Assembly (NCBI RefSeq): GCF_900103165.1
Contig: NZ_FNKY01000001.1
Coordinates: forward strand, 124,001 to 188,000
Length of the DNA: 64,000 nucleotides
Direction: 5' to 3'
Source: Nitrosospira multiformis
GTDB lineage: Bacteria; Pseudomonadota; Gammaproteobacteria; Burkholderiales; Nitrosomonadaceae
Made by a program: the position numbers and the translations under genes. This document shows, piece after piece, positions 1-64,000 of the stretch; position 1 is the stretch's first letter; the number at the start of each line of letters is the position of its first letter. A model generated the notes under the pieces. That model saw only the letters and a list, made by a program, of their open reading frames with translations. It was not told the DNA's origin and ran no database searches.

Positions 1-189
1 GATGATCGGCAATCGCCAGATAGATTCCGCATTTACCGCGTTTCTATATCAGCCAGCGGTAGCGGCCTTTCGCATGATCAAACGGGTGCTAAAATTCGTT
101 TAGAGAATCTAGGCATGGACTTGGTTCCCGCTGATACGGACAACGCTGGGCGATATGCAGCAGGTTGCCATATGCCACCTCATGAGTAA
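1..189 (+). CDS. Possible 3' end of an unidentified gene
   Basis: Frame 1 is open from the window edge to a TAA at 187-189 (62 codons). The translated end reads GCHMPPHE, slightly reminiscent of the Cys/His end of cupredoxin-type proteins, but this is too short to assign. An open run of this length is expected by chance in roughly one random frame in twenty, so it may be noise. The gene, if real, lies mainly to the left of the window. Confidence 0.2.
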   Translation, partial: DDRQSPDRFRIYRVSISASGSGLSHDQTGAKIRLENLGMDLVPADTDNAGRYAAGCHMPPHE

Positions 190-234
190 CATCCTCCTAG
201 GCTTTCGGATTTTATCCAATTTCACGGAACCCGT

Positions 235-349
235 TTGACAGACGAGATGTGGTGCCTTATCCGCAATTCATTCCGGCTTTCCCATGATGCGTCTCGCATG
301 GGAAAGCCGATGAGCCCATATAGCTAATTTTATTATAAGAGGAGCGTAA
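235..349 (+). promoter_or_regulatory. Diverged copy of the sbtA promoter and hairpin leader
   Basis: TTGACA at 235-240 and TATCCG at 258-263 (17-bp spacer) form a weak sigma70-like promoter. A perfect 12-bp inverted repeat follows (GGCTTTCCCATG 275-286 and CATGGGAAAGCC 297-308, 10-nt loop), then TAATTTTATTATAAGAGGAG, which matches the DNA in front of sbtA (Shine-Dalgarno at 337-344, ATG at 352). There is no T-tract after the hairpin, so it is more likely an mRNA leader structure than a terminator. The same layout occurs at 4270-4399 and 4502-4631. Confidence 0.55.
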
Positions 350-351
350 CA

Positions 352-505
352 ATGTCAATCTCCAATTTTCGCGTACCCGAGTACTTTCTTTGCCCGGTAT
401 GTTCGCGTGCATCATCGAGTCAGATCTGAAATTTCCGCCCGATATAAACGAGATGATCGTTACCTATTTGCTGATCGGTGTGCGGTCATTGCTGAACGGT
501 TTCCA
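352..505 (+). pseudogene. Decayed 5' fragment of sbtA
   Basis: The DNA from the ATG at 352 aligns with the first 50 or so codons of sbtA at 4632 (MSIS start; later TGTTCGCGTGCATCATC, GATCTGAAATTTCC and TTGCTGATCGG blocks). A small deletion around 380-392 shifts the frame, which ends at TGA after 25 codons, and similarity stops near 505. It cannot give a functional transporter. It is a relic of an earlier duplication or of a second sbtA locus interrupted just upstream of the cytochrome gene that follows. Confidence 0.7.
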
Positions 506-540
506 ATCTCGCAGCATATTTCCCATCTAAGGAGTTGATC

Positions 541-1176
541 ATGCTACAACAGCAATTTCCCGAAAAAACTTTGTTTGGCGGTATCGCGTCTGTATTAATG
601 CTTGGCTTATTAAGCATTCACGCTACTTCAGCGGACGCACTAGATTCCAATTACGCCAAATTCAACAAGAAAGGAGAACTGGTTCGTCCAACTCACTACC
701 GAGAGTGGATTTTTGTAGGTGCGCCCGTTACACCCAATGACATGAACGACGGTAAGCCGGCATTTCCTGAGTTCCATAATGTCTATATTGATCCTGCCAG
801 TTGGACGTATTGGAAAAGGACCGGGAAGTTCCGTGAAGGCACTATTTTTGTCCTGGAAATGGTCAGCGTTGGTGCCAAGAAATCAGTAAGTGGAAATGGA
901 TATTTTCAAGGGGAATTTCAGAGCATTGCGGCAGCGGTGAAGAGCAAAAAGCGCTTCCCCAATAGAACGGAAAATTGGGCCTATTTTGGCTTCGATGATA
1001 AACCAACAGCGGTGGCACAACCTGACGAAGCATGTGCAGCGTGCCACAAGGCGAGTGCTGCCGAAGATATGGTCTTTACTCAGCATTACCCGATATTGCG
1101 TGCGGGTAGGCCGGCGGAGAAATCTAAGACGCGGGGACTCGGTCAGGACAGTATCGATATCCAGCGCGGCAAGTAA
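541..1176 (+). CDS. Cytochrome P460 family haem protein, exported
   Basis: A 211-residue protein with a hydrophobic N-terminal signal segment (about residues 11-34) and one haem c attachment motif, C165-A-A-C168-H169, near the C-terminus as in the cytochrome P460 / c'-beta family. P460 enzymes of ammonia oxidisers act in the periplasm on hydroxylamine and nitric oxide; whether this one has the lysine-haem crosslink cannot be judged without an alignment. The start at 541 is chosen because AAGGAG (529-534) lies 6 nt upstream; a TTG at 535 is in frame but too close. It is distinct from the lipoprotein P460 homologue at 55110. It sits between a decayed sbtA leader and a MITE, so its original transcription context has been altered. 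Confidence 0.85.
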   Translation: MLQQQFPEKTLFGGIASVLMLGLLSIHATSADALDSNYAKFNKKGELVRPTHYREWIFVGAPVTPNDMNDGKPAFPEFHNVYIDPASWTYWKRTGKFREGTIFVLEMVSVGAKKSVSGNGYFQGEFQSIAAAVKSKKRFPNRTENWAYFGFDDKPTAVAQPDEACAACHKASAAEDMVFTQHYPILRAGRPAEKSKTRGLGQDSIDIQRGK

Positions 1177-1227
1177 TTGCGGTTGAGGAGACTTCCGTCT
1201 TTTCAAAAGAAGACGACAGACAGACTA

Positions 1228-1408
1228 GGGCCTGTTAACACTTATTTCGCATCCGCGTTTTTTGTGCGCAACCCGAAGGGACGGGATGGATTTCATCCAG
1301 CCCTTCGTTACTCGCCGCTTACGGAGGCCTGCTCCGCCGCACGGCTCATGCCTCGTGCTGGATGAAGTCCGTCACCGTCGCGGGTGCGAAATAAGTGTTA
1401 ACAGGCCC
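1228..1408. repeat. MITE-like element, complete copy (181 bp)
   Basis: The ends are perfect 24-bp inverted repeats (GGGCCTGTTAACACTTAT... at 1228-1251 and its complement at 1385-1408), extending to about 30 bp with one mismatch. It is flanked by TA on both sides (1226-1227, 1409-1410), the target duplication made by the IS630/Tc1 group. No transposase is inside; the interior has nested inverted repeats such as ATGGATTTCATCCAG. A truncated copy in the opposite orientation lies at 5999-6152. Confidence 0.85.
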
Positions 1409-1512
1409 TAAGTGTTCCCCTTAGAAAAACTGCTTGACTAACCACGGATGAGGCAATCTGTCCGTAAAATGGGGAAAACCCATGCCGCGGGTAATTATTC
1501 TCGCGAAGAGAT

Positions 1513-2739
1513 GGTGAGTTCAACCGATCGCTGCAACACTTTTAGCAAGTTTAACGCTTGGTGTTATAAATCCTAGCATTTTTCTTGGCCGTGTATTGAG
1601 CCTTAAAGCAATCGCATCCAGATCTTGTTGACTGTATCCGCATAAGTCGGTGCCTCTCGGAAAGTACTGGCGAAGCAGGCCGTTGGTATTTTCGTTTGTT
1701 CCCCGTTGCCATGGACTTCGCGGGTCGCAAAAATACATCTCCACATCGGTCGCAATCGTGAATTTCTTGTGCTGAGCCAGTTCACTGCCTCGATCCCATG
1801 TCAGGGAAGACATGACCCCCTCGGGCAGTTGTTTCACTTGCCGTACCAAAGCACCGACCACGCTTGCCGTATCCTTGCCCCCAACCTGGACAAGCATTAC
1901 GAATCGGGAGCTCCGCTCGACCAAGGTGGCAATGTGACTATTTTTCGATCCCGACATCAGATCGCCTTCCCAATGGCCTGGAATAGACCGGTCTTCAACT
2001 TCTGCCGGACGTTCCCGTATTGATACGGCATCAATAATCTGTCCTCGTGGCTGACCTTCAGTGGTCGATCTTTTTCCGCATCGCATCATCCGTCTGCTAC
2101 GAAGATGCGAGAGAGTTCCTTCTTCAAAACGCCATGAGCCTGAATAAACAAACTGCGGTAAATCGTTTCATGAGATATACGCATGCTTTTATCATGCGGG
2201 AATCCCAATTTAAGCCACCCCGCTATTTGCTCAGGGGACCAGTCCAAACTTAACTTGGCCGCCACCACGTTTTGCAGGCTATCGTTCATTCCCAGCCTGC
2301 ACTGTTTAGGACGCCTGGCTTGATCCCAGGCCAGGGAATCTGCCTCAGACGCCCGGTATTTATTTCGACCTCCATTACGTGCAATTTCACGGCTCACCGT
2401 CGATGGCTCCCTTCCAATCATGTTTGCTATCTGCCGCATTGATGCGCTGACCGCCATGCCGCGGGAAATTTCTTCACGCTCAGCAAGACTGAGTGCCAAG
2501 CGTGAACGACAACATACTGCAGGAACAATTCCACCATTAGAGGAAATCACCCCATGCACCGATCCAGCATGTTTGCCTAAAGCACGCCCAATATCACTTA
2601 AAGATTGCCCATTCTTCCATCTACGCCACAATTCCGCTTTTTGACCCGCAGATAACCCTGGACGTCCCAATTGCGCCATAAAACACCTCCCAAATCTACA
2701 TTAGATCAGATGGTGTTGCATTGACCAATTGAATGCACC
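1513..2739 (-). mobile_element. IS30-family insertion sequence, inactivated
   Basis: The element spans a frameshifted IS30-type transposase and ends in imperfect inverted repeats of about 22-26 bp (left around 1513-1538 with TTCAA...TGCAACA; right around 2713-2739 with TGTTGCA...TTGAA). The ends are approximate. It lies in the 100-bp-spaced block between a MITE and an IS3-family element, and carries its transposase on the minus strand. Confidence 0.7.
1520..2679 (-). pseudogene. IS30-family transposase, broken by a frameshift
   Basis: Two overlapping minus-strand reading frames (2679-2086 and 2089-1520) together make one IS30-type transposase. The first has the N-terminal helix-turn-helix regions (SLSDIGRALGK, MRQIANMIGREPSTVSREI) and ends at KKEL; the second has the DDE catalytic core (GHWEGDLM, LTWDRGSELAQH, NENTNGLLRQYFP). 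They differ by one frame. Reading across the other frame near 2108-2115 restores HLRSRRMM, so a single-base indel in the GAGAGAG run there is the likely lesion. IS30 transposases are normally made from a single frame, so this looks like inactivation rather than programmed shifting. Confidence 0.8.
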
Positions 2740-2823
2740 ATGCCTTTGTTTTTTAAATATCCAGGCACAAGCTCATCAATAAAGGATTAAAAGCACCCCC
2801 AGGCGGCAGCTGGGGCTGCACCG
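2740..2823. other. Spacer between IS30 and IS3 elements
   Basis: About 84 bp with no gene. It includes a short palindrome, CCCCAGGCGGCAGCTGGGG, next to the left end of the IS3 element. Confidence 0.4.
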
Positions 2824-2839
2824 TGTGGAGTTGCCCCTA

Positions 2840-3739
2840 TTAAACCGGACAGGATGCGGTTAGTAACTGGCTGCGGATGAATTGTCTTGGTGACTTCATC
2901 TTCAGCCCCTTGTGAGGATGGTATTCATTGTAGTCCTCGAACCATTGGTCAAGCAGTGCCATCACGGTTTGTGCATCGGGACGGTCATGCACATAGACAT
3001 AATCCCGTTTGAAGGTCTTGACGAAGGCTGCGGCCATGCCGTTGGATTCGGGACTTCGGATCGGAGTGAAACAGCTGATGAATCCCATATCCTGGGCAAA
3101 AGCTCTTGTTTCTGTAGCGGTATAACAGCTGCCGTTGTCGCTGAGCCATTCCACCCTGTGCGGGAGTCTGTTAATGGTTCCGAAGCGCCGCTCGACGGAT
3201 TCAATCATCAGATCGCGCACCATCTCCCCGGTAATGCCGCTGGTGGTGGCCACATGGCTGATGACCTCCCGATCGCAGCAGTCCAGCGCAAAGGCGACCC
3301 GCACCACCTGTTCATTCCAGCAGGCAATCTCGAACCCATCCGAGCACCAGCGCAGGTTGGAACGCAAGGTAATCACCTTGCCTTCATGCGACCGTTGCGG
3401 TTGCTTGCCGGCATGCCGGGTCAGCAGCAAACCATTCTGGCGCATGATGCGATAGACCCGCTTGTGATTGACCGCAGGCTTGCCCATCTCCTCCAGCCTG
3501 CGGTTCAGCAGGGCGCAAATCCTGCGATAACCGTAAGTCATGCGACAATCCACAAGCTCGCGGATCAAGAGCAACAACCAGGCATCATCGGCCTTGTAGT
3601 AGCGACCACTGGCTGACCGTGTTTTCGGCTTCATCCGTTCCACCAGATGGGATCGTGCCACGCCCATCGTGTCAGCAATGGCTTTCATAGGATATCGTCC
3701 TGTGGCAGCAAGGGCATGCGCGAGATCAGTTTTTTTCAT
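2840..3739 (-). CDS. IS3-family transposase OrfB (integrase core)
   Basis: A 299-residue DDE transposase. Visible catalytic blocks are WCSDGFEI (first Asp), WLSDNGSCY (second Asp) and SPESNGMAAAFVKTFKRDYV (Glu region), with the usual HTH-like YGYRRICALLNR segment before them. ATG at 3739 overlaps the end of orfA; an in-frame TTG lies at 3745. Relative to orfA this frame is +1, not the -1 used by most IS3 elements, and the overlap includes a run of seven A (3730-3736 on the complement), so translational coupling or polymerase slippage may be used. Confidence 0.9.
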   Translation of the reverse strand: MKKTDLAHALAATGRYPMKAIADTMGVARSHLVERMKPKTRSASGRYYKADDAWLLLLIRELVDCRMTYGYRRICALLNRRLEEMGKPAVNHKRVYRIMRQNGLLLTRHAGKQPQRSHEGKVITLRSNLRWCSDGFEIACWNEQVVRVAFALDCCDREVISHVATTSGITGEMVRDLMIESVERRFGTINRLPHRVEWLSDNGSCYTATETRAFAQDMGFISCFTPIRSPESNGMAAAFVKTFKRDYVYVHDRPDAQTVMALLDQWFEDYNEYHPHKGLKMKSPRQFIRSQLLTASCPV

Positions 3740-4079
3740 GAGCAAACTTCACCGCTTCCGTGAGAATCTCGTTCTCCAGGGTCTTCTTGCCCAGCACCCG
3801 CTCCAGCTCTCGAATTCGCTTCTTCAGCTCCCGGACCTCGGCTGCGGACACCACCGCATCATCGCTGCGCACTGCTTCCTGCCCTCCTTCAACCATGAGC
3901 TTTCTCCAACGAAATAACAAGCTGGGAGCAATACCATATTTTCGCGCCACATACGAGACACTCATTCCCGGCAAGCGGGATTCTTCAACAGCTTTCAATT
4001 TCTCGCCCAGACTCCAGCGCCTGCGGCGCTCGACTCCGGTGGCGACTTCAATGCGATCAAAACCAGAAGCACTATGCAT
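3726..4079 (-). CDS. IS3-family transposase OrfA (DNA-binding subunit)
   Basis: A 117-residue protein with a helix-turn-helix (WSLGEKLKAVEES, VSYVARKYGIAPSLLFRWRK) followed by a leucine-zipper-like coiled coil (VRELKKRIRELERVLGKKTLE), the layout of IS3 OrfA proteins. It ends HEKN at a stop in the A-rich overlap with orfB. The start at 4079 is the ATG just inside the right terminal repeat. Confidence 0.88.
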   Translation of the reverse strand: MHSASGFDRIEVATGVERRRRWSLGEKLKAVEESRLPGMSVSYVARKYGIAPSLLFRWRKLMVEGGQEAVRSDDAVVSAAEVRELKKRIRELERVLGKKTLENEILTEAVKFAHEKN

Positions 4080-4269
4080 AGTACCAGGCTTATGCCTATC
4101 TCCTATTATCAGCGCATCCGTGTCCGGTTCAATTGGGGGCTACTACAATCCAATCGCGGCTCATCAAAATGACAAACGGATGCATCCGATCAGGAATGAT
4201 GGTGTTGACGCATTGCCACTTATAACATTTATAACATTGACAAATTAGTCACAGTTTCAAAAGCTTTTC

Positions 4270-4297
4270 TTGACAAGTGGTATGTTAACTTTATCCG
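4270..4297 (+). promoter_or_regulatory. Upstream copy of the sbtA promoter
   Basis: TTGACA at 4270-4275 and TATCCG at 4292-4297 (16-bp spacer). It drives a leader with a partly paired TTCCATG...CATGGGAA hairpin (about 4319-4356), then AAGAGGAG and an ATG at 4400. The motif is shared with the copies at 235 and 4502; the -10 is weak, so the call rests on conservation between copies. Confidence 0.5.
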
Positions 4298-4399
4298 CAA
4301 TTCATTCCGGCTCTAATAATTCCATGTACCCATAAAACTATCTTGCATGGGAAGCCGATAAGTCCAGGTAGTTAATTTTATTATAAGAGGAGTGTAACA

Positions 4400-4480
4400 A
4401 TGTCGATCTCCAGTCTTCTCGTACCAGCAATACTCTTTTTTGCCCTTGGTATGTTCGCATGCATCATCAAGTCGGATTAG
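4400..4480 (+). CDS. 26-residue truncated SbtA peptide made by the duplication
   Basis: ATG at 4400 is preceded by the same AAGAGGAG ribosome site as sbtA and encodes the first 25-26 SbtA residues (MSIS...FACIIKSD), one hydrophobic helix, then a TAG at 4478-4480 created by the duplication junction. It would be translated as a single-span membrane peptide if the upstream promoter fires. It could be a leader peptide by accident, since it ends 151 nt before the true sbtA start, or simply a by-product with no role. Confidence 0.5.
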   Translation: MSISSLLVPAILFFALGMFACIIKSD

Positions 4481-4501
4481 CCACAGTTTCAAAAGCTTTT
4501 C

Positions 4502-4529
4502 TTGACAAGTGGTATGTTAACTTTATTCG
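4502..4529 (+). promoter_or_regulatory. Proximal sbtA promoter
   Basis: TTGACA at 4502-4507 and TATTCG at 4524-4529 with a 16-bp spacer, about 100 bp upstream of sbtA. A leader with a TTCCATG/CATGGGAA inverted repeat (about 4551-4588) and AAGAGGAG at about 4617-4624 follows. The conserved leader hairpin in all copies suggests a post-transcriptional role such as mRNA stabilisation; no T-tract is present. Confidence 0.5.
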
Positions 4530-4631
4530 CAATTCATTCCGGCTCTAATAATTCCATGTACCCATAAAGCTATCTTGCATGGGAAGCCGATAAGTCCAGG
4601 TAGCTAATTTTATTATAAGAGGAGTGTAACA

Positions 4632-5612
4632 ATGTCGATCTCCAGTCTTCTCGTACCAGCAATACTCTTTTTTGCCCTTGGTATGTTCGCATGCATCATC
4701 AAGTCGGATCTGAAGTTTCCACCCGACATGCACAAGATGATCGTTATCTACTTGCTGATCGGGATTGGTCTGCATGGCGGCAAGGCGCTCGCCACTTCAA
4801 ATATGGGTGATGCCCTTCCTGCCGTGTGGGCGGCGCTCGGGTTTGGCGTTGGCCTGCCTATCATTGCTTATATTATTTTGCGGGGCATCGGAAGGATCGA
4901 CCCGCTGAACGCCGCAGCCATCTCGGCGCATTACGGTTCCGTGAGCGCGGGTACCTACATGACGGCGGTGGCATTCCTGGGCGGCATCGGCGTGACCTAT
5001 GAAGCCTATCCCGTGATCATGCTGGCGATCATGGAATCTCCCGCGATCATGATCGGCCTGGTCCTGGCTGGCTATTCCCGGAAAATCATGGGGGGGGCGC
5101 AAAAGGGCGAAAAGGGAATGATGAAGCACCTGATGATCGAGGCCTTTACCAATGGCAGTATTCTGCTGCTGTTCGGCTCCATGGCGATCGGGGCGGCAGT
5201 GTCGGACACGAGCTACAAAAAAATCGAACCGTTCTTTGAAACAATCTTTATGGGCGCCTTATGCATATTCCTGGCCGATATGGGTATGGAAGCCGGGAAA
5301 AGGCTGTCGGAATTTAAGAAGGTAGGCGTCTTCCTGGTCGGTTTCGGCGTAGTGATGCCTTTGATCGGCGCTTTTTTCGGGATAATGGTAGGTCACTACT
5401 ACCTCCAATACTCAATCGGCGGTGTCACCCTGGTAACGGTGCTGGCGGCCAGTTGTTCCTATATCGCGGTACCGCCGGCTATGCGTCTGGCGATACCCGA
5501 GGCCAACCCATCTTTCTATCTGACGCTGTCGCTCGGGTGTACTTTTCCGTTCAACGTGGTGATCGGAATCCCCCTGTATTATGCAGGTGCCCAGTATCTG
5601 GCCGGGACCTGA
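4632..5612 (+). CDS. sbtA: SbtA-type sodium-dependent bicarbonate permease
   Basis: A 326-residue, highly hydrophobic protein with about ten membrane spans and the SbtA family layout: two five-helix halves, glycine-rich segments such as GIGLHGGKAL and ISAHYGSVSAGTYMTAVAFL, and a second-half repeat ASCSYIAVPPAMRLAIPEANPS. The family imports HCO3- with Na+ across the inner membrane; in an autotroph this feeds Rubisco. GAGGAG lies 7-8 nt before the ATG. It is followed after 57 bp by the CPII-like gene, the usual sensor partner of SbtA-type permeases. Promoter and leader are duplicated upstream, which could raise expression. Confidence 0.88.
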   Translation: MSISSLLVPAILFFALGMFACIIKSDLKFPPDMHKMIVIYLLIGIGLHGGKALATSNMGDALPAVWAALGFGVGLPIIAYIILRGIGRIDPLNAAAISAHYGSVSAGTYMTAVAFLGGIGVTYEAYPVIMLAIMESPAIMIGLVLAGYSRKIMGGAQKGEKGMMKHLMIEAFTNGSILLLFGSMAIGAAVSDTSYKKIEPFFETIFMGALCIFLADMGMEAGKRLSEFKKVGVFLVGFGVVMPLIGAFFGIMVGHYYLQYSIGGVTLVTVLAASCSYIAVPPAMRLAIPEANPSFYLTLSLGCTFPFNVVIGIPLYYAGAQYLAGT

Positions 5613-5669
5613 TGCTACCGGACTGATTTCAAATCCCTGACTATATGCAAACATCTTAGAGGAAAAATC

Positions 5670-5999
5670 ATGACGTTAAGAGCAGACATTTTTATTTCCA
5701 TGAAACGGATTGAGATTGTTGTGGATGAAGAATCGCTGGAAGAGCTCATCGACTTGTGCCAGGAAGCCCAGATACGCGGCTATACAGTCATCAAAAAAGC
5801 GGGCGGCCTGGGATCCCGCGGAGAACGCAACCCCGAAGACTATTCTCTTGAGGAAGAGAATGCCGTGATGGTTGTAGCCTGCGGGGAAGAACAGGCGGAG
5901 AGGCTCATCATGCTGCTTCGCCCCAAGTTGAAAGACTGGGGAGGAATGTGCCTGGTTTCCGATTGCCAGTGGGTCATAGGACCAGCGGCCTCATACTAG
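5670..5999 (+). CDS. CPII/SbtB-like PII-type signalling protein
   Basis: A 109-residue PII-fold protein (MKRIEIVVDEESLEELIDLC... then GYTVIKKAGGLGSRG... and a late beta strand LVSDCQWVIG). It lacks the classical T-loop uridylylation tyrosine context of GlnB and fits the CPII group described from chemoautotrophs, which binds adenine nucleotides and bicarbonate and is encoded beside SbtA-type transporters. It probably gates SbtA according to carbon and energy status. The start at 5670 has AGAGGA upstream; an ATG at 5700 is an alternative that removes MTLRADIFIS. The stop TAG (5997-5999) is formed by the TA target and first G of a MITE, so the last residues may differ from the ancestral C-terminus. 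Confidence 0.82.
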   Translation: MTLRADIFISMKRIEIVVDEESLEELIDLCQEAQIRGYTVIKKAGGLGSRGERNPEDYSLEEENAVMVVACGEEQAERLIMLLRPKLKDWGGMCLVSDCQWVIGPAASY

Positions 6000-6152
6000 G
6001 GCCTGTTAACGCTTATTTCGCACCCGCAACGGCGATAGATTTCATCCAGCACGAGGCATGAGCCGCGCGGCGGAGCAGGCCTCTGTAAGCGGCGAGTAAC
6101 GAAGGGCTGGATGAAATCCGTCCCGTCCCTTCGGGTTACTCACAAAAAAACG
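5999..6152. repeat. MITE-like element, truncated copy
   Basis: It begins with the same terminal repeat as the copy at 1228-1408 (GGGCCTGTTAAC, one change to GCTTAT) directly after TA (5997-5998), and matches the reverse complement of that copy up to ACAAAAAAACGC near 6152. The last 28 or so bases, including the second terminal repeat, are missing. The two copies are in opposite orientation and bracket the IS30-IS3-sbtA-CPII block. Confidence 0.85.
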
Positions 6153-6376
6153 CTGTATCTTGAATCCTTCTGAGATAGGCACGCGTCAATCGCAATACAT
6201 TTTCCACACCCAGCACTTTCAGACTGTTTTCCAGCCTTCGGTCTATCTCCGCAAAACCGATGAGACAGGAAGTGTCGCCAGAACGATATCCAGCTCGTCA
6301 TCTCTCTTGCGCGTGAAATCACATACGCCACTGAACTGAGGCTGCTTCCTGGCGTAATGATTGGCAAGCTTCGCCA
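6153..6376 (-). pseudogene. Decayed unidentified coding remnant
   Basis: On the minus strand, two adjacent frames read like coding sequence: LAKLANHYARKQPQF then DDELDIVLATLPVSSVL, and after a shift near 6255, EIDRRLENSLKVLGVENVLR then LTRAYLRRIQDTAF up to the truncated MITE. I do not recognise the family. The loss of the MITE end at 6152 and this remnant meet at the same point, so a deletion probably joined them. Confidence 0.3.
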
Positions 6377-6388
6377 ACTATCAGCAAA

Positions 6389-6640
6389 CGTCTTCGTTGA
6401 CATCTATTCCAGGTGAGCCGCTGCCAGACTCCACACGACCAGACGCCTATTATTGCAGCCGATCTGCTCAATGATCAGGTGCTACCTTTCTTCGCAGAAC
6501 AGGGCATGGGCCTGATCCACTCCCGAACGGATAGGGACCGGGTACTGCGGTAAACCGAAGGCTCATGATTATCAGCTCTCCCTGGCCTTGAATGATATTG
6601 AACACCCCCACCACCTCAGGTTTCTCCGAGCTACTATGTA
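6389..6640 (+). pseudogene. Relic of an IS481-type transposase
   Basis: Plus-strand frames, broken by at least two shifts, read VFVDIYSR, then IIAADLLNDQVLPFFAEQGM-GLIHSRTDRDR, then GYCGKPKAHDYQLSLALNDI-EHPHHLRFL. These correspond to the DDE core of IS481-family transposases (LNDRVLPFFEEQG, TDRGTEYCG, HDYQLYLALNDIEHT). The ends of the element are not visible. It is dead DNA marking an older insertion. Confidence 0.65.
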
Positions 6641-6711
6641 TAATATTTTCATCAGCTATTCAGCCAAAGACGAATGATCGCGAATATTGTTCATAGGATG
6701 GAGGCCATTCG

Positions 6712-8553
6712 GTGTCGCAGGTGAAATTAAGCAGCAAGCTCGATCGCCCGGTCGATAACGACTACGATCATATGCTCGGCCCGGAGAATGCTGAAATCAC
6801 TCTCGTGGAGTATGGGAGCTACGCGTGCCCGCATTGCCGGGCTGCGAATGAAAGGATCGCTCAGGTTCGGGATCAGTTGGGTGATCGCCTTCGTTACGTC
6901 TTCCGGCACTACCCATTAACTGGAAGCGATATTGCTCGCAGGGCTGCCGAGTTGGTGGAGCATGCGAAAGACACTAAAGCCTTCTGGGACGCGCACATCG
7001 CGTTGATGACACGTTCGGAAGCGTTGACGGAAGAGGATTTGATTGCCGTTGCCAGCGATCTGGACGTGCCTCTGCCTGACGTTGGTGAGGCTAGCGAAGC
7101 CGACGAGCGTGCCAAGGCGCGCATCCAGGCCGACGTAAAGAGCGCCCAGGTCAGCCACGCCTTGGTCACACCGACGTTCTTTATCAATGGTCGCCGCTAT
7201 GATGGCCCTTGGGATGAAAGTTCTTTCACCGACGCGATGCTCGGTGGCCCCAGCCAAAGATTGCAGGGCTTGGCGCTCGACTTCGCCGGTTGGGCGCCTT
7301 CGGCGGGCGTCCTGCTTCTGCTGGCGACGATACTCGCCGTGGCATTGACAAATTCCAGTCTTGATGCCGGCTTCCTGGCGTTGTGGGAACAGTATCTGAG
7401 TATTTCAATCGGCGGTGCCGAGTTCAAGATGTCCTTGCTCCACTGGATCAACGATGGCTTGCTGACAATCTTCTTTCTGGTCGTGGGACTGGAAATCAAA
7501 CGCGAATTTACCGTCGGCCGCCTCGCCAGTATACGATCGGGAGCCCTGCCGGTTGCTGCGGCTGTCGGCGGCATGGTGGTGCCGGCGATCCTTTATGTGC
7601 TGCTGACACCCGCAGGAGCCTGGTCGCACGGGTGGGGCGTTCCGATGGCCACAGACACGGCGTTCGCCGTGGCGCTGATCGTGATGATGGGAAACCGCGT
7701 ACCGGCCGAGCTGCGCGTCTTCCTGACGGCGGCGGCTATCGTCGACGACATCGGTGCAATCATCGTTGTAGCAATCTTCTACTCCGGCACAATAAACTTC
7801 GGCTATCTCGCGGGCGCCGCGGCCACTGTTGCGGCGCTGGTTCTCCTCAACCGCATCCGCGTCTATAACGTCACGCCCTACGTCCTTCTGGGCGTCGTGC
7901 TCTGGGCCTGCGTGCTCGCAAGCGGACTCCACGCCACCATAGCGGGCGTGATCCTGGCGCTGTTCATTCCGACGAGGCCGCCCCCGAATCTGACGGCGTT
8001 GATGGTCCAAGCAGACGCGATCCTGACTACCGAAGCACAACGTAGCGGCGAGGTGCTGCGGCACGGTCCTTCTCTTCCGGCTATTCGAGCGCTCGACGCC
8101 ATCCACGATCGCCTGGAATCGCCAGCCGATCGCCTGCTGCGAAACGCTGGCGGCCGTTCGAGCTACGTTGTGCTGCCGCTGTTCGCCTTGGCTAATGCAG
8201 GAGTCGCGCTTACGGCGGATGCCCTCACCGCCCATGAACCTCTTATGCTTGCGATTATCGTAGCATTGGTGATCGGCAAGCCCCTGGGATTGGTGTCGGC
8301 ATCGGCGATTGCAGTGCGGCTCGGAATCGCCACCAAGCCTGACGAATATTCATGGCGGCAATTAATCGGAGCCGGCGCACTGGCCGGGATCGGTTTCACT
8401 ATGTCGCTGTTTATCGCCAGCCAGGCATTCCCGGCAGAGAGCGATTTCGCTGCGGCCAAGATCGCGGTATTTGCCGCTTCAATAGTATCTGCGATCCTCG
8501 GCGTGGCTATCTTGTGGAACGCGGACAGGCGGCGCGGACGAGGCAGCCCCTAG
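6712..8553 (+). CDS. nhaA: NhaA-type Na+/H+ antiporter with N-terminal DsbA-like domain
   Basis: A 613-residue fusion. Residues 20-180 are a DsbA-like thioredoxin fold with C39-P-H-C42 and a cis-proline loop at T153-P154; residues 195-605 are NhaA, with the transport aspartates in PMATD315 and VD345-D346 and the GKPLGLV lysine segment. NhaA exchanges external H+ for internal Na+ and controls pH and salt. Similar thioredoxin-NhaA fusions are known in other bacteria, with the thiol domain presumed to sense or reduce disulfides. The GTG start at 6712 is supported by GGAGG (6700-6704) 7 nt upstream. It stands alone, with relics on both sides and G+C-rich codons compared with the IS zone, consistent with transfer. 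Confidence 0.9.
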   Translation: MSQVKLSSKLDRPVDNDYDHMLGPENAEITLVEYGSYACPHCRAANERIAQVRDQLGDRLRYVFRHYPLTGSDIARRAAELVEHAKDTKAFWDAHIALMTRSEALTEEDLIAVASDLDVPLPDVGEASEADERAKARIQADVKSAQVSHALVTPTFFINGRRYDGPWDESSFTDAMLGGPSQRLQGLALDFAGWAPSAGVLLLLATILAVALTNSSLDAGFLALWEQYLSISIGGAEFKMSLLHWINDGLLTIFFLVVGLEIKREFTVGRLASIRSGALPVAAAVGGMVVPAILYVLLTPAGAWSHGWGVPMATDTAFAVALIVMMGNRVPAELRVFLTAAAIVDDIGAIIVVAIFYSGTINFGYLAGAAATVAALVLLNRIRVYNVTPYVLLGVVLWACVLASGLHATIAGVILALFIPTRPPPNLTALMVQADAILTTEAQRSGEVLRHGPSLPAIRALDAIHDRLESPADRLLRNAGGRSSYVVLPLFALANAGVALTADALTAHEPLMLAIIVALVIGKPLGLVSASAIAVRLGIATKPDEYSWRQLIGAGALAGIGFTMSLFIASQAFPAESDFAAAKIAVFAASIVSAILGVAILWNADRRRGRGSP

Positions 8554-8619
8554 ATTATACGATTTGGATTGTGTTGGTTCAAGCATGACTCTTCCCTTCA
8601 GCCTGATTCCTTGTTGGGG

Positions 8620-8826
8620 TCAGCAAAGCGGTGTCAGCCCGAATTGCTGCAGAAGAGAAAAGAAATTCGCAGCTCCTTCGTGATCGGTGATTTCTCGTTG
8701 CGAATGCACATGACGTTTACTGTCTCGAAGTGAATTCTCCGCCCAGTCGATGCCAATCCCCAAAATATCCCTTTGTACTTTTGAAACAATCAAACCATGA
8801 TAAATCCTGCGCCGGTACTGATCCAA
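8620..8826 (-). pseudogene. Possible IS110-type transposase N-terminal relic
   Basis: A minus-strand frame gives ILGIGIDWAENS...REITDHEGAANFFSLLQQFG, which resembles the start of IS110-family transposases (GIDWAE..., then a REV/I...G..L...L..FG segment). No catalytic core follows. The similarity is by eye only and short. Confidence 0.3.
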
Positions 8827-9148
8827 TATTTAATGGTTCCCTTAAAGGGGAATTTCCAAGCATGATTTCCACTTTAATCTGGTATGAAATATCTGAAGCA
8901 CGTTAGTGCTGCTGGATATTTCATGGGTCACTAAACGCATGAAACGGGGACATGAGGCAGTAAAGGCCATGACTGCAATTATTCAAATACAAGAAGGCAA
9001 AGATGAACCTATAATGTTCTTATGACCCAACAAAATTAGCGGTTCATGATTTTCCAGAAGGCGCAAGATCATAGTCAAGCGGATTTCGCCATCGTCCTGA
9101 CGAAATGGACGGTTTGATCGATTGAGAAATATTGAGCATGGAGGTTGT
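8827..9148. other. Gene-free stretch with a perfect hairpin
   Basis: No credible gene. A perfect 10-bp inverted repeat, ATGAAATATC (8884-8893) and GATATTTCAT (8915-8924), encloses a second one, GCAC/GTGC (8898-8901, 8906-8909). There is no T-tract. It may be a transposon end or a binding site; the AT-rich DNA before the next gene probably holds that gene's promoter. Confidence 0.4.
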
Positions 9149-9472
9149 ATGCTTCGTACGCATCTCGATAGCATTCGCGAGATCACACCTTCTGCGAATG
9201 GCTGTGAGGCTTGTCTGAAGACCGGAGACTCATGGGCGCTTCTTCACGCGTGCCGCCAGTGTGGTCACATCGGTTACTGTGATAGCTCGATCAACATAAA
9301 CAGGCACGCGACCAGGCCTTATCATGCGACAGGCCATCCGGTCATGGCATCCTGCGATCCCCGGAAGCCGTGGGGCTGGCGCTACATCGACCAGGAGATG
9401 CTCGATTTCAGCGGCCACCAAACCATACACCGCCATGCTTCATCGGTTGCTTTCGAGGATCGCAAATGGTGA
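9149..9472 (+). CDS. UBP-type zinc-finger protein
   Basis: A 107-residue protein with the UBP zinc-finger pattern: CEACLKTGDSW, HACRQCGHIGYC, then H...H...GH. In eukaryotes this fold binds the ubiquitin C-terminus; bacterial versions are small, stand-alone and of unknown partner. The start at 9149 follows GGAGG (9140-9144). Its stop overlaps the next start (ATGGTGA at 9466-9472), so the two proteins are translationally coupled, and the pairing with a cNMP-binding flavoprotein is seen in other bacteria. A shared redox or signalling function is inferred, not shown. Confidence 0.8.
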   Translation: MLRTHLDSIREITPSANGCEACLKTGDSWALLHACRQCGHIGYCDSSININRHATRPYHATGHPVMASCDPRKPWGWRYIDQEMLDFSGHQTIHRHASSVAFEDRKW

Positions 9473-11226
9473 TGAACGAGGCCTTTGACAGTTTGCTCTC
9501 GCCAGCGTCTGGCCAGATGGACGATGTTCCAACCAGTACGATGGATTTTCCATTGCCTCCAAGCCTGGAATCGCGCCGCGGGCAGATGTTTCCCAAACTT
9601 TCCCCCGCAGAAACTAATCGGCTACTGCGTTTTGGCACGGTGCGCACCTGGCAGCCCGGTGAAATATTATTCGATCCCTCCAGGCCCGGAGTGGGCATGT
9701 TCGTTTTGCTGAGCGGGCGCATCCTGATTACGCGCAAAAATGGCCTGGGCATCGAGATTCCCATCATTGAAAGTGGGCCGGGCCACTTCACGGGCGAAGT
9801 CGGCCAGCTTTCAGGCCGTCCCCCGCTTGCCTATGGACGGGCTCTTGAAGTCGTTGAAGCACTGGTGATCGATCCGCCTTCCTTGCGCGCAGTGGTCGTG
9901 GCCGAGGCTGAGCTCGGGGAACGTATCATGAGAGCCATGATCCTGCGGCGCTTGGGATTGATCGAAACTGGCGGAGGCGGTCCGCTACTGATTGGTACCC
10001 CCGGCGGCGCAGGCATGGTGCGGCTACAGGGATTTCTTTCAAGGAATGGTCATCCTCATCTTGCATTGGATCCGGCACAGGATAGCGTCGCGGAAGACGT
10101 GATGAAGCTCCACCAACCGCGTCCAGACGAATTGCCACTGGTTGTTTGTCCCGATGGAACGGTCCTTAAGTGTCCCACCGAAAGGGAGCTTGCGCATCAC
10201 CTCGGTTTGTACATCGAGCTGGATCCTGACCGTGTCTACGACGTTGCGATCGCTGGCGCCGGCCCCGCCGGCCTTGCCTGTGCGGTATATGCCGCATCGG
10301 AAGGGCTTTCCGTGCTTGTACTCGACACTCATGCGTTCGGCGGTCAGGCGGGCGCGAGCGCGAGAATCGAAAATTACCTCGGTTTCCCGACCGGCATCTC
10401 CGGTCAGGCGCTCGCCGGACGCGCTTATGTTCAAGCGCTGAAATTCGGTGCTGAAATGGTGGTGCCCGTCGAAGTGACATCACTCGATTGCACAGGCTTC
10501 CCTCACGCACTCCAACTGGATTGTGGCGCACGGGTTTCGGCAAAAGCCGTGGTTATCGCGACAGGTGCAAAGTATCGGCATCCCGCCATACCCGAACTTG
10601 AGAAATACGAAGGTCGCGGCGTCTATTACTGGGCTTCGCCGATCGAGGCAGGGCTATGCCGGCAGGAAGAAGTAGTGCTCGTGGGTGGCGGCAATGCAGC
10701 CGGACAGGCAATTGTATTCCTGGCAAGCCACGCGGCGCACGTGCATCATTTGATTCGTGGAGCCGATCTGGCAAAAAGCATGTCGACATATCTTATTAAC
10801 CGTATCGGGTCGCTGCCGAACGTTACCTTACATAGGGAATCCGAGATCGTTGCAATCGAAGGCTGCGAAGAAGGGGTGAGCGCCGTTCATTGGCGCCATC
10901 GCCAAAACGGCAGCATGCAGACGAAATCAACCCGGCGCATTTTCGTGTTCGTGGGGGCCGATCCGAACACCGGCTGGCTTGAGAATTGCGGCGTGAAATT
11001 AAATGACAAAGGTTTTGTCTGCACCGGCCTGGACCTCTCGCCTGCCGACCATACGCAGTCTGCGCATTCGAAAAACGGCCGCCAACCCCTACCGCTCGAA
11101 ACTTCGGTACCAGGGGTATTCGCGATCGGCGATGCGCGTGCCAGCTCAACCAAACGTGTCGCTGCCGCTGTGGGTGAAGGTGCCGCAGTGGTCGACCAGC
11201 TGCATGCCTTGCTTACATTGCATTAA
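9466..11226 (+). CDS. cNMP-binding domain fused to thioredoxin-reductase-like flavoprotein
   Basis: A 586-residue protein. Residues about 35-160 are a cyclic-nucleotide-binding jelly roll (MFVLLSGRILITRKNG, GHFTGEVGQLSGRP). From about residue 255 there is an FAD fold (VAIAGAGPAGLACAVYAASEG, GGQAGASARIENYLGFP), an NADPH fold (EVVLVGGGNAAGQAIVFLA) and the closing FAD motif (PGVFAIGDARA). The CxxC redox pair of true thioredoxin reductases is absent: the expected place reads YYWASPIEAGLC. It therefore probably does not reduce thioredoxin by the classical route. The start at 9466 is preceded by GAGGA and overlaps the stop of the zinc-finger gene; a longer frame from 9370 would run inside that gene. 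Confidence 0.85.
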   Translation: MVMNEAFDSLLSPASGQMDDVPTSTMDFPLPPSLESRRGQMFPKLSPAETNRLLRFGTVRTWQPGEILFDPSRPGVGMFVLLSGRILITRKNGLGIEIPIIESGPGHFTGEVGQLSGRPPLAYGRALEVVEALVIDPPSLRAVVVAEAELGERIMRAMILRRLGLIETGGGGPLLIGTPGGAGMVRLQGFLSRNGHPHLALDPAQDSVAEDVMKLHQPRPDELPLVVCPDGTVLKCPTERELAHHLGLYIELDPDRVYDVAIAGAGPAGLACAVYAASEGLSVLVLDTHAFGGQAGASARIENYLGFPTGISGQALAGRAYVQALKFGAEMVVPVEVTSLDCTGFPHALQLDCGARVSAKAVVIATGAKYRHPAIPELEKYEGRGVYYWASPIEAGLCRQEEVVLVGGGNAAGQAIVFLASHAAHVHHLIRGADLAKSMSTYLINRIGSLPNVTLHRESEIVAIEGCEEGVSAVHWRHRQNGSMQTKSTRRIFVFVGADPNTGWLENCGVKLNDKGFVCTGLDLSPADHTQSAHSKNGRQPLPLETSVPGVFAIGDARASSTKRVAAAVGEGAAVVDQLHALLTLH

Positions 11227-11532
11227 GCTGTTCCGGTGCAAACGATGGACCAGACGGAGGAGCCAATATAGCTCGATAACGGTAAGCTCTGCGCATTCCT
11301 GGGTGAAGAACCCCATGCTCCGCTCGACGAGGCTGTCTCAACCGTACTGAAAACACTTAATATCACCGCTGCCTGAGTGCGTGAAGACCGCGGTGTTTAG
11401 GAGAGCAGAGAGTAATCCGGGTTTACGCTACGCTGGCGACCGCAAAGAAATTCATTGGGCTGGGTGCCCCCTGTCGCGATTGGTGTTGAATGCTGGTTGA
11501 CGCTGTTTCAAATGCAGGTCGTTATAGCTATC
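11227..11532. other. Gene-poor stretch
   Basis: Between two convergent genes. A 34-codon stop-free run ending at 11376 (LDNGKLCAFLGEEPHAPLDE...) may be the tail of a lost gene, but it follows an in-frame TAG and I cannot assign it. Nothing else is recognisable. Confidence 0.3.
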
Positions 11533-11793
11533 TCACTTTATATAGGGTATTTGCTGCGGCATCTGCTGTGACTGGGGCCGCTGCGGATGCTGTAACCGTT
11601 GCTTCTTCTGATCCATCAACTGCTCCTGATGTTGCTGTTGCATCTGCTGCGATTTTTGCTGCTTCAGCAGATATTCATTGCTTTGATCAATCATATTCTG
11701 TTGCCGTTGCTCCAGTGTTTGGCCAGATTCCTGGGCAAATGCTGCTGACGATATGAGTAAAACAAGCGTAGCCGAAAGAAGTGCTGTTTTCAT
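11533..11793 (-). CDS. Small secreted glutamine-rich protein
   Basis: An 86-residue protein with a clear signal peptide (MKTALLSATLVLLISSAAFA, cleavage after AFA at 20) and a mature part that is almost wholly Gln-rich (QQKSQQMQQQHQEQL, QRPQSQQMPQQ). GGAGG lies 7 nt upstream on the minus strand, which supports a real gene. No domain is recognised; it is probably an unstructured periplasmic or surface protein. Converges with the flavoprotein gene. Confidence 0.6.
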   Translation of the reverse strand: MKTALLSATLVLLISSAAFAQESGQTLEQRQQNMIDQSNEYLLKQQKSQQMQQQHQEQLMDQKKQRLQHPQRPQSQQMPQQIPYIK

Positions 11794-11837
11794 AATTCCC
11801 TCCGATAATATTTAATCCCCAGCTGATGATAATTGAT

Positions 11838-12106
11838 TCAGCTTGACTGCGGTACTCCTCCCGATTTTAGCCTTGGCGGGTTCAGAAATAGTGTCCAGGC
11901 GACCATTGCGAACTTCTGACAGGGTGTCATTCCGCCGATGATACTCGGTCTTTCCGCATTGTAAGCCCACAGCCATTGCGTAGCGATTTTCTGCGCATGT
12001 GCCATGGATTCGAAGATCCTGACATCCAGCCATTCGTGCCGGACGGTGCGATTGAATCGTTCCACATAATACGACCAAACCCGCTTTGTCTTTGCATTTG
12101 GACAAT
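11838..12106 (-). pseudogene. IS3-family transposase C-terminal fragment
   Basis: Reads NAKTKRVWSYYVERFNRTVR then HEWLDVRIFESMAHAQ, TQWLWAYNAERPSIIGGMTP, QKFAMVAW: the last part of an IS3-type integrase core, including the Glu region and the conserved Y/N-RPH-like ending. The first two catalytic aspartates are missing and no terminal repeats are seen. It is a different copy from the intact IS3 element at 2824-4147. Confidence 0.75.
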
Positions 12107-12264
12107 TCGAGAAATAAATTTGACTATAAAAGAAACACTGCTATGAATAAATTGAGAGGGAGGCTTAAGGGATGTGAGTTGTTCCAATTCATGCCATTCG
12201 ACTTTCAAGCACTAATTGCCGGAACTAATCCGCGCCTTAGTTAAACCAACAGGGGGTAATTATC

Positions 12265-13038
12265 ATGAAACAGATTCGCATAATCGGAGTCTTGTCCGTT
12301 TTGGCAGGTCTATGGATTGGGGTTGGCACGGTTGAGACTATTTCCACAGCCCAGGCGGAAACAACAAAACCTGTGAAGACAATCAAAACCGAGTATCAAT
12401 ATGCCGCAAAAGTCGTCTGTTCGCTATTGCTGCCACATCAGGACGGCACTTTGGCAAGAGGCACCTATCGCACGACCATCAATATACACAATCCCACCAA
12501 CAAGCAGATCACTGTTGCCGCCAAGGTGGCGCTTGCCACACAGTTTGGCTCCGAACCAGGCCCCTTCGGCGTTACGCCATTCAAGGAGGCCGTTCTCCAG
12601 CCGGATGGGGCGGTTGGCATGAGCTGTTTTGACGTCGCCGGCTACTTTTGTCCGATCGACGGGGTTTGTGTTGATTTCGCGTTCCTGGAGGGGTTTCTGG
12701 TTATAAAAAGTCCTGTACCCTTGGATGTTGTCGGTGTATATACCGCCCGCCACACGGATGGAGACGTCGAGTCCATTGACGTCGAAACGGTGCAACCCAA
12801 GCAAGTTCGCGAGGCGGTTAAGGTGGGATCAACAGAGACCACTAAACCGGGTGGTGGGAAACGTGTCGATTATCCGCCCAAAGGAAGCCCTGCTTACGGC
12901 GATAAGGAACCTAAACAAATGTGCGGCGGAATAGCGGGATTCCCCTGCCCTGCGGGTAAGACTTGTGTGGATGATCCCTCAGACAATTGCGATCCGACCC
13001 GAGGTGGCGCCGACTGCAGCGGTATTTGTGTGAAATAA
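12265..13038 (+). CDS. Exported protein with C-terminal cysteine-rich domain
   Basis: A 257-residue protein: signal peptide (residues 1-31, ending AQAE), a beta-rich middle (YRTTINIHNPTNKQITVAAKVAL; several CxxC-like cysteines around FDVAGYFCPIDGVCVDF), a Pro/Gly linker and a compact Cys-rich end (CGGIAGFPCPAGKTCVDDP followed by a DNCDP...GGADCSGICV pattern). That ending recurs in many secreted bacterial proteins without known role. AGGGGG lies upstream of the ATG. It precedes the micro-ORF and synthase gene by 50 bp with no terminator between, so they may share a transcript. Confidence 0.7.
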   Translation: MKQIRIIGVLSVLAGLWIGVGTVETISTAQAETTKPVKTIKTEYQYAAKVVCSLLLPHQDGTLARGTYRTTINIHNPTNKQITVAAKVALATQFGSEPGPFGVTPFKEAVLQPDGAVGMSCFDVAGYFCPIDGVCVDFAFLEGFLVIKSPVPLDVVGVYTARHTDGDVESIDVETVQPKQVREAVKVGSTETTKPGGGKRVDYPPKGSPAYGDKEPKQMCGGIAGFPCPAGKTCVDDPSDNCDPTRGGADCSGICVK

Positions 13039-13090
13039 CGGCACATGGATGTAGGAAGAGTTCTTGTTTTTGTGGGGGAACGCAACGCCT

Positions 13091-13195
13091 ATGGCTGATC
13101 TTGCGGTCGATGGAGCAATGAAGCTGTTGACCGCGGGCGAAAAAATGCGACGGGTGTTGCGTCCCACAACCTGGGAATCAAATTTGAATGAGTGA
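13091..13195 (+). CDS. 34-residue micro-ORF overlapping the next gene
   Basis: ATG at 13091, with GGGGGA about 11 nt upstream, opens a 34-codon frame (MADLAVDGAMKLLTAGEKMR, then RVLRPTTWESNLNE). Its stop TGA (13193-13195) overlaps the ATG (13188) of the synthase gene, which lacks a good ribosome site of its own. This arrangement suggests translational coupling. No family is recognised; it could be a true small protein or only a coupling device. Confidence 0.4.
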   Translation: MADLAVDGAMKLLTAGEKMRRVLRPTTWESNLNE

Positions 13196-14627
13196 GACAA
13201 GACCTCAACTGAATCCCTACATCATTGATACGACTTTGAGAGAAGGCGTCCAGGCTCCCGGTGTCCGGTTTGGCGAGGAAGAAAGCGCGGAAATCGCACA
13301 TGCGCTCGTGTTTCTGGGTATCGACATGGTTGAGTGCGGACATCCCATAGCCAGTGATGCGGAGGCTCGCCGGGTGCGCGCAACCGTCGCCGCCTGCGGA
13401 GCAGTTCCGGTACTTGCACACGCACGTGCTCGTTGCGAGGACATCGACAGTGTCAAGGCCACTGGCGCCCGGTGGGTCGGTATTTTCGCGGGTGTCAACT
13501 CGATATCGAGGAACAGTCGCATCCGTTTTGAACGGCCCATACCCGAAGTGCTCAGCACGGCCGTCGGCCACGCCAAGAACATCGGATTAAAAGTTCGATT
13601 CACGATCGAGGATGGAAGCCGCACACCTTGGTCCGAATTGGTGGAAGGATACCGCGCTGCGCTTGACGCGGGAGCGGACCGTTTGTGTTTTGCCGACACG
13701 GTTGGTCTCCTCTGTCCCTGGGAAGTGGAAGACCTGATCGGGAGATTGAGCCGCGAATTCGCCGGCCATGACTTGGAGGTACATTTCCACAATGATCGGG
13801 GGATGGCCATTGCTAACGCTCTCAGCGCGGTGCGGGCCGGTGCCCGCTGGATTTCCTCTTCGGTCAACGGCATTGGCGAGCGCTGTGGAATCCCGGACAC
13901 GCTTACTCTATTGGCAAATCTGGATGTTCTAAAATGGCGCCGCCTGCGGAATGGCCATGCACTTCCGCACGTTAGCAAACTGGTCCAGGCTCATTCACGA
14001 CTCGTGGTTGATCGCTGGCACCCAATCACGGGAACAAACGCGTTTACCCACGTCGCCAAGCTACATCGGCGCGCAGTAGCTAGCGATGAGCAGGCCTATG
14101 CCTGGACCGTTCCCGAAACTATCGGACGCCTGAATTCCACGGCTCCTGAAATCCTGCCGTCCGCGCGGGAGCAACTCATTAACCATCCGCAAGTGGTGTC
14201 CGCCACGGGATTACAGCCTAATCGGCGAGGACCTGGCGATCGCTACCTGATGCTTGATAACAGTGTTGTACCGGATGCGCGTCAATACTGCATCGTCCGG
14301 CGCATACCCGAGATGGACGACTATGGGGAAAGGCACATCGATGTTCACCGGCACTGCGTCGATAGCGTTTTTCTATTCATCGGAAATGATCCGGACTTGA
14401 AAGGGTTAACAGTAGAGGTGCGCTTAGGCGCTGATACGTTCGTTGTCGAAAGTCCGGGTAGTGTTTTTATCCCGTCCGGACTCTTGCACAGCTATCGCAT
14501 GCTGGCTGGCGCTGGCCTATTTATCAACCATGTGCAAGCGGGAGATTACACTTCGAGTCTGCTCGACTCAGCGATCTTCCGAAACAGCCCTGGCATGCCG
14601 ATAGAGCCTGTATTGAATGCTGGGTGA
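13188..14627 (+). CDS. HMGL-like (isopropylmalate/homocitrate synthase type) enzyme with C-terminal cupin
   Basis: A 479-residue protein. Residues 10-290 form a DRE-TIM metallolyase barrel: D14-TTLREG, H199-F-H201-NDRG metal ligands, and NGIGERCG. Such enzymes condense acetyl-CoA with a 2-oxo acid. The usual LeuA regulatory domain is missing; instead residues about 345-455 look like a cupin (HIDVHRHCVDSVFLFIG, SVFIPSGLLHSYRML with metal-type histidines). Substrate is unknown; leucine or lysine synthesis is unlikely given the lone context beside a secreted protein gene, and a specialised-metabolite role is possible. The start at 13188 overlaps a micro-ORF stop. Confidence 0.75.
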   Translation: MSETRPQLNPYIIDTTLREGVQAPGVRFGEEESAEIAHALVFLGIDMVECGHPIASDAEARRVRATVAACGAVPVLAHARARCEDIDSVKATGARWVGIFAGVNSISRNSRIRFERPIPEVLSTAVGHAKNIGLKVRFTIEDGSRTPWSELVEGYRAALDAGADRLCFADTVGLLCPWEVEDLIGRLSREFAGHDLEVHFHNDRGMAIANALSAVRAGARWISSSVNGIGERCGIPDTLTLLANLDVLKWRRLRNGHALPHVSKLVQAHSRLVVDRWHPITGTNAFTHVAKLHRRAVASDEQAYAWTVPETIGRLNSTAPEILPSAREQLINHPQVVSATGLQPNRRGPGDRYLMLDNSVVPDARQYCIVRRIPEMDDYGERHIDVHRHCVDSVFLFIGNDPDLKGLTVEVRLGADTFVVESPGSVFIPSGLLHSYRMLAGAGLFINHVQAGDYTSSLLDSAIFRNSPGMPIEPVLNAG

Positions 14628-14706
14628 TTTTTGGAGCCGATGAAAATTGACCGGGATATCCCGACCAATTCATTCCTAGTGCCCAGGACGCGAGCACACT
14701 TGTCTA

Positions 14707-15033
14707 CTACTCTTTCTTAATCTTTATTTGATTCACGACCTTCGTAACCCCTTCGACAGAGTGCGCGACCGAATGCGCTTTATCCTTTTCAGCCTGACTT
14801 TTGGTTGTGCCGCCCAAGACCACTACACCATTCTTATCGGTATCAACCGAGATATGCATCGAGCTGAGATCCTTTTCGGTCGCAAGCTTGGTTTTGATCT
14901 TGCTGGTGATTACCGAATCCTTAACATATTCGCCCACACTGGAATCTGAATCTTTATCTGCGGAGAAGCTTGCAATAGGCGTCAGAAATGCGCCAATCAT
15001 AAACACAGTTGCCAGAAATTTAATTGTTTTCAT
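14707..15033 (-). CDS. BON-domain (OsmY-like) periplasmic protein
   Basis: A 108-residue protein with a signal peptide (ending ASFSA, about residue 24) and one BON domain (YVKDSVITSKIKTKL...DLSSMHISVDTDKNGVVVLGG...AHSVAHSVEGVTKVVNQI). BON proteins bind membranes or phospholipid and are often osmotically or stress induced. The start at 15033 is chosen for AAGGAG upstream; the frame extends 25 codons further but without support. It stands alone, divergent from the gene at 15364. Confidence 0.85.
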   Translation of the reverse strand: MKTIKFLATVFMIGAFLTPIASFSADKDSDSSVGEYVKDSVITSKIKTKLATEKDLSSMHISVDTDKNGVVVLGGTTKSQAEKDKAHSVAHSVEGVTKVVNQIKIKKE

Positions 15034-15363
15034 GAGTTTCTCCTTTGGAGGTTGATGAGTCGACAGGATGCAGCTTCTCTCGGCCCCGGTCTGTTCGGTT
15101 CCATACAAAGCTGAGCCTTATCTAATGCTCTATCTGGCACTATTCAAACTTGATCTTTCGAGCGGTAGCCCGACAAACAATATTGATGTGTCAACACTTA
15201 CGGTGCAGGTTAAAGAGGCTGCGTAAGGCTGCTGCCTATGACTGCTTATGGTCCGCCTGTTTCGCTTCTGCGAAGGCCCCCACCATCCCTTCAGGTGTAC
15301 CTCGGTACAATAGACAAGCTCATCCGTAATAGCGATAATTGTTGTCATTTCTCGGAACGAGTC

Positions 15364-15642
15364 ATGACATATAATTTATTCATTTCGTTTGATCTGAGCA
15401 GCCCAGATCAGAACTACGACGAGGTAAAGAATAAAATAAAATCCTTGGGAGCCTCGTATCAGTTCCAGCGCGCACTCTTTTACCTGAACACAGCCATTAA
15501 ACCTGCGGACATCTACTCGATGCTTATGTCCATTATGGGATCGACTGACAAACTCGCCGTCATTGATGCCAAAGATGGGCTGGTCAGTACCTGGGATGGG
15601 CCTCCTCTAGATGCTATCAATGATTTGTGGAACCCCACTTAA
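15364..15642 (+). CDS. Small Cas2/SinR-like ferredoxin-fold protein
   Basis: A 92-residue protein with a first strand YNLFISFDL ending in an Asp, a helix (YDEVKNKIKSLG), a strand-turn (QRALFYLNTAI), a helix, and a final strand DKLAVIDA. This matches the small stand-alone family related by fold to Cas2 and annotated SinR-like. No cas1, CRISPR repeat or toxin-antitoxin partner is nearby, so a CRISPR role is unlikely. Start ATG at 15364 with GGAACGAG upstream. Function unknown; fold-level assignment is by eye. Confidence 0.6.
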   Translation: MTYNLFISFDLSSPDQNYDEVKNKIKSLGASYQFQRALFYLNTAIKPADIYSMLMSIMGSTDKLAVIDAKDGLVSTWDGPPLDAINDLWNPT

Positions 15643-15847
15643 ACAGGCTTTATCGACTTTAGCTGGAAAGAAGCCAATGGACCGGTTTAAATACCCGCAC
15701 TGATTCTCTGATGTACTTCAGGCTAGTATCCACTACTCTGAGTTCTGTAAAACTCCTTGAGCAGCGAAGCATGCAATGCAATAAAAGGGACGATAGGGCA
15801 AGTCCTCGTGTCGCCCTGAAAAGGGTGCTACTAACAAGGGAGAGAAC

Positions 15848-15907
15848 ATGGCAAATCAGCGCGCAACTACCAAGGAACCGGAATCTTCACATGGAACGGT
15901 TGAATAA
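15848..15907 (+). CDS. 19-codon ORF with strong ribosome site
   Basis: AGGGAGAG stands 5 nt before the ATG at 15848; the frame encodes MANQRATTKEPESSHGTVE and ends at TAA. A GC-rich stem (GGGC...GCCC near 15796-15816) lies upstream and an intrinsic terminator follows 38 nt after the stop, so a transcript of about 150-250 nt is plausible. It may be a small protein or part of a small RNA. Confidence 0.4.
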   Translation: MANQRATTKEPESSHGTVE

Positions 15908-15944
15908 GCAGTTGAATAAATAATGAGCGGATTTAATCGCTTCC

Positions 15945-15966
15945 AACCCGCTTCGGCGGGTTTTTC
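15945..15966 (+). terminator. Intrinsic terminator 1 of a series
   Basis: CCCGC (15947-15951), TTCG tetraloop, GCGGG (15956-15960), then TTTTTC; flanking AA/TT can extend the stem to 7 bp. A classical intrinsic terminator on the plus strand. Confidence 0.8.
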
Positions 15967-16031
15967 ATTGAGGAACTTTTCGGCGAATAGCTCCTCTTAT
16001 AAGTATGCGCCTTTCCTCCTTTGTGGCGCCT

Positions 16032-16070
16032 GCCCGGCAGCCCTCTCCCTGTATCTCTGCCGGGCTTTTC
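16032..16070 (+). terminator. Intrinsic terminator 2 of a series
   Basis: Perfect 9-bp stem GCCCGGCAG (16032-16040) and CTGCCGGGC (16057-16065) with a 16-nt loop, then TTTTC. Confidence 0.75.
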
Positions 16071-16128
16071 ATTGCTAATTATTAGTTCATCCGTATCATA
16101 GCAAATTGTAACAAACCCGTATTCCTGC

Positions 16129-16186
16129 GGGTGTCACGCCTTGACAGAGTGACACCCCCGGCCCGGAAACTGTGCCGGGTTTTATT
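16129..16186 (+). terminator. Hairpin plus intrinsic terminator 3 of a series
   Basis: A 9-bp perfect hairpin GGGTGTCAC/GTGACACCC (16129-16137, 16149-16157) runs directly into CCCGGC/GCCGGG (16157-16162, 16174-16179) followed by TTTTATT. The two stems share one base. Confidence 0.7.
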
Positions 16187-16287
16187 GTCACAAAAATGCA
16201 ATCTCATTGTGAGATTATTGACTCAGGCGGCTATCCCTATTCTGTAGAAGCCGACTGACATTTATTACCCCCTTGATAGATGTCTTC

Positions 16288-16315
16288 AGCCCGGTGATCC
16301 CTCCACCGGGCTTCT
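16288..16315 (+). terminator. Terminator-like hairpin 4 of a series
   Basis: Perfect 8-bp stem GCCCGGTG (16289-16296) and CACCGGGC (16304-16311), 7-nt loop, followed by TTCTTC, a weak T-tract. Confidence 0.55.
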
Positions 16316-16938
16316 TCATGCCCTCCACATTCGTGAGTGTATTCACCCTCAAGCTATTTTGACTGCCTTGACCGCTGTCCAGCATCGATAGCGGTTCTTT
16401 GCTTTCCGCCAGCCATAGTGTCCCAGGTCGGGAGCAGCGGAAAGCCACCTTGTATGCACTTGGGATTCGAGCACGGAATTGCTTGGGGAATGTTGGTTTC
16501 CGTATGCTGAGCGATGCGTTGAGATCTCTCTTACTCATCTCCCGACTGTTTTCATCGGAAATCTAAAAATCCTGCCCGGTTCTTGGGATCCGTGTCCCTT
16601 TCGGCAAATCGTAGGCGTTTTAGAAATTCAGTCAATTCAGCAGACTCAGCAGATAACTTCTCAAAAATCATGATGTAACCCCAGCAGCCATCAGATGGGG
16701 AATCACTCCTTTCAGAAACGAGAATTTTTGAAAGTGGAGGATGAGACGCGGTTGCTTATGATCCAAAAGGGTGGCAGGGCGGGTAGGCTTACCTAGCTCT
16801 TAACTCTATTCTTTCCTCTCCCGTTATCAAGCCAGCAATCGCTTGCTTTAAAGCCCACTTCTTTTATGTGCGAAGTAGCAATATGGTAGCAATAGGATAA
16901 ATGCTTTGCTCCATACTAATCATAACGCTTTGATTATT
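16316..16938. other. Gene-poor stretch before the tRNA
   Basis: About 620 bp. Short open frames on both strands have no ribosome site or recognisable family. It contains a repeated TGGTAGC/AGTAGCAATA motif near 16866-16890 that resembles the tRNA 3' end (TGGTAGCGAATC at 16939), too short to call an attachment site. Confidence 0.35.
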
Positions 16939-17014
16939 TGGTAGCGAATCCCAGATTCGAACTGGGGACCAACGGATTATGATTCCGCTGCTCTAACCAC
17001 TGAGCTAATTCGCC
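16939..17014 (-). tRNA. tRNA with CAU anticodon (Ile2 or Met)
   Basis: The minus strand folds as a 76-nt tRNA with encoded CCA. The acceptor stem GGCGAAT pairs with ATTCGCT with a G1-U72 wobble; D arm GCTCAGTGGTTAGAGC; anticodon stem GCGGA/TCCGT with loop ATCATAA (anticodon CAU); T arm CCCAG-TTCGAAT-CTGGG. The body, with TTAGCTCAGTGGTTAGAGCAG, looks more like the tRNA-Ile2 whose C34 is modified to lysidine than like elongator Met, but this needs a covariance-model call. Confidence 0.9.
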
Positions 17015-17241
17015 ACGTGTAAGACCATCCAAGGGGTTGGCATTGTGCCTTCAGAGACCTACTCTGTCAAGATTTACAAGGGTTTGCATGAGCTTTACAT
17101 AAGACTTCAGGAAGCCCGGAAAGGTTCTAAATGACTGATTCTAGCTAACCTGTAGATTTAAACCGGCATAAAGAGTCCGTCATTTCTGTTGAATCAAATT
17201 GGGAAAGTGACATACCTTAGCCGGCGTCTTAAAACCGGCTG

Positions 17242-17247
17242 TATAAT
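17242..17247 (+). promoter_or_regulatory. -10 box placed for a leaderless transcript
   Basis: Consensus TATAAT ends 6 nt before the ATG at 17254, where transcription would be expected to start. No good -35 is seen, and a GC-rich inverted repeat (AGCCGG...CCGGCT, 17219-17240) overlaps that place. No Shine-Dalgarno precedes the gene. Confidence 0.4.
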
Positions 17248-17253
17248 GCCCTC

Positions 17254-18423
17254 ATGAAATTCGATGTCGTGATTGTTGGCGGCGGACTGGTTGGGGCAAG
17301 CTTGGCGCTTGCACTCAAGGATAGCGGTCTCAAAATCGCATTGGTGGAGTCGCGTCTGCCAACTCCTCTTCCCGCTGACGACAGCTGGGACAGCAGAGTT
17401 TATGCAATCAGTCCTGGGAGCGCCAAATTTCTGCAAGCCTTTGGCGTGTGGCAAGCGCTCGACGAGGATCGGATTACGCCGGTTTATAAAATGGCGGTAT
17501 TCGGCGATGATAGCGCCGCACGCCTTGATTTCAGCGCCTACGATATCGGATTGACGGAACTGGCTTTCATTGTGGAAAATCGCCAGCTCCAGACCGCTGT
17601 GTGGAATGCGCTTAAGCGCCAGAAAAAACATGTCAAGATATTCTGCCCCGCAGAGTGTGCTTCGATAACCTGGAACGAGTCTCACGCCGATTTACATCTG
17701 GCGGATGGCAATGTCCTGCAAGCGGCATTGATTGTGGGTGCGGATGGCCTGAATTCCTGGGTGCGGGAACAGGCGGAGATCGGGGTCGTGCGGCATTCCT
17801 ATCAACAGATAGGGGTAGTGGCCAATTTCAACGCGGAACAAAACCACCGTAATGTCGCTCACCAATGGTTCCGGCGGGATGGCGTGCTGGCACTACTGCC
17901 ATTGCCGGAGACGCTGGTATCCATGGTATGGTCGGCAAATGAGGAGCGGGCTCGCGCGTTGCTCGATTTATCCGAAACGGAATTGTGTCACCAGGTTACC
18001 CAGGCTTCCTGCCGTGCATTAGGTGAGCTGCAGCTTGTTACGCGGCCCGCCGCTTTTCCGCTGAATTTCGTGCACGTAAAGAAACTGGTACAGCCGCGTC
18101 TTGCCCTCATCGGCGATGCCGCCCACGGCATCCATCCTCTTGCCGGGCAAGGTGTTAATCTGGGGTTGCGTGATGCGCGCGAACTGGCCGCAACGATCAT
18201 TGCACGCGGGCTGGAATCAGATTGCGGCGATTATTTGCTGCTGCGCCGCTATGAGCGTGCACGCAAGGAAGACATTCTGGCAATGGAACTTGCCACCGAT
18301 GGACTGCAGAAATTATTCAACAACACTAACCCGACGCTGGTTCGTTGGCGTAACCTGGGACTGGAAATCACCAATCGCTTACCCCTGCTGAAAGACCGAT
18401 TGATACAGCATGCGTTGAGTTGA
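17254..18423 (+). CDS. UbiH/UbiF/VisC/COQ6-family FAD hydroxylase
   Basis: A 389-residue flavoprotein monooxygenase. It has the N-terminal dinucleotide motif VVIVGGGLVGASLALALKDS, the middle DG motif (LIVGADGLNSWVRE) and the GD motif with the family ending GDAAHGIHPLAGQGVNLGLRD. Members hydroxylate the aromatic ring during ubiquinone synthesis; which ring position this one handles cannot be told from sequence. The next gene, dsbC, starts 81 bp downstream on the same strand. A -10 box just upstream could yield a leaderless mRNA. Confidence 0.88.
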   Translation: MKFDVVIVGGGLVGASLALALKDSGLKIALVESRLPTPLPADDSWDSRVYAISPGSAKFLQAFGVWQALDEDRITPVYKMAVFGDDSAARLDFSAYDIGLTELAFIVENRQLQTAVWNALKRQKKHVKIFCPAECASITWNESHADLHLADGNVLQAALIVGADGLNSWVREQAEIGVVRHSYQQIGVVANFNAEQNHRNVAHQWFRRDGVLALLPLPETLVSMVWSANEERARALLDLSETELCHQVTQASCRALGELQLVTRPAAFPLNFVHVKKLVQPRLALIGDAAHGIHPLAGQGVNLGLRDARELAATIIARGLESDCGDYLLLRRYERARKEDILAMELATDGLQKLFNNTNPTLVRWRNLGLEITNRLPLLKDRLIQHALS

Positions 18424-18504
18424 AGCTGATCCAGCAAGTCGGAAATTTGACAACAAGCACGGCGAGACGCCGCGATATTTACTTGAACTGGAGTGACCCA
18501 CATC

Positions 18505-19221
18505 ATGCGCTTGAAGCTCACTTTTCCCGCCTTATTGCTATGCATCCTTTCTGGCGCGGCTCTGGCCGATGAAGCCACCGTAAAAAAGGAGGTTGGGACA
18601 CATTTTCCCGGTGAGAAAATTGAAAGCGTTAAAAAAACCCCCTATTTCGGATTATATGAAGTTGTGGTTGGGGGTGAAATACTCTATACCGACGAAAAAG
18701 CGACCTACTTCTTTTTTGGTCATGTGGTTGATCCCCAAACCAGGCAGAGTCTGACCAGCGAACGCTTGCAGCAGATAAAGGATGCCCGGCGGATAAGTAT
18801 TGATTCCCTCCCGCTCGATCATGCGATTAAAACGGTCAAGGGCAACGGAAAACGCAGACTGGCAGTTTTTTCCGATCCGAATTGCCCTTATTGCAAGCGT
18901 TTGGAAAAGGAATTGACCAAGATCACCGATGTGACCATTTATACCCTGCTCTACCCCATACTTAATGGTTCATTACCCACTGCCACTTCGATATGGTGTT
19001 CCACTAACCGCCTCAAGGCATGGGATGACTTCATGCTGAGAGATATCGCTCCAACCGGAAAAAATTGTGAAACGCCCCTTGAGACACTTGTTCAAGCGGG
19101 TAAGAAAAACGGTATCAATGGTACCCCGACGTTGATCTTTGCCGATGGCTCGATCATACCCGGAATGATAACTGCTGATACGATAGAAAAGAAATTAAGC
19201 GGGGGAGCCGCCGCAAAATAA
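18505..19221 (+). CDS. dsbC: Thiol:disulfide interchange protein DsbC
   Basis: A 238-residue periplasmic disulfide isomerase: signal peptide (1-21, ending ALA), N-terminal dimerisation domain, and thioredoxin fold with C127-P-Y-C130 and a cis-proline (NGTPTLIF). A second cysteine pair (WCSTN..., GKNCET) corresponds to the structural disulfide of DsbC. Start at 18505, 12 nt after CTGGAG; an in-frame GTG at 18493 is adjacent to that site and less likely. It probably helps fold multi-cysteine and haem c proteins, together with DsbA at 28748. Confidence 0.9.
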   Translation: MRLKLTFPALLLCILSGAALADEATVKKEVGTHFPGEKIESVKKTPYFGLYEVVVGGEILYTDEKATYFFFGHVVDPQTRQSLTSERLQQIKDARRISIDSLPLDHAIKTVKGNGKRRLAVFSDPNCPYCKRLEKELTKITDVTIYTLLYPILNGSLPTATSIWCSTNRLKAWDDFMLRDIAPTGKNCETPLETLVQAGKKNGINGTPTLIFADGSIIPGMITADTIEKKLSGGAAAK

Positions 19222-19288
19222 CAAATGTACTGGCTTGCGGACAACCCCTGTGGAGAGGTCAACACATTTTTACCCGGATAATCCGAGT

Positions 19289-20479
19289 TTAACGTGTCTG
19301 GACTTGCGGGACATAACCGGTGGGCATTAATACCCACATTCTGCCGCTCTGTCTCATCTTCCCCGCCTGATCTCCGGCCTCCGGACCAAAGCCCCAGAAG
19401 AAATCGGCACGTACGTTTCCCTTGATGGCGCCACCCGTGTCCTGCGCCACCATCAACCGATGAAGCTGTTTGTCGGTATTTGGCCAGGTCGTGGCAAGAA
19501 ACACCGGCGCTCCCTGGGGTACTGCGCGAGGATCGATGGCGAGACTCCTGCCCGCGGTCAGGGGTACGCCGAGCGAACCCAAGGGTCCCGGCACCCCCGC
19601 AGGTAGTTCCCGGAAAAAAACAAAGCTCGAATTCTGATATAACAACTCATTCAATCTGGCCGGATTTTTCTGGCCCCATGCCTTGATCCCCTGCATGGAA
19701 GCTTTTTCCAGGGGCAATTCCCCGCGCTCCACCAGCAACCGTCCAACGGATTTGTAGGGATGACCATTTTGATCGGAATAACCAACACGCACGATCTCGC
19801 CATTCTCAAGCGCAACCCGGCCCGAGCCCTGAATCTGCAGGAAGAATAAATCAATCGCATCATCCACCCACAAAAGCTCCTTTCCCTGCAATGACGCCGG
19901 GTTTCTCTCTATTTCGGCGCGGCTGTAATACGGTACCACCTTACGTCCTTGCAAACGTCCGCGCAACCGCATATTCTTGAGCTCGGGATAAACCTCGCCT
20001 AAATCAATCACGAGAAGCTCATCGGGCGTGGTATAAAGTGGAAAACGGTAACGCTTCGACTGCTTGCGACTGCCTTTCAACAAGGGTTCATAATAGCCGG
20101 TGATCAAGCCGTCACCGCTGCCATCGGCATTCAATACCTGGTGTGGCACAAAACGGCTCTCGAAGAATTGCCGTAGCGCGGCGCTATCCTGCCCCCGCAT
20201 GGTATCAGCCTGAGAGCAGGTTTCCTGCCATAGCGGCTGATTTTTCAGGACGGCGCAGCTTCGAAGGAATGCATCCAATGCGGGTAGAATATCGTCATCC
20301 GTCCAGCCCGTCAGCGCATTCCAGTCAGTGGGTTTGAGCACGGTCATGGGAAGCGAGGCCGGCGGAACCGTGAACGCTGCTGGTTTTTCCGGAACAACGG
20401 GAACGCTCGTGCGCATGGTCGTACAGGCATTGAGTAGCAGCAACGAAGCGATGACAAGAAAACTTAATTGGTTTTTCAT
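19289..20479 (-). CDS. mltA: Membrane-bound lytic murein transglycosylase A
   Basis: A 396-residue lipoprotein (LLLLNAC19 lipobox) with the MltA barrel and the 3D domain; the active-site region VAQDTGGAIKGNVRADFFWG is complete. It cleaves peptidoglycan between MurNAc and GlcNAc at the outer membrane, releasing anhydro-muropeptides. Transcribed leftward, converging with dsbC and divergent from a micro-gene at 20518. Confidence 0.92.
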   Translation of the reverse strand: MKNQLSFLVIASLLLLNACTTMRTSVPVVPEKPAAFTVPPASLPMTVLKPTDWNALTGWTDDDILPALDAFLRSCAVLKNQPLWQETCSQADTMRGQDSAALRQFFESRFVPHQVLNADGSGDGLITGYYEPLLKGSRKQSKRYRFPLYTTPDELLVIDLGEVYPELKNMRLRGRLQGRKVVPYYSRAEIERNPASLQGKELLWVDDAIDLFFLQIQGSGRVALENGEIVRVGYSDQNGHPYKSVGRLLVERGELPLEKASMQGIKAWGQKNPARLNELLYQNSSFVFFRELPAGVPGPLGSLGVPLTAGRSLAIDPRAVPQGAPVFLATTWPNTDKQLHRLMVAQDTGGAIKGNVRADFFWGFGPEAGDQAGKMRQSGRMWVLMPTGYVPQVQTR

Positions 20480-20517
20480 TGAATTTTAGTTAAAGTTGCA
20501 TTTAACGAATATACATC

Positions 20518-20643
20518 ATGCCGGACCCTATGTGGATACTACTACTAGAAGCGGGCGTAGCGTTATCGCTACTGATTCTCATCGTCTGGTGGACCCGGCC
20601 GCGAAAAAAAGATGACGAAAAAAAAGACGATGAATCCAACTGA
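20518..20643 (+). CDS. 41-residue membrane micro-protein
   Basis: ATG at 20518 opens 41 codons ending at TGA 20641-20643. The product has one transmembrane helix (WILLLEAGVALSLLILIVWW, residues 6-25), then TRPRKKDDEKKDDESN, a charged cytosolic tail. The ribosome site is weak (TAACGA). Coding-like composition and the positive-inside flank (RPRKK) argue for a real protein. Function unknown; it sits between mltA and gdhA. Confidence 0.5.
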   Translation: MPDPMWILLLEAGVALSLLILIVWWTRPRKKDDEKKDDESN

Positions 20644-20739
20644 TGCGGCAGCGAACGCGGTACGATTCGACAAGTCATTTGGCAGAATACGCATCTTGAT
20701 AGAATGGTTTTGTACAAAGGGACAAAAGGGGAGATCACA

Positions 20740-22083
20740 ATGAAATACCAAAGCTTTCAAGAATTCTGCGCCTACATAGCCGAGCACAATCCCGGTCAAC
20801 CCGAATATCTGCAAGCGGTTGCCGAGGTCATGGAGAGCCTCTGGCCCTTTATCACCGAGCACCCTCGTTATGCCGAACACGGTCTTCTGGATCGCCTAAT
20901 CGAGCCGGAGCGAATAATCATTTTCCGGGTTGCCTGGGTAAATGATCACGGAGAGGTGAATGTCAACCGCGGTTACAGAATACAGCACAGTTCCTCCATT
21001 GGCCCTTACAAGGGAGGCACGCGCTTTCATCCCTCGGTAAATCTCTCCATCCTCAAATTTCTGGCGTTCGAACAGACTTTCAAGAACGCGCTGACCACGC
21101 TGCCGATGGGTGGCGGCAAGGGGGGTTCCAATTTTGACCCCAAAGGTCGAAGCCCGGGCGAGATCATGCGTTTCTGTCAGGCTTATATGACCGAATTGTT
21201 TCGTCATATCGGCTCCGACACGGATGTGCCGGCCGGCGATATCGGGGTTGGCGGGCGGGAAGTTGGCTTCATGGCAGGCATGATGAAAAAGCTGTCCAAC
21301 CGCGCCGACTGTGTTTTTACGGGCAAGGGTCTAAGTTTCGGCGGATCTCTGATACGCCCGGAAGCCACCGGTTACGGCACCGTATATTTTGCTGAAGAAA
21401 TGCTCAAGCAATCCGGCCGCTCGCTTGACGGTTTACGGGTTTCCGTCTCGGGCTCGGGGAACGTCGCACAATATGCCGTGGAGAAAGCAATGGCGCTCGG
21501 CGCCAAAGTAATCACTGTATCCGACTCCAGCGGCACCGTGGTTGATGAAGAAGGTTTCACCCCTGAAAAGCTAAGTGAGCTGATGGCATGCAAAAATCTT
21601 CGCTATGATCGAATCAGCAGTTACGCCGAATGCGCGAAAGCCAAATTTATTCCTGGCGTGCGCCCGTGGCATGTGCCGGTGGACGTCGCTTTGCCATGCG
21701 CCACACAGAATGAACTGAATGAGGAAGATGCTGCGGCTCTGATCAAGAATGGCGTAATCTGCGTCGCCGAGGGCGCCAATATGCCCTCCACGGCGGAGGC
21801 TGTGAAACACTTTGAGCACAATAAGGTGCTATTCGCCCCCGGTAAGGCCAGTAATGCGGGCGGAGTGGCGACCTCCGGCCTGGAAATGAGCCAGAATGCG
21901 ATGCGTCTTTCCTGGCCGCGCGAAGAGGTGGATGCCCGATTGCTCGAAATCATGCAGGCCATTCACCGATCCTGTCTGAAATATGGTCAGCGCAAAGATG
22001 GAAGTATCAGTTATGTGGATGGCGCCAATGTGGCTGGCTTCGTCAAAGTGGCCGACGCGATGATCGGTCAGGGAGTGGTCTAA
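20740..22083 (+). CDS. gdhA: NADP-type glutamate dehydrogenase
   Basis: A 447-residue hexameric-type glutamate dehydrogenase, the same length as the E. coli enzyme. The substrate region GPYKGGTRFHPSV and PMGGGK127GG hold the catalytic lysine; the nucleotide fold reads VSVSGSGNVAQYA. It makes glutamate from 2-oxoglutarate and ammonium, the direct assimilation route suited to an ammonia oxidiser living at high NH4+. Start at 20740 from GGGGAG 8 nt upstream; the frame extends 12 codons earlier without a site. Confidence 0.95.
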   Translation: MKYQSFQEFCAYIAEHNPGQPEYLQAVAEVMESLWPFITEHPRYAEHGLLDRLIEPERIIIFRVAWVNDHGEVNVNRGYRIQHSSSIGPYKGGTRFHPSVNLSILKFLAFEQTFKNALTTLPMGGGKGGSNFDPKGRSPGEIMRFCQAYMTELFRHIGSDTDVPAGDIGVGGREVGFMAGMMKKLSNRADCVFTGKGLSFGGSLIRPEATGYGTVYFAEEMLKQSGRSLDGLRVSVSGSGNVAQYAVEKAMALGAKVITVSDSSGTVVDEEGFTPEKLSELMACKNLRYDRISSYAECAKAKFIPGVRPWHVPVDVALPCATQNELNEEDAAALIKNGVICVAEGANMPSTAEAVKHFEHNKVLFAPGKASNAGGVATSGLEMSQNAMRLSWPREEVDARLLEIMQAIHRSCLKYGQRKDGSISYVDGANVAGFVKVADAMIGQGVV

Positions 22084-22196
22084 GAAACCTCTACCAGCTC
22101 TCCATGGAGTAGATACTGACAGAATCCTTCAATCGGCCGATCGGTGAAAAGCCGCTGTACCATCCACACTGGGGGATGCCTGGCTTCACGGAAGCT

Positions 22197-23561
22197 TTAC
22201 CGTATCCAGACCGTTTTAATATTAGCAAACTCTCGAATGCCATGGTACGACAGTTCCCTGCCAAAACCGGAAGCCTTCGTTCCACCAAAGGGTAGGCGCG
22301 GATCGGATCGAACCATGCCATTGATAAAGGTGCAACCGGCCTGAATTTGCCGCGCGATTTTCTCCGCATATTCGGTATCACGGCTCCAGACGCTGGAACC
22401 AAGACCGAAACGGGTATCGTTGGCAATGTGAACGGCCTCTTCTTCATCAGCGGCGCGTATCACCGCAGCCACCGGCCCAAACAATTCTTCGTGATACGCC
22501 CGGGTTTTCGCCGTTACCCCTTCCAGTATCGATGGCGGGTAGAATGCCCCCTCTCCCGATATCGGCTCGCATCCGAGAACCGCATGTGCACCTTGCGCGA
22601 TCGAATCGGTTACCTGCTCATGCAGCGCCTGCCGCAAATCAAGCCGCGCCATTGGACCCATTTGGGTTGCTTCGTCCAGTGGATCACCCATTCTCAAGTC
22701 TTCCGTTTTCTTGATGAACAGCGATAAAAACTCGTCAGCGATTTCCGCAACGGGAATAATGCGCTTGGCTGCAATGCACGATTGACCGCAGTTCTGAAAG
22801 CGCGACCTGACCGCAATACTGGCGGCCTGTTCCAGATCCGCATCCTTCAATATAATGAACGCATCCGATCCGCCCAGCTCCAATACACATTTCTTCAAAT
22901 GCTGGCCCGCATGCGAGGCAACTGCACGCCCGGCAGCCTCCGAACCTGTGAGTGTCACCGCATGAACGTAATGGCTGGCGACGACTTCAGCCACATCGGC
23001 GGACTCGATCATGAGCGCGGCAAAGAGGTGGGGAGAAAATCCCGCGTCAAGAAACAATTGCTCCAGCGCCAATGCGCATTGCGGTACGTTGGAGGCGTGT
23101 TTCAGGACACAGGCGTTACCCGCCATCAGCGCGGGCGCCGCAAAGCGGATGACCTGAAAGAACGGGAAGTTCCAGGGCATCACGCCCAGGACGACGCCGA
23201 TTGGATCATAAGAAACATAACTCTTGCCCGCATCCGTCCGGACTATCTCGGCTTGCATGAAATGTTCGGCATGCACTGCATAATAATCACAGGCAAGCGC
23301 ACATTTTTCCACTTCCGCGCGACCCTCACGCAGCGGCTTCCCCATTTCGACCGCCATCAGCCCGGCATATTCGTTAACCCGCTCGTGTAGCAGCATGGCG
23401 GCGCGGTTCATATGCTCCGCCCGTTCAGCAAATGTGGTGTGCAATGAGCGTTGCTGAGCGTTGTACGCCTGCTCCAGAATTGACGCGAGATGATGGCTAT
23501 CCCAGCTGGTATAAGTTTTCAAGGTTTTATTGGTCGCGGGGTTCAGGCTGATATACGGCAT
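22197..23561 (-). CDS. NAD(P)-dependent succinate-semialdehyde dehydrogenase
   Basis: A 454-residue aldehyde dehydrogenase. Catalytic blocks: GVMPWN131FPFFQ, E228 in LELGGSDAFI, C262 in NCGQSC, and the ending PFGGTKASGFGRE. Length and GVMPWNFP/NCGQSC sequence match the Sad (YneI)-type succinate-semialdehyde dehydrogenases. It oxidises succinate semialdehyde to succinate, and could help close a tricarboxylic acid route with gdhA, whose gene converges on it 113 bp away. Substrate assignment is by similarity only. Confidence 0.85.
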   Translation of the reverse strand: MPYISLNPATNKTLKTYTSWDSHHLASILEQAYNAQQRSLHTTFAERAEHMNRAAMLLHERVNEYAGLMAVEMGKPLREGRAEVEKCALACDYYAVHAEHFMQAEIVRTDAGKSYVSYDPIGVVLGVMPWNFPFFQVIRFAAPALMAGNACVLKHASNVPQCALALEQLFLDAGFSPHLFAALMIESADVAEVVASHYVHAVTLTGSEAAGRAVASHAGQHLKKCVLELGGSDAFIILKDADLEQAASIAVRSRFQNCGQSCIAAKRIIPVAEIADEFLSLFIKKTEDLRMGDPLDEATQMGPMARLDLRQALHEQVTDSIAQGAHAVLGCEPISGEGAFYPPSILEGVTAKTRAYHEELFGPVAAVIRAADEEEAVHIANDTRFGLGSSVWSRDTEYAEKIARQIQAGCTFINGMVRSDPRLPFGGTKASGFGRELSYHGIREFANIKTVWIR

Positions 23562-23669
23562 GATGTGCTATTCTTTAAAGTGTCAAAGTTAAAGGATGGT
23601 CAGCGGCCAAAATTCCAGCCGCTTTCCGTTCGATTTTTCATTCCGGATATTTATTATATATAGCAGGTT

Positions 23670-25655
23670 ATGAAAAAGTTTTTTGCGAGAACAGCGAGCG
23701 CAGCGGGATTATTCTTTGCGCTCTACGCAGGGTCCCTCGCGGCCAGCCCGGACGATGATTTCATCGCCATGAGGCAGGCATTTCAGGTGGGAGACTCCGT
23801 CCGCGTAGCCTTGTACGCCCAGCGGTTTCAAGGACATGTGCTGGAACCATACGCCGCTTACTACGAGCTCCGTCCCCAGTTGGAAAATATCAATATGAGT
23901 GCGGATACCATTAAAAAGTTTCTTACCCGCTATCAGGACAGCCCACTAAGTGATCGACTGCAGGGTGAATGGCTGAAAGCTTTAGGCAAGACACAGCAAT
24001 GGGAGCTATTCGTGGAGGCGTATCCCGGGGGGATTAATGGAGATACCGAACTCACCTGCTATTCCCTGCAGCAGCGCCTTGGCGCAAACGATGACAATGC
24101 GTTTAACGCGGCGCGCCCGCTATGGTTCAACGGACGCGACCTGCCGGCAAGCTGTACACCGGTATTCGAGATACTTCTTAGCGCGGGAACACTGACATCG
24201 GACGATGTGTGGACACGCCTCCGCCTGGCGCTGGAAACAGGCAACGTGAGCGTGGCGAAACGCATCAACCAGTACCTGCCAAGTAATCAGGCACTCAGTG
24301 AACGCAAGTTGACCGCCGCCACGGACAATCCCCTACGCTATCTGGAAAAGCATCGGAACGAGATCAAGACTCGCGCCGACCGGGAAATTGCCCTTTTCGC
24401 GATGCTGCGCCTGCTTCGCAGCGGCCCTGACCAGGCTTATGTGTATTGGACCCGGATACGCGGACAATTCAACGAGAAGGACCGATCGTACTTCATGGTG
24501 CAATTGGCGGATCAGGCTGCGCGCAGACTTAACCCGCGTGCATTGGGCTGGTTCAGGGAAGCTGCCAGTACCAGCAGCGCACCGGTTCCGTTATCGGATG
24601 CACAGCTTGGCTGGAAAACCCGCGCGGCGCTGCGCGTTGGAGACTGGGGATTGGTATTGGAGACCATCGAGGCCATGTCGGACACAGAAAAAGAGACAGG
24701 GGTATGGCGTTACTGGAAAGCGCGAGCCCTGAAAGCCCAGGGCAAGACAGTAGAAGCCAATGCCATCCTTGCTCCATTAAGTGCCGAGCATAATTTTTAT
24801 GGTCAACTGGCCGAAGAAGATTTAGGGGTTGTGATGAGTGCGCTTACCGAACCTTATAAAGCCACAAGGGAGGAAATTACCGTTATCGAGCGGTCGCCAG
24901 GAATTCAGCGGGCGCTCGCTTTGTATCGCATGAATCTGCGTATCGAGGCCATCCGTGAATGGGCTTGGGCGATACGCGATCTCGACGACCGGCAGCTACT
25001 TGCCGCGGCTGAAGTCGCGCGACGTAACGGACTCTATGATCGCGCCATTCATACCGCTGATAGAACCCGGCTACAGCATGATTTCAGCCTGCGCTTCCCC
25101 GCCCCTCATCGCGAGGCGATGCGCGACGCCTTGAAGCAGCAGGAGCTTGACGAAGCCTGGGTGTACGGTCTTATCCGCCAGGAAAGCCGCTTTGTTAGCG
25201 ATGCCAGATCCAGCGCCGGGGCGATGGGCCTGATGCAATTGATGCCGGGTACCGCAAAATGGGTAGCAAAAAAAATGGGGATGCAGAAATATCATAAAAC
25301 CCTTGTCACCGATATCAATACCAATCTGATGTTGGGTACGTACTATCTCAAGCATGTTCTGACCTTGTTCGACAACCAGTCGCTGATGGCTTCCGCGGCG
25401 TACAATGCCGGTCCGGGACGGGCACGGCAATGGCGCGATGAAAAACCGCTGGAAGGCGCCATCTATGCCGAAACTATTCCTTTCAATGAAACCCGCGACT
25501 ACGTAAAAAAGGTAATGAGCAACTCCATGTACTATGCCAGCACCTTCGGTCATCAGATGAGGACTCTCACGCAACGTCTCGGCATCGTCCCGCCAAAATC
25601 GAACGGCGTAAATGTTTCCGAAGAGGAAGAAAATAAGCCAGATGAAAATCAATAA
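23670..25655 (+). CDS. slt: Soluble lytic murein transglycosylase
   Basis: A 661-residue periplasmic enzyme: signal peptide (1-25), a long alpha-superhelical U-domain and linker, then the C-terminal SLT domain with E505 in IRQESRF, GAMGLMQLMPGTA and AYNAGPGR. It cleaves glycan strands of peptidoglycan. Start at 23670 is just after an AT-rich stretch; the ribosome site is GCAGG-like and weak. Its end overlaps the next gene by 14 bp (ATG at 25642), so the two are coupled. Confidence 0.92.
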   Translation: MKKFFARTASAAGLFFALYAGSLAASPDDDFIAMRQAFQVGDSVRVALYAQRFQGHVLEPYAAYYELRPQLENINMSADTIKKFLTRYQDSPLSDRLQGEWLKALGKTQQWELFVEAYPGGINGDTELTCYSLQQRLGANDDNAFNAARPLWFNGRDLPASCTPVFEILLSAGTLTSDDVWTRLRLALETGNVSVAKRINQYLPSNQALSERKLTAATDNPLRYLEKHRNEIKTRADREIALFAMLRLLRSGPDQAYVYWTRIRGQFNEKDRSYFMVQLADQAARRLNPRALGWFREAASTSSAPVPLSDAQLGWKTRAALRVGDWGLVLETIEAMSDTEKETGVWRYWKARALKAQGKTVEANAILAPLSAEHNFYGQLAEEDLGVVMSALTEPYKATREEITVIERSPGIQRALALYRMNLRIEAIREWAWAIRDLDDRQLLAAAEVARRNGLYDRAIHTADRTRLQHDFSLRFPAPHREAMRDALKQQELDEAWVYGLIRQESRFVSDARSSAGAMGLMQLMPGTAKWVAKKMGMQKYHKTLVTDINTNLMLGTYYLKHVLTLFDNQSLMASAAYNAGPGRARQWRDEKPLEGAIYAETIPFNETRDYVKKVMSNSMYYASTFGHQMRTLTQRLGIVPPKSNGVNVSEEEENKPDENQ

Positions 25656-26580
25656 TGTATGCATTGTTGGCGGCAGTGGATTTGTCGGCAAGCACATCGC
25701 AAACCTGCTGACGACACGGGAAATCAACGTACGTATCCCCACTCGCCACCGCGAACGCGCCAAAGAACTGCTGGTGCTGCCGACAGCGGATGTCGTGGAA
25801 GCCGACGTGCACGACGACGCCGCGCTTGATCGCCTGCTGGTGGGCATGGATGCGGTGATCAATCTGGCCGGCATTCTGCATGGTGACTTTAGAGCCGTGC
25901 ACGTGGAACTGCCGCGAAAAATCGTGGCTGCATGTACGCGTAATGGAATAACACGGTTATTGCATATGAGCGCGCTTAACGCGGGCATTGATCGCCCCAG
26001 CGAATATCTGCGCTCCAAGGGGGAAGGCGAACGGATCGTGATGACGTCCAGCTTGACGGCCACTGCTTTCAGGCCATCGGTCATCTTCGGACCCGGGGAT
26101 TCTTCTCTCAATCTATTTGCCAGGCTGGCACGGTGGCTGCCGGTATTGCCGCTGGCATCGCCCGACGCAAAATTCCAGCCGGTGTTTATCGAGAACGTGG
26201 CGCAGGCCTTCGCGGCCAGCCTGGAGAATCCCGATACCACTGGTCAGAGTTACGATCTGTGTGGCCCCCAATGCTACACCCTGCGGCAATTGGTAGCGTA
26301 TGCAGCGCATATAACGGGACATAACCCGGCCATTATCGGTCTTAGTGACAGTCTCTCCTATCTGCAGGCATTGATGATGGAGTTTCTGCCCGGCAAGCTC
26401 ATGACCCGCGACAATTATTATTCGATGAAAATGGATAGCGTATGCGGTCCTGATCATAGTAATCTCGCGGAAGTCTGGGGTATCCGGCCCACCGCACTGG
26501 AAGAGGTGGCACCGCTGTACTTGGCAAACCATATGCCGCGTGAGCGGTACGATCGCTTCCGCCATCGGGCGGGACGATAA
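25642..26580 (+). CDS. Atypical SDR, complex I NDUFA9-like
   Basis: A 312-residue NAD(P)-binding protein with VCIVGGSGFVGKHIANLL at the N-terminus and an YLRSKGEGER motif standing where classical epimerases have YxxxK. This is the NDUFA9-like atypical SDR group often found in proteobacteria. A role in electron transfer or quinone metabolism is proposed for the family; substrate unknown. Start at 25642 inside the slt end; the longer frame to 25612 lacks a ribosome site. Followed after 21 bp by cca, forming slt-SDR-cca. Confidence 0.85.
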   Translation: MKINNVCIVGGSGFVGKHIANLLTTREINVRIPTRHRERAKELLVLPTADVVEADVHDDAALDRLLVGMDAVINLAGILHGDFRAVHVELPRKIVAACTRNGITRLLHMSALNAGIDRPSEYLRSKGEGERIVMTSSLTATAFRPSVIFGPGDSSLNLFARLARWLPVLPLASPDAKFQPVFIENVAQAFAASLENPDTTGQSYDLCGPQCYTLRQLVAYAAHITGHNPAIIGLSDSLSYLQALMMEFLPGKLMTRDNYYSMKMDSVCGPDHSNLAEVWGIRPTALEEVAPLYLANHMPRERYDRFRHRAGR

Positions 26581-26601
26581 AAAGATCGTTCTCCGACACT
26601 C

Positions 26602-27834
26602 ATGAAAATCTACCTGGTTGGCGGCTCTGTACGCGACGAGATTCTGGGCCTGCCGGTGACCGACCACGATTACGTCGTTGTGGGATCTTCGCCGGACGAG
26701 ATGGTACGGCTTGGCTATCGCCCGGTAGGAAAGGACTTCCCCGTTTTTCTTCATCCCCAAAGCCAGGAGCAATACGCGCTCGCCCGTACCGAGCGTAAGG
26801 TGTCGCGCGGTTACAAGGGCTTTGAAGTTTACGCCTCCCCCGAAGTCACGTTGCGAGAGGATCTGGCACGGCGCGACCTCACCATCAACGCCATCGCCGA
26901 GGATCAGGATGGCAATATCATTGACCCATTTGACGGCGTGGCCGATCTCGAAGCCGGGGTGCTGCGCCATATCAGTCCGGCATTCACCGAAGATCCGGTG
27001 CGAATACTGCGAACAGCGCGCTTTGCCGCGCGCTTCGGCTTTCATATTGCGCCGGAGACCCTTGCCCTGATGAACGAGATGGTGCACAACGGTGAGGTGG
27101 ATGCACTGGTGCCGGAACGCGTGTGGCAGGAGTTTGCTCGCGGGTTGATGGAACACAAGCCTTCGCGCATGTTTTATGCGCTCCGCGCATGTAGCGCACT
27201 AACCCGCATCATGCCCGAGGTGGATGCGTTGTTCGGCGTACCCCAGCCGGCGCAACATCATCCCGAAATTGATACCGGGGTGCATGTAATGATGGTGATC
27301 GATCACGCCGCATCAAAGGATTATTCCCTGCCGGTACGCTTTGCTTCGCTAACCCACGATCTCGGCAAAGGCACCACGCCGCCCGAGGAATGGCCGCGCC
27401 ATATCGGCCACGAAGCCCGCAGCGTGAAGCTGGTGAGGGACTTAAGCGAACGCATCCGGACTCCCAATGATGCGCGTGATCTGGCATTGCTTGTCGCACG
27501 CTACCATGGCGACGTCCACCGCGCGGCGGAACTGCGTCCCGCAACCATTGCGAACATGCTGCAAGGCGTGGACGCCTATCGCAAGCCGGAACGCTTCGAA
27601 GAATTTCTGCAAGCCTGTTCGTGCGACTTTCATGGCCGGCCCGGTTATGCCGAAAAGCCTTACCCCCAGGCTGAACGGTTGCGCGAAGCGTTCTATGCGG
27701 CCAGAAGTGTGGATGCAGGTGCAATTGCCGCAGAATTAGCCGGGTCCGTTGCTGACTCTACCCGCTTACCGGCTGCAATCAATACGAAGGTTAGCGAAGC
27801 GCGCATCAACGAAATCAAGGCACGACTGGCTTAA
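26602..27834 (+). CDS. cca: CCA-adding tRNA nucleotidyltransferase, multifunctional type
   Basis: A 410-residue class II enzyme. N-terminal [20 protein letters not shown] holds the nucleotidyltransferase metal site (D-x-D), [10 protein letters not shown] is the ribose/base-recognition region, and a C-terminal HD domain ([16 protein letters not shown], ...) adds the phosphatase/phosphodiesterase activity of the long Cca type. It repairs or builds tRNA 3' CCA ends. Third gene of the slt-SDR-cca run. Confidence 0.94.
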
Positions 27835-27946
27835 GTTCAGCGCGTAGCGCATCAATAAGCGAAGCGCAATACCATTGCCCTGCCTGATTATCGTCGTGCG
27901 CAGCAGCCTGCCGGACTTGAAAGAAATGACGAGGTGATAATTATTC

Positions 27947-28699
27947 TTATCGCGGTTTGCGTGGTGCCTTGGCGAACAGCCAGTCATAGAGAAAATCAGG
28001 AAGTAACTTTAAAATCCGTGCGACGATTGCCATTTGCCAGGGAATCACGGCGAACAATGTTTTATTCCCGATAACACGAGCGATTTTTCCGGCAGCGTCT
28101 TCCGCCGTCAGGATGAATGGCATGCGATAGGGGTTATTCGCTGTCATCGGTGTGACGACATAGCCGGGACAAATGGTAATGACGGACACACCCTTGCCGT
28201 GCATTTCCACGCGCAGGCTTTCCAGATAGCTGATGGCGGCGGCTTTGGATGCCGAGTAGGCGCCACCGCCGGGAAGACCTCGATAGCCGGCAACACTGGC
28301 GATACCGACCAGACTGCCTCGGCCCGATGTCCGCATTGCAACAATAAACGGCTGAAAAAGATTGACCATCCCCGTGACATTGGTGGCGAGGATGTTCTCG
28401 AAAACTTTGCTATCTTCGGCGTACTCCGTGAGGGTGCCGCGACTGATGCCGGCATTAGCGATGACGATATCGGGACAGCCATGGCGCTGCATGAAATCTT
28501 GCGCCACCGCCTGGATTGAAAGCGCATCGCGCACATCCGCGACATAGGTCGACGCGCCGGATAGCTCCGCGGAAAGGGTTTCCAGCAGGTCTTGGCGCCT
28601 TGCGATCAAACCAACCGTTGCGCCCAAGCCTGCATAGTGTTGCGCCAGTGCCCGGCCCAAGCCGCTGGACGCGCCGCTAATTATCACTTTTAACGGCAT
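27947..28699 (-). CDS. Short-chain dehydrogenase/reductase
   Basis: A 250-residue classical SDR: VIISGASSGLGRALAQ nucleotide site, NAGIS, catalytic S and Y-x-x-x-K (GIASVAGYRGLPGGGAYSASK), then CPGYV. A C-terminal hydrophobic helix (about residues 215-245, ILKLLPDFLYDWLFA) suggests membrane attachment. Substrate unknown. Start at 28699 is the first ATG; a TTG at 28726 is in frame. Last of the leftward group argS-SPOR-dsbA-SDR, 48 bp after dsbA. Confidence 0.85.
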   Translation of the reverse strand: MPLKVIISGASSGLGRALAQHYAGLGATVGLIARRQDLLETLSAELSGASTYVADVRDALSIQAVAQDFMQRHGCPDIVIANAGISRGTLTEYAEDSKVFENILATNVTGMVNLFQPFIVAMRTSGRGSLVGIASVAGYRGLPGGGAYSASKAAAISYLESLRVEMHGKGVSVITICPGYVVTPMTANNPYRMPFILTAEDAAGKIARVIGNKTLFAVIPWQMAIVARILKLLPDFLYDWLFAKAPRKPR

Positions 28700-28747
28700 T
28701 AAGTTTGCCGGGTTTGCGTGAAACAAGCGGGCCGGGGAGATATCACG

Positions 28748-29398
28748 TTATTTCTTTGTCTTCTCCTTGCGTACTTTCTCAATCAACTCATCCAGTATCT
28801 TAATGACATCCTCCGGTGTGCCACCCATCCTTCCGCTGGTCAGGTACTTGCCGTCCACCACCAGAGCGGGGACACCGGTGAGCTGGTACTCCTTCGACAT
28901 ACGTACGGACTGGGGCACCTGCTGGTTCTGCACCGAAAAAGAATTGTAGGCGTCGATAAATTTCTGCCGGTCTATTCCCTGTTTGGCTATCCAATCAAAC
29001 AATACCTCATCTTTAGTCAGGTCAATCTTGCCGATATGAATCGCGTCGTAGACTTTATCGTGCAACCTGTCTCGTGCTCCAAGCGCTTCCAGGGCGTAAA
29101 AAGTTTTTGCGCCAGGAGTCCAGTTGATGCGAAAGATAGCGGGAACGTAACGAAAGCTTACATCTTTCGGTATTCTCTTGAGCCAGGCGCTGATGTGTGG
29201 ATGCAAAGCGTAGCAGTGCGGGCAGCCGTACCAGAAGAATTCAAGAACCTCGATATTTTTCCCGCTGTCCGTTGGCTGGGGTTGAGTCAGAACCGTGTAA
29301 TCACGGCCTTCCACGAGTTCGGCCCGAACGCTGGAGATACCTGTGATACCCATGCCGATAAGCAGAAGAACCGCCGCAAATAAACGCATTGAATTCAT
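28748..29398 (-). CDS. dsbA: Thiol:disulfide interchange protein DsbA
   Basis: A 216-residue periplasmic thioredoxin-fold oxidase: signal peptide (1-26, ending VRA), C59-P-H-C62, and a cis-proline in LTGVPALVV. It introduces disulfides into exported proteins. AAGGAG precedes the ATG. In an organism with many c-type cytochromes it acts in the same periplasmic pathway as DsbC at 18505. Confidence 0.93.
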   Translation of the reverse strand: MNSMRLFAAVLLLIGMGITGISSVRAELVEGRDYTVLTQPQPTDSGKNIEVLEFFWYGCPHCYALHPHISAWLKRIPKDVSFRYVPAIFRINWTPGAKTFYALEALGARDRLHDKVYDAIHIGKIDLTKDEVLFDWIAKQGIDRQKFIDAYNSFSVQNQQVPQSVRMSKEYQLTGVPALVVDGKYLTSGRMGGTPEDVIKILDELIEKVRKEKTKK

Positions 29399-29458
29399 TT
29401 TTTCTCCTTGAGATAAACAGAGTACCTTGTTTGCGGCGCTTGCAAAATAAGCCGCCCC

Positions 29459-30064
29459 TTATTGCGCGCCTTCATGCACCTTCATGAGACTGCTCTGAAC
29501 GCCATTTTGTTGCAAGGAAGCACGAACCTGATTGATGTCGGCCATTGAGGTAAAAGGCCCGACACGTACCCTGTGCCAAATCCCCTTTTCCGACAAGTCG
29601 GCGGATTGCACAGACGCTTCTACGCCGAGCATCGCCAGTTTCGCTTTCAGATTATCGGCATCGTCGCTATTCTGGAAAGATCCTGCTTGCAGAAAATACT
29701 TATCTCCGGACGACGGCTGCTGTGCCGCCTGTTTGAATTGCTGTTCTGTTACAGACTCCTCGGCACCAGGCAGCATTTTGTAAAATTCAAAGCGAGGCTT
29801 GCCATCAGGCGTTTTCGCCGATTTGTCTTCAATACCAGATGCGGCACTCTTTTGTATTTGGCCAATTTGACCTGCGGCGCTTTTCTCGCCATCGGCGAGC
29901 TTGTCCTGGGAGATGAATGGACTCGGCGCATTGTTAATAACCATCCACATGCCAATGGCACTGAGTAGACCCAGCGCATAGCCGATAAACAAACCCAGCA
30001 AAAGAGGATTCCCCATTATGCCGGAGGCTGGAGAATTAGGACGGGTTTTGTAATCTCGACTCAT
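29459..30064 (-). CDS. SPOR-domain membrane protein
   Basis: A 201-residue protein: one transmembrane span near the N-terminus (LLLGLFIGYALGLLSAIGMW), a low-complexity periplasmic stretch, and a C-terminal SPOR domain (YFLQAGSFQNSDDADNLKAK...WHRVRVGPFTS...). SPOR domains bind denuded septal glycan, as in FtsN. Placed between argS and dsbA as is usual in betaproteobacteria. Whether it is the functional FtsN is not provable here. Confidence 0.88.
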   Translation of the reverse strand: MSRDYKTRPNSPASGIMGNPLLLGLFIGYALGLLSAIGMWMVINNAPSPFISQDKLADGEKSAAGQIGQIQKSAASGIEDKSAKTPDGKPRFEFYKMLPGAEESVTEQQFKQAAQQPSSGDKYFLQAGSFQNSDDADNLKAKLAMLGVEASVQSADLSEKGIWHRVRVGPFTSMADINQVRASLQQNGVQSSLMKVHEGAQ

Positions 30065-30074
30065 GAGAAATATT

Positions 30075-30200
30075 ATCCTAAATCCGGCAGTTGACCGCTC
30101 ATGAGCTGCTCATTTTTTTGCTGAGCGCCATGGCGCATAATGACTTTTTGCATGACTTGACCTTTACTTTCCGGATGAGTTCGCCACTCACCACCGGATG
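30075..30200. repeat. Dispersed inverted-repeat element, copy a (degenerate)
   Basis: Left end ATCCTAAATCCGGCAGTTGA matches the family consensus; the core TTGCATGACTTGACCTTTAC is also shared, and the right end has decayed to CACCGGATGAA. It lies between argS and the SPOR gene. Confidence 0.7.
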
Positions 30201-30211
30201 AATATGCTTTT

Positions 30212-31960
30212 CTACATTTTCTCGGGAGCGCTCACGCCCAGCAGTTCCAACCCATTCATCAGCACCTGCCTTACCGCGGCAATCAGTCCCAGCCGGGAGA
30301 GCCGCAACGGAACCTCCGGCACAAGAAATCGGGTAGCATTATAATAACTGTGAAATTCCCCCGCCAGTTCCCGTAAATAAAAGGCGATCAGATGAGGAGA
30401 GAGTTCCCTCGCCGCCGCTTCCACCATTTCGGGATAATCAATCAGTTTTTGCAGCAGGGATAATTCCGCCGGGCTCGTAAGCGGAGCCATATCCGCGGTA
30501 ACAAGCGTCTCACAAGCTTCGCCCCATTGTTCCAGCACGCTGCAAACTCTCGCATGGGCATACTGGATGTAATATACCGGGTTATCATTGCTTTGCGATT
30601 TGGCCAGATCCAGATCAAAATCCAGATGCTGGTCGCTTTTGCGCAGGACGTAAAAAAATCTTGCCGCATCATTACCCACTTCCTGGCGTAATTCCCGCAA
30701 CGTCACGAATTCTCCCGAACGAGTAGACATGGAGGCTTTTTGGCCATCACGGTAAAGTATCGCGAATTGCACCAGAGCGATTTCGAGTTTTTCCGGGTCG
30801 AGCGCCAATGCCTGCAGGGCACTTTTCACCCGAGGGATATAACCATGATGATCGGCTCCCCACACATCGATAACACGCTCGAAGCCGCGCTCGAATTTAT
30901 TGAGATGATAGGCAATGTCGGATGCGAAATAGGTGAACTGTCCATTTTCTCGTTGCACAACCCGATCTTTTTCGTCGCCGAAATGCGTTGAACGGAACCA
31001 CTTGGCACCATCCTGCTGATACAGGTAATCCTGTTGTTCGAGCAATTGCACCACTTGCGCTACTGCGCCGCTGTCAAATAACGATTGCTCGGAAAACCAG
31101 GTATCGAAAACGACTCCGAATTCCATCAAGTCATTGCGGCAATCGCCCAGTTGCTCGGTAAGAACAAAATTATGGATGTATGCATAATCCTGTCCCAGCA
31201 ATTTTTTGGCCGTGGCGATTAACCGGTCGAGCTGGGCCTCGGTATCCGCATCCGCTCCGGGGGAGATGCCCTCAAACAGCAAATCAGGTTGATGCAGATA
31301 GCGCTCCCCATGTGCCTTGTGAATCAGCCGTGCCATATCGCGTACGTACTCGCCCTGATAAGCGCTACCGGGAAAGTGCAACACGGCCCCATGCAATTCC
31401 AGATAACGCAGCCAGGTGGAAAGCGCCAGAATATCCATCTGCCGCCCCGCATCGTTAACATAGTATTCGCGCGAGACGGAAAACCCGGCGGCCGCCAGCA
31501 CATTCGCCAGACTTGCGCCAAATGCGGCACCACGCCCGTGACCCACATGCAGCGGCCCGGTAGGGTTGGCCGAAACGAATTCCACCTGAAGTTTTATACC
31601 CGCACCAATGTTGCCATGACCAAACTTTCCGCCACCTTCCAGTACATAGCGCGGAAACCACTGTTTGACGAACGTCTTGAGAAACAGATTGATGAACCCG
31701 GCACCCGCGATCTCGACTTTCTCCAGATAAGGCGAGGCGGATAGCGCATTCATGAGCAGACCGGCGATATCGCGGGGGTTCCGACGCAACGGCTTGGCCA
31801 GTTGCATCGCGAGATTGCAGGAGTAATCGCCGTGATTAGCCTGCTTGGGGCGTGCGAACTCGATATCCACATCTAAATCTAGCGGGGCGATCTCACTTAG
31901 AATTGGACGCAGAAGTTCGGTGAAATGGGATTTGAAGTTGGGCTGCGCTGGCGGATTCAT
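30212..31960 (-). CDS. argS: Arginyl-tRNA synthetase
   Basis: A 582-residue class I synthetase with an N-terminal Add-1 domain, the HIGH-type motif in NPTGPLHVGHGRGAAF, a KMSKS-type loop that reads KASMSTRSG, and the C-terminal DALR anticodon-binding domain (ARVCSVLEQWGE...YYNATRFLV). Start at 31960 (MNPPAQPN) chosen over an upstream in-frame codon at 31990 as the first residue conserved in the family. First gene of the leftward argS-SPOR-dsbA-SDR group. Confidence 0.95.
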   Translation of the reverse strand: MNPPAQPNFKSHFTELLRPILSEIAPLDLDVDIEFARPKQANHGDYSCNLAMQLAKPLRRNPRDIAGLLMNALSASPYLEKVEIAGAGFINLFLKTFVKQWFPRYVLEGGGKFGHGNIGAGIKLQVEFVSANPTGPLHVGHGRGAAFGASLANVLAAAGFSVSREYYVNDAGRQMDILALSTWLRYLELHGAVLHFPGSAYQGEYVRDMARLIHKAHGERYLHQPDLLFEGISPGADADTEAQLDRLIATAKKLLGQDYAYIHNFVLTEQLGDCRNDLMEFGVVFDTWFSEQSLFDSGAVAQVVQLLEQQDYLYQQDGAKWFRSTHFGDEKDRVVQRENGQFTYFASDIAYHLNKFERGFERVIDVWGADHHGYIPRVKSALQALALDPEKLEIALVQFAILYRDGQKASMSTRSGEFVTLRELRQEVGNDAARFFYVLRKSDQHLDFDLDLAKSQSNDNPVYYIQYAHARVCSVLEQWGEACETLVTADMAPLTSPAELSLLQKLIDYPEMVEAAARELSPHLIAFYLRELAGEFHSYYNATRFLVPEVPLRLSRLGLIAAVRQVLMNGLELLGVSAPEKM

Positions 31961-32081
31961 GGCTTTGTCATAATGACGGGTTATTTGCAATCGTTATTAT
32001 AACGATGTTGAGGCGGATTACGCTCGCCAGTTTGATTTACGCGGCAATGTAGCAGGACTCATCGGTAAAAAAATGGTGTCA

Positions 32082-33317
32082 TCACCATCGCACTCTAAGA
32101 TAGCCTCCTTTTTCAGCAAAATTAAAGCGCACCAGATTCGCACCGCGGTGCAATGACGGATGCTGCGCAATGGGTTTGAACGGCCCGGCGGCTGAATGAG
32201 ATCGTTCGATTCTCAGCAGCCGTTCGCGTGGCGAGAAAATACGCAATTCGAATTGCCCGGTGCGAACTTCCCGCAGATTGGGTGCAAATGGCCGGGCCAG
32301 CGGCTCGCCCACAAATACACCTTCTCCCGGCCACGCTACGCTCTTCCAGTAGGCTTCAATGGCACTTGCGCCAAGCGCGTAATGAAACATGGCAATACCT
32401 GGCAAAGGAAATTTCTGCCTATGATTACAGGGCTCCACTACGGTACCATAGCTTGCCGTGGCACCCGCTTCCAGCCAGCGCAAACTGCTCATCTGGCTTG
32501 AATCGGTAAGCTGGCCGCCAGCTGATGTCAAATGATCAGCCAACGCACCCGGCAGGAAACCCAGCGTATGGAGTTGCGGCACATGCACCAGCCCTGTGAA
32601 ATAAAATAGAATATCGTGACGGTCGGTAATTGCGTCGGTCTCGAGGATTTCGATGGGGAAAACCCCAGCCAGTTCTTTTGCGGTCTGTTCGAAATAACCT
32701 GCTCGCACGCTACGCGCTTTATCGGACGTAATGACCAGGTAAGCACGTCCCTCCGGGAAGCTGTGGTCAGCGGCGACACCCCGGTCGATCAGTGCTTTAA
32801 CCTCTTCGAAACGGGTGCCTGCCAGCATCATTGCGGGTCGTAATTTATGATCGCTGGCGGGGCTGAGACTAGCAGAGTTGAAATACGGGCTGGGGGTAGT
32901 CGGGCCACATCCGGACGAACAGTAGCCCGCGTCGAAACCAAAAGCCAGTGCGGAAGTCAGAGACATGCAGTCCACCCGGTAGGGCTCTGCCCAGGCCACG
33001 GCGTAGGCTTGAACATGAGCAGGCGTTACCCGGTCGATCTTCGCTTTCAGTTGCTGAAACTCCTCCTTCGAAAACGCGTGATGGCCGGACTGAAAACGCA
33101 CATGGATCATGTTGGCCGCCGGGATATGGCGCGCCTTCTGGTAGTAATCTCCGATCTGCCGTGATAACGGATCGTCGTCGTTGATAATGACCGCAAGATC
33201 ATCCGGCGTCAGTCCCGTGCGCTGCAACTGGATGTTTGCCTGCGCATCGACAGACAAGGGCCTGAACAGCAGCGTGACCAGCAGAGCGACGGCGAGTTGT
33301 GATAAAAGTCTTATCAT
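32082..33317 (-). CDS. TIGR03790-type secreted protein
   Basis: A 411-residue exported protein (signal peptide in MIRLLSQLAVALLVTLLFRP) of the TIGR03790 kind: VIINDDDPLSRQIGDYYQKA near the start, IPAANMIHV, and a GWRW-like middle (RWLEAGATASYGTVVEPC) with a C-terminal part EAYWKSVAWPGEGVFVGEPLA. The family is of unknown function and occurs in environmental bacteria. Start at 33317 is the ATG before the signal; the frame extends to 33350 without support. Confidence 0.75.
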   Translation of the reverse strand: MIRLLSQLAVALLVTLLFRPLSVDAQANIQLQRTGLTPDDLAVIINDDDPLSRQIGDYYQKARHIPAANMIHVRFQSGHHAFSKEEFQQLKAKIDRVTPAHVQAYAVAWAEPYRVDCMSLTSALAFGFDAGYCSSGCGPTTPSPYFNSASLSPASDHKLRPAMMLAGTRFEEVKALIDRGVAADHSFPEGRAYLVITSDKARSVRAGYFEQTAKELAGVFPIEILETDAITDRHDILFYFTGLVHVPQLHTLGFLPGALADHLTSAGGQLTDSSQMSSLRWLEAGATASYGTVVEPCNHRQKFPLPGIAMFHYALGASAIEAYWKSVAWPGEGVFVGEPLARPFAPNLREVRTGQFELRIFSPRERLLRIERSHSAAGPFKPIAQHPSLHRGANLVRFNFAEKGGYLRVRW

Positions 33318-33455
33318 GGGTAACCGGCAAGCAATATGGCACGGGGACATCTAATCATTTTCGGGCAGTCCTGTTTCGGCACGCTGCACCGGATTGGAGA
33401 ATCGTCCGCGGAGTCGATGGTTGCAAATCGAGAATTGAGGGATATTTATACTTTA

Positions 33456-33662
33456 ACCTAAATCCGGTAGTCGATCGCTCATTTATCAGTCTAGAATCAT
33501 GATTCGTAAAGAATTTATTTGTTATTTGATTCTCACCTTTTGGGTAAGCCTGCTACGGGGCGAATTGCACTGTTTTTGCGGCACATGGCTGCGTTGTTCG
33601 CAACGCCTTGTCCTGTACCCCAAAAACCGCGCACTTCACCCCGTCCAACTACCGGATTTAGG
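33456..33662. repeat. Dispersed inverted-repeat element, copy b (207 bp)
   Basis: ACCTAAATCCGGTAG at 33456 and CTACCGGATTTAGG ending 33662 are the terminal repeats; TTTA flanks both sides (33452-33455, 33663-33666), a 4-bp target duplication. No gene inside. It lies between the TIGR03790 gene and the rhomboid gene. Confidence 0.85.
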
Positions 33663-33735
33663 TTTATCGAGTTCGGATAAGCGAATTTCATCCTCATGCA
33701 TAATAGCGGCTCCAGAAAAATGAATCCACGATTCC

Positions 33736-34821
33736 ATGCTGCCTCTCCATGATCTTCTTTACCAGCAAACGCCACGGGTGCCCGTAACGAAACTGCTGGT
33801 GGGTATCAATCTACTGGTTTTCGTCGCGATGCTCGCCGGCGGCGCGGGCCTGTGGCATTCGTCCAACAGCGTGCAGCTGGCCTGGGGAGCAAATTTTGGC
33901 CCGGCTACGCAGGATGGAGAATGGTGGCGGCTCGGTAGCGCCATGTTCCTCCATTTCGGCGCTGTCCATCTGACGCTGAATCTCTGGGCGCTCTGGGATG
34001 GGGGTCAACTGGTTGAGCGCATGTATGGACACGCTCGTTTTGCCGGTATCTATTTCGTTAGCGGACTGGCCGGTAATCTGCTATCGCTTGTCGCACATCG
34101 AGGATTAGCCGTATCCGGCGGCGCATCGGGTGCCATTTTTGGCATATATGGCGCACTGCTGATATTTCTCTGGCGTGAGCGGCACAATCTTCATCCACAG
34201 GAATTCCGCTGGTTTTTCTGGGGAGCCTCCGGTTTCACTGCAGCCACCCTTATTCTCGGTTTTCTGATTACCGGTATCGACAACGCCGCGCACATAGGAG
34301 GTTTTCTAACCGGAATGCTGGGTGGAGTCATACTTGCGCGACCGGTGAACGGAATAAAGCGGGTATCCCATCGCAACCGCCTGCTCGCGGCAAGCGCTTT
34401 TGCATTGGCTCTCGTCATCCTGATCAGTCAGATTCCCGTACGGACCTATCGATGGAGCGAAGAGGTGCTGGCGCGCAAGGAGATTGGAGAATTTTTGCGT
34501 GACGATGTGGCGATCAGCCAGGCGTGGCAAGGCATACTCGACGAGGGCAAGCGTGGCGACATCTCGTTCGATGAACTTGCGGGGCGCATCGACACAGCGG
34601 TTGGAGATCGTTACGAAGAAAGTTTTGAGCAACTTTCCCACCTTCCTCCCAATCCTGCTCTGCCTTCCGCCGCGACGGTGGAAATACTGCGTCACTATGC
34701 CGAGCGCCGCAGGGATGCCTCGCGCGCTTTGGCGGAAGGACTGCGCGCCCAAAAACCGGAACAGATTCGTGATGCCCTTGAAATGGCAAAGCAGGCGCGG
34801 CAACCGTCCAAGCCGGAATGA
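33736..34821 (+). CDS. Rhomboid-family intramembrane serine protease
   Basis: A 361-residue membrane protein: six or so spans in the first 215 residues, with H78-x-x-x-N82, the serine motif G-A-S131-G and H186 in NAAHIGGFLTG, which form the Ser-His dyad inside the membrane. A C-terminal 130-residue soluble part is not recognised. Rhomboids cut transmembrane substrates; the targets are unknown. Alone, after repeat copy b. Confidence 0.9.
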   Translation: MLPLHDLLYQQTPRVPVTKLLVGINLLVFVAMLAGGAGLWHSSNSVQLAWGANFGPATQDGEWWRLGSAMFLHFGAVHLTLNLWALWDGGQLVERMYGHARFAGIYFVSGLAGNLLSLVAHRGLAVSGGASGAIFGIYGALLIFLWRERHNLHPQEFRWFFWGASGFTAATLILGFLITGIDNAAHIGGFLTGMLGGVILARPVNGIKRVSHRNRLLAASAFALALVILISQIPVRTYRWSEEVLARKEIGEFLRDDVAISQAWQGILDEGKRGDISFDELAGRIDTAVGDRYEESFEQLSHLPPNPALPSAATVEILRHYAERRRDASRALAEGLRAQKPEQIRDALEMAKQARQPSKPE

Positions 34822-34927
34822 TCCAGCCTGACAGATCTGCCCGTCTAGACAGGCAACTTCACAATGCTGCATGCACTCCGTCCAATATTTTCATGGTGAG
34901 CCACTCACGAAAATTTTGAGAAAAATT

Positions 34928-34956
34928 TTGACACACATCGAAAAATATTGCACTAT
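34928..34956 (+). promoter_or_regulatory. Candidate nrdA promoter
   Basis: TTGACA (34928-34933) and CACTAT (34951-34956) 17 bp apart, followed by a short GTGGT...ACCAC hairpin (35011-35028 region). The -10 is poor. No clear NrdR box pair is visible. Confidence 0.4.
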
Positions 34957-35086
34957 GGCACGATGCACTAGTAGTAGTAAACGGTGCTGGCGAGGAATAC
35001 TAGATGTAGTGGTTTGGTAACACCACAGCATCCAACTTCAGTCAATGGGAAAGCATTCATTTTCCGTACCGATGAGGAGATCCGAT

Positions 35087-37921
35087 ATGCAGCTTGTAAC
35101 AGATAATACAACCCACCCGGCAGTACCCGGGTACGACTTTTCTTCAGCCCCTTTCATGCCGGATTCTCGCTATTCCCAATACAAGATCATTCGCCGCAAT
35201 GGCTCTGTGGTGGCATTCGAGCCGAACAAGATTTCCATTGCGATGACGAAAGCATTCATCGCCGTCAACGGCGGCCAAGGTGTGGCTTCCGCCAGGGTCC
35301 GCGAAGTGGTGGCGCGATTGACCGATGATGTGGTCAATGCGTTGATTCGCCGCCAGCCTGCGGGCGGTACTTTTCATATCGAGGATATCCAGGATCAGGT
35401 AGAGCTGGCGTTGATGCGCTCCGGTGAGCACGATGTGGCGCGCTCTTACGTACTTTATCGCGAGGATCGTGCGCGCAAGCGGGCAAAACAGAAGGAAATG
35501 GCGGTGGTGGATTTGCCGGCCAGTATTCTGAATGTAGTGGAAAATGGACACAAAATTCCGCTTGACACGGCACAGTTGCTGACGCTGATCGAATCTTCCT
35601 GCGCAAATTTGGGCGAGGTGGTGAGCGCCACGCTGATACTTAAGGCCACACTGAAAGACCTGTACGACGGCGTGCCCGTGGAAGAGGTAAGAAAATCCCT
35701 CGTCCTGTCGGCACGCGCATTAATTGAGAAGGAACCTGCCTACAGCTACGTCACTGCGCGCCTGTTGTTGCATACCATTCGTTTCGAGGTGCTGGGCGAA
35801 GAAGTCATACAGCAGGACATGGTGGATCGCTACGCGGATTACTTTCCTGATTTCATTAAGCAGGGTATCGAGGCTGAGTTGCTGGATGAACGTCTGGCAC
35901 AGTTTGATCTGCCGCGTTTGGCTAAAACACTGGATGCCGGCCGCGACCTCAAATTTGGTTATCTCGGTTTACAGACCTTGTATGACCGTTATTTTCTGCA
36001 TGTACAGGACCGGCGTATCGAGTTGCCGCAGGCATTCTTCATGCGTGTGGCAATGGGGCTTGCGCTGAACGAAGTTGACCGCGAAACACGCGCCATAGAG
36101 TTCTACCACGTACTGTCAAATTTCGATTTCATGAGTTCTACCCCAACCCTGTTTAATTCAGGCACCCGCCGCTCGCAGCTATCCTCATGTTATCTCACCA
36201 CGGTGGCGGATAATCTCGATGGCATTTACGAGGCAATCAAGGAAAACGCCTTGCTTGCCAAGTATGCCGGGGGACTCGGTAATGATTGGACGCCAGTACG
36301 AGCGATGGGGTCGCGCATCAAGGGTACCAATGGCAAATCACAAGGCGTGGTACCGTTTCTCAAAGTGGTATCCGATACCGCGGTGGCGGTGAATCAGGGC
36401 GGCAAACGTAAAGGCGCGGTTTGCTCTTATCTGGAATCATGGCATCTGGATATTGAGGAATTTCTGGAACTGCGGAAGAACACCGGCGATGACCGCCGCC
36501 GTACCCATGACATGAATACCGCCACCTGGGTTCCGGATCTCTTTATGAAGCGGGTGATGGAGGGAGGCGAATGGACGCTTTTTTCACCCTCCGACGTGCC
36601 TGACCTGCATGAAAAGTTTGGCAAGCAATTTGAGCAGGCCTATCTCTCCTACGAGGAGAAGGTCGCGCGTGGCGAACTAAGTCTGCATAAGAAAATTCCC
36701 GCGCAACAATTGTGGCGTAAAATGCTCAGCATGTTGTTTGAAACCGGACATCCGTGGATCACTTTCAAGGACCCATGCAATATCCGCTCACCGCAAAATC
36801 ACACCGGTATAGTGCATAGCTCCAATCTCTGTACGGAGATAACGCTGAATACCAATGATCATGAAATCGCGGTATGCAATCTGGGTTCGATCAATCTGGC
36901 GGCCCATATCAATGAAGGGGAGCTTGACGCCGGCAAGCTCAAGCGCACTGTCAGCACCGCCATGCGCATGCTGGACAACGTAATCGACATCAATTTCTAT
37001 GCTGTCGCCAAGGCACGCAATTCAAACCTCAGGCACCGTCCGGTGGGACTGGGTATTATGGGTTTTCAGGATTGCCTGCACAGGCTGCGTGTCCCCTATG
37101 CCTCGCAGGAAGCAGTTGAGTTTGCCGACCATGCCATGGAAGCGGTCGCCTATCATGCCTATTGGGCCTCCACAGAATTGGCCGAGGAACGCGGCCGTTA
37201 TGCCTCTTATCGCGGAAGTCTGTGGGATCGCGGCATACTGCCTCAGGACACGCTCGATCTGTTGCGTGAGGAGCGGGGAGGCTATGTCGACGTAGACATG
37301 TCGGCCACACTGGAATGGGATGCATTGCGTGAACGCATAAAAAAACATGGCATGCGTAACTCCAACTGTCTTGCGATTGCACCGACCGCCACCATTTCCA
37401 ATATCATCGGCGTATCCGCCAGCATCGAACCGACTTTTCAGAATCTTTACGTCAAATCCAATTTGTCGGGAGAGTTCACCATGGCTGGCGAACACCTGGT
37501 AAACGACTTGAAGAAACTCGGACTCTGGGATGAAGTCATGATTTCCGATCTCAAGTATTTTGATGGCGCCTTAAGCAAGATAGACCGGGTGCCGGCTGAT
37601 ATTCGCAGACTTTACGCTACCGCCTTCGAGATCGATCCCCAGTGGTTGATCGAAGCGGCGTCACGGCGGCAGAAATGGATTGATCAGGCGCAATCACTCA
37701 ACATTTATATAGCGGGTGTTTCAGGCAAAAAACTGGATGAAACCTATAAACTGGCCTGGCTGCGCGGTCTGAAAACCACCTATTATTTGCGCTCGCTGGG
37801 AGCAACTTCGGCGGAGAAGTCCACGGTTGATGCGGGCACTTTGAACGCAGTCCCCGCGGAGGGAAACATGACCGCAATGAGTTGCGCCATCGATAATCCC
37901 GAGTGCGAGTCATGTCAATAA
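35087..37921 (+). CDS. nrdA: Class Ia ribonucleotide reductase, large subunit
   Basis: A 944-residue protein with an N-terminal ATP-cone (about residues 32-125, allosteric activity site), the RNR barrel with LSSCYL, NLCTEI and GSINLA motifs, and a C-terminal CESCQ with the Cys pair that is reduced by thioredoxin or glutaredoxin. It converts ribonucleoside diphosphates to deoxy forms. Start at 35087 (MQLVTDN) after AGGAG 8 nt upstream; the frame extends 14 codons earlier. Longer than E. coli NrdA (761) because of insertions, but typical of this group. Confidence 0.94.
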   Translation: MQLVTDNTTHPAVPGYDFSSAPFMPDSRYSQYKIIRRNGSVVAFEPNKISIAMTKAFIAVNGGQGVASARVREVVARLTDDVVNALIRRQPAGGTFHIEDIQDQVELALMRSGEHDVARSYVLYREDRARKRAKQKEMAVVDLPASILNVVENGHKIPLDTAQLLTLIESSCANLGEVVSATLILKATLKDLYDGVPVEEVRKSLVLSARALIEKEPAYSYVTARLLLHTIRFEVLGEEVIQQDMVDRYADYFPDFIKQGIEAELLDERLAQFDLPRLAKTLDAGRDLKFGYLGLQTLYDRYFLHVQDRRIELPQAFFMRVAMGLALNEVDRETRAIEFYHVLSNFDFMSSTPTLFNSGTRRSQLSSCYLTTVADNLDGIYEAIKENALLAKYAGGLGNDWTPVRAMGSRIKGTNGKSQGVVPFLKVVSDTAVAVNQGGKRKGAVCSYLESWHLDIEEFLELRKNTGDDRRRTHDMNTATWVPDLFMKRVMEGGEWTLFSPSDVPDLHEKFGKQFEQAYLSYEEKVARGELSLHKKIPAQQLWRKMLSMLFETGHPWITFKDPCNIRSPQNHTGIVHSSNLCTEITLNTNDHEIAVCNLGSINLAAHINEGELDAGKLKRTVSTAMRMLDNVIDINFYAVAKARNSNLRHRPVGLGIMGFQDCLHRLRVPYASQEAVEFADHAMEAVAYHAYWASTELAEERGRYASYRGSLWDRGILPQDTLDLLREERGGYVDVDMSATLEWDALRERIKKHGMRNSNCLAIAPTATISNIIGVSASIEPTFQNLYVKSNLSGEFTMAGEHLVNDLKKLGLWDEVMISDLKYFDGALSKIDRVPADIRRLYATAFEIDPQWLIEAASRRQKWIDQAQSLNIYIAGVSGKKLDETYKLAWLRGLKTTYYLRSLGATSAEKSTVDAGTLNAVPAEGNMTAMSCAIDNPECESCQ

Positions 37922-37953
37922 TTGCAAGATATCAGAACTAAAAGGAGAAGGGT

Positions 37954-39162
37954 ATGCTGACATTTGAGGACGAGACGGTGAAATCAGGAATGCCGCAGAT
38001 AAATGGGGTATTTAACGATGCACCGATGCCGGGCGCATCCAGGCCGAACCTGCACGCTTCCGCTTCCAATCGCTTGGCGGATATCAGGGATACTGAGACA
38101 GCAAACGGCGAGCAGGATGAACGTTATGCCGCCGACAATACCAATCGCCGTTTGTCGGTGGAAGATAAGCGGATCATCAACTGCAAGGCGGATGTCAACC
38201 AGCTGGTGCCGTTCAAATACAAGTGGGCATGGGAGAAGTATCTTGCCGCCTGTGCTAACCACTGGATGCCGCAGGAAATCAATATGAGCCGCGACATCGC
38301 CCTCTGGAAAGATCCCGATGGGCTGACTGAGGACGAACGCCGCCTGGTTAAACGTAACCTGGGTTTCTTTGTTACCGCAGATTCGCTGGCCGCCAACAAT
38401 ATTGTACTCGGCACCTACCGTCACATCACCAATCCGGAATGCCGTCAATACCTGCTGCGCCAGGCATTCGAAGAGGCGATTCATACGCATGCTTATCAAT
38501 ACATCGTGGAATCGCTGGGGTTGAACGAGGGAGAGATTTTCAACGCTTATCATGAAGTGACGTCAATCCGCGAAAAGGACGAGTTCCTGATTCCTTTCAT
38601 TGACACGCTCACCGATCCGGAATTCAGGACCGGCACGCCCGAGGCGGATCAGAAGCTGCTGAGAAGCTTGATCGTATTCGCTTGCATCATGGAAGGATTG
38701 TTCTTCTATGTAGGTTTTACGCAGATCCTGGCGTTGGGAAGACAAAATAAAATGACCGGAGCGGCGGAGCAATATCAGTACATCCTGCGGGATGAATCCA
38801 TGCACTGCAATTTTGGTATAGATGTCATTAATCAGATCAAAATGGAAAATGCGCATCTATGGACCAAGGAATTCCGCGCTGAAATCAGCTCCCTGATGCA
38901 AAAAGCCGTGGAACTGGAATACCGTTATGCCGAGGACACCATGCCGCGCGGTGTTTTAGGAATGAACGCGCCGATGTTCAAGGAATACTTGCGCTACATC
39001 GCAAACCGCCGCTGCCAGCAGATCGGTCTGGACATACTCTATCCGGGAGCCAGTAATCCTTTTCCATGGATGTCGGAAATGATTGATCTAAAAAAAGAGA
39101 AAAACTTTTTTGAAACCCGCGTAACCGAGTATCAGACCGGTGGTGCGTTAAGCTGGGATTAA
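37954..39162 (+). CDS. nrdB: Class Ia ribonucleotide reductase, small subunit
   Basis: A 402-residue R2 protein with an extended N-terminus. Iron ligands and radical site are visible: TADSLAANN (Asp), [12 protein letters not shown] (Glu, His and the radical Tyr), ACIMEGLFF (Glu) and [10 protein letters not shown] (Glu, His). It is a tyrosyl-radical R2 rather than a metal-free or Mn-only variant. It follows nrdA after 32 bp with AAAAGGAG upstream of the ATG: one operon. Confidence 0.95.
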
Positions 39163-39461
39163 AGCGAAAAAACAAAACCGCCGCGCTTTTTCCGTCTATG
39201 ATAAACAGATCTCGCCAATGGTATATTTATATGATCTGGGCGGCATCAATGTCATGAAAAGTTGATATCAACCTGATTTCCGGCACGCCTAAGGATTATC
39301 TTGCAAACATGGCCGAAAAAGCCATGCTGCATAAAACGAACTGCCGCCCGATTGGGTGAATGCGGCTCAATTTATCCGCTGACCCATAATTGTGCATGTA
39401 GCGGTAGGTGTAGTAAACGTAGTGAGTTGTAATCCCCTGTAACTTTTATCTGGAGGTTGAA
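39163..39461. other. Gene-free gap after nrdB
   Basis: About 300 bp with no recognisable gene or terminator; AT-rich DNA and a GTAGTAAACGTAGTGAG stretch precede the histone-like gene, whose promoter must lie here. Confidence 0.3.
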
Positions 39462-40073
39462 ATGGCAACTACCAAGAAACCCGCAGCAAAAAAGCCTGCC
39501 GACAAAAAATCCGCATCTGTGAAAAAGCCGGCAGCCGAAAAAGAAGTATCCGCAAAAAAAGAGGTATCCGTCAAAGCAGCAACCAAGAAACCTGCTGAGA
39601 AAAAGACTGAGAAGAAGGCCGATAAAAAGATCGAGAAAAAGGTCGAAAAGAAGGCCGATAAAAAGGTCGAAAAGAAGGCGGAGAAAAAAGTCACGACTTC
39701 AGCCAAGAAACCGGCGGTGGCGACAAAAGCTCCAGCTACAAAGGCTCCAGCCACAAAAGAGGTTCCAGCTAAAAAAGTGGCGGCAAAAAAAGCAGCTCCG
39801 GCCAAAACAACAGCGGCAAAAAAACCGGCGGAGAAAAAAACCATCGCTTCAGCTAAAAAACCGGTGGCGAAGAAAAGTGCTCCCGCCACCAAAACCACTT
39901 CAGCCACAAAAACCGGAGCCAAGGAATCTACGGCAGCAAAGACTTCGATCAAGAAACCCGGGACTGCAAAGAAAACTCCTGCCAAGAAAACAGCAGAGAA
40001 GTCAGCGAATACATCTGGAACGGCAGGCCCTGCTTCCAGCTGGCCGTTTCCGCTTTCGGGATCGCGCTCTTAA
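39462..40073 (+). CDS. Lysine/alanine-rich histone H1-like protein
   Basis: A 203-residue, highly basic protein made almost wholly of KKPAAK, EKKADKK and AKKPV-type repeats, like the C-terminal tail of eukaryotic H1 and of AlgP/AlgR3-type proteins of proteobacteria. No globular domain. It should bind DNA or RNA nonspecifically and compact the nucleoid. GGAGG (39452) supports the start. The C-terminus (TAGPASSWPFPLSGSRS) is hydrophobic and unlike the rest. A strong terminator follows. Confidence 0.8.
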   Translation: MATTKKPAAKKPADKKSASVKKPAAEKEVSAKKEVSVKAATKKPAEKKTEKKADKKIEKKVEKKADKKVEKKAEKKVTTSAKKPAVATKAPATKAPATKEVPAKKVAAKKAAPAKTTAAKKPAEKKTIASAKKPVAKKSAPATKTTSATKTGAKESTAAKTSIKKPGTAKKTPAKKTAEKSANTSGTAGPASSWPFPLSGSRS

Positions 40074-40090
40074 GCTTGACGATTACCACT

Positions 40091-40136
40091 GCGGAATAGT
40101 CTATTTTCTTTCGGATAATAGACTATTCCGCAGGTT
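40091..40136 (+). terminator. Strong hairpin terminator after the H1-like gene
   Basis: Perfect 15-bp inverted repeat GCGGAATAGTCTATT (40091-40105) and its complement (40117-40131) with an 11-nt loop, followed by AGGTTTTATT. Confidence 0.75.
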
Positions 40137-40301
40137 TTATTATATCGAGACCGGTTCCAAGACCGGTTCCTTTAGGCGCCGGGGGAATTTTAATCTCTAT
40201 TGCATGACGCCCCCTCTCACGTCAACCTCCAGGCAGGCTTTTCTTATATTGAGTTGAGACCGGTATCTCCCAGAGTTTTTTCTTTTCCGATTACAGAGAT
40301 C

Positions 40302-40325
40302 ATCCTGAATCCGGCAGTTGATCCG
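40302..40325. repeat. Dispersed element, copy c (left end only)
   Basis: ATCCTGAATCCGGCAGTTGA matches the family left end, but no right end follows. It precedes the gene at 40436. Confidence 0.45.
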
Positions 40326-40435
40326 AAGTAAAGTTTACGCAGTCGATATTTACGCTGGTAATGCTGGTAATATTTGGCGGACAAGGTTAACATTAACGTT
40401 AATTTAAACCGATAAATCGTTTTGTGAGGGTGGTC

Positions 40436-40714
40436 ATGGCGCATACAATTCCACAAACGTCACGCGACTACGACAACACACGTGTTGTCGAACGTCCCGA
40501 TGGTTTTTATTGGCATGATGAAAACGAAAGTGAAAAGGTTTTCGGCCCCTTTCCCACTTTGCTCGAAGCCATTCAGGATATGGAATATAACGCTGAATCG
40601 GATTATGAACCGGGGGAAACCCTGGAACAGGCGGAAGACGAGATCGGCATATCCGGCTGGATCGATCAGGAGACAGGGGAGCCAAGTGAAGAGTCATTCC
40701 GTCATGACAACTGA
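40436..40714 (+). CDS. Acidic hypothetical protein
   Basis: A 92-residue acidic protein (GFYWHDENESEKVFGPFPTL, DMEYNAESDYEPGE) with no membrane span. The start at 40436 follows GAGGG. I do not recognise a domain; small WxxxE-type proteins of similar size occur in betaproteobacteria. Isolated, between repeat copies c and d. Confidence 0.6.
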   Translation: MAHTIPQTSRDYDNTRVVERPDGFYWHDENESEKVFGPFPTLLEAIQDMEYNAESDYEPGETLEQAEDEIGISGWIDQETGEPSEESFRHDN

Positions 40715-40890
40715 TCAAGACGGTCGATCCTGTACGCTTTGATCGATGGAAATACCTGTCACTTAGGCTCAACAGAAATACCCGCAATATGGAACGGCGA
40801 GTCCAGGAAGACGCGAGCTGAGTCGTTGGCCAGAATCTCATGTAGCTGAGGCGATCTATTAAACGCCTCATCCTATCTTCAAGCATTAAA

Positions 40891-41127
40891 ACCTAAATCC
40901 GGCAGTTGACCACTCGATTTTTAGCGTAGCACTATGATCCACAAAGACTGTTTGCATTACTTGACCTTCACCTTTTTGATGAGTTCGCTACAGGGCAAAT
41001 TGCACGGTTTTTATGGCGCATGTCGGCGTTGCAACTCCTTGGAATGGAATGACCATTCCGCGTCATTGCGCCTTGCCCTGCACCTCAAAAACCGCACACT
41101 CTACCCTGTCCAATTGCCGGATTTAGG
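40891..41127. repeat. Dispersed inverted-repeat element, copy d (237 bp)
   Basis: Ends ACCTAAATCCGGCAGTTGAC at 40891 and ATTGCCGGATTTAGG ending 41127; long interior similar to copy b (GCATTACTTGACCTTCACC, AAAACCGCACACTCTACCC). TAAA stands on both sides if one more base is counted at the right end. Confidence 0.85.
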
Positions 41128-41222
41128 TTAAACCCAAATCCAATCGATAAGACGGGCATTGCTTTGGCACCGCAATATCAGAATATGAGCCGTCTCTTTT
41201 ATTTCTTTAGCCAAAGATTTCC

Positions 41223-42611
41223 ATGAGCTATCGCGAAGAACAAGACACCATGGGCACCGTACAGGTGCCGACCAGCGCGCTATGGGGTGCGCAAACACAA
41301 CGTTCCTTACAGAATTTCAGAATTTCCGGTGAACTGATGCCTGACGCATTAATTCACGCGCTTGCGCTGGTAAAACGGGCCGCGGCGAGCGTGAACCAGG
41401 ATCTGGGTCTGCTCGATGCGCATAAAGCCAATGCCATCATTCAGGCTGCTGATGAGGTAATCGAAGGCTGTCACAAAATGGAATTCCCCCTAGTAGTGTG
41501 GCAGACAGGCTCAGGAACGCAGACTAATATGAATATGAATGAGGTGCTGGCAAACCGCGCCTCTGAATTGCTCGGTGGCGGAAGAGGCATTGAATGCAAA
41601 ATTCATCCCAATGATGATGTGAACATGGGACAGTCATCCAATGATGTTTTTCCGTCGGCCATGCACGTGGCGGCAACCCGCTCTATCCACCATCAACTGA
41701 AACCCGCCATTGGCACGCTACGGCAAACCCTTGCCGCCAAAGCCGAGGAATTTTCCAGTATCGTCAAAATTGGCCGCACACACTTGCAGGATGCGACGCC
41801 CCTGACGCTGGGGCAAGAATTCTCAGGTTATGTTTCGCAGCTGGATCACGGGTTAACCCATGTGGATACATCGCTTCCGCACCTGTATGAGTTGGCCATG
41901 GGTGGCACGGCTGTGGGTACAGGCTTGAATACCCATCCCGAATTCGCCGTGCGCATGGCAGCGGAATTGGCAAGATTGACGGAACTGCCATTTATTACCG
42001 CATTCAATAAGTTTGAGGCACTCGCCGCCAATGACGCGCTGGTTCACGCGCACGGTGCACTGAAAACGCTGGCGGCGTCCTTGATGAAAATCGCCAATGA
42101 CATCCGCTGGCTCGCGTCAGGACCCCGCTGCGGCATCGGTGAACTAAAAATTCCCGAAAACGAACCCGGTAGTTCCATTATGCCAGGCAAGGTCAACCCA
42201 ACTCAATCAGAGGCGGTAACCATGCTTTGTTGCCAGGTGATGGGCAATGATGTAGCGATCAACATGGGGGGAGCGATGGGTAATTTTGAGCTGAATGTCA
42301 TGAAACCGCTTATTATTCACAATTTCCTGCAAAGTGTGCGCCTGCTTTCGGATGGAATAATGAGTTTCAACGATCATTGCGCGAGTGGAATAACCGCTAA
42401 TATTGAACACATCGACAAATTGATGCGTAATTCCTTGATGCTGGTGACCGCGCTTGCTCCTCACATCGGCTACAACAAGGCTGCGGAGATCGCCAAGAAG
42501 GCACACCGCGAGAGCACCACGCTAAAAGAAGCCGCAATTGCGTCAGGCTATGTTACGGCGGATCAATACGAAACATGGGTCAGGCCAGAGGATATGACCA
42601 AAAGCAAGTAA
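41223..42611 (+). CDS. fumC: Fumarate hydratase class II
   Basis: A 462-residue iron-free fumarase: signature [13 protein letters not shown], plus [11 protein letters not shown] and TLGQEFSGY. It interconverts fumarate and malate in the tricarboxylic acid cycle. Alone on its transcript between repeat copies d and e. Confidence 0.95.
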
Positions 42612-42675
42612 CCTGAAATCAGACCCAAATCGTCTATTCCACCGCCCTTCACTTCCCCTTCTCTACCGCATTTGA

Positions 42676-42797
42676 ACCTAAATCCGGTAGTTAACCGCTC
42701 ATTCATGAGTTTAGCTCTATGATTCATAAAGATTTCCTGTGTTATGTGAGGCCCACCTTTCGGGTGAGTTTGCGACAGCAGCCCCGCCGGATTCAGG
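42676..42797. repeat. Dispersed inverted-repeat element, copy e (122 bp)
   Basis: Starts ACCTAAATCCGGTAGTTAAC (42676) and ends GCCGGATTCAGG (42797); TTGA flanks both ends (42672-42675, 42798-42801), a 4-bp target duplication. Confidence 0.85.
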
Positions 42798-42907
42798 TTG
42801 ATAATAACCGGCTGTGCCTTCCGATCGCCCGTGCGGGCATCAATCTGCATTGAGATGTGTTGATTCTGATTTGTTGCAGTATCCTATCATACGCACTACA
42901 CTGGCTT

Positions 42908-43085
42908 AATCCTGAACCCGACGGCTGATCGCTCATTTGTCACCTATTTTCCACCCCTATGCCATGATCCAAAATCCGCCGGCCGACCGCTTATTTTATA
43001 GTTTAGCGCTATGATCCACAAAGACTTTTTGCATCGATTACTCTTTACCTTTTTGGTAAGTTCGCCACAACTGCCGGATTTAGAT
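42908..43085. repeat. Dispersed element, copy f and an adjoining left-end fragment
   Basis: A left-end fragment (ATCCTGAACCCGACGGCTGATC, split here as ATCCTGAACCCGACGG) begins near 42908. A fuller copy runs from ATCCAAAATCCGCCGGCCGA at 42967 to CTGCCGGATTTAGA at 43085. It ends 17 bp before the next gene. Confidence 0.7.
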
Positions 43086-43102
43086 TGACAGGATAAGAGC
43101 CC

Positions 43103-43357
43103 ATGCCCCACACGTTAAAAGAACAGGAAATTTCCATGCTGCGCGCCGAAATCGAAATGCTGGTAAACGAGCGTCAGAGTCTGCTCAAAACTACCGGTGC
43201 GGCGGCGGTATTTATCGCCAATCTGGACAGTGACGCGTTGCCGGAAGGTACGTATGAAGCAGCAGAGATGTTGTCCAACTGTCTGAATGATCTTCCCGAG
43301 GAAACCTTACGGGATGCGCTGGAAAAGGTAAGGGCGGAATTGGCCACTGGTGAATGA
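43103..43357 (+). CDS. Small coiled-coil hypothetical protein
   Basis: An 84-residue protein with a leucine/glutamate heptad region (EISMLRAEIEMLVNERQSLL) followed by a short globular part. No family recognised. Its stop overlaps the start of the patatin gene by 8 bp (GTGAATGA), so the two are translationally coupled; a partner role with the lipase is possible. Confidence 0.65.
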   Translation: MPHTLKEQEISMLRAEIEMLVNERQSLLKTTGAAAVFIANLDSDALPEGTYEAAEMLSNCLNDLPEETLRDALEKVRAELATGE

Positions 43358-44543
43358 GTTAATACACCTGCCATCTTCTCCTAAGGTCGGCCTTATTTTG
43401 ACCGGAGGCGGCGCTCGCGCCGCCTATCAGGTTGGGGTATTGCAAGCCATCGCCGCCATGTTACCGGAAAAAACGCGCAATCCCTTTCCTGTAATTTGCG
43501 GAACCTCCGCTGGCGCGGTAAATGCCGCCAGCCTTGCCCTTTCTGCGCGAAATTTTCATGAAGGCGTGCGCCTGCTATCGGCAGTATGGGAGAACGCTCA
43601 TGTCAGTCAGGCTTATCGCTCCGATCCCATCGGCGTTTTTGGAAACGTTGCACGCTTGCTGTCTTCCCTGCTGTTCAGCGGACTGGCAAAGCGCACCCCA
43701 GTCTCAATGCTGGACAGTTCGCCACTCTCTCAACTGCTGGAACGGAGTTTGCCGCTTCGTGGCATTCAACGGAGTATCGAGACGGGCGCTTTGCACGCCC
43801 TGGGCATTACCGCCTGGGGCTATACTTCTAGCCAGTCGGTTACGTTTTATCAGGGTGCGGAAAACATAGCCCCCTGGAAACGAGAACGCCGTATCGGTAT
43901 TGCGGCGCATATCGGCGTCGAGCACCTGATGGCGTCTTCCGCGATCCCGGTTCTTTTTCCAGCAATCAGAGTCAATCGGGAATATTTTGGCGATGGCTCC
44001 ATGCGCCAGCTTGCACCCATCAGCCCGGCGCTGCATCTCGGCGCGGAACGCGTGCTGGTGATAGGTGTGCGCAAGACCGCCGAGGCGCAGCCTGAACGCG
44101 TTACCGTAGACAGTTATCCGACATTGGCGCAGATCGGAGGCCACATTATGGGCAGCATTTTTCTCGATAGCCTGGACCTGGATCTGGAGCGCTTGCAACG
44201 CATCAACAATACGCTCCGCATGATTCCGGACGAAAAGCTGAAAGATAACGGCATACCGCTGCGTCAAGTGAAATCGATGGTCATTTCTCCCAGCGTGGAA
44301 ATCAATACGATTGCGGAACACCACGCCCATACTCTGCCCCGTACCATACGTCTTTTTTATCGCGCCATTGGAGCGCTGCGGCGCGATGGTTCATCGCTTC
44401 TGAGCTACGTTCTGTTTGAAGAGCCCTTCTGCCGCGCATTGATCGACCTGGGTTACCAGGACACGATGCCGCGCAGATCCCAGATTTTGCAATTTATCGG
44501 AGCTGAGGCAAGCGACCGGGTGGACGCTGGTATAATTCGTTAG
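43350..44543 (+). CDS. Patatin-like phospholipase
   Basis: A 397-residue protein with the full patatin catalytic set: oxyanion loop GGGARAAYQ (19-26), nucleophile S53 in GTSAG and D215 in DGS. It should hydrolyse membrane phospholipids. The DGA/G dyad is DGS here, a tolerated variant. Start is GTG 43350, overlapping the upstream gene. Not secreted (no signal peptide), as in cytosolic RssA-type proteins. Confidence 0.9.
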   Translation: MNELIHLPSSPKVGLILTGGGARAAYQVGVLQAIAAMLPEKTRNPFPVICGTSAGAVNAASLALSARNFHEGVRLLSAVWENAHVSQAYRSDPIGVFGNVARLLSSLLFSGLAKRTPVSMLDSSPLSQLLERSLPLRGIQRSIETGALHALGITAWGYTSSQSVTFYQGAENIAPWKRERRIGIAAHIGVEHLMASSAIPVLFPAIRVNREYFGDGSMRQLAPISPALHLGAERVLVIGVRKTAEAQPERVTVDSYPTLAQIGGHIMGSIFLDSLDLDLERLQRINNTLRMIPDEKLKDNGIPLRQVKSMVISPSVEINTIAEHHAHTLPRTIRLFYRAIGALRRDGSSLLSYVLFEEPFCRALIDLGYQDTMPRRSQILQFIGAEASDRVDAGIIR

Positions 44544-44629
44544 CGATCCAGTCACGGCCAGTTCCCGGACGGACGCCAAACGTTCTTATCTGGCATTTCA
44601 CGAACTCCCCATATTCTCAGGAATTATTT

Positions 44630-45358
44630 ATGGATATCGCAAATCCGCAATTCTGGGTCGCGGTATTGCAAATTATCGCCATTGACATTGTGCTAGGTGG
44701 AGACAACGCGGTTGTTATTGCGCTCGCGTGCCGGCGGCTGCCAGAGAAGCAACGTAATCTGGGAATTTTCTGGGGAGTGTTCGGAGCCATCGCTCTGCGA
44801 GTCATTTTGATCTTCTTTGCCCTTTCGTTGCTGGCAATTCCGTTTCTGAAAATAATTGCCGCATTGCTGCTGATATGGATCGGTATCAAGCTGCTTCAGC
44901 CTGAACCGGATAGTAACGGACACCAGATTGACGCCAGTACCACGCTGCTGGGTGCAATCAAGACGATTATTATCGCCGACGCTGTAATGAGTCTCGACAA
45001 CGTGATTGCCATTGCCGGTGCCGCCAAGGATAGTATTGGTCTGGTGATTTTCGGTTTGGTGGTGAGCGTACCCATTATTGTCTGGGGCAGCAAATTGGTG
45101 ATGAAACTTATGGACCGTTTTCCCATCGTTATTGTTCTGGGCGCGGGCTTGCTCGGCTGGATTGCGGGAGATATGAGCGTTACCGACGCTGTCACTAAGG
45201 AGTGGGTAAATGCCAATGCGGCGTTTTTACGTTGGCTGGCTCCCGCCGGCGGCGTATTGCTGATAGTGGTTGTCGGCAAATGGCTTGCCGCGAGAACGCA
45301 GGCAAAAATGGCGCCTATTGTTGATCTGGCGAATGACGCAAATAAACCGTTATCCTGA
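44630..45358 (+). CDS. TerC/YjbE-family integral membrane protein
   Basis: A 242-residue protein with seven or so spans and the paired acidic motifs GGDNAVV (about residue 22) and SLDNVIA (about 122) of the TerC family. Members export or handle metal ions, notably Mn2+. No yybP-ykoY-type riboswitch is visible in the 86-bp gap upstream. The stop codon (45356-45358) lies inside the end of a dispersed repeat. Confidence 0.85.
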   Translation: MDIANPQFWVAVLQIIAIDIVLGGDNAVVIALACRRLPEKQRNLGIFWGVFGAIALRVILIFFALSLLAIPFLKIIAALLLIWIGIKLLQPEPDSNGHQIDASTTLLGAIKTIIIADAVMSLDNVIAIAGAAKDSIGLVIFGLVVSVPIIVWGSKLVMKLMDRFPIVIVLGAGLLGWIAGDMSVTDAVTKEWVNANAAFLRWLAPAGGVLLIVVVGKWLAARTQAKMAPIVDLANDANKPLS

Positions 45359-45504
45359 ATCCGGTAGCTGGGCGAACTCACCAGACTGCCGAGGGTGGGA
45401 GTCCAGTAGGAACGAAAACTCTTTGTAGATTGTGGCACCGAGCCAAAGAAAACAAGTAAAAAATGAACTAAAAAATGAGTTCGGTCAACTACCGGATTCG
45501 GGAT
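45352..45504. repeat. Dispersed inverted-repeat element, copy g (reversed)
   Basis: Ends ATCCTGAATCCGGTAG (45352) and CTACCGGATTCGGGAT (45504). The interior AAAAATGAGTTCGGTCAACT is the reverse complement of the family core, so this copy is inverted relative to copies b-f. Its left end supplies the terC-like gene's last codons and stop. Confidence 0.8.
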
Positions 45505-45546
45505 TTTAGCCGCCGTGAATATAACTGCCGCATTAAGGGAGATACA

Positions 45547-45972
45547 ATGCTGAAATTCCTGCTGCCAGTGGATGGCTCCGATACTTCCAACAAGGCGGTT
45601 GCCGAGTTCATTAAACTGCTCGATTGGTACAAGGAGGCACCGGAGATTCACCTGCTGAATGTGCAATTTCCACAGCACGGGAATGTAACCCTGTTTATCG
45701 ATAAAGAGAGCATCAACTTGTATCATCAGGAAGAAGGTATGAAGGGGCTAAAAGCCGCACGTGACTTGCTGGGCCAGGCAGGCATTCCCTGCCAGTTTCA
45801 CATCACGGTAGGCAGCCCGGAGGAAATGATCACACGCTATGCAAAAGAGATGGGGTTCGACCAAATAGTCATCGGACCGCGCGGACTCGGCGTGGTGAAA
45901 GGGTTACTGCTAGGTTCCGTAGCCAGCAAGGTGATGCAGCTTTCGACCGTACCCGTGCTGCTGATCAAATGA
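45547..45972 (+). CDS. Universal stress protein (UspA family)
   Basis: A 141-residue cytosolic protein: LPVDGSDTSNKAVAEF at the N-terminus and the ATP-binding G-2X-G-9X-G(S) motif (GPRGLGVVKGLLLGSVA). It is probably induced on starvation or stress. The start at 45547 has GGGAG upstream; the frame runs 24 codons earlier into the repeat. Lies between copies g and h. Confidence 0.9.
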   Translation: MLKFLLPVDGSDTSNKAVAEFIKLLDWYKEAPEIHLLNVQFPQHGNVTLFIDKESINLYHQEEGMKGLKAARDLLGQAGIPCQFHITVGSPEEMITRYAKEMGFDQIVIGPRGLGVVKGLLLGSVASKVMQLSTVPVLLIK

Positions 45973-45977
45973 GAACG

Positions 45978-46012
45978 TAACCTGGATCCGGCACAACGGC
46001 TGGATTCGGGTT
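45978..46012. repeat. Dispersed element, copy h (minimal)
   Basis: Only the two ends remain back to back: ACCTGGATCCGGCA and GGCTGGATTCGGGTT. It could act as a hairpin terminator after the stress-protein gene. Confidence 0.5.
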
Positions 46013-46065
46013 CAATACCGTGTCTTCAAGAATACGGATGTTAATCAAAAAGGAGTTTTATCAAG

Positions 46066-46554
46066 ATGGAGCAGGATCAAAAAGGTTTAACTTTGATCGA
46101 AACAATGATGACGTTCGCCATTATCGGCATTCTGGCGACGATAGCTATTCCGCCAGCATATCAGCTTTATGAGGATTCCGTGGCGCGAGATCAGGTAACG
46201 GAAGCCTTCAGTCTCCTGCAAAGCGTGGAATCCCCCATTACCGGATTTTATTCCGATAAGGGAAGGTGGCCGACGAGGCCGGAGTTTGATAGCCTGGTGG
46301 CGACGCGGACAGGCCGATATGTCGCCAGTCTCACGTCTTTACCACTTGCTCCCGGTTTTCAGGTCACGGCAACGTTCAAGAATAACGGAGTTAGCGCAGG
46401 CCTTTTGAACGAAGGAACCGGCAGAACCCTGGTAGTCGCGACAAAAGATGGCGTGAAATGGATTTGCAACGATAATACCGATCCCACAACCGGCGTTCCT
46501 GGTCTTGTTGCAGGCAACGTGCTACCTCAACATCGCCCCTCGGTTTGCAAGTAG
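46066..46554 (+). CDS. Type IV pilin-like protein
   Basis: A 162-residue pilin-fold protein with a short leader: K6-G7 cleavage site, then L8-T-L-I-E12 (Glu at +5) and a hydrophobic helix (MMTFAIIGILATIAIPPAYQ). The +1 residue is Leu, not Phe. Two cysteines near the C-terminus (ICND, PSVCK) could close a D-region disulfide. AAGGAG supports the start. No pilus assembly gene is near, so it may be a minor pilin or pseudopilin. Confidence 0.82.
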   Translation: MEQDQKGLTLIETMMTFAIIGILATIAIPPAYQLYEDSVARDQVTEAFSLLQSVESPITGFYSDKGRWPTRPEFDSLVATRTGRYVASLTSLPLAPGFQVTATFKNNGVSAGLLNEGTGRTLVVATKDGVKWICNDNTDPTTGVPGLVAGNVLPQHRPSVCK

Positions 46555-46703
46555 CGTGAGATGAGTAACGGTTGCAAATAGTGGACCGGGGTTGAAACAA
46601 ATAGCTGGATAGGTGTCAAACAGACGGAGATCCAGCCGTTGTTTTTACGTAACAGTATTTCTGGCTCACTACACATGGTTGGCTGAATCCATTTATTGGA
46701 CAA

Positions 46704-46731
46704 TTGACCATAACCCCTTAAAGCTTATAAT
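46704..46731 (+). promoter_or_regulatory. Near-consensus sigma70 promoter
   Basis: TTGACC (46704-46709), 16-bp spacer, TATAAT (46726-46731). It points to the gene at 46930, leaving a leader of about 190 nt. Confidence 0.65.
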
Positions 46732-46929
46732 CCCGACATGGCCGTTTACTCCTGTCGGTTGAAGCGGGTTCCATCGCGAACCGATCCATCAGAATTTAAC
46801 CGCCGCCCCTCGCCTGCTGGCTTGAATTAAGGAACGATGGCGAAAGAAGAAGGAAGAAAAACAATCAGGATGACAGCACGGTGCTCATCCATCAGTCTGT
46901 AACACAATCGGAAACCCGGAAAGGAATAC

Positions 46930-47379
46930 ATGAACGAATACACCGATCAAATATCTGGATACTTCAATCAAGTACCCATGTGGCCCTTGGTTTTACTCGC
47001 TGTGGCAATCGTTATCTCGGGAATATACGAATTGATCCACCGCAAGCACCGTGCTAATGCCATTGATGATTTTCGTTCAGCTATTCTCTCTACGCTCTCC
47101 GGTCTGTATCCTGAACCCACCAATTGGCCGAAAAGTATAGATACCTATCTTTGTGCCCGATTGCCTGTCATGCAGGAAATTATCGACGATTTCAAGCCCA
47201 ACGTTCGCCAGGAAAGCCTCCCGGCTTACAACAGGGATTGGGATAACTATTATCAATTCTGCCGCACTGAAGTCACTGACGATAAGTGCATGGCGGCGGA
47301 ACTGAATCCCGGCACGGAGCCAGACCCCAAAAAACAATTTCACACGCTCGTCTCGAATCTTTTACGCCACGCAAGCTGA
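46930..47379 (+). CDS. Membrane-anchored hypothetical protein
   Basis: A 149-residue protein with one N-terminal transmembrane helix (about residues 17-36, MWPLVLLAVAIVISGIYEL) and a soluble C-terminal domain (DDFRSAILSTLSGLYPEPTN, CRTEVTDDKCM). AAAGGAA precedes the ATG and a good promoter lies 200 bp upstream. I do not recognise the family; the domain may be cytosolic or periplasmic. Confidence 0.6.
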   Translation: MNEYTDQISGYFNQVPMWPLVLLAVAIVISGIYELIHRKHRANAIDDFRSAILSTLSGLYPEPTNWPKSIDTYLCARLPVMQEIIDDFKPNVRQESLPAYNRDWDNYYQFCRTEVTDDKCMAAELNPGTEPDPKKQFHTLVSNLLRHAS

Positions 47380-47409
47380 ATTCCCGATCACATTTTGACC
47401 GGGAATTCA
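47377..47409 (+). terminator. Hairpin overlapping the stop codon
   Basis: Perfect 10-bp inverted repeat TGAATTCCCG (47377-47386) and CGGGAATTCA (47400-47409), 13-nt loop, followed by TTTAACT. It contains the TGA stop of the upstream gene. Confidence 0.55.
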
Positions 47410-47673
47410 TTTAACTATAATATAAGCTGCATACTATAGCGGTTGCTTAAGCCCTGGGAAGCACCGGGACCGCCTCCCCAGAATCTGCATCGGGAACATC
47501 GGGTAAAAATCTAACTGATGGTTTTTCTTGTTGGGACGGTACGTCTCGATACCTGTCAACCATAGGCCATAAGCTACGTTATAATTAAAAGAAACAGAAA
47601 AACACAGCAGAAGGAAGCAGGAGAACCTGGTTTTATTTACCGATTAATATCGTACTGAACTTTGGAGAAAAAA

Positions 47674-47952
47674 ATGAACAAACTGTTATCGATGCTGACC
47701 GCAATGGTCTTCGCTGCCACTTTCAGTTTTAACGCCGCAGCTGAAAAGCATGATGGTCACCATGGGGCTCACGGTTCGCATTCATCAAAAGCCCACGGCG
47801 ATAAAGGGCACGCCGCGAAAGATGAAGCTCATGCCAAAGATGCAAAAGCGCACGCCGATAAAGATGAAGCCCATGCGAAGAAGGCACGGGAGCATGCCGA
47901 GAAAGATGAAGCTCATGCCAAGGATGCAAAGGCGAGCACTGAGAAAAAATAA
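47674..47952 (+). CDS. Exported His-rich repeat protein
   Basis: A 92-residue protein: signal peptide (1-23, ending NAAA), a His/Gly-rich part (EKHDGHHGAHGSHSSKAHGD) and three 14-residue repeats of the form KDEAHAKxAxxHA(D/E). The charged alanine helices may form a coiled coil and the histidines may bind metal (Ni, Cu, Zn). TTGGAG before the ATG, and a strong terminator 24 bp after the stop show a single-gene unit. Function unknown. Confidence 0.75.
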   Translation: MNKLLSMLTAMVFAATFSFNAAAEKHDGHHGAHGSHSSKAHGDKGHAAKDEAHAKDAKAHADKDEAHAKKAREHAEKDEAHAKDAKASTEKK

Positions 47953-47975
47953 TCCCGGCTCGTTTTCACTTACGG

Positions 47976-48003
47976 AAAGGCAGGCTTGTCCCCTGCCTTT
48001 TTT
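47976..48003 (+). terminator. Intrinsic terminator
   Basis: AAAGGCAGG (47976-47984), 7-nt loop, CCTGCCTTT (47992-48000), then TTT. Confidence 0.85.
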
Positions 48004-48065
48004 ATCGCACTATTTTCCAGTGCTTTAAAACCCGGAGCGGCTGCCACAGGAATCATAGCCGCTTT

Positions 48066-48130
48066 AATCTGAATCCGGCGGTTGTAGCAAACCCGCCAGG
48101 AAGCGGAGAAGGGTGTCCGGCTTCAGGTTT
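48066..48130. repeat. Dispersed element, copy i (short)
   Basis: ATCTGAATCCGGCGGTTG at the left and GTCCGGCTTCAGGTT at the right; only about 65 bp between the gene at 47674 and the end of the minus-strand gene at 48123, which it overlaps. Confidence 0.5.
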
Positions 48131-48590
48131 CAAGCTCATGCTTGGCAAATACCTTGTATGTGCCAGCCAGTGAAATTCCAAATACAATATGTGTAAGGAT
48201 CGTGATCCAGTCACGGGCCTCCCAGAACCAGGGGAAAATGATCGTTACACCATACATGTTTATCCCATACAGGCTCAGCCCAAAAATAGAGCCCGCGAGC
48301 AACGACAACGCCATTCCCAGACGCGAAATCAAACAAGCCAGAATCAGGCCGTATGCGATAGAAATCGCAAAATGAATCAGCGTGGCGACCATCATCACGT
48401 TCCAGTTGAAAGTGACGGGCGGCGGCAGGACCTCACGCCCCATAAGGATTGCCGCGGTCAGACGCGCATCCCTATATAGCATCCAGGGCAGCGCATCCAG
48501 GAAAGCCCACCAAAGAAAGAGCTGTACTGCAGTGGCTAATGTTCCCGCGACAATACCCGCGACAACCGCGGCGGCCCAGTTCAATGACAT
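48123..48590 (-). CDS. Four-helix hypothetical membrane protein
   Basis: A 155-residue protein with about four transmembrane segments (WAAAVVAGIVAGTLATAVQL, MMVATLIHFAISIAYGLILA, ALSLLAGSIFGLSLYGINMY, ILTHIVFGISLAGTYKVF). No known domain by eye. It is transcribed leftward, divergent from yqgE. It may be part of the large class of small inner-membrane proteins of betaproteobacteria. Confidence 0.6.
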   Translation of the reverse strand: MSLNWAAAVVAGIVAGTLATAVQLFLWWAFLDALPWMLYRDARLTAAILMGREVLPPPVTFNWNVMMVATLIHFAISIAYGLILACLISRLGMALSLLAGSIFGLSLYGINMYGVTIIFPWFWEARDWITILTHIVFGISLAGTYKVFAKHELET

Positions 48591-48806
48591 AGATCACCAG
48601 ACAGAGAATTGGTAAAGTCCTGCACAACGACCGCTGTGGCGACCGTGAATTCCAGAGTTCCTTCAAAACGCACTACTGGAAACCGATTCGTTCTACAATG
48701 ATAATTAGTCAGGTGGTTTGATGGGAATAAGCATAGCATTGAGACCCATGCGGTCAAATCAGGATTTCGAGAGACGCACGATAATCGGTATGCAGCCGGC
48801 CATTTT

Positions 48807-49367
48807 ATGCAAAGTGTTGATTTAACCAATCATTTTCTGATCGCGATGCCCGCCATGGCGGATCCTTTCTTTTCCAAGACGCTTACCTACATTTGTGAGC
48901 ATAATGAACAGGGCGCATTGGGTCTGGTGGTTAACCGGCCCATTGATCTCACGCTGAAAGATCTCTTCGATCAACTTGGTATTTCTTCTGATGATGAAGC
49001 TGCCGGAGGATTGCAGGTTATGTTCGGTGGGCCCGTACAGCTGGATCGCGGCTTCGTGCTGCATCAGCCGGTGGGCGACTGGCAATCCACCATGATAGTG
49101 AATCACGAGGTTGGACTCACTACGTCGCTTGATATTTTGCGGGCCATTGCGAGCGGAGACAGTCCCAAACAGATACTGGTTGCCCTTGGCTATTCAGGGT
49201 GGGCGCCTGGTCAGATAGAGCATGAATTGTCCCAGAATGCCTGGCTCACGGTGCCCGCATCGCCCACCATCATATTCGAGCTTCCGTCCGAAGAGCGGCT
49301 GACCGCGGCGATGCACTCGCTGGGAATAGATTTCTCAAGCCTGTCGGACGAGGTGGGACATTCCTGA
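48807..49367 (+). CDS. yqgE: YqgE/AlgH-family protein
   Basis: A 186-residue cytosolic protein with the family signature ([43 protein letters not shown]). Function unproven. It starts the run yqgE-ruvX-pyrR-pyrB-pyrC', an order conserved in many beta- and gammaproteobacteria. The start at 48807 is the ATG of the conserved [15 protein letters not shown]. Confidence 0.9.
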
Positions 49368-49372
49368 GATTA

Positions 49373-49408
49373 ACCTAAATGCGCAGCCGGCTGTCGAATG
49401 CAGATTTA
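49373..49408. repeat. Dispersed element, copy j (minimal)
   Basis: ACCTAAATGCGCAGCCGGCTG then CAGATTT, a shortened and diverged copy between yqgE and ruvX. Confidence 0.4.
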
Positions 49409-49418
49409 ATATTCAACT

Positions 49419-49898
49419 ATGCAAATGCAGACAATACAGCACTTGTCACCGGATATCGGAAGCAGCCATCGTCCCATAGGCACAATTCTGGCTTTTGATT
49501 TTGGCAAAAAGCGCATCGGTGTAGCGGTGGGTAACCTGGAGCTAGGTTTGGCGCATCCGCTTGCCACGGTTAGCGACGAGAATACGGTACGGCGTTTCGA
49601 CACTATCGCCAGCCTCATTGCGGAATGGCAGCCAGTTCTGCTGGTGGTGGGCCTGCCCGCTTATGCCGATGGCACGGAACACGAATTAACCCGGTTGAGC
49701 CGGCGTTTCGCGCGGCGTCTCGAAGGCCGCTTTGGCATCAAGACTGCGCTGGTGGATGAGCGCTATACTTCGGTCAGTGCCAGCGCTGTCTTACGGGAAG
49801 CGGGTGTCAAAAAAAAGAAGCGGAAACCTGTACTTGATCAAGTGGCCGCACAACTGATATTGCAATCCTATTTCGATGGACAAGATGCAGCTACCTGA
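49419..49898 (+). CDS. ruvX: Putative pre-16S rRNA nuclease RuvX/YqgF
   Basis: A 159-residue RNase-H-fold protein: [17 protein letters not shown] (first catalytic Asp), [22 protein letters not shown] (Glu/Arg region) and AAQLILQSY ending. It processes the 5' end of 16S rRNA. The last 23 bp overlap pyrR. Start at 49419 gives a 19-residue N-terminal extension with no ribosome site; a later start is possible. Confidence 0.88.
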
Positions 49899-50394
49899 TG
49901 CAGAACAACTGCTCGCCAGTCTGGCCAGCAAGATAAAGCCCGACGTTACCGCAAGTACCGCGCTAGTGGGAATATATACGGGGGGCGTATGGCTGGCGGA
50001 ACGGCTGCATCAGGATTTGAAACTTTTGCTTCCGCTGGGTACTCTGGATGTTTCGTTCTATCGCGATGATTTTGGTCAAATTGGCCTGCACCCCCAAGTC
50101 AAGCCTTCTGATATCCCATTCAAAGTGGAAGGCAGCCATATCATTCTAGTGGATGATGTACTCTACACCGGGCGCACCATTCGCGCGGCAATCAATGAAT
50201 TGTTCGACTATGGGCGACCGGCGAGCATCCGTCTTGCGGCACTGATAGATCGGGGCGGCAGAGAGCTTCCTATTGCTGCCGAATATGTTGGCACAACGCT
50301 CGCTCTGCCGCCAGATAGAATGCTGGCGCTGGAAAAAGGCATCGACGGAAAATTGGGCTTGAGCCTGTATGAGAAAAATTCTCCGGGACAATGA
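49876..50394 (+). CDS. pyrR: PyrR phosphoribosyltransferase/regulator
   Basis: A 172-residue PRTase-fold protein with the PRPP loop [17 protein letters not shown] and the PyrR-specific N-terminal strand region. In many bacteria PyrR controls the pyr mRNA and has weak uracil phosphoribosyltransferase activity; no pyr attenuator leader is visible here. Overlaps ruvX by 23 bp and pyrB by 4 bp (ATGA), so it is coupled to both. Confidence 0.9.
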
Positions 50395-51338
50395 ATAATC
50401 CGCAACTGAACAAGCACGGAGAATTACAACACCTTCTTACCACCGAGGGGTTACCTGCCTCCATTCTGCTTCACATACTGGATACCGCCGAATCCTTTGT
50501 CGGAGTTACCGAGCGCGATATCAAAAAAGTACCCCTGCTACGCGGCAAGTCCATATTCAATTTATTCTTCGAGCCCAGTACTCGTACCCGCACCACGTTT
50601 GAAATCGCCGCAAAACGCCTTTCAGCTGATGTGGTCAATCTCAATATCGCAGCTTCCTCGCAAACCAAAGGTGAGACGCTGCTGGACACGGTCGATAATC
50701 TCTCCGCCATGCATGCCGACATGTTTGTGGTGCGGCATTCACAAAGCGGGGCGGCGCATTTGATAGCGCGCCATGTACGACCCGAAATTCACGTCATCAA
50801 TGCCGGGGATGGCCGGCATGCGCACCCTACTCAGGGGTTACTGGATATGTTTACCATCCGCCATTACAAAAACGATTTCCATAATCTGCGCGTAGCCATC
50901 GTCGGCGATATCCTGCACTCGCGGGTGGCACGCTCTCAGATTCATGCCCTGACCACGCTGGGCGTGCCGGAAGTGCGGGTCATTGCACCAAAAACCTTGT
51001 TGCCCGCCAGGGTTGAGCGGCTAGGTGTACATGTTTATCACGAAATGACGCAAGGGTTGAAGGATGTAGATGTACTGCTGATGCTGCGCCTGCAAAATGA
51101 GCGCATGTTAAGCGCGCGCCTTCCCAGCACGGAAGAATACTTTAAGTATTATGGTCTTACGCAGGAAAAGCTGGCACTGGCGAAGCGCGACGCTATCGTA
51201 CTGCATCCGGGCCCGATGAATCGTGGCGTGGAAATTGATTCCGCGGTGGCCGACGGTGGGCAATCGGTGATTCTGCCGCAAGTCACCTTCGGCATTGCAG
51301 TGCGAATGGCGGTGATGTCGATTCTGGCGGGTAACTGA
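50391..51338 (+). CDS. pyrB: Aspartate carbamoyltransferase catalytic subunit
   Basis: A 315-residue enzyme: carbamoyl phosphate loop [12 protein letters not shown], the HARPTQ-like [11 protein letters not shown] region and [12 protein letters not shown]. It makes carbamoyl aspartate in pyrimidine synthesis. ATG at 50391 overlaps the pyrR stop. No pyrI regulatory subunit is nearby; the next gene is the non-catalytic PyrC'-like protein that forms a complex with ATCase in related bacteria. Confidence 0.95.
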
Positions 51339-51456
51339 ACCTGAATCCGCCAGCAGTTGACCGCTCATTTTTTAGTTTAGCACAACGATCCATGAAGATT
51401 TTTTTATGCCACTTGACCTTCACCTTCGTGGTGAGGTCGCTACAGCCGGATTTAGG
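51339..51456. repeat. Dispersed inverted-repeat element, copy k (118 bp), inside the pyr operon
   Basis: Starts ACCTGAATCCGCCAG immediately after the pyrB stop and ends GCCGGATTTAGG at 51456, 11 bp before the next start. The core GCCACTTGACCTTCACCTTC matches copies a and d. It fills the pyrB-pyrC' gap. Confidence 0.8.
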
Positions 51457-51467
51457 TTAAAAGCAAT

Positions 51468-52742
51468 ATGAAACTCCTTATTAAAAGCGGCCGTGTTGTA
51501 GATCCCGGAAACGGGATTGACGCCGTTATGGATGTATTCGTCGCCGCCGGAAAAATCGTCGGCATGGGTTCTATCCCGGACGGCTTCCATGCCAACCGTG
51601 AAATAAACGCGAAGGATCTGGTGGTGTGTCCCGGTCTGGTAGATCTATCCGCGCGCTTGCGCGAGCCGGGTTTTGAGTATAAAGCTACGCTGAAATCCGA
51701 AATGGAAGCCGCTGTAGCGGGCGGCATCACCAGCCTGGCATGCTCGCCAGACACCGATCCGCCGCTGGACGAACCGGGGTTGGTGGAAATGCTGAAGCAT
51801 CGCGCCAGAAGCCTCAACCAGGCCCATCTCTATCCCATTGGGGCGCTCACTCAAGGTCTGAAAGGTGAAAGGCTCACGGAGATGGCTGAACTGCGTGACG
51901 CGGGCTGCGTCGCTTTTGGCCAGTCCGATATGCCGCTTACCAACGCACGCGTCATGATGCACGCGATGCAATACGCTTCCACCTTCGGCTTTGGCGTATG
52001 GTTGCGTCCCCAGGATGCAAGCCTCGCCGACGGTGGCGTGGCCCATGACGGCGAGGTGGCGACGCGGTTGGGCCTGCCAGCGGTTTCCGTATGTGCGGAA
52101 ACCGTAGCCTTATCGAATATTATCTTGATAGCAAGGGAGACAGGCGCTACCGTGCATCTGTGCAGAATTTCCAGTGCGGAAGGCGTCGCCATGGTGCGGA
52201 CGGCGAAGCAGCAAGGTTTGCCGGTTACCTGTGATGTGACGGCCAATCACATACACCTCTCGGAAATGGATATCGGATTTTTCGATTCCAATTGCCATCT
52301 TGTTCCTCCACTGCGGGGATTAAGTGATCGTAATGCGCTACGCGCCGGTTTGCTGGACGGCACGATAGACGCGATATGTTCCGACCACACACCGGTGGAC
52401 GACGATGCCAAGCTATTACCCTTTGGTGAAGCCGAAGCGGGTGCCACCGGCCTGGAGTTGTTGTTGCCGCTGACCTTGAAATGGGCGATGGAAATGAAAA
52501 TGCCATTGGCTGCCGCGGTGGCCAGGATTACCGTGGAGCCCGCCCGGATACTGGGGATAGATGCAGGTCGCCTATCTCTCGGCGCCGCCGCTGATGTGTG
52601 CATTTTCGACCCGGATCAATACTGGAAGGTGGAAGCGGCCGCACTCAAAAGCCAGGGCAAAAATACACCGTTTCTGGGTATGGAGCTGCAAGGCAGAGTA
52701 AAATATACCTTGGTCCACGGCAATATTGTGCATCAGGGCTAA
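51468..52742 (+). CDS. Dihydroorotase-like protein, probably non-catalytic (PyrC')
   Basis: A 424-residue amidohydrolase-fold protein of the dihydroorotase family. The normal metal motif D-x-H-x-H-x-R-E-P is D59-L-S61-A-R63-L-R-E-P here: both zinc histidines are lost. Downstream the IATDHAPH block reads CSDHTPVDDD. This matches the inactive PyrC' subunit that builds a dodecamer with aspartate carbamoyltransferase in Pseudomonas and relatives. Dihydroorotase activity must come from a pyrC gene elsewhere. Separated from pyrB by repeat copy k. Confidence 0.9.
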   Translation: MKLLIKSGRVVDPGNGIDAVMDVFVAAGKIVGMGSIPDGFHANREINAKDLVVCPGLVDLSARLREPGFEYKATLKSEMEAAVAGGITSLACSPDTDPPLDEPGLVEMLKHRARSLNQAHLYPIGALTQGLKGERLTEMAELRDAGCVAFGQSDMPLTNARVMMHAMQYASTFGFGVWLRPQDASLADGGVAHDGEVATRLGLPAVSVCAETVALSNIILIARETGATVHLCRISSAEGVAMVRTAKQQGLPVTCDVTANHIHLSEMDIGFFDSNCHLVPPLRGLSDRNALRAGLLDGTIDAICSDHTPVDDDAKLLPFGEAEAGATGLELLLPLTLKWAMEMKMPLAAAVARITVEPARILGIDAGRLSLGAAADVCIFDPDQYWKVEAAALKSQGKNTPFLGMELQGRVKYTLVHGNIVHQG

Positions 52743-52794
52743 TACAGCCTGCGGTTACGATTCACCCACATCTGTAATCACTATTTGGAGCACC

Positions 52795-54870
52795 ATGACA
52801 AACCCTCTGCTGGATTTTTCCGGACTCCCGCGATTCGCGGATATTCGAACCGAACATATCACTCCGGCGGTAGAGCAACTGCTTGCCGATAACCGCGCTA
52901 TCATTGCCGGGATACGCGACGATGCCGCCATACCCACCTGGCGGAATTTCGTGCAGCCGATGGATGATGCCAACGAGCGCTTGTCTCGTGCCTGGGGCCA
53001 GGTTTCGCATTTGAACGCTGTGGTGAACAGTCCGGAATTACGCGAAATATATAACGCCAATCTGCCGCACGTAACTCAGTATTATGCCGAATTGGGTCAG
53101 GATCAGGCGTTATTCGAGAAATTCAAATTGCTCCGCAATAGCGCGGAATTTGAGAGCCTGGGCCGCGCACGAAAAAAAATTGTCGAGAATGAGTTGCGCG
53201 ATTTCCGTTTAGGCGGAGCGGAACTCCAGCCACAGGGGAAAAAACGTTTTCTCGAAATTCAGGAAGAGCTGTCGGCGCTTTCTTCCCGATTCAACGATAA
53301 CCTGCTGGATGCCACCAATAATTTTGTGCTGCAGGTGGAGGATGCGGACGAGTTATCCGGTATCCCCGCGGACGTGCTGGAAACGGCAAGGGAAAATGCC
53401 GCAAAAGAGGGTGCGCGAGGCTGGAAATTCACATTGCATGCCCCTTCCTATATGCCCGTCATGCAGTATGCGGATAATCGGGGGCTCCGCGAGAAAATGT
53501 ATCGTGCGTATTCCACCCGCGCGAGTGAACTGAGCAAAGTGGAATGGGATAACACGCCGCTTATCAGCAAGATACTTGAACTGCGCGAGGAAGAGGCGCG
53601 GATGCTGGGGTTTGATTGCTACGCCGAGGTATCGCTCGTGACAAAAATGGCCTCGACCCCCAAACAGGTGCTGGATTTTCTGGGTGAGCTTGCCGCCAAG
53701 GGCCGGCCTTACGCTGAACGCGATCTGGAAGAATTGTCCCGGTTCGCGGCCGGCAAGCTGCAACTGGGAAAACTGGAGGCATGGGATCTGGCTTATACCA
53801 GTGAGAAGCTGCGCCTTGACCGCTATGCGTTCTCCGAGCAGGAGGTGAAGCAGTATTTCCCTGAAACCAGTGTATTGCGGGGTATGTTCGAGCTGGTGGA
53901 GAATCTCTACGGCATTACCATTGTCCCGCCGCCGCAAGCGGCGGGTGTTCAGCTCTGGCACCCTGATGTAAAGTTTTTCATGATAAAGGACGCTGAAGGG
54001 AAGCTGCTCGGGCAATTCTATCTTGACCTTTATGCGCGTCCCGGCAAGCGTGGGGGGGGATGGATGGATGACGCCATCAGCCGCCGCCGGATCGGCGCCG
54101 GGGAACTCAGCATCCAAGCGCCGGTGGCGTATCTCACCTGCAATTTCTCCGCACCCGTCCCCCTTAATGGCCAAATTCGCCCTGCCCTGTTTACTCATGA
54201 CGAAGTCATTACACTATTCCATGAATTCGGCCATGGCCTCCATCATCTGCTCACCCAGGTTGAAGACCTGGGGGTATCCGGGATCAACGGTGTGGAATGG
54301 GATGCGGTGGAACTGCCCAGTCAATTCATGGAAAATTTTTGCTGGGAGCGTGGGGTGTTGATGAATATGACAGCGCATGTGGATACGGGCGAGTCCATTC
54401 CACCAGCGCTTTTCGACAAAATGCTGGCTGCAAAAAACTTTCAGAGCGGCCTTCAAATGCTTCGCCAGGTAGAATTTGCGCTGTTTGATATGCGGCTGCA
54501 TTCTGATTTCAACCCGGGCGGGGAGAAAACGGTACAGCAATTACTGGATGAGATTCGCAAGCAGGTGGCGGTCGTTATTCCCCCGGCGTTTAATCGCTTT
54601 CCCAACAGTTTCTCGCATATTTTTGGTGGGGGTTATGCAGCCGGGTATTATAGTTACAAATGGGCGGAAGTATTGTCCGCCGACGCATACAGCCTGTTCG
54701 AGGAAAGCAGCGACGGGGAACTGATCAATGCCGAAACCGGCGCCCGCTTCCGGAATGAAATTCTCGCCGCCGGCGGAAGCCGTCCGGCGCTGGAATCGTT
54801 CATTGCATTCCGGGGACGCGAGCCGAAAATCGATGCACTGCTGCGTCACCATGGTATGGCAACGACATGA
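52795..54870 (+). CDS. prlC: Oligopeptidase A (M3 family)
   Basis: A 691-residue cytosolic zinc metallopeptidase with H476-E477-F-G-H480 (HEFGHGLHHLLT) and the later Glu region GVEWDAVELPSQFME. It trims signal peptide fragments and other short peptides. Start at 52795 with GGAG 6 nt upstream; the frame extends 23 codons earlier. Follows the pyr genes on the same strand but with its own leader. Confidence 0.94.
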   Translation: MTNPLLDFSGLPRFADIRTEHITPAVEQLLADNRAIIAGIRDDAAIPTWRNFVQPMDDANERLSRAWGQVSHLNAVVNSPELREIYNANLPHVTQYYAELGQDQALFEKFKLLRNSAEFESLGRARKKIVENELRDFRLGGAELQPQGKKRFLEIQEELSALSSRFNDNLLDATNNFVLQVEDADELSGIPADVLETARENAAKEGARGWKFTLHAPSYMPVMQYADNRGLREKMYRAYSTRASELSKVEWDNTPLISKILELREEEARMLGFDCYAEVSLVTKMASTPKQVLDFLGELAAKGRPYAERDLEELSRFAAGKLQLGKLEAWDLAYTSEKLRLDRYAFSEQEVKQYFPETSVLRGMFELVENLYGITIVPPPQAAGVQLWHPDVKFFMIKDAEGKLLGQFYLDLYARPGKRGGGWMDDAISRRRIGAGELSIQAPVAYLTCNFSAPVPLNGQIRPALFTHDEVITLFHEFGHGLHHLLTQVEDLGVSGINGVEWDAVELPSQFMENFCWERGVLMNMTAHVDTGESIPPALFDKMLAAKNFQSGLQMLRQVEFALFDMRLHSDFNPGGEKTVQQLLDEIRKQVAVVIPPAFNRFPNSFSHIFGGGYAAGYYSYKWAEVLSADAYSLFEESSDGELINAETGARFRNEILAAGGSRPALESFIAFRGREPKIDALLRHHGMATT

Positions 54871-55109
54871 AATGACACTGGGGAATGCGGGATCAAGCAT
54901 CGGATAGCGCTTCCAGAGATTCCGTTAATGAGCGCTACACATGGCAGTGTGTATAGTAATACTTGCAACGATATTTGTCCGACGCTAGTATAGTGAAGAC
55001 ACTCCGGCACTACCATAGTATCAATATTCGCACGAATTCCTTTCTGTCATTTACGGACTCAACCGGAAGAAAGGTAATTAAATCCCGCTCGACAACAGGA
55101 GAAAACCAG

Positions 55110-55667
55110 ATGAAATATGTTAGATGGGTTGCTACCGCCACGATATTGACTACAGTACTAATGGTGGGCTGCGCACAGACGCCGCCCGCGCCCCAGGCCC
55201 AGAAATACAAGGATGGTGAGTTACCGGTTCCCGCAGATTACAAGAGCTGGCCTAAATTTCTGTCTGAAATCCAGCGTGCTGATACTAAGCAGGTCCGCGA
55301 GATCTATATCAACCCTATCGGGCATAGCACAAAAATGGGTGAGGCTTTCCCCAACGGCACCATTTCGGTAATGGAAATCTATAAGGCGCGTGAAGCCGCC
55401 GACGGCACGCCGTTGAAGGGCGCCGATGGTAAATTTGTCAAAGGTGACTTATTAAAAGTGGCGGTAATGGGCAAAGGTGCCGGCTGGGGTGAAAGCGTAA
55501 TGCCTCCGGATCTCAAGAATGGCGACTGGATATACGCCATGTATATGGCGGATGCAAAAACGAAAGCGCCGGATGATACCGTCACCTGCCGTGCCTGTCA
55601 TCTGCCGCTGACAGACAAGGATTATATTTTCCGCTACGACGAGTACTTCCAGAAGCGTATAAACTAA
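55110..55667 (+). CDS. Cytochrome P460-family lipoprotein
   Basis: A 185-residue protein with a lipobox (LMVGC21), so a periplasm-facing lipoprotein, and one haem c motif C160-R-A-C163-H164 near the C-terminus. The core (VREIYINPIGHSTKMGEAFPNGT, FVKGDLLKVAVMGKGAG, WIYAMYM) matches the P460/c'-beta family, sharing only general features with the soluble homologue at 541. AGGAG precedes ATG 55110. Likely role: binding or oxidising nitrogen oxides beside hydroxylamine metabolism. Confidence 0.85.
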   Translation: MKYVRWVATATILTTVLMVGCAQTPPAPQAQKYKDGELPVPADYKSWPKFLSEIQRADTKQVREIYINPIGHSTKMGEAFPNGTISVMEIYKAREAADGTPLKGADGKFVKGDLLKVAVMGKGAGWGESVMPPDLKNGDWIYAMYMADAKTKAPDDTVTCRACHLPLTDKDYIFRYDEYFQKRIN

Positions 55668-55721
55668 TACGCGGATACGCGATTGCTAATTGCGCTCCGC
55701 TGCCTCAGTCAGCGAGCGCAA

Positions 55722-58460
55722 TTAACTCAGTTTGCCGTGACATTGTTTGTACTTCTTCCCTGATCCGCATGGACATGGATCATTACGGCCAACCTTGCCA
55801 CCCTGGCGTACGAACGGTTGATGCTTCTCCAGGCGCTGCTCATCATGGTCTTCATGATCACCCGCCTCATCCAGCGCCTCCTCGTAAGCCGCATGGTGAT
55901 ACTGCACGTTTACTGGCGCACGCTGTGTTTCCGCCACCGCTTCCACCTGCTGCTCACTTCTGATCTGAACGGTCATGAGTATCCGGGTGACCTCTGTCTT
56001 GATCTCTTCAAGCATGGAGGTAAATAGCTCAAAGGCTTCGCGTTTGTATTCCTGCTTGGGATTTTTCTGCGCATACCCCCGCAAATGAATACCCTGACGC
56101 AAATGATCGAGCGCCGCGAGATGTTCCCGCCAGTGGGTATCAAGGCTTTGCAGCATCACCGCTCTCTCGTATTGATGCATAACATTGACGCCGACCTGAT
56201 CCACCTTTCCGGAATAATGTTCCTGCGCTATCCCGGCAATGCGCTGATGAAGGCTTTCTTCATGCAAGTCAGGTTCTTTCTCCAGCCACTCCCGCAACGG
56301 CAATTGCAACTGATATTCGGCAACCAGCGCCTTTTCCAGTCCCGGTATATCCCACTGTTCCTCGACACTTTGCGGCGGAACATAGAGGGCGACGAGACCA
56401 CCCAGCACATCTCCGCGCATGGCACCGATCGTCTCTGAAATATCCTGAGACTCGAGAAGCTCGTTACGTTGCTCATAGATCACCTTGCGCTGATCGTTGG
56501 CAACGTCATCGTATTCCAGCAATTGCTTGCGCATGTCGAAATTGCGGGCTTCCACCTTGCGCTGGGCATTTTCGATGGCACGAGTCACCCAGGGATGCTC
56601 AATGGCCTCGCCCTCCGGCATGTTGAGCTTCTGCATGATGTTTGCCACACGATCCGATGCGAAAATGCGCAGAAGCGGGTCCTCCAGCGAAAGATAAAAA
56701 CGGCTGGACCCGGGGTCTCCCTGGCGGCCGGAGCGCCCGCGCAACTGGTTATCCACGCGCCGGGATTCATGCCGTTCGGTGCCGATAATATGTAGCCCCC
56801 CCTGCTTCAGCACTTCCTCGTGAAGCAGCTGCCATTGCCCCTGCAATTCCGTGGTCCGTTCAAGCTTGGCGGATTCGCTTATAGCCTCATCGGCACGGAT
56901 ACGCTCAAGTTCCGGCTCCGGATTGCCTCCCAGCACAATGTCGGTACCCCGGCCCGCCATATTGGTAGCGATAGTAACCATTTTCGGGCGGCCGGCCTGA
57001 GTAACGATCTCCGCCTCCCTCGCATGCTGTTTGGCATTGAGTACCTGATGCGGCAACTGCTCCTGGGTGAGCAGTCCGGACAGCAGCTCATTGTTCTCGA
57101 TAGAGGTGGTGCCGACCAGAACCGGCTGCCCTCTCTCATAGCAGTCTTTGATATCCGCAATAATGGCACGGTTCTTTTCGTCCATGGTACGGAATACCTG
57201 ATCCATGCGATCATTACGTATCATGGGACGATGGGTTGGAATGATCACCGTTTCCAATCCGTAAATCTGCTGAAACTCATAAGCCTCGGTATCGGCCGTA
57301 CCCGTCATGCCGGCCAATTTTTTATACATGCGGAAATAATTCTGGAAAGTGATCGAAGCCAGTGTCTGATTCTCTTTCTGGATCGGGACACCTTCTTTTG
57401 CTTCCACCGCCTGATGCAATCCTTCCGACCAGCGTCTGCCGGACATAAGCCGCCCGGTAAACTCATCGACGATGACGACTTCGCCATCCTGTACGACATA
57501 ATGTTGATCACGAAGAAATAACGCATGGGCACGCAAGGCTGCGTAAAGATGGTGAACGAGATTGATGTTGGCAGGATCGTAGAGGCTGGTTCCCGGCGTT
57601 AGCAACCCGCTCTGGGCAAGCAGCCTTTCCGCGTGTTCAAAACCCGCCTCGCTCAACAGCACCTGCTGGGATTTTTCGTCTACGCTAAAATCGCCGGGGT
57701 CCTTCTCTGTTTCCTGGCGGACAAGTTTTGGAATCAGCGTATTCATACGCACATACACGTCGGTGTTGCCTTCCGCCTGACCCGATATAATCAACGGAGT
57801 ACGCGCCTCGTCAATCAGAATGGAATCCACCTCGTCAACAATGGCGTAATTGAGCACGCGTTGCACACGCTCGACAGGGTGACTCACCATATTATCGCGC
57901 AAATAATCAAATCCGTATTCGTTGTTGGTGCCATAGGTGATACCGGCGGCGTAGGCGGCCTGCTTGTCGCCGTGGTCCATCTGGGAGAGGATCACACCGA
58001 CACTGATACCAAGGAATTGATAGATGCGTCCCATCCATTCCGCATCCCGCTTGGCGAGATAGTCATTCACCGTCACCAGATGAACACCTTTGTCAGCCAG
58101 GGCATTGAGGTATGCGGGCAAGGTCGCCATCAGCGTCTTCCCTTCGCCTGTGCGCATCTCGGCAATTTTTCCGCTATGCAGCACCATACCGCCGATCAAC
58201 TGCACGTCGAAATGCCGCATTCCGAGTACGCGTTTGCTGACTTCACGCACCACGGCAAACGCCTCCGGCAGCAATGCATCAAGCGTTGCACCTTCGGCAA
58301 TGCGCTGTCTGAACTCATCGGTCTTAGCGCGTAACTCGGCGTCAGTCAGCGCCGAAATCCTGGCTTCCAGCGCATTAATCGTTCCCACACTCTGGAAATA
58401 CTGTTTGATCAGCCGGTCATTGCGGCTTCCAAAGACCTTCTTGAGCAGATTGTTCAGCAT
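55722..58460 (-). CDS. secA: Preprotein translocase ATPase SecA
   Basis: A 912-residue protein with Walker [26 protein letters not shown], the helicase motifs ([21 protein letters not shown]) and a C-terminal zinc-binding tail [14 protein letters not shown]. It drives export through SecYEG. Leftward, 92 bp after the M23 gene and separated from it by a terminator. Confidence 0.97.
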
Positions 58461-58494
58461 GAAATCTCGAAAAAATTCTATTTAAACAAATGTC

Positions 58495-58531
58495 CAAAAA
58501 ATAAGGGGGTGAGGTTTTTGGCCTCACCCCC
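58495..58531 (-). terminator. Intrinsic terminator between the M23 gene and secA
   Basis: On the minus strand GGGGGTGAGG (58531-58522), 7-nt loop CCAAAAA, CCTCACCCCC (58514-58505), then TTATTTTTT. It separates the upstream M23 transcript from secA, which needs its own promoter. Confidence 0.85.
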
Positions 58532-58552
58532 GCAGCAGAGTATTAATCCGGC

Positions 58553-59470
58553 TCAACTAGGCATCTTCAAAAATCTTGATGGATTTTGCGGCAAGCCCTT
58601 GTGCCTGACTTCAAAATGCAAATGCGGACCGGTGGAACGGCCAGTGCTGCCCACTTCCGCGATCTTCTGCCCCCGCACCACCACCTGGCCCACTTTGACC
58701 GTACGCTTGGACGCATGGGCATAACGGCTGACAAGATCATTGCCATGGTCAACATCAACCATATTACCATATTCGGAATGGAAACCGGAATACACGACCA
58801 CGCCTCCTGCGGCGGCAACGATCGGGGTACCCGTTGCGGCTGTGAAATCCACCCCTTCGTGGAAAACACTCCTTCCCGTGAAGGGATCAATGCGCACACC
58901 AAAACCGGAGGAGTACCATTTTGTGCTGACCGGCATAACGGAGGGAAGCATTTTTTTCTTGAGCCTGTCTTGCATCAACACGGAATCCAGCGCACCAAAC
59001 TTGTCGGCCCGGTCATCCAATATGAGCGACATTTCCTGGATCTTGTTGCTGATTTCCAGAAGCGACATATCCTGAGACGGCAAGGAGGAAGTGACTCCTC
59101 CCTGCCCTGGATTCTGATTGAACAGGAATTCCTGCGGCTTGATTCCCGACAACTCCGACAAACGCGCACCCACCGAATCGAGCCGTAACAGTTGAGCCTG
59201 CATCTGGCCCATTCTGACCGCCATCGCGTTGAGGCTATCGCGCAAATATGACTGGGTCTTTTGATGCTCTTCCGCCTGCACGCTCAGAACCAGCGATCTC
59301 AAGGTGGGGCTGTCAATCTTGTCAGCATAGCGCAGGGATAGATAATTCAGCGCCATCGCCAGTAACACAGCCGCCAGCACAAACCCTGCCGCGAGCAGTA
59401 CAAGATGTACATTGGTTAAAGTCAGTGTTCTTGCCTTTGCCAAATTATTGGAAACTAGAATAATATTCAT
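58553..59470 (-). CDS. M23 (LytM-type) peptidase
   Basis: A 305-residue protein with an N-terminal transmembrane helix (LVLLAAGFVLAAVLLAMAL), a coiled-coil middle and a C-terminal M23 domain: HEGVDFTA (H-x-x-x-D zinc site) and HLHFEVRH (H-x-H). The metal ligands are complete, so it is probably an active murein endopeptidase. Divergent from the DciA-like gene by 26 bp. Confidence 0.9.
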   Translation of the reverse strand: MNIILVSNNLAKARTLTLTNVHLVLLAAGFVLAAVLLAMALNYLSLRYADKIDSPTLRSLVLSVQAEEHQKTQSYLRDSLNAMAVRMGQMQAQLLRLDSVGARLSELSGIKPQEFLFNQNPGQGGVTSSLPSQDMSLLEISNKIQEMSLILDDRADKFGALDSVLMQDRLKKKMLPSVMPVSTKWYSSGFGVRIDPFTGRSVFHEGVDFTAATGTPIVAAAGGVVVYSGFHSEYGNMVDVDHGNDLVSRYAHASKRTVKVGQVVVRGQKIAEVGSTGRSTGPHLHFEVRHKGLPQNPSRFLKMPS

Positions 59471-59496
59471 CTTTATTCCCTAATTGTCATTCAGCC

Positions 59497-59970
59497 ATGG
59501 CCGCACGCAAGATCAATTTTTACCTCGGCGCCCTCAGCACTATGCCCGATCATCAACGGCTATTCGGTTACATGGACAAGTTAACCGCGATGCAACGGGT
59601 ATTCATGGAAATCGCCCCGCCACAATTAGCTCAACGCTGCGCTCTGGGTGGGTTCTTCGAAGGGAACCTGACCCTGTGCGCGCACAACGGTGCGATCGCA
59701 GCGAAACTCAGGCAAATTTTGCCGTCGTTATTATTAAAATTCCGGGCGAGAGGTTACGAGGTTACTGCAATTCGGATTACTGTGCAAGCAAATTACCGTG
59801 CTATGACAGGACATGAAGCATCTGCAAACGGGCCGACTGGGAGGCGGCAAATTGGACAGGCCGGCGTGGAAAGTCTGATTGAGCTGGCTGCGGAGCTGCC
59901 TCAGTCGCCTCTGAAAGAGGCTGTCGAATTATTGCTGAAGAAGCAAAACGGACAGGAGGAGGAATCCTGA
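59497..59970 (+). CDS. DciA-like (DUF721) protein
   Basis: A 157-residue basic protein with the DUF721 core (CALGGFFEGNLTLCAHNGAI, LRQILPSLLLKFRARGYEV). DciA is the helicase loader or operator of DnaB in bacteria without DnaC. In relatives it is found between lpxC and the M23-secA genes; lpxC is not next to it here. Divergent from the M23 gene. Confidence 0.75.
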   Translation: MAARKINFYLGALSTMPDHQRLFGYMDKLTAMQRVFMEIAPPQLAQRCALGGFFEGNLTLCAHNGAIAAKLRQILPSLLLKFRARGYEVTAIRITVQANYRAMTGHEASANGPTGRRQIGQAGVESLIELAAELPQSPLKEAVELLLKKQNGQEEES

Positions 59971-60248
59971 TAAAGCAGCTATGGCACCCTATACCGATGC
60001 AGCGACCCTGTGGTTTGGGCTTGGGGCGGCCATATATTCATTAAGGGCGACAGGTAGGTTGGGTGAGCGAACCGTAACCCAGCAACTCAATCCCAATCCT
60101 TTAGTTCCCATTCTCCCCCGCCTCTGCAAATAATCGCCGGTGTTCCACCGTCACGACGCTGAAAGAGAATGAGCTTCCCCCAATCCAGCTCGCCATGCAT
60201 CTCATGGCCTCCGTCGGATTACGCTGCGCTAATCCGACCTACTTCTTC
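59971..60248. other. Gap between DciA-like gene and ftsZ
   Basis: About 280 bp. It contains a GTAGGTTGGGTGAGCG-type fragment and a perfect 9-bp inverted repeat, GTCGGATTA/TAATCCGAC (60213-60221, 60230-60238), both short elements common in proteobacterial genomes. The inverted repeat is just past the ftsZ stop and may act as its terminator. No lpxC. Confidence 0.55.
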
Positions 60249-61415
60249 TCAATCGGCCTGCTTCCTCAAAAACGCCGGAATATCCAGCATATCCACGCCC
60301 GACTGTTTCATGGCTTCCACCGTGGCATCGCGCCTCCTGTTCGTACGGATCGCGGCGGGCGCATCCAGCTCCTTCCAGTTCACGGTGTCCGAGAACATGA
60401 TGTTATCCGTCCCGGTGCGTGTGTGAATCACGCTCAGCGGTTTGGGCTGCATGCGGTTACCCACGCCGCCAAGCCCTGTCGCCACCATGGTGACCCGCAG
60501 GTTGTCCTGCATGTTCTCGTCGATCACGGTACCGACAATCACGGTGGCCTCATCGGCAGTAAAGCCCTTGATGGTATTCATGACTTCGTGGACTTCCCGC
60601 ATTTTCATTCCCGAGCTGGCGGTAATGTTTACCAGTATGCCCCGCGCACCGGAGAGATTGACATCTTCCAGCAGGGGACTGGCTACCGCCTGCTCCGCCG
60701 CCGCGCGTGCGCGGTCCATACCCGCTGCCGTTGCGGAGCCCATCATTGCCATGCCCATTTCCGACATGACGGTTTTCACGTCGGCGAAATCGACGTTTAC
60801 CAGGCCCGGGCAATTGATCACCTCCGCGATGCCCGCTACCGCGCCATATAGCACATTATTGGCTGCCTTGAATGCATCCAGCATGCTGACATCATCACCC
60901 AGCACCACCATGAGCTTGTCATTGGGAATCACGATCAACGAATCGACATGCTGCGACAGGGCTTCCATGCCGGCCTGCGCCGCTTTAAGGCGTCTTCCTT
61001 CGAAAGAAAAGGGTTTGGTAACCACCGCCACGGTAAGAATATCCAGTTCCTTCGCCACCTGCGCCACCACCGGTGCGGCGCCGGTACCGGTGCCGCCGCC
61101 CATGCCGGCGGTGACAAACAGCATGTCGGCGCCTTCGATCAGTTCCGCGATGCGGTCGCGGTCCTCCATCGCCGCGTCGCGTCCAATTTCCGGATTGGCT
61201 CCCGCACCCAATCCCTTGGTGATCGCGGAACCCAATTGCAACTGGGTGCGCGCTTGATTACGCTTCAATGCCTGGGCATCGGTGTTGGCGGAAATGAACT
61301 CGACGCCTTGCACCCCATTCTGGATCATGTGGTCCACCGCATTGCCGCCGCAGCCGCCGATGCCAATGACCTTGATAACGGCTTCCTGAGTTTGTGTATC
61401 CATTATTTCGAACAT
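60249..61415 (-). CDS. ftsZ: Cell division protein FtsZ
   Basis: A 388-residue tubulin-like GTPase: GGCGGNAVDHMI, GGGTGTGAAPVVA tubulin signature, the T7-type synergy loop NVDFADVKTVM and a C-terminal tail DMLDIPAFLRKQAD for FtsA/ZipA binding. It forms the Z ring. AAGGAG 6-8 nt upstream of the ATG at 61415. Leftward with ftsA and ftsQ. Confidence 0.97.
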   Translation of the reverse strand: MFEIMDTQTQEAVIKVIGIGGCGGNAVDHMIQNGVQGVEFISANTDAQALKRNQARTQLQLGSAITKGLGAGANPEIGRDAAMEDRDRIAELIEGADMLFVTAGMGGGTGTGAAPVVAQVAKELDILTVAVVTKPFSFEGRRLKAAQAGMEALSQHVDSLIVIPNDKLMVVLGDDVSMLDAFKAANNVLYGAVAGIAEVINCPGLVNVDFADVKTVMSEMGMAMMGSATAAGMDRARAAAEQAVASPLLEDVNLSGARGILVNITASSGMKMREVHEVMNTIKGFTADEATVIVGTVIDENMQDNLRVTMVATGLGGVGNRMQPKPLSVIHTRTGTDNIMFSDTVNWKELDAPAAIRTNRRRDATVEAMKQSGVDMLDIPAFLRKQAD

Positions 61416-61480
61416 GGCGTTTCTCCTTTAAAAATTGTTAATCACACTTTATGCAGGCTCCTGCTTTTAAGCGCCTGCTA

Positions 61481-62719
61481 TCAAAAATTGCCCTGAAACC
61501 AGCTCTTCATTCTTTCGAGAATCCGTTTGAATGAGTTGCCTTGCAGTTTGGTATGCTGATGCCGTTGAACCTGCTCCATGCCGGCCATGATCAGTCCTAC
61601 TCCGGTGGAGCATCGCGGCGTGAGCACCACTTCCGCCAGCCCGCCGCGATAGTGCGGCAATCCCAGCCGCACCGGCATGTGGAAGATCTCTTCGCCAAGC
61701 TCCACCATGCCTTGCAGGGAACTGCTGCCGCCGGTAATGACGATCCCGGATGAAAGCAATTCCTCGAAACCGCTGCGGCGCAACTCAGCCTGCACCAGGG
61801 AATAGAGCTCTTCCACGCGCGGCTCGATCACTTCCGCCAGCGTCTGCCGGGAAAGCTGGCGCGTGGCTCGCTCGCCCACGCCCGCCACCTCCACCATTCC
61901 GCGCGGGTCAGCCATGCCGCGCAACGCACAGCCGTAGCGGCATTTAATGTCTTCGGCATCCTTGGTCGGTGTACGCAGCGCCATCGCGATGTCATTGGTA
62001 ATCTGGTCTCCGGCAATCGGAATCACCGCGGTATGGCGAATCGCGCCGTGCGTGAATACCGCGATATCGGTGGTGCCGCCGCCGATATCCACCAGGCATA
62101 CGCCCAAGTCTTTCTCGTCTTCCGACAGCACGGCCATTGCCGAGGCCAGCGGTTGCAGCACCAGATCGCGCACTTCCAGTCCGCAGCGGCGCACGCATTT
62201 CATGATGTTCTGCGCCGCGGACACCGCACCGGTGACGATATGCACTTTAACCTCCAGCCGTACGCCGCTCATGCCGATAGGCTCACGCACATCTTCCTGC
62301 CCATCGATAATGAATTCCTGGTTGAGGACATGGAGGACTTGCTGGTCGTTGAGAATATTCACGGCCTTGGCGGTTTCCATCACACGTTCCACGTCCAGCC
62401 GCGATACTTCCTTGTCCTTGATCGCAACCATTCCATGCGAATTGAAGCTCTTGATATGGCTGCCGGCAATGCCGGTATATACCTCGCGGATTTTGCAATC
62501 GGCCATGAGCTCTGCTTCTTCCAGCGCGCGCTGGATCGCCATCACCGTCGTCTCGATATTGACGACCACGCCTTTTTTCAGGCCGCGCGAGGGATGGCTA
62601 CCCATGCCGATAACCTCGAATCCACCCTCGGGCTTGACTTCCGCGACGATGGCGACAATCTTCGATGTGCCGATATCGAGGCCGACAATCAGGTTCTTAT
62701 TTTCATTGATTCTACTCAT
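61481..62719 (-). CDS. ftsA: Cell division protein FtsA
   Basis: A 412-residue actin-like ATPase with GLDIGTSKIVAIVAE, VDIGGGTTDIAVF and VITGGSSSLQGM phosphate motifs, and a C-terminal amphipathic helix (FKRILERMKSWFQGNF) that anchors the Z ring to the membrane. 65 bp before ftsZ and 65 bp after ftsQ. Confidence 0.97.
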   Translation of the reverse strand: MSRINENKNLIVGLDIGTSKIVAIVAEVKPEGGFEVIGMGSHPSRGLKKGVVVNIETTVMAIQRALEEAELMADCKIREVYTGIAGSHIKSFNSHGMVAIKDKEVSRLDVERVMETAKAVNILNDQQVLHVLNQEFIIDGQEDVREPIGMSGVRLEVKVHIVTGAVSAAQNIMKCVRRCGLEVRDLVLQPLASAMAVLSEDEKDLGVCLVDIGGGTTDIAVFTHGAIRHTAVIPIAGDQITNDIAMALRTPTKDAEDIKCRYGCALRGMADPRGMVEVAGVGERATRQLSRQTLAEVIEPRVEELYSLVQAELRRSGFEELLSSGIVITGGSSSLQGMVELGEEIFHMPVRLGLPHYRGGLAEVVLTPRCSTGVGLIMAGMEQVQRHQHTKLQGNSFKRILERMKSWFQGNF

Positions 62720-62784
62720 CTGCTTCGTGAACCCTTGATTTCGTGGTGCTTTCTTCCAACTTGGTTTTTCCTGTATTCCTTCGG

Positions 62785-63483
62785 TTATCGCACAGCGAAT
62801 CCGTTGGGGTAACGCAAATCCACATAACTCAGTTGCCGGTTTAATCGCGCAATGCTGTGGTCATGCGCCAGGACATATCGCGCCATCCGTGATTCCATCT
62901 GCTCGCGCCCGAGTTCCAGTACGGTTCCATTATCCAGGTGAACCCGCCAGGCACGACGGGGTGAAAGATTCATCTGTTCAATGCGCTGTTGCAAGGGTCG
63001 CAGCAGTTCAGTAAAGACAGCATACTGCCGCACCATGTCATGCGAACTCCCCGCCGGTCCATCGAATACAGGCAGTACTTCATCAGACGCGGCGTTGAAT
63101 GTTTCACCATGCGTATTCACCAATGCGTCGCTGCCCCAGCGTGCCAGCGCGACATGTTCCTCAAGCGTCACTTCCAGGCTCTGCGGCCAGTGCCGCCGCA
63201 CGCTTGCAACGCGCACCCAGGGCAGCTTCCCGAATGCCTGGCGCATGGTATTGAGATCAAGTGCCAGGAAGCTTCCAATATATTCGCTATGAACAGCGCT
63301 TTCGATCTGTTCCCGTGTCACATGCTTCAGTTTGCCGCTGCTGCTAGCGCTAACATTCAGCGCCTTCACCGGCAACACCGGCAAACTCAGCGCCCACTGG
63401 CTGGCGGTATAGGCCACCATCAGCGCAACCAGCACAAATAGTGTATTGGCCAGCAAGTCCAGCGCCTGATGGTTATCCCACAT
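62785..63483 (-). CDS. ftsQ: Cell division protein FtsQ
   Basis: A 232-residue bitopic protein: short cytosolic start, one transmembrane helix ([21 protein letters not shown]), a POTRA domain ([22 protein letters not shown]...[23 protein letters not shown]) and the FtsQ beta domain. ATG at 63483 overlaps the ddl end by 11 bp. It links FtsA/FtsZ to septal peptidoglycan enzymes. Confidence 0.93.
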
Positions 63484-64000
63484 GGGCCAGCTCCAGTATC
63501 CGCAGCACCAAATCATCAAACGATATTCCCACCGCTTTTGCCGCCATCGGTACGAGACTGTGGTCGGTCATGCCGGGAGAGGTATTGGTCTCAAGAAAAT
63601 AGGGTTTGCCGGATTTATCCAGTATCACGTCCACCCTGCCCCATCCTTCACACCCCAATGTCTGGTGCGCTTGCAGCGCCTGCATCTGAATTGCCTGCTC
63701 TTCCGCAGCGGATAAACCGCTTGGGCAAAAATACCGGGTATCATCGGAAAGATATTTAGCCTGATAATCGTATAAGCCGCTCGCCGTCTGTATCCGCACC
63801 AGGGGTAGCGGGGTCTCTCCGAGAATGGCGGCAGTCAGTTCCACCCCTTCGATAAACTGCTCCGCCAACACCATGGTGTCGTGCTTCGCCGCTGATTCAT
63901 AGGCAGCCGGCAAGTCCATCGCAGCCATGACTTTACTCAAGCCGATGGTTGATCCTTCGCGGGATGGCTTGACGATCAGCGGCAGGCCAAGCGCTTTTAC
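63473..64000 (-). CDS. ddl: D-alanine-D-alanine ligase, 5' part beyond the window
   Basis: The frame is open from the right edge (64000) to its stop at 63473 and covers the C-terminal 175 or so residues: [17 protein letters not shown] (ATP-grasp), [36 protein letters not shown]. It makes the D-Ala-D-Ala dipeptide for peptidoglycan. The N-terminal part is outside. Adjacent to ftsQ, with an overlap. Confidence 0.95.

Follow-up and report, generated by a model that had tools for sequence, protein, structure and literature searches.

Proteins of the SbtA family carry out sodium-dependent transport of HCO3-. In Nitrosospira multiformis, the leader and first codons of one sbtA gene occur twice, head to tail, in front of the intact gene, and this raises the question of whether the strain has recently doubled a promoter or carries the remains of some other rearrangement. 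A sequence-only reading of the locus had favoured the former, namely a fresh duplication that stacked two sbtA promoters and might have been selected for transporter dosage. Here we analyzed the locus within a window of 64,000 nucleotides (G000:C1:124001-188000), which lies in a 3,474,980-base contig of a genome that is assembled into 2 contigs and is 99.91% complete. Coordinates refer to this window unless stated otherwise, and its features are listed in Table 1.

Tandem Repeats Finder reported a repeat at 4244-4709 with a period of 232, 2.0 copies, 98% matches, no indels and a score of 904. When the two units were aligned, 228 of 232 positions matched, and the remaining four (copy 1/copy 2: 4249/4481 T/C, 4295/4527 C/T, 4337/4569 A/G and 4372/4604 T/C) separate uninterrupted identities of 5, 45, 41, 34 and 103 nt, which is far above chance. 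The copies are adjacent, run head to tail and have clean ends, as in a simple tandem duplication, and the AT at their junction is common to both parent sequences, giving a 2-bp microhomology. TTGACA, GAGGAG and ATG are each present in both units. In copy 1, the ATG opens an ORF that translates as MSISSLLVPAILFFALGMFACIIKSD, the first 26 codons of SbtA, and stops at a TAG created by the junction. In these respects the previous reading, which had described a 232-bp tandem with about four differences and a truncated 26-codon SbtA with its own ribosome-binding site, was borne out. The hairpin that it had placed in each leader gained no such support. Although a CCATG/CATGG stem does fold in each leader, single leaders (z = -0.14 and -0.15) and the double leader (z = -0.14) fold no better than shuffles, and a structured RNA leader or riboswitch was rejected on this ground. 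No conserved upstream mini-ORF was seen in the 32 named sbtA loci.

Table 1. Features of the duplicated sbtA front end and its surroundings (window coordinates; R1, model of the operator-like element described in the text; P1 and P2, putative promoters)
Feature	Position	Strand	Evidence
Degenerate sbtA leader and 5' fragment before cytochrome P460 gene	257..478	+	79.7% over 241 columns to 4523-4762
IS3-family element, ends approximate	2824..4145	-	NF033516 transpos_IS3, 213.3 bits (cut-off 160)
Two 9-bp-spaced TTATAACA-type repeats upstream of operator	4220..4236	+	leader alignments
Complete operator-like element and promoter P1	4237..4291	+	R1, 57.8 bits, model positions 1-55
Tandem unit, copy 1	4244..4475	+	repeat finding, copy alignment
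Truncated SbtA ORF, 26 codons, junction TAG 4478-4480, SD GAGGAG 4387-4392	4400..4480	+	translation
Truncated operator-like element and promoter P2	4469..4523	+	R1 at 4476-4523, model positions 8-55, 44.7 bits
Tandem unit, copy 2: leader plus 76 nt from the start of intact sbtA	4476..4707	+	copy alignment
sbtA copy B, SbtA bicarbonate transporter family, 326 aa	4632..5612	+	PF05982, E 6.8e-107
sbtB copy B, PII-like partner, 109 aa	5670..5999	+	PF00543, E 2.5e-11

Next, we considered what kind of promoter had been repeated. TTGACA had previously been taken as a -35 box. However, no plus-strand sigma-70-type match with a -10 hexamer 16-18 nt after TTGACA was found in 4080-4720; the two sigma-70-type matches in this interval, compared with 2.1 expected from shuffles, lie on the minus strand. 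A -10-like TATGTT (4281-4286 in copy 1) follows TTGACA after just 5 nt. In view of the missing -10 at the proper spacing and the short gap, TTGACA was rejected as a probable -35. Instead, it forms the last of a set of four repeats phased at 11 bp, which in the P1 element are, in order, TTGACAAATTA, GTCACAGTTTC, AAAAGCTTTTC and TTGACAAGTGG, and is probably a repeat of an operator-like element. Promoters of the OmpR/PhoB family have 11-bp-phased direct repeats that end just upstream of the -10. The present element resembles them in having four 11-bp units, the last of which directly adjoins TATGTT, and in the OmpR-type regulator gene found near CO2-uptake genes; it differs from typical OmpR/PhoB repeats in that its third repeat is degenerate and binding is only predicted. 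Because putative cbbR, cbbLS and cbbX genes precede sbtA in the relative genome G012, a CbbR site was considered; this reading was set aside after the 11-bp register had been recognised and a response regulator found close by.

Leaders aligned from part of the genus contained one block that was more conserved than the remaining leader. A seed pattern derived from this block matched in 9 of 23 genus genomes, and the reversed control in none of the 23. Nineteen sites were placed in register, and most of them consist of four 11-bp units followed by TATGNTAAYTT; the exceptions are L066 and L076, which are without the repeats, and one further site, which is copy 2. Fourteen distinct sites align gap-free in the 11-bp register ending in TATGNTAAYTT, and a sequence-only model, R1, was built from 14 of the 19, with the P1 site inside the training set and the copy-2 site outside it. 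Because the pattern that selected the training sites already contained TTSAC and TATG, the 3' half of R1 is partly circular. Searching with R1 (150 candidates scored per genome) gave matches in all 23 genomes at E<=0.05, several of them weak. Matches at E<=1e-6 numbered 36, including the 14 training sites and 2 sites identical to training sites, and 35 of these start within the first two model positions, whereas copy 2, the one remaining match, starts at position 8.

Downstream of the examined R1 sites lie, among others, sbtA, SulP, a putative carbonic anhydrase, an OmpR-type response regulator and a gene of a second SbtA type together with its sbtB. Several R1 sites precede genes without a clear carbon-uptake link (DUF2490, two proteins, of 133 and 533 aa, without a Pfam match, and a presumably RND-like protein). 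The site at G000 1915399 is 637 nt from the nearest listed ORF, and no obvious gene lies near the sites at G000 1903687 and G012 1004812. At E<=0.01, R1 matched none of 13 tested loci outside Nitrosospira and Nitrosovibrio, and therefore the element is not general to sbtA. It is a conserved, operator-like element that in Nitrosospira stands before inorganic-carbon uptake genes and some others.

The duplication damaged this element in the inner copy. Because the duplicated unit starts at 4244, inside repeat 1, copy 2 is without R1 model positions 1-7, and its repeat 1 is replaced by AAGTCGGATTA, which consists mostly of sbtA codons 24-26. In repeat 2, GTCACA reads GCCACA through the T to C change at 4481, the sole change private to copy 2, and repeats 3-4 and TATGTT are intact. 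The 9-bp-spaced TTATAACA-type repeats found twice before copy 1 occur three times in the paralogous sbtA leader (A, described below) and are absent before copy 2. Given the loss of repeat 1 and the change in repeat 2, P1 and P2 are probably unequal, the outer promoter P1 being the main one and P2 probably supplying basal or weakly regulated transcription. The copy-2 site outscores many other R1 sites, and with its 44.7 bits, intact repeats 3-4 and intact -10, P2 may be fully active. Of the two stacked promoters proposed earlier, two promoter-like copies are thus present, but their equivalence was not supported (44.7 versus 57.8 bits).

As to what might bind the element, the OmpR-type response-regulator gene has an orthologue in 22 of 23 genus genomes. 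Of the 11 genomes that gave no sbtA match, 10 also have it, so its occurrence is not linked to sbtA only. Among the 12 genomes that did give one, it lies no more than about 13 kb from an R1 site in 11, the exception being G015, an 80%-complete draft. A second ORF follows the regulator, with sbtA/SulP-type genes near, in the four regions examined (G000, G016, G001 and G012); a domain search, in G000 only, identified it as a histidine kinase. The G000 region (C1:1302816-1311500, L137) contains the response regulator, the histidine kinase, a putative carbonic anhydrase, the second SbtA type, sbtB, an HTH_33 winged-helix gene and SulP, and has R1 sites before the carbonic anhydrase/sbtA genes and before the SulP genes. 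From this gene neighbourhood, on which the pairing of regulator and element rests, we infer that the element may be an operator bound by the OmpR-type response regulator. A more extended proposal, which we advance tentatively and rate at somewhat below an even chance, is that one OmpR-type two-component system acting on the four-repeat operator would control inorganic-carbon uptake in Nitrosospira (sbtA-sbtB, the second sbtA type, SulP and a carbonic anhydrase) and that the duplication would have split this operator in the present strain, with sbtA-B run both from a distant intact promoter via a stub-ORF leader and from a partly freed inner promoter.

The intact gene behind the tandem was then compared with its relatives. 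Its PF05982 (Sbt_1) match spans profile positions 1-307 of 308, and the closest SbtA proteins among the named loci are from Nitrosospira and Nitrosovibrio, followed mostly by Nitrosomonas. As in known SbtA/SbtB pairs, the PF05982 gene is followed by a 109-aa PII-like gene; unlike them, two pairs and relics occupy one locus here, and transport is predicted from the family only. The second complete pair (A) spans about -2796 to -1117 in window coordinates, ~7 kb upstream and hence outside the window, beyond the reach of the sequence-only reading; tblastn gave it the same layout as pair B, and the two SbtB proteins are 73% identical. Another SbtA-family gene, of the second SbtA type, is also present in the genome. 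Between sbtA-A and sbtA-B there are synonymous third-position changes at codons 51 and 56, codons 57-325 are identical, and the last codon and stop differ, so that the proteins differ solely in the last residue. Past the last shared codon the spacers hardly align, and sbtB DNA is 74.6% identical.

Quartet tests with G003 and G012 as outgroups gave opposite results for the two genes: in sbtA, 79 informative sites group A with B and 2 and 1 favour the other pairings, and in sbtB, 28 group A with G003 against 5 and 4. In a midpoint-rooted SbtB protein tree, a 24-row clade (support 97/92) contains B and not A. Paralogues are thus closer than orthologues in sbtA and the reverse holds in the neighbouring gene, as expected of gene conversion. 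This near-identity of sbtA beside diverged sbtB in the quartets and the tree leads us to conclude that sbtA was homogenised between A and B by recombination, of which gene conversion is the simplest form. A and G003, compared in 60-nt blocks, are 80-97% identical per block over the spacer, sbtB and beyond and 77-83% over the final 540 nt of sbtA, which is only suggestive of B having overwritten A. Concerted evolution of the amoCAB, haoAB and cycAB paralogues in Nitrosomonadales is described in PMC6053082. As in the account given there, near-identical paralogues lie within one genome beside diverged sequence, as gene conversion predicts; in contrast to it, sbtA is homogenised here and its partner sbtB is not. 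Words starting with sbt, bicarbonate or transporter do not occur in the main text of that paper.

Several neighbours of the pairs were also noted. A small HTH protein (MARPxTGREFVxAAK...) is encoded downstream of sbtA-sbtB in 7 of 8 Nitrosospira pairs with listed ORFs (L022:8981-9493, L137:16192-16683, L138:11690-12181 and others), pair B being the one without it; its HTH domains are transposase-like, yet its position is conserved. About 700 bp after sbtB-B, at 6712-8553, lies a fused DsbA-like thioredoxin and NhaA sodium/proton antiporter, for which a sodium link to the sodium-dependent transporter is possible. A MITE-like element, recognised by inspection and with terminal inverted repeats GGGCCTGTTAAC..., occurs at 1226-1412 and 5997-6149. 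With 40 of 59 candidates scored, it has at least 32 genome matches of at least 87 nt, at least 30 of them of at least 153 nt. Its copy at 5997-6149 lies directly against sbtB-B, and the end of the element falls on the sbtB-B stop TAG.

The duplication had been supposed to be fresh. The copies differ at none of 78 ORF positions and at 4 of 156 leader positions, and the latter figure does not support this supposition. The leader of paralogue A shows 6 differences from copy 1 and 4 from copy 2, and A and G003 are 80-83% identical over leader blocks. Copy 2 equals A at three leader sites where copy 1 alone deviates, and the two copies agree against A at three other leader sites; the C at 4295 is common to copy 1 and the fragment at 257-478. 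On these comparisons, the duplication is young at the scale of the species but not at that of a culture. No tandem sbtA leader was found in any of the 32 named loci, four of which had self-matches of 20-91 nt at least 1.4 kb away. Likewise, no second match beside sbtA was found in 11 genus relatives, in 7 of which the match starts near or after the start codon, so that a diverged repeat could have been missed there. Recombination between the copies may make the tandem unstable, and a single-copy subpopulation is plausible because repeat-mediated loss of one unit would restore the complete element before the gene.

The truncated ORF is not the only sbtA remnant. The fragment at 257-478 has an ATG at 352, a 25-codon ORF with its stop at 427-429 and similarity to SbtA residues 17-45, has no R1 match at E<=0.01, and is probably a relic of a further sbtA unit. 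In G016 a cytochrome P460 gene directly follows sbtA-sbtB. In G003 an sbtA leader with its start codon is fused, right at the edge of the homology (7487/7486, L057), to sequence beginning at the end of an HTH gene that in unit A lies behind sbtA-sbtB. Operator-region fragments (69 and 73 nt of similarity) also occur at G000:C1:1915399 and 1903687 without sbtA behind them. An sbtA 5' stub is therefore not unique to 4400-4480. The IS3-family element sits ~90 bp upstream of the P1 element, and IS2 models scored it below their own cut-offs. Paralogue A has the flanks of this insertion without the IS (A -2897..-2812 matches 2740-2823, and A -2796.. matches 4146..). As a separate observation, the cytochrome P460 genes at window 541-1176 and L138:10719-11372 adjoin sbtA-sbtB or relics.

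Taken together, the repeated front end most likely arose either by a tandem duplication that was close to neutral or as what a deletion left of another sbtA unit. The former is our best explanation, held with moderate confidence. Illegitimate recombination at the 2-bp microhomology would have duplicated 232 bp, from the operator interior to sbtA codon 26, head to tail, in an sbtA-sbtB locus that paralogue homogenisation and IS insertion have also shaped. Copy 1 retains the complete element and P1 and encodes only the 26-residue stub, and copy 2, which would drive intact sbtA, leaves P2 with a truncated operator. The bulk of the sbtA mRNA would then probably start at P1, near 4293, and carry a doubled leader of ~340 nt with a translatable stub ORF, against ~107 nt from a start near 4525 at P2, the probable source of basal or weakly regulated transcription. 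We infer that the stub peptide would be non-functional and the duplication close to neutral.

Because other sbtA 5' stubs exist, a deletion relic has to be taken seriously as a rival to duplication in one step, although we rate it as less likely. Here, a deletion from codon 26 of an earlier sbtA(-sbtB) unit to the next operator would have left the stub without any 232-bp duplication, much as a relic was left before P460, a gene that follows sbtA-sbtB in G016, and as a leader in G003 was joined at a homology edge to sequence that in unit A lies behind sbtA-sbtB; moreover, the two full pairs show that duplication at the scale of whole units has occurred in the locus. However, this would require two events rather than one, the copies, with 4 differences in 232, are closer to each other than to 257-478, and no trace of a third sbtB was found in the 19-kb stretch searched.

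Compared with either of these, we regard it as improbable that stacked promoters were selected for higher SbtA dosage under low bicarbonate. The genome does retain two near-identical sbtA genes and another SbtA type, and TATGTT, GAGGAG and repeats 3-4 are kept in both copies; a role of dosage as such is thus possible, but nothing ties the 232-bp repeat to it. On the contrary, the inner element has lost one end and has a further base substitution in repeat 2, all that copy 1 can encode is a stub, and the tandem is absent from all 32 named loci. A literature search on adaptive promoter duplication returned nothing relevant, and selection for dosage as the cause is unproven. Finally, an assembly artefact concealing a single leader copy is very improbable, since, despite three near-identical copies of the segment within ~7.4 kb (a known short-read assembly trap), the two tandem copies can be told apart at 4 sites, both show differences of their own from A, and the genome is in 2 contigs. 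The near-neutral tandem duplication therefore remains our preferred account. Because the inner copy has lost part of its control site, we read the duplicated front end as probably a relic in a repeatedly reshuffled transporter locus and not a fresh doubling of promoter strength.

A full-text search found no paper on Nitrosospira with SbtA in the collection covered, and no title among the matches listed for related literature concerned such a regulator. The duplication, the relics and the paralogue homogenisation are events of known kinds, and the homogenisation of sbtA without sbtB extends to this locus a pattern known in this order for ammonia-oxidation genes (PMC6053082). As such, the duplication is illegitimate recombination of an ordinary kind; its value lies in the new lead that it exposes on inorganic-carbon uptake in soil ammonia oxidisers, namely the conserved operator-like element with a two-component system as its candidate regulator. 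Pair A, with its intact element, and pair B, with its split element, offer a ready natural comparison in which SbtA differs at the last residue. If the proposed control by one OmpR-type system is true, then this strain would come with its own natural promoter mutant and, next to it, an intact paralogue that encodes nearly the same protein.
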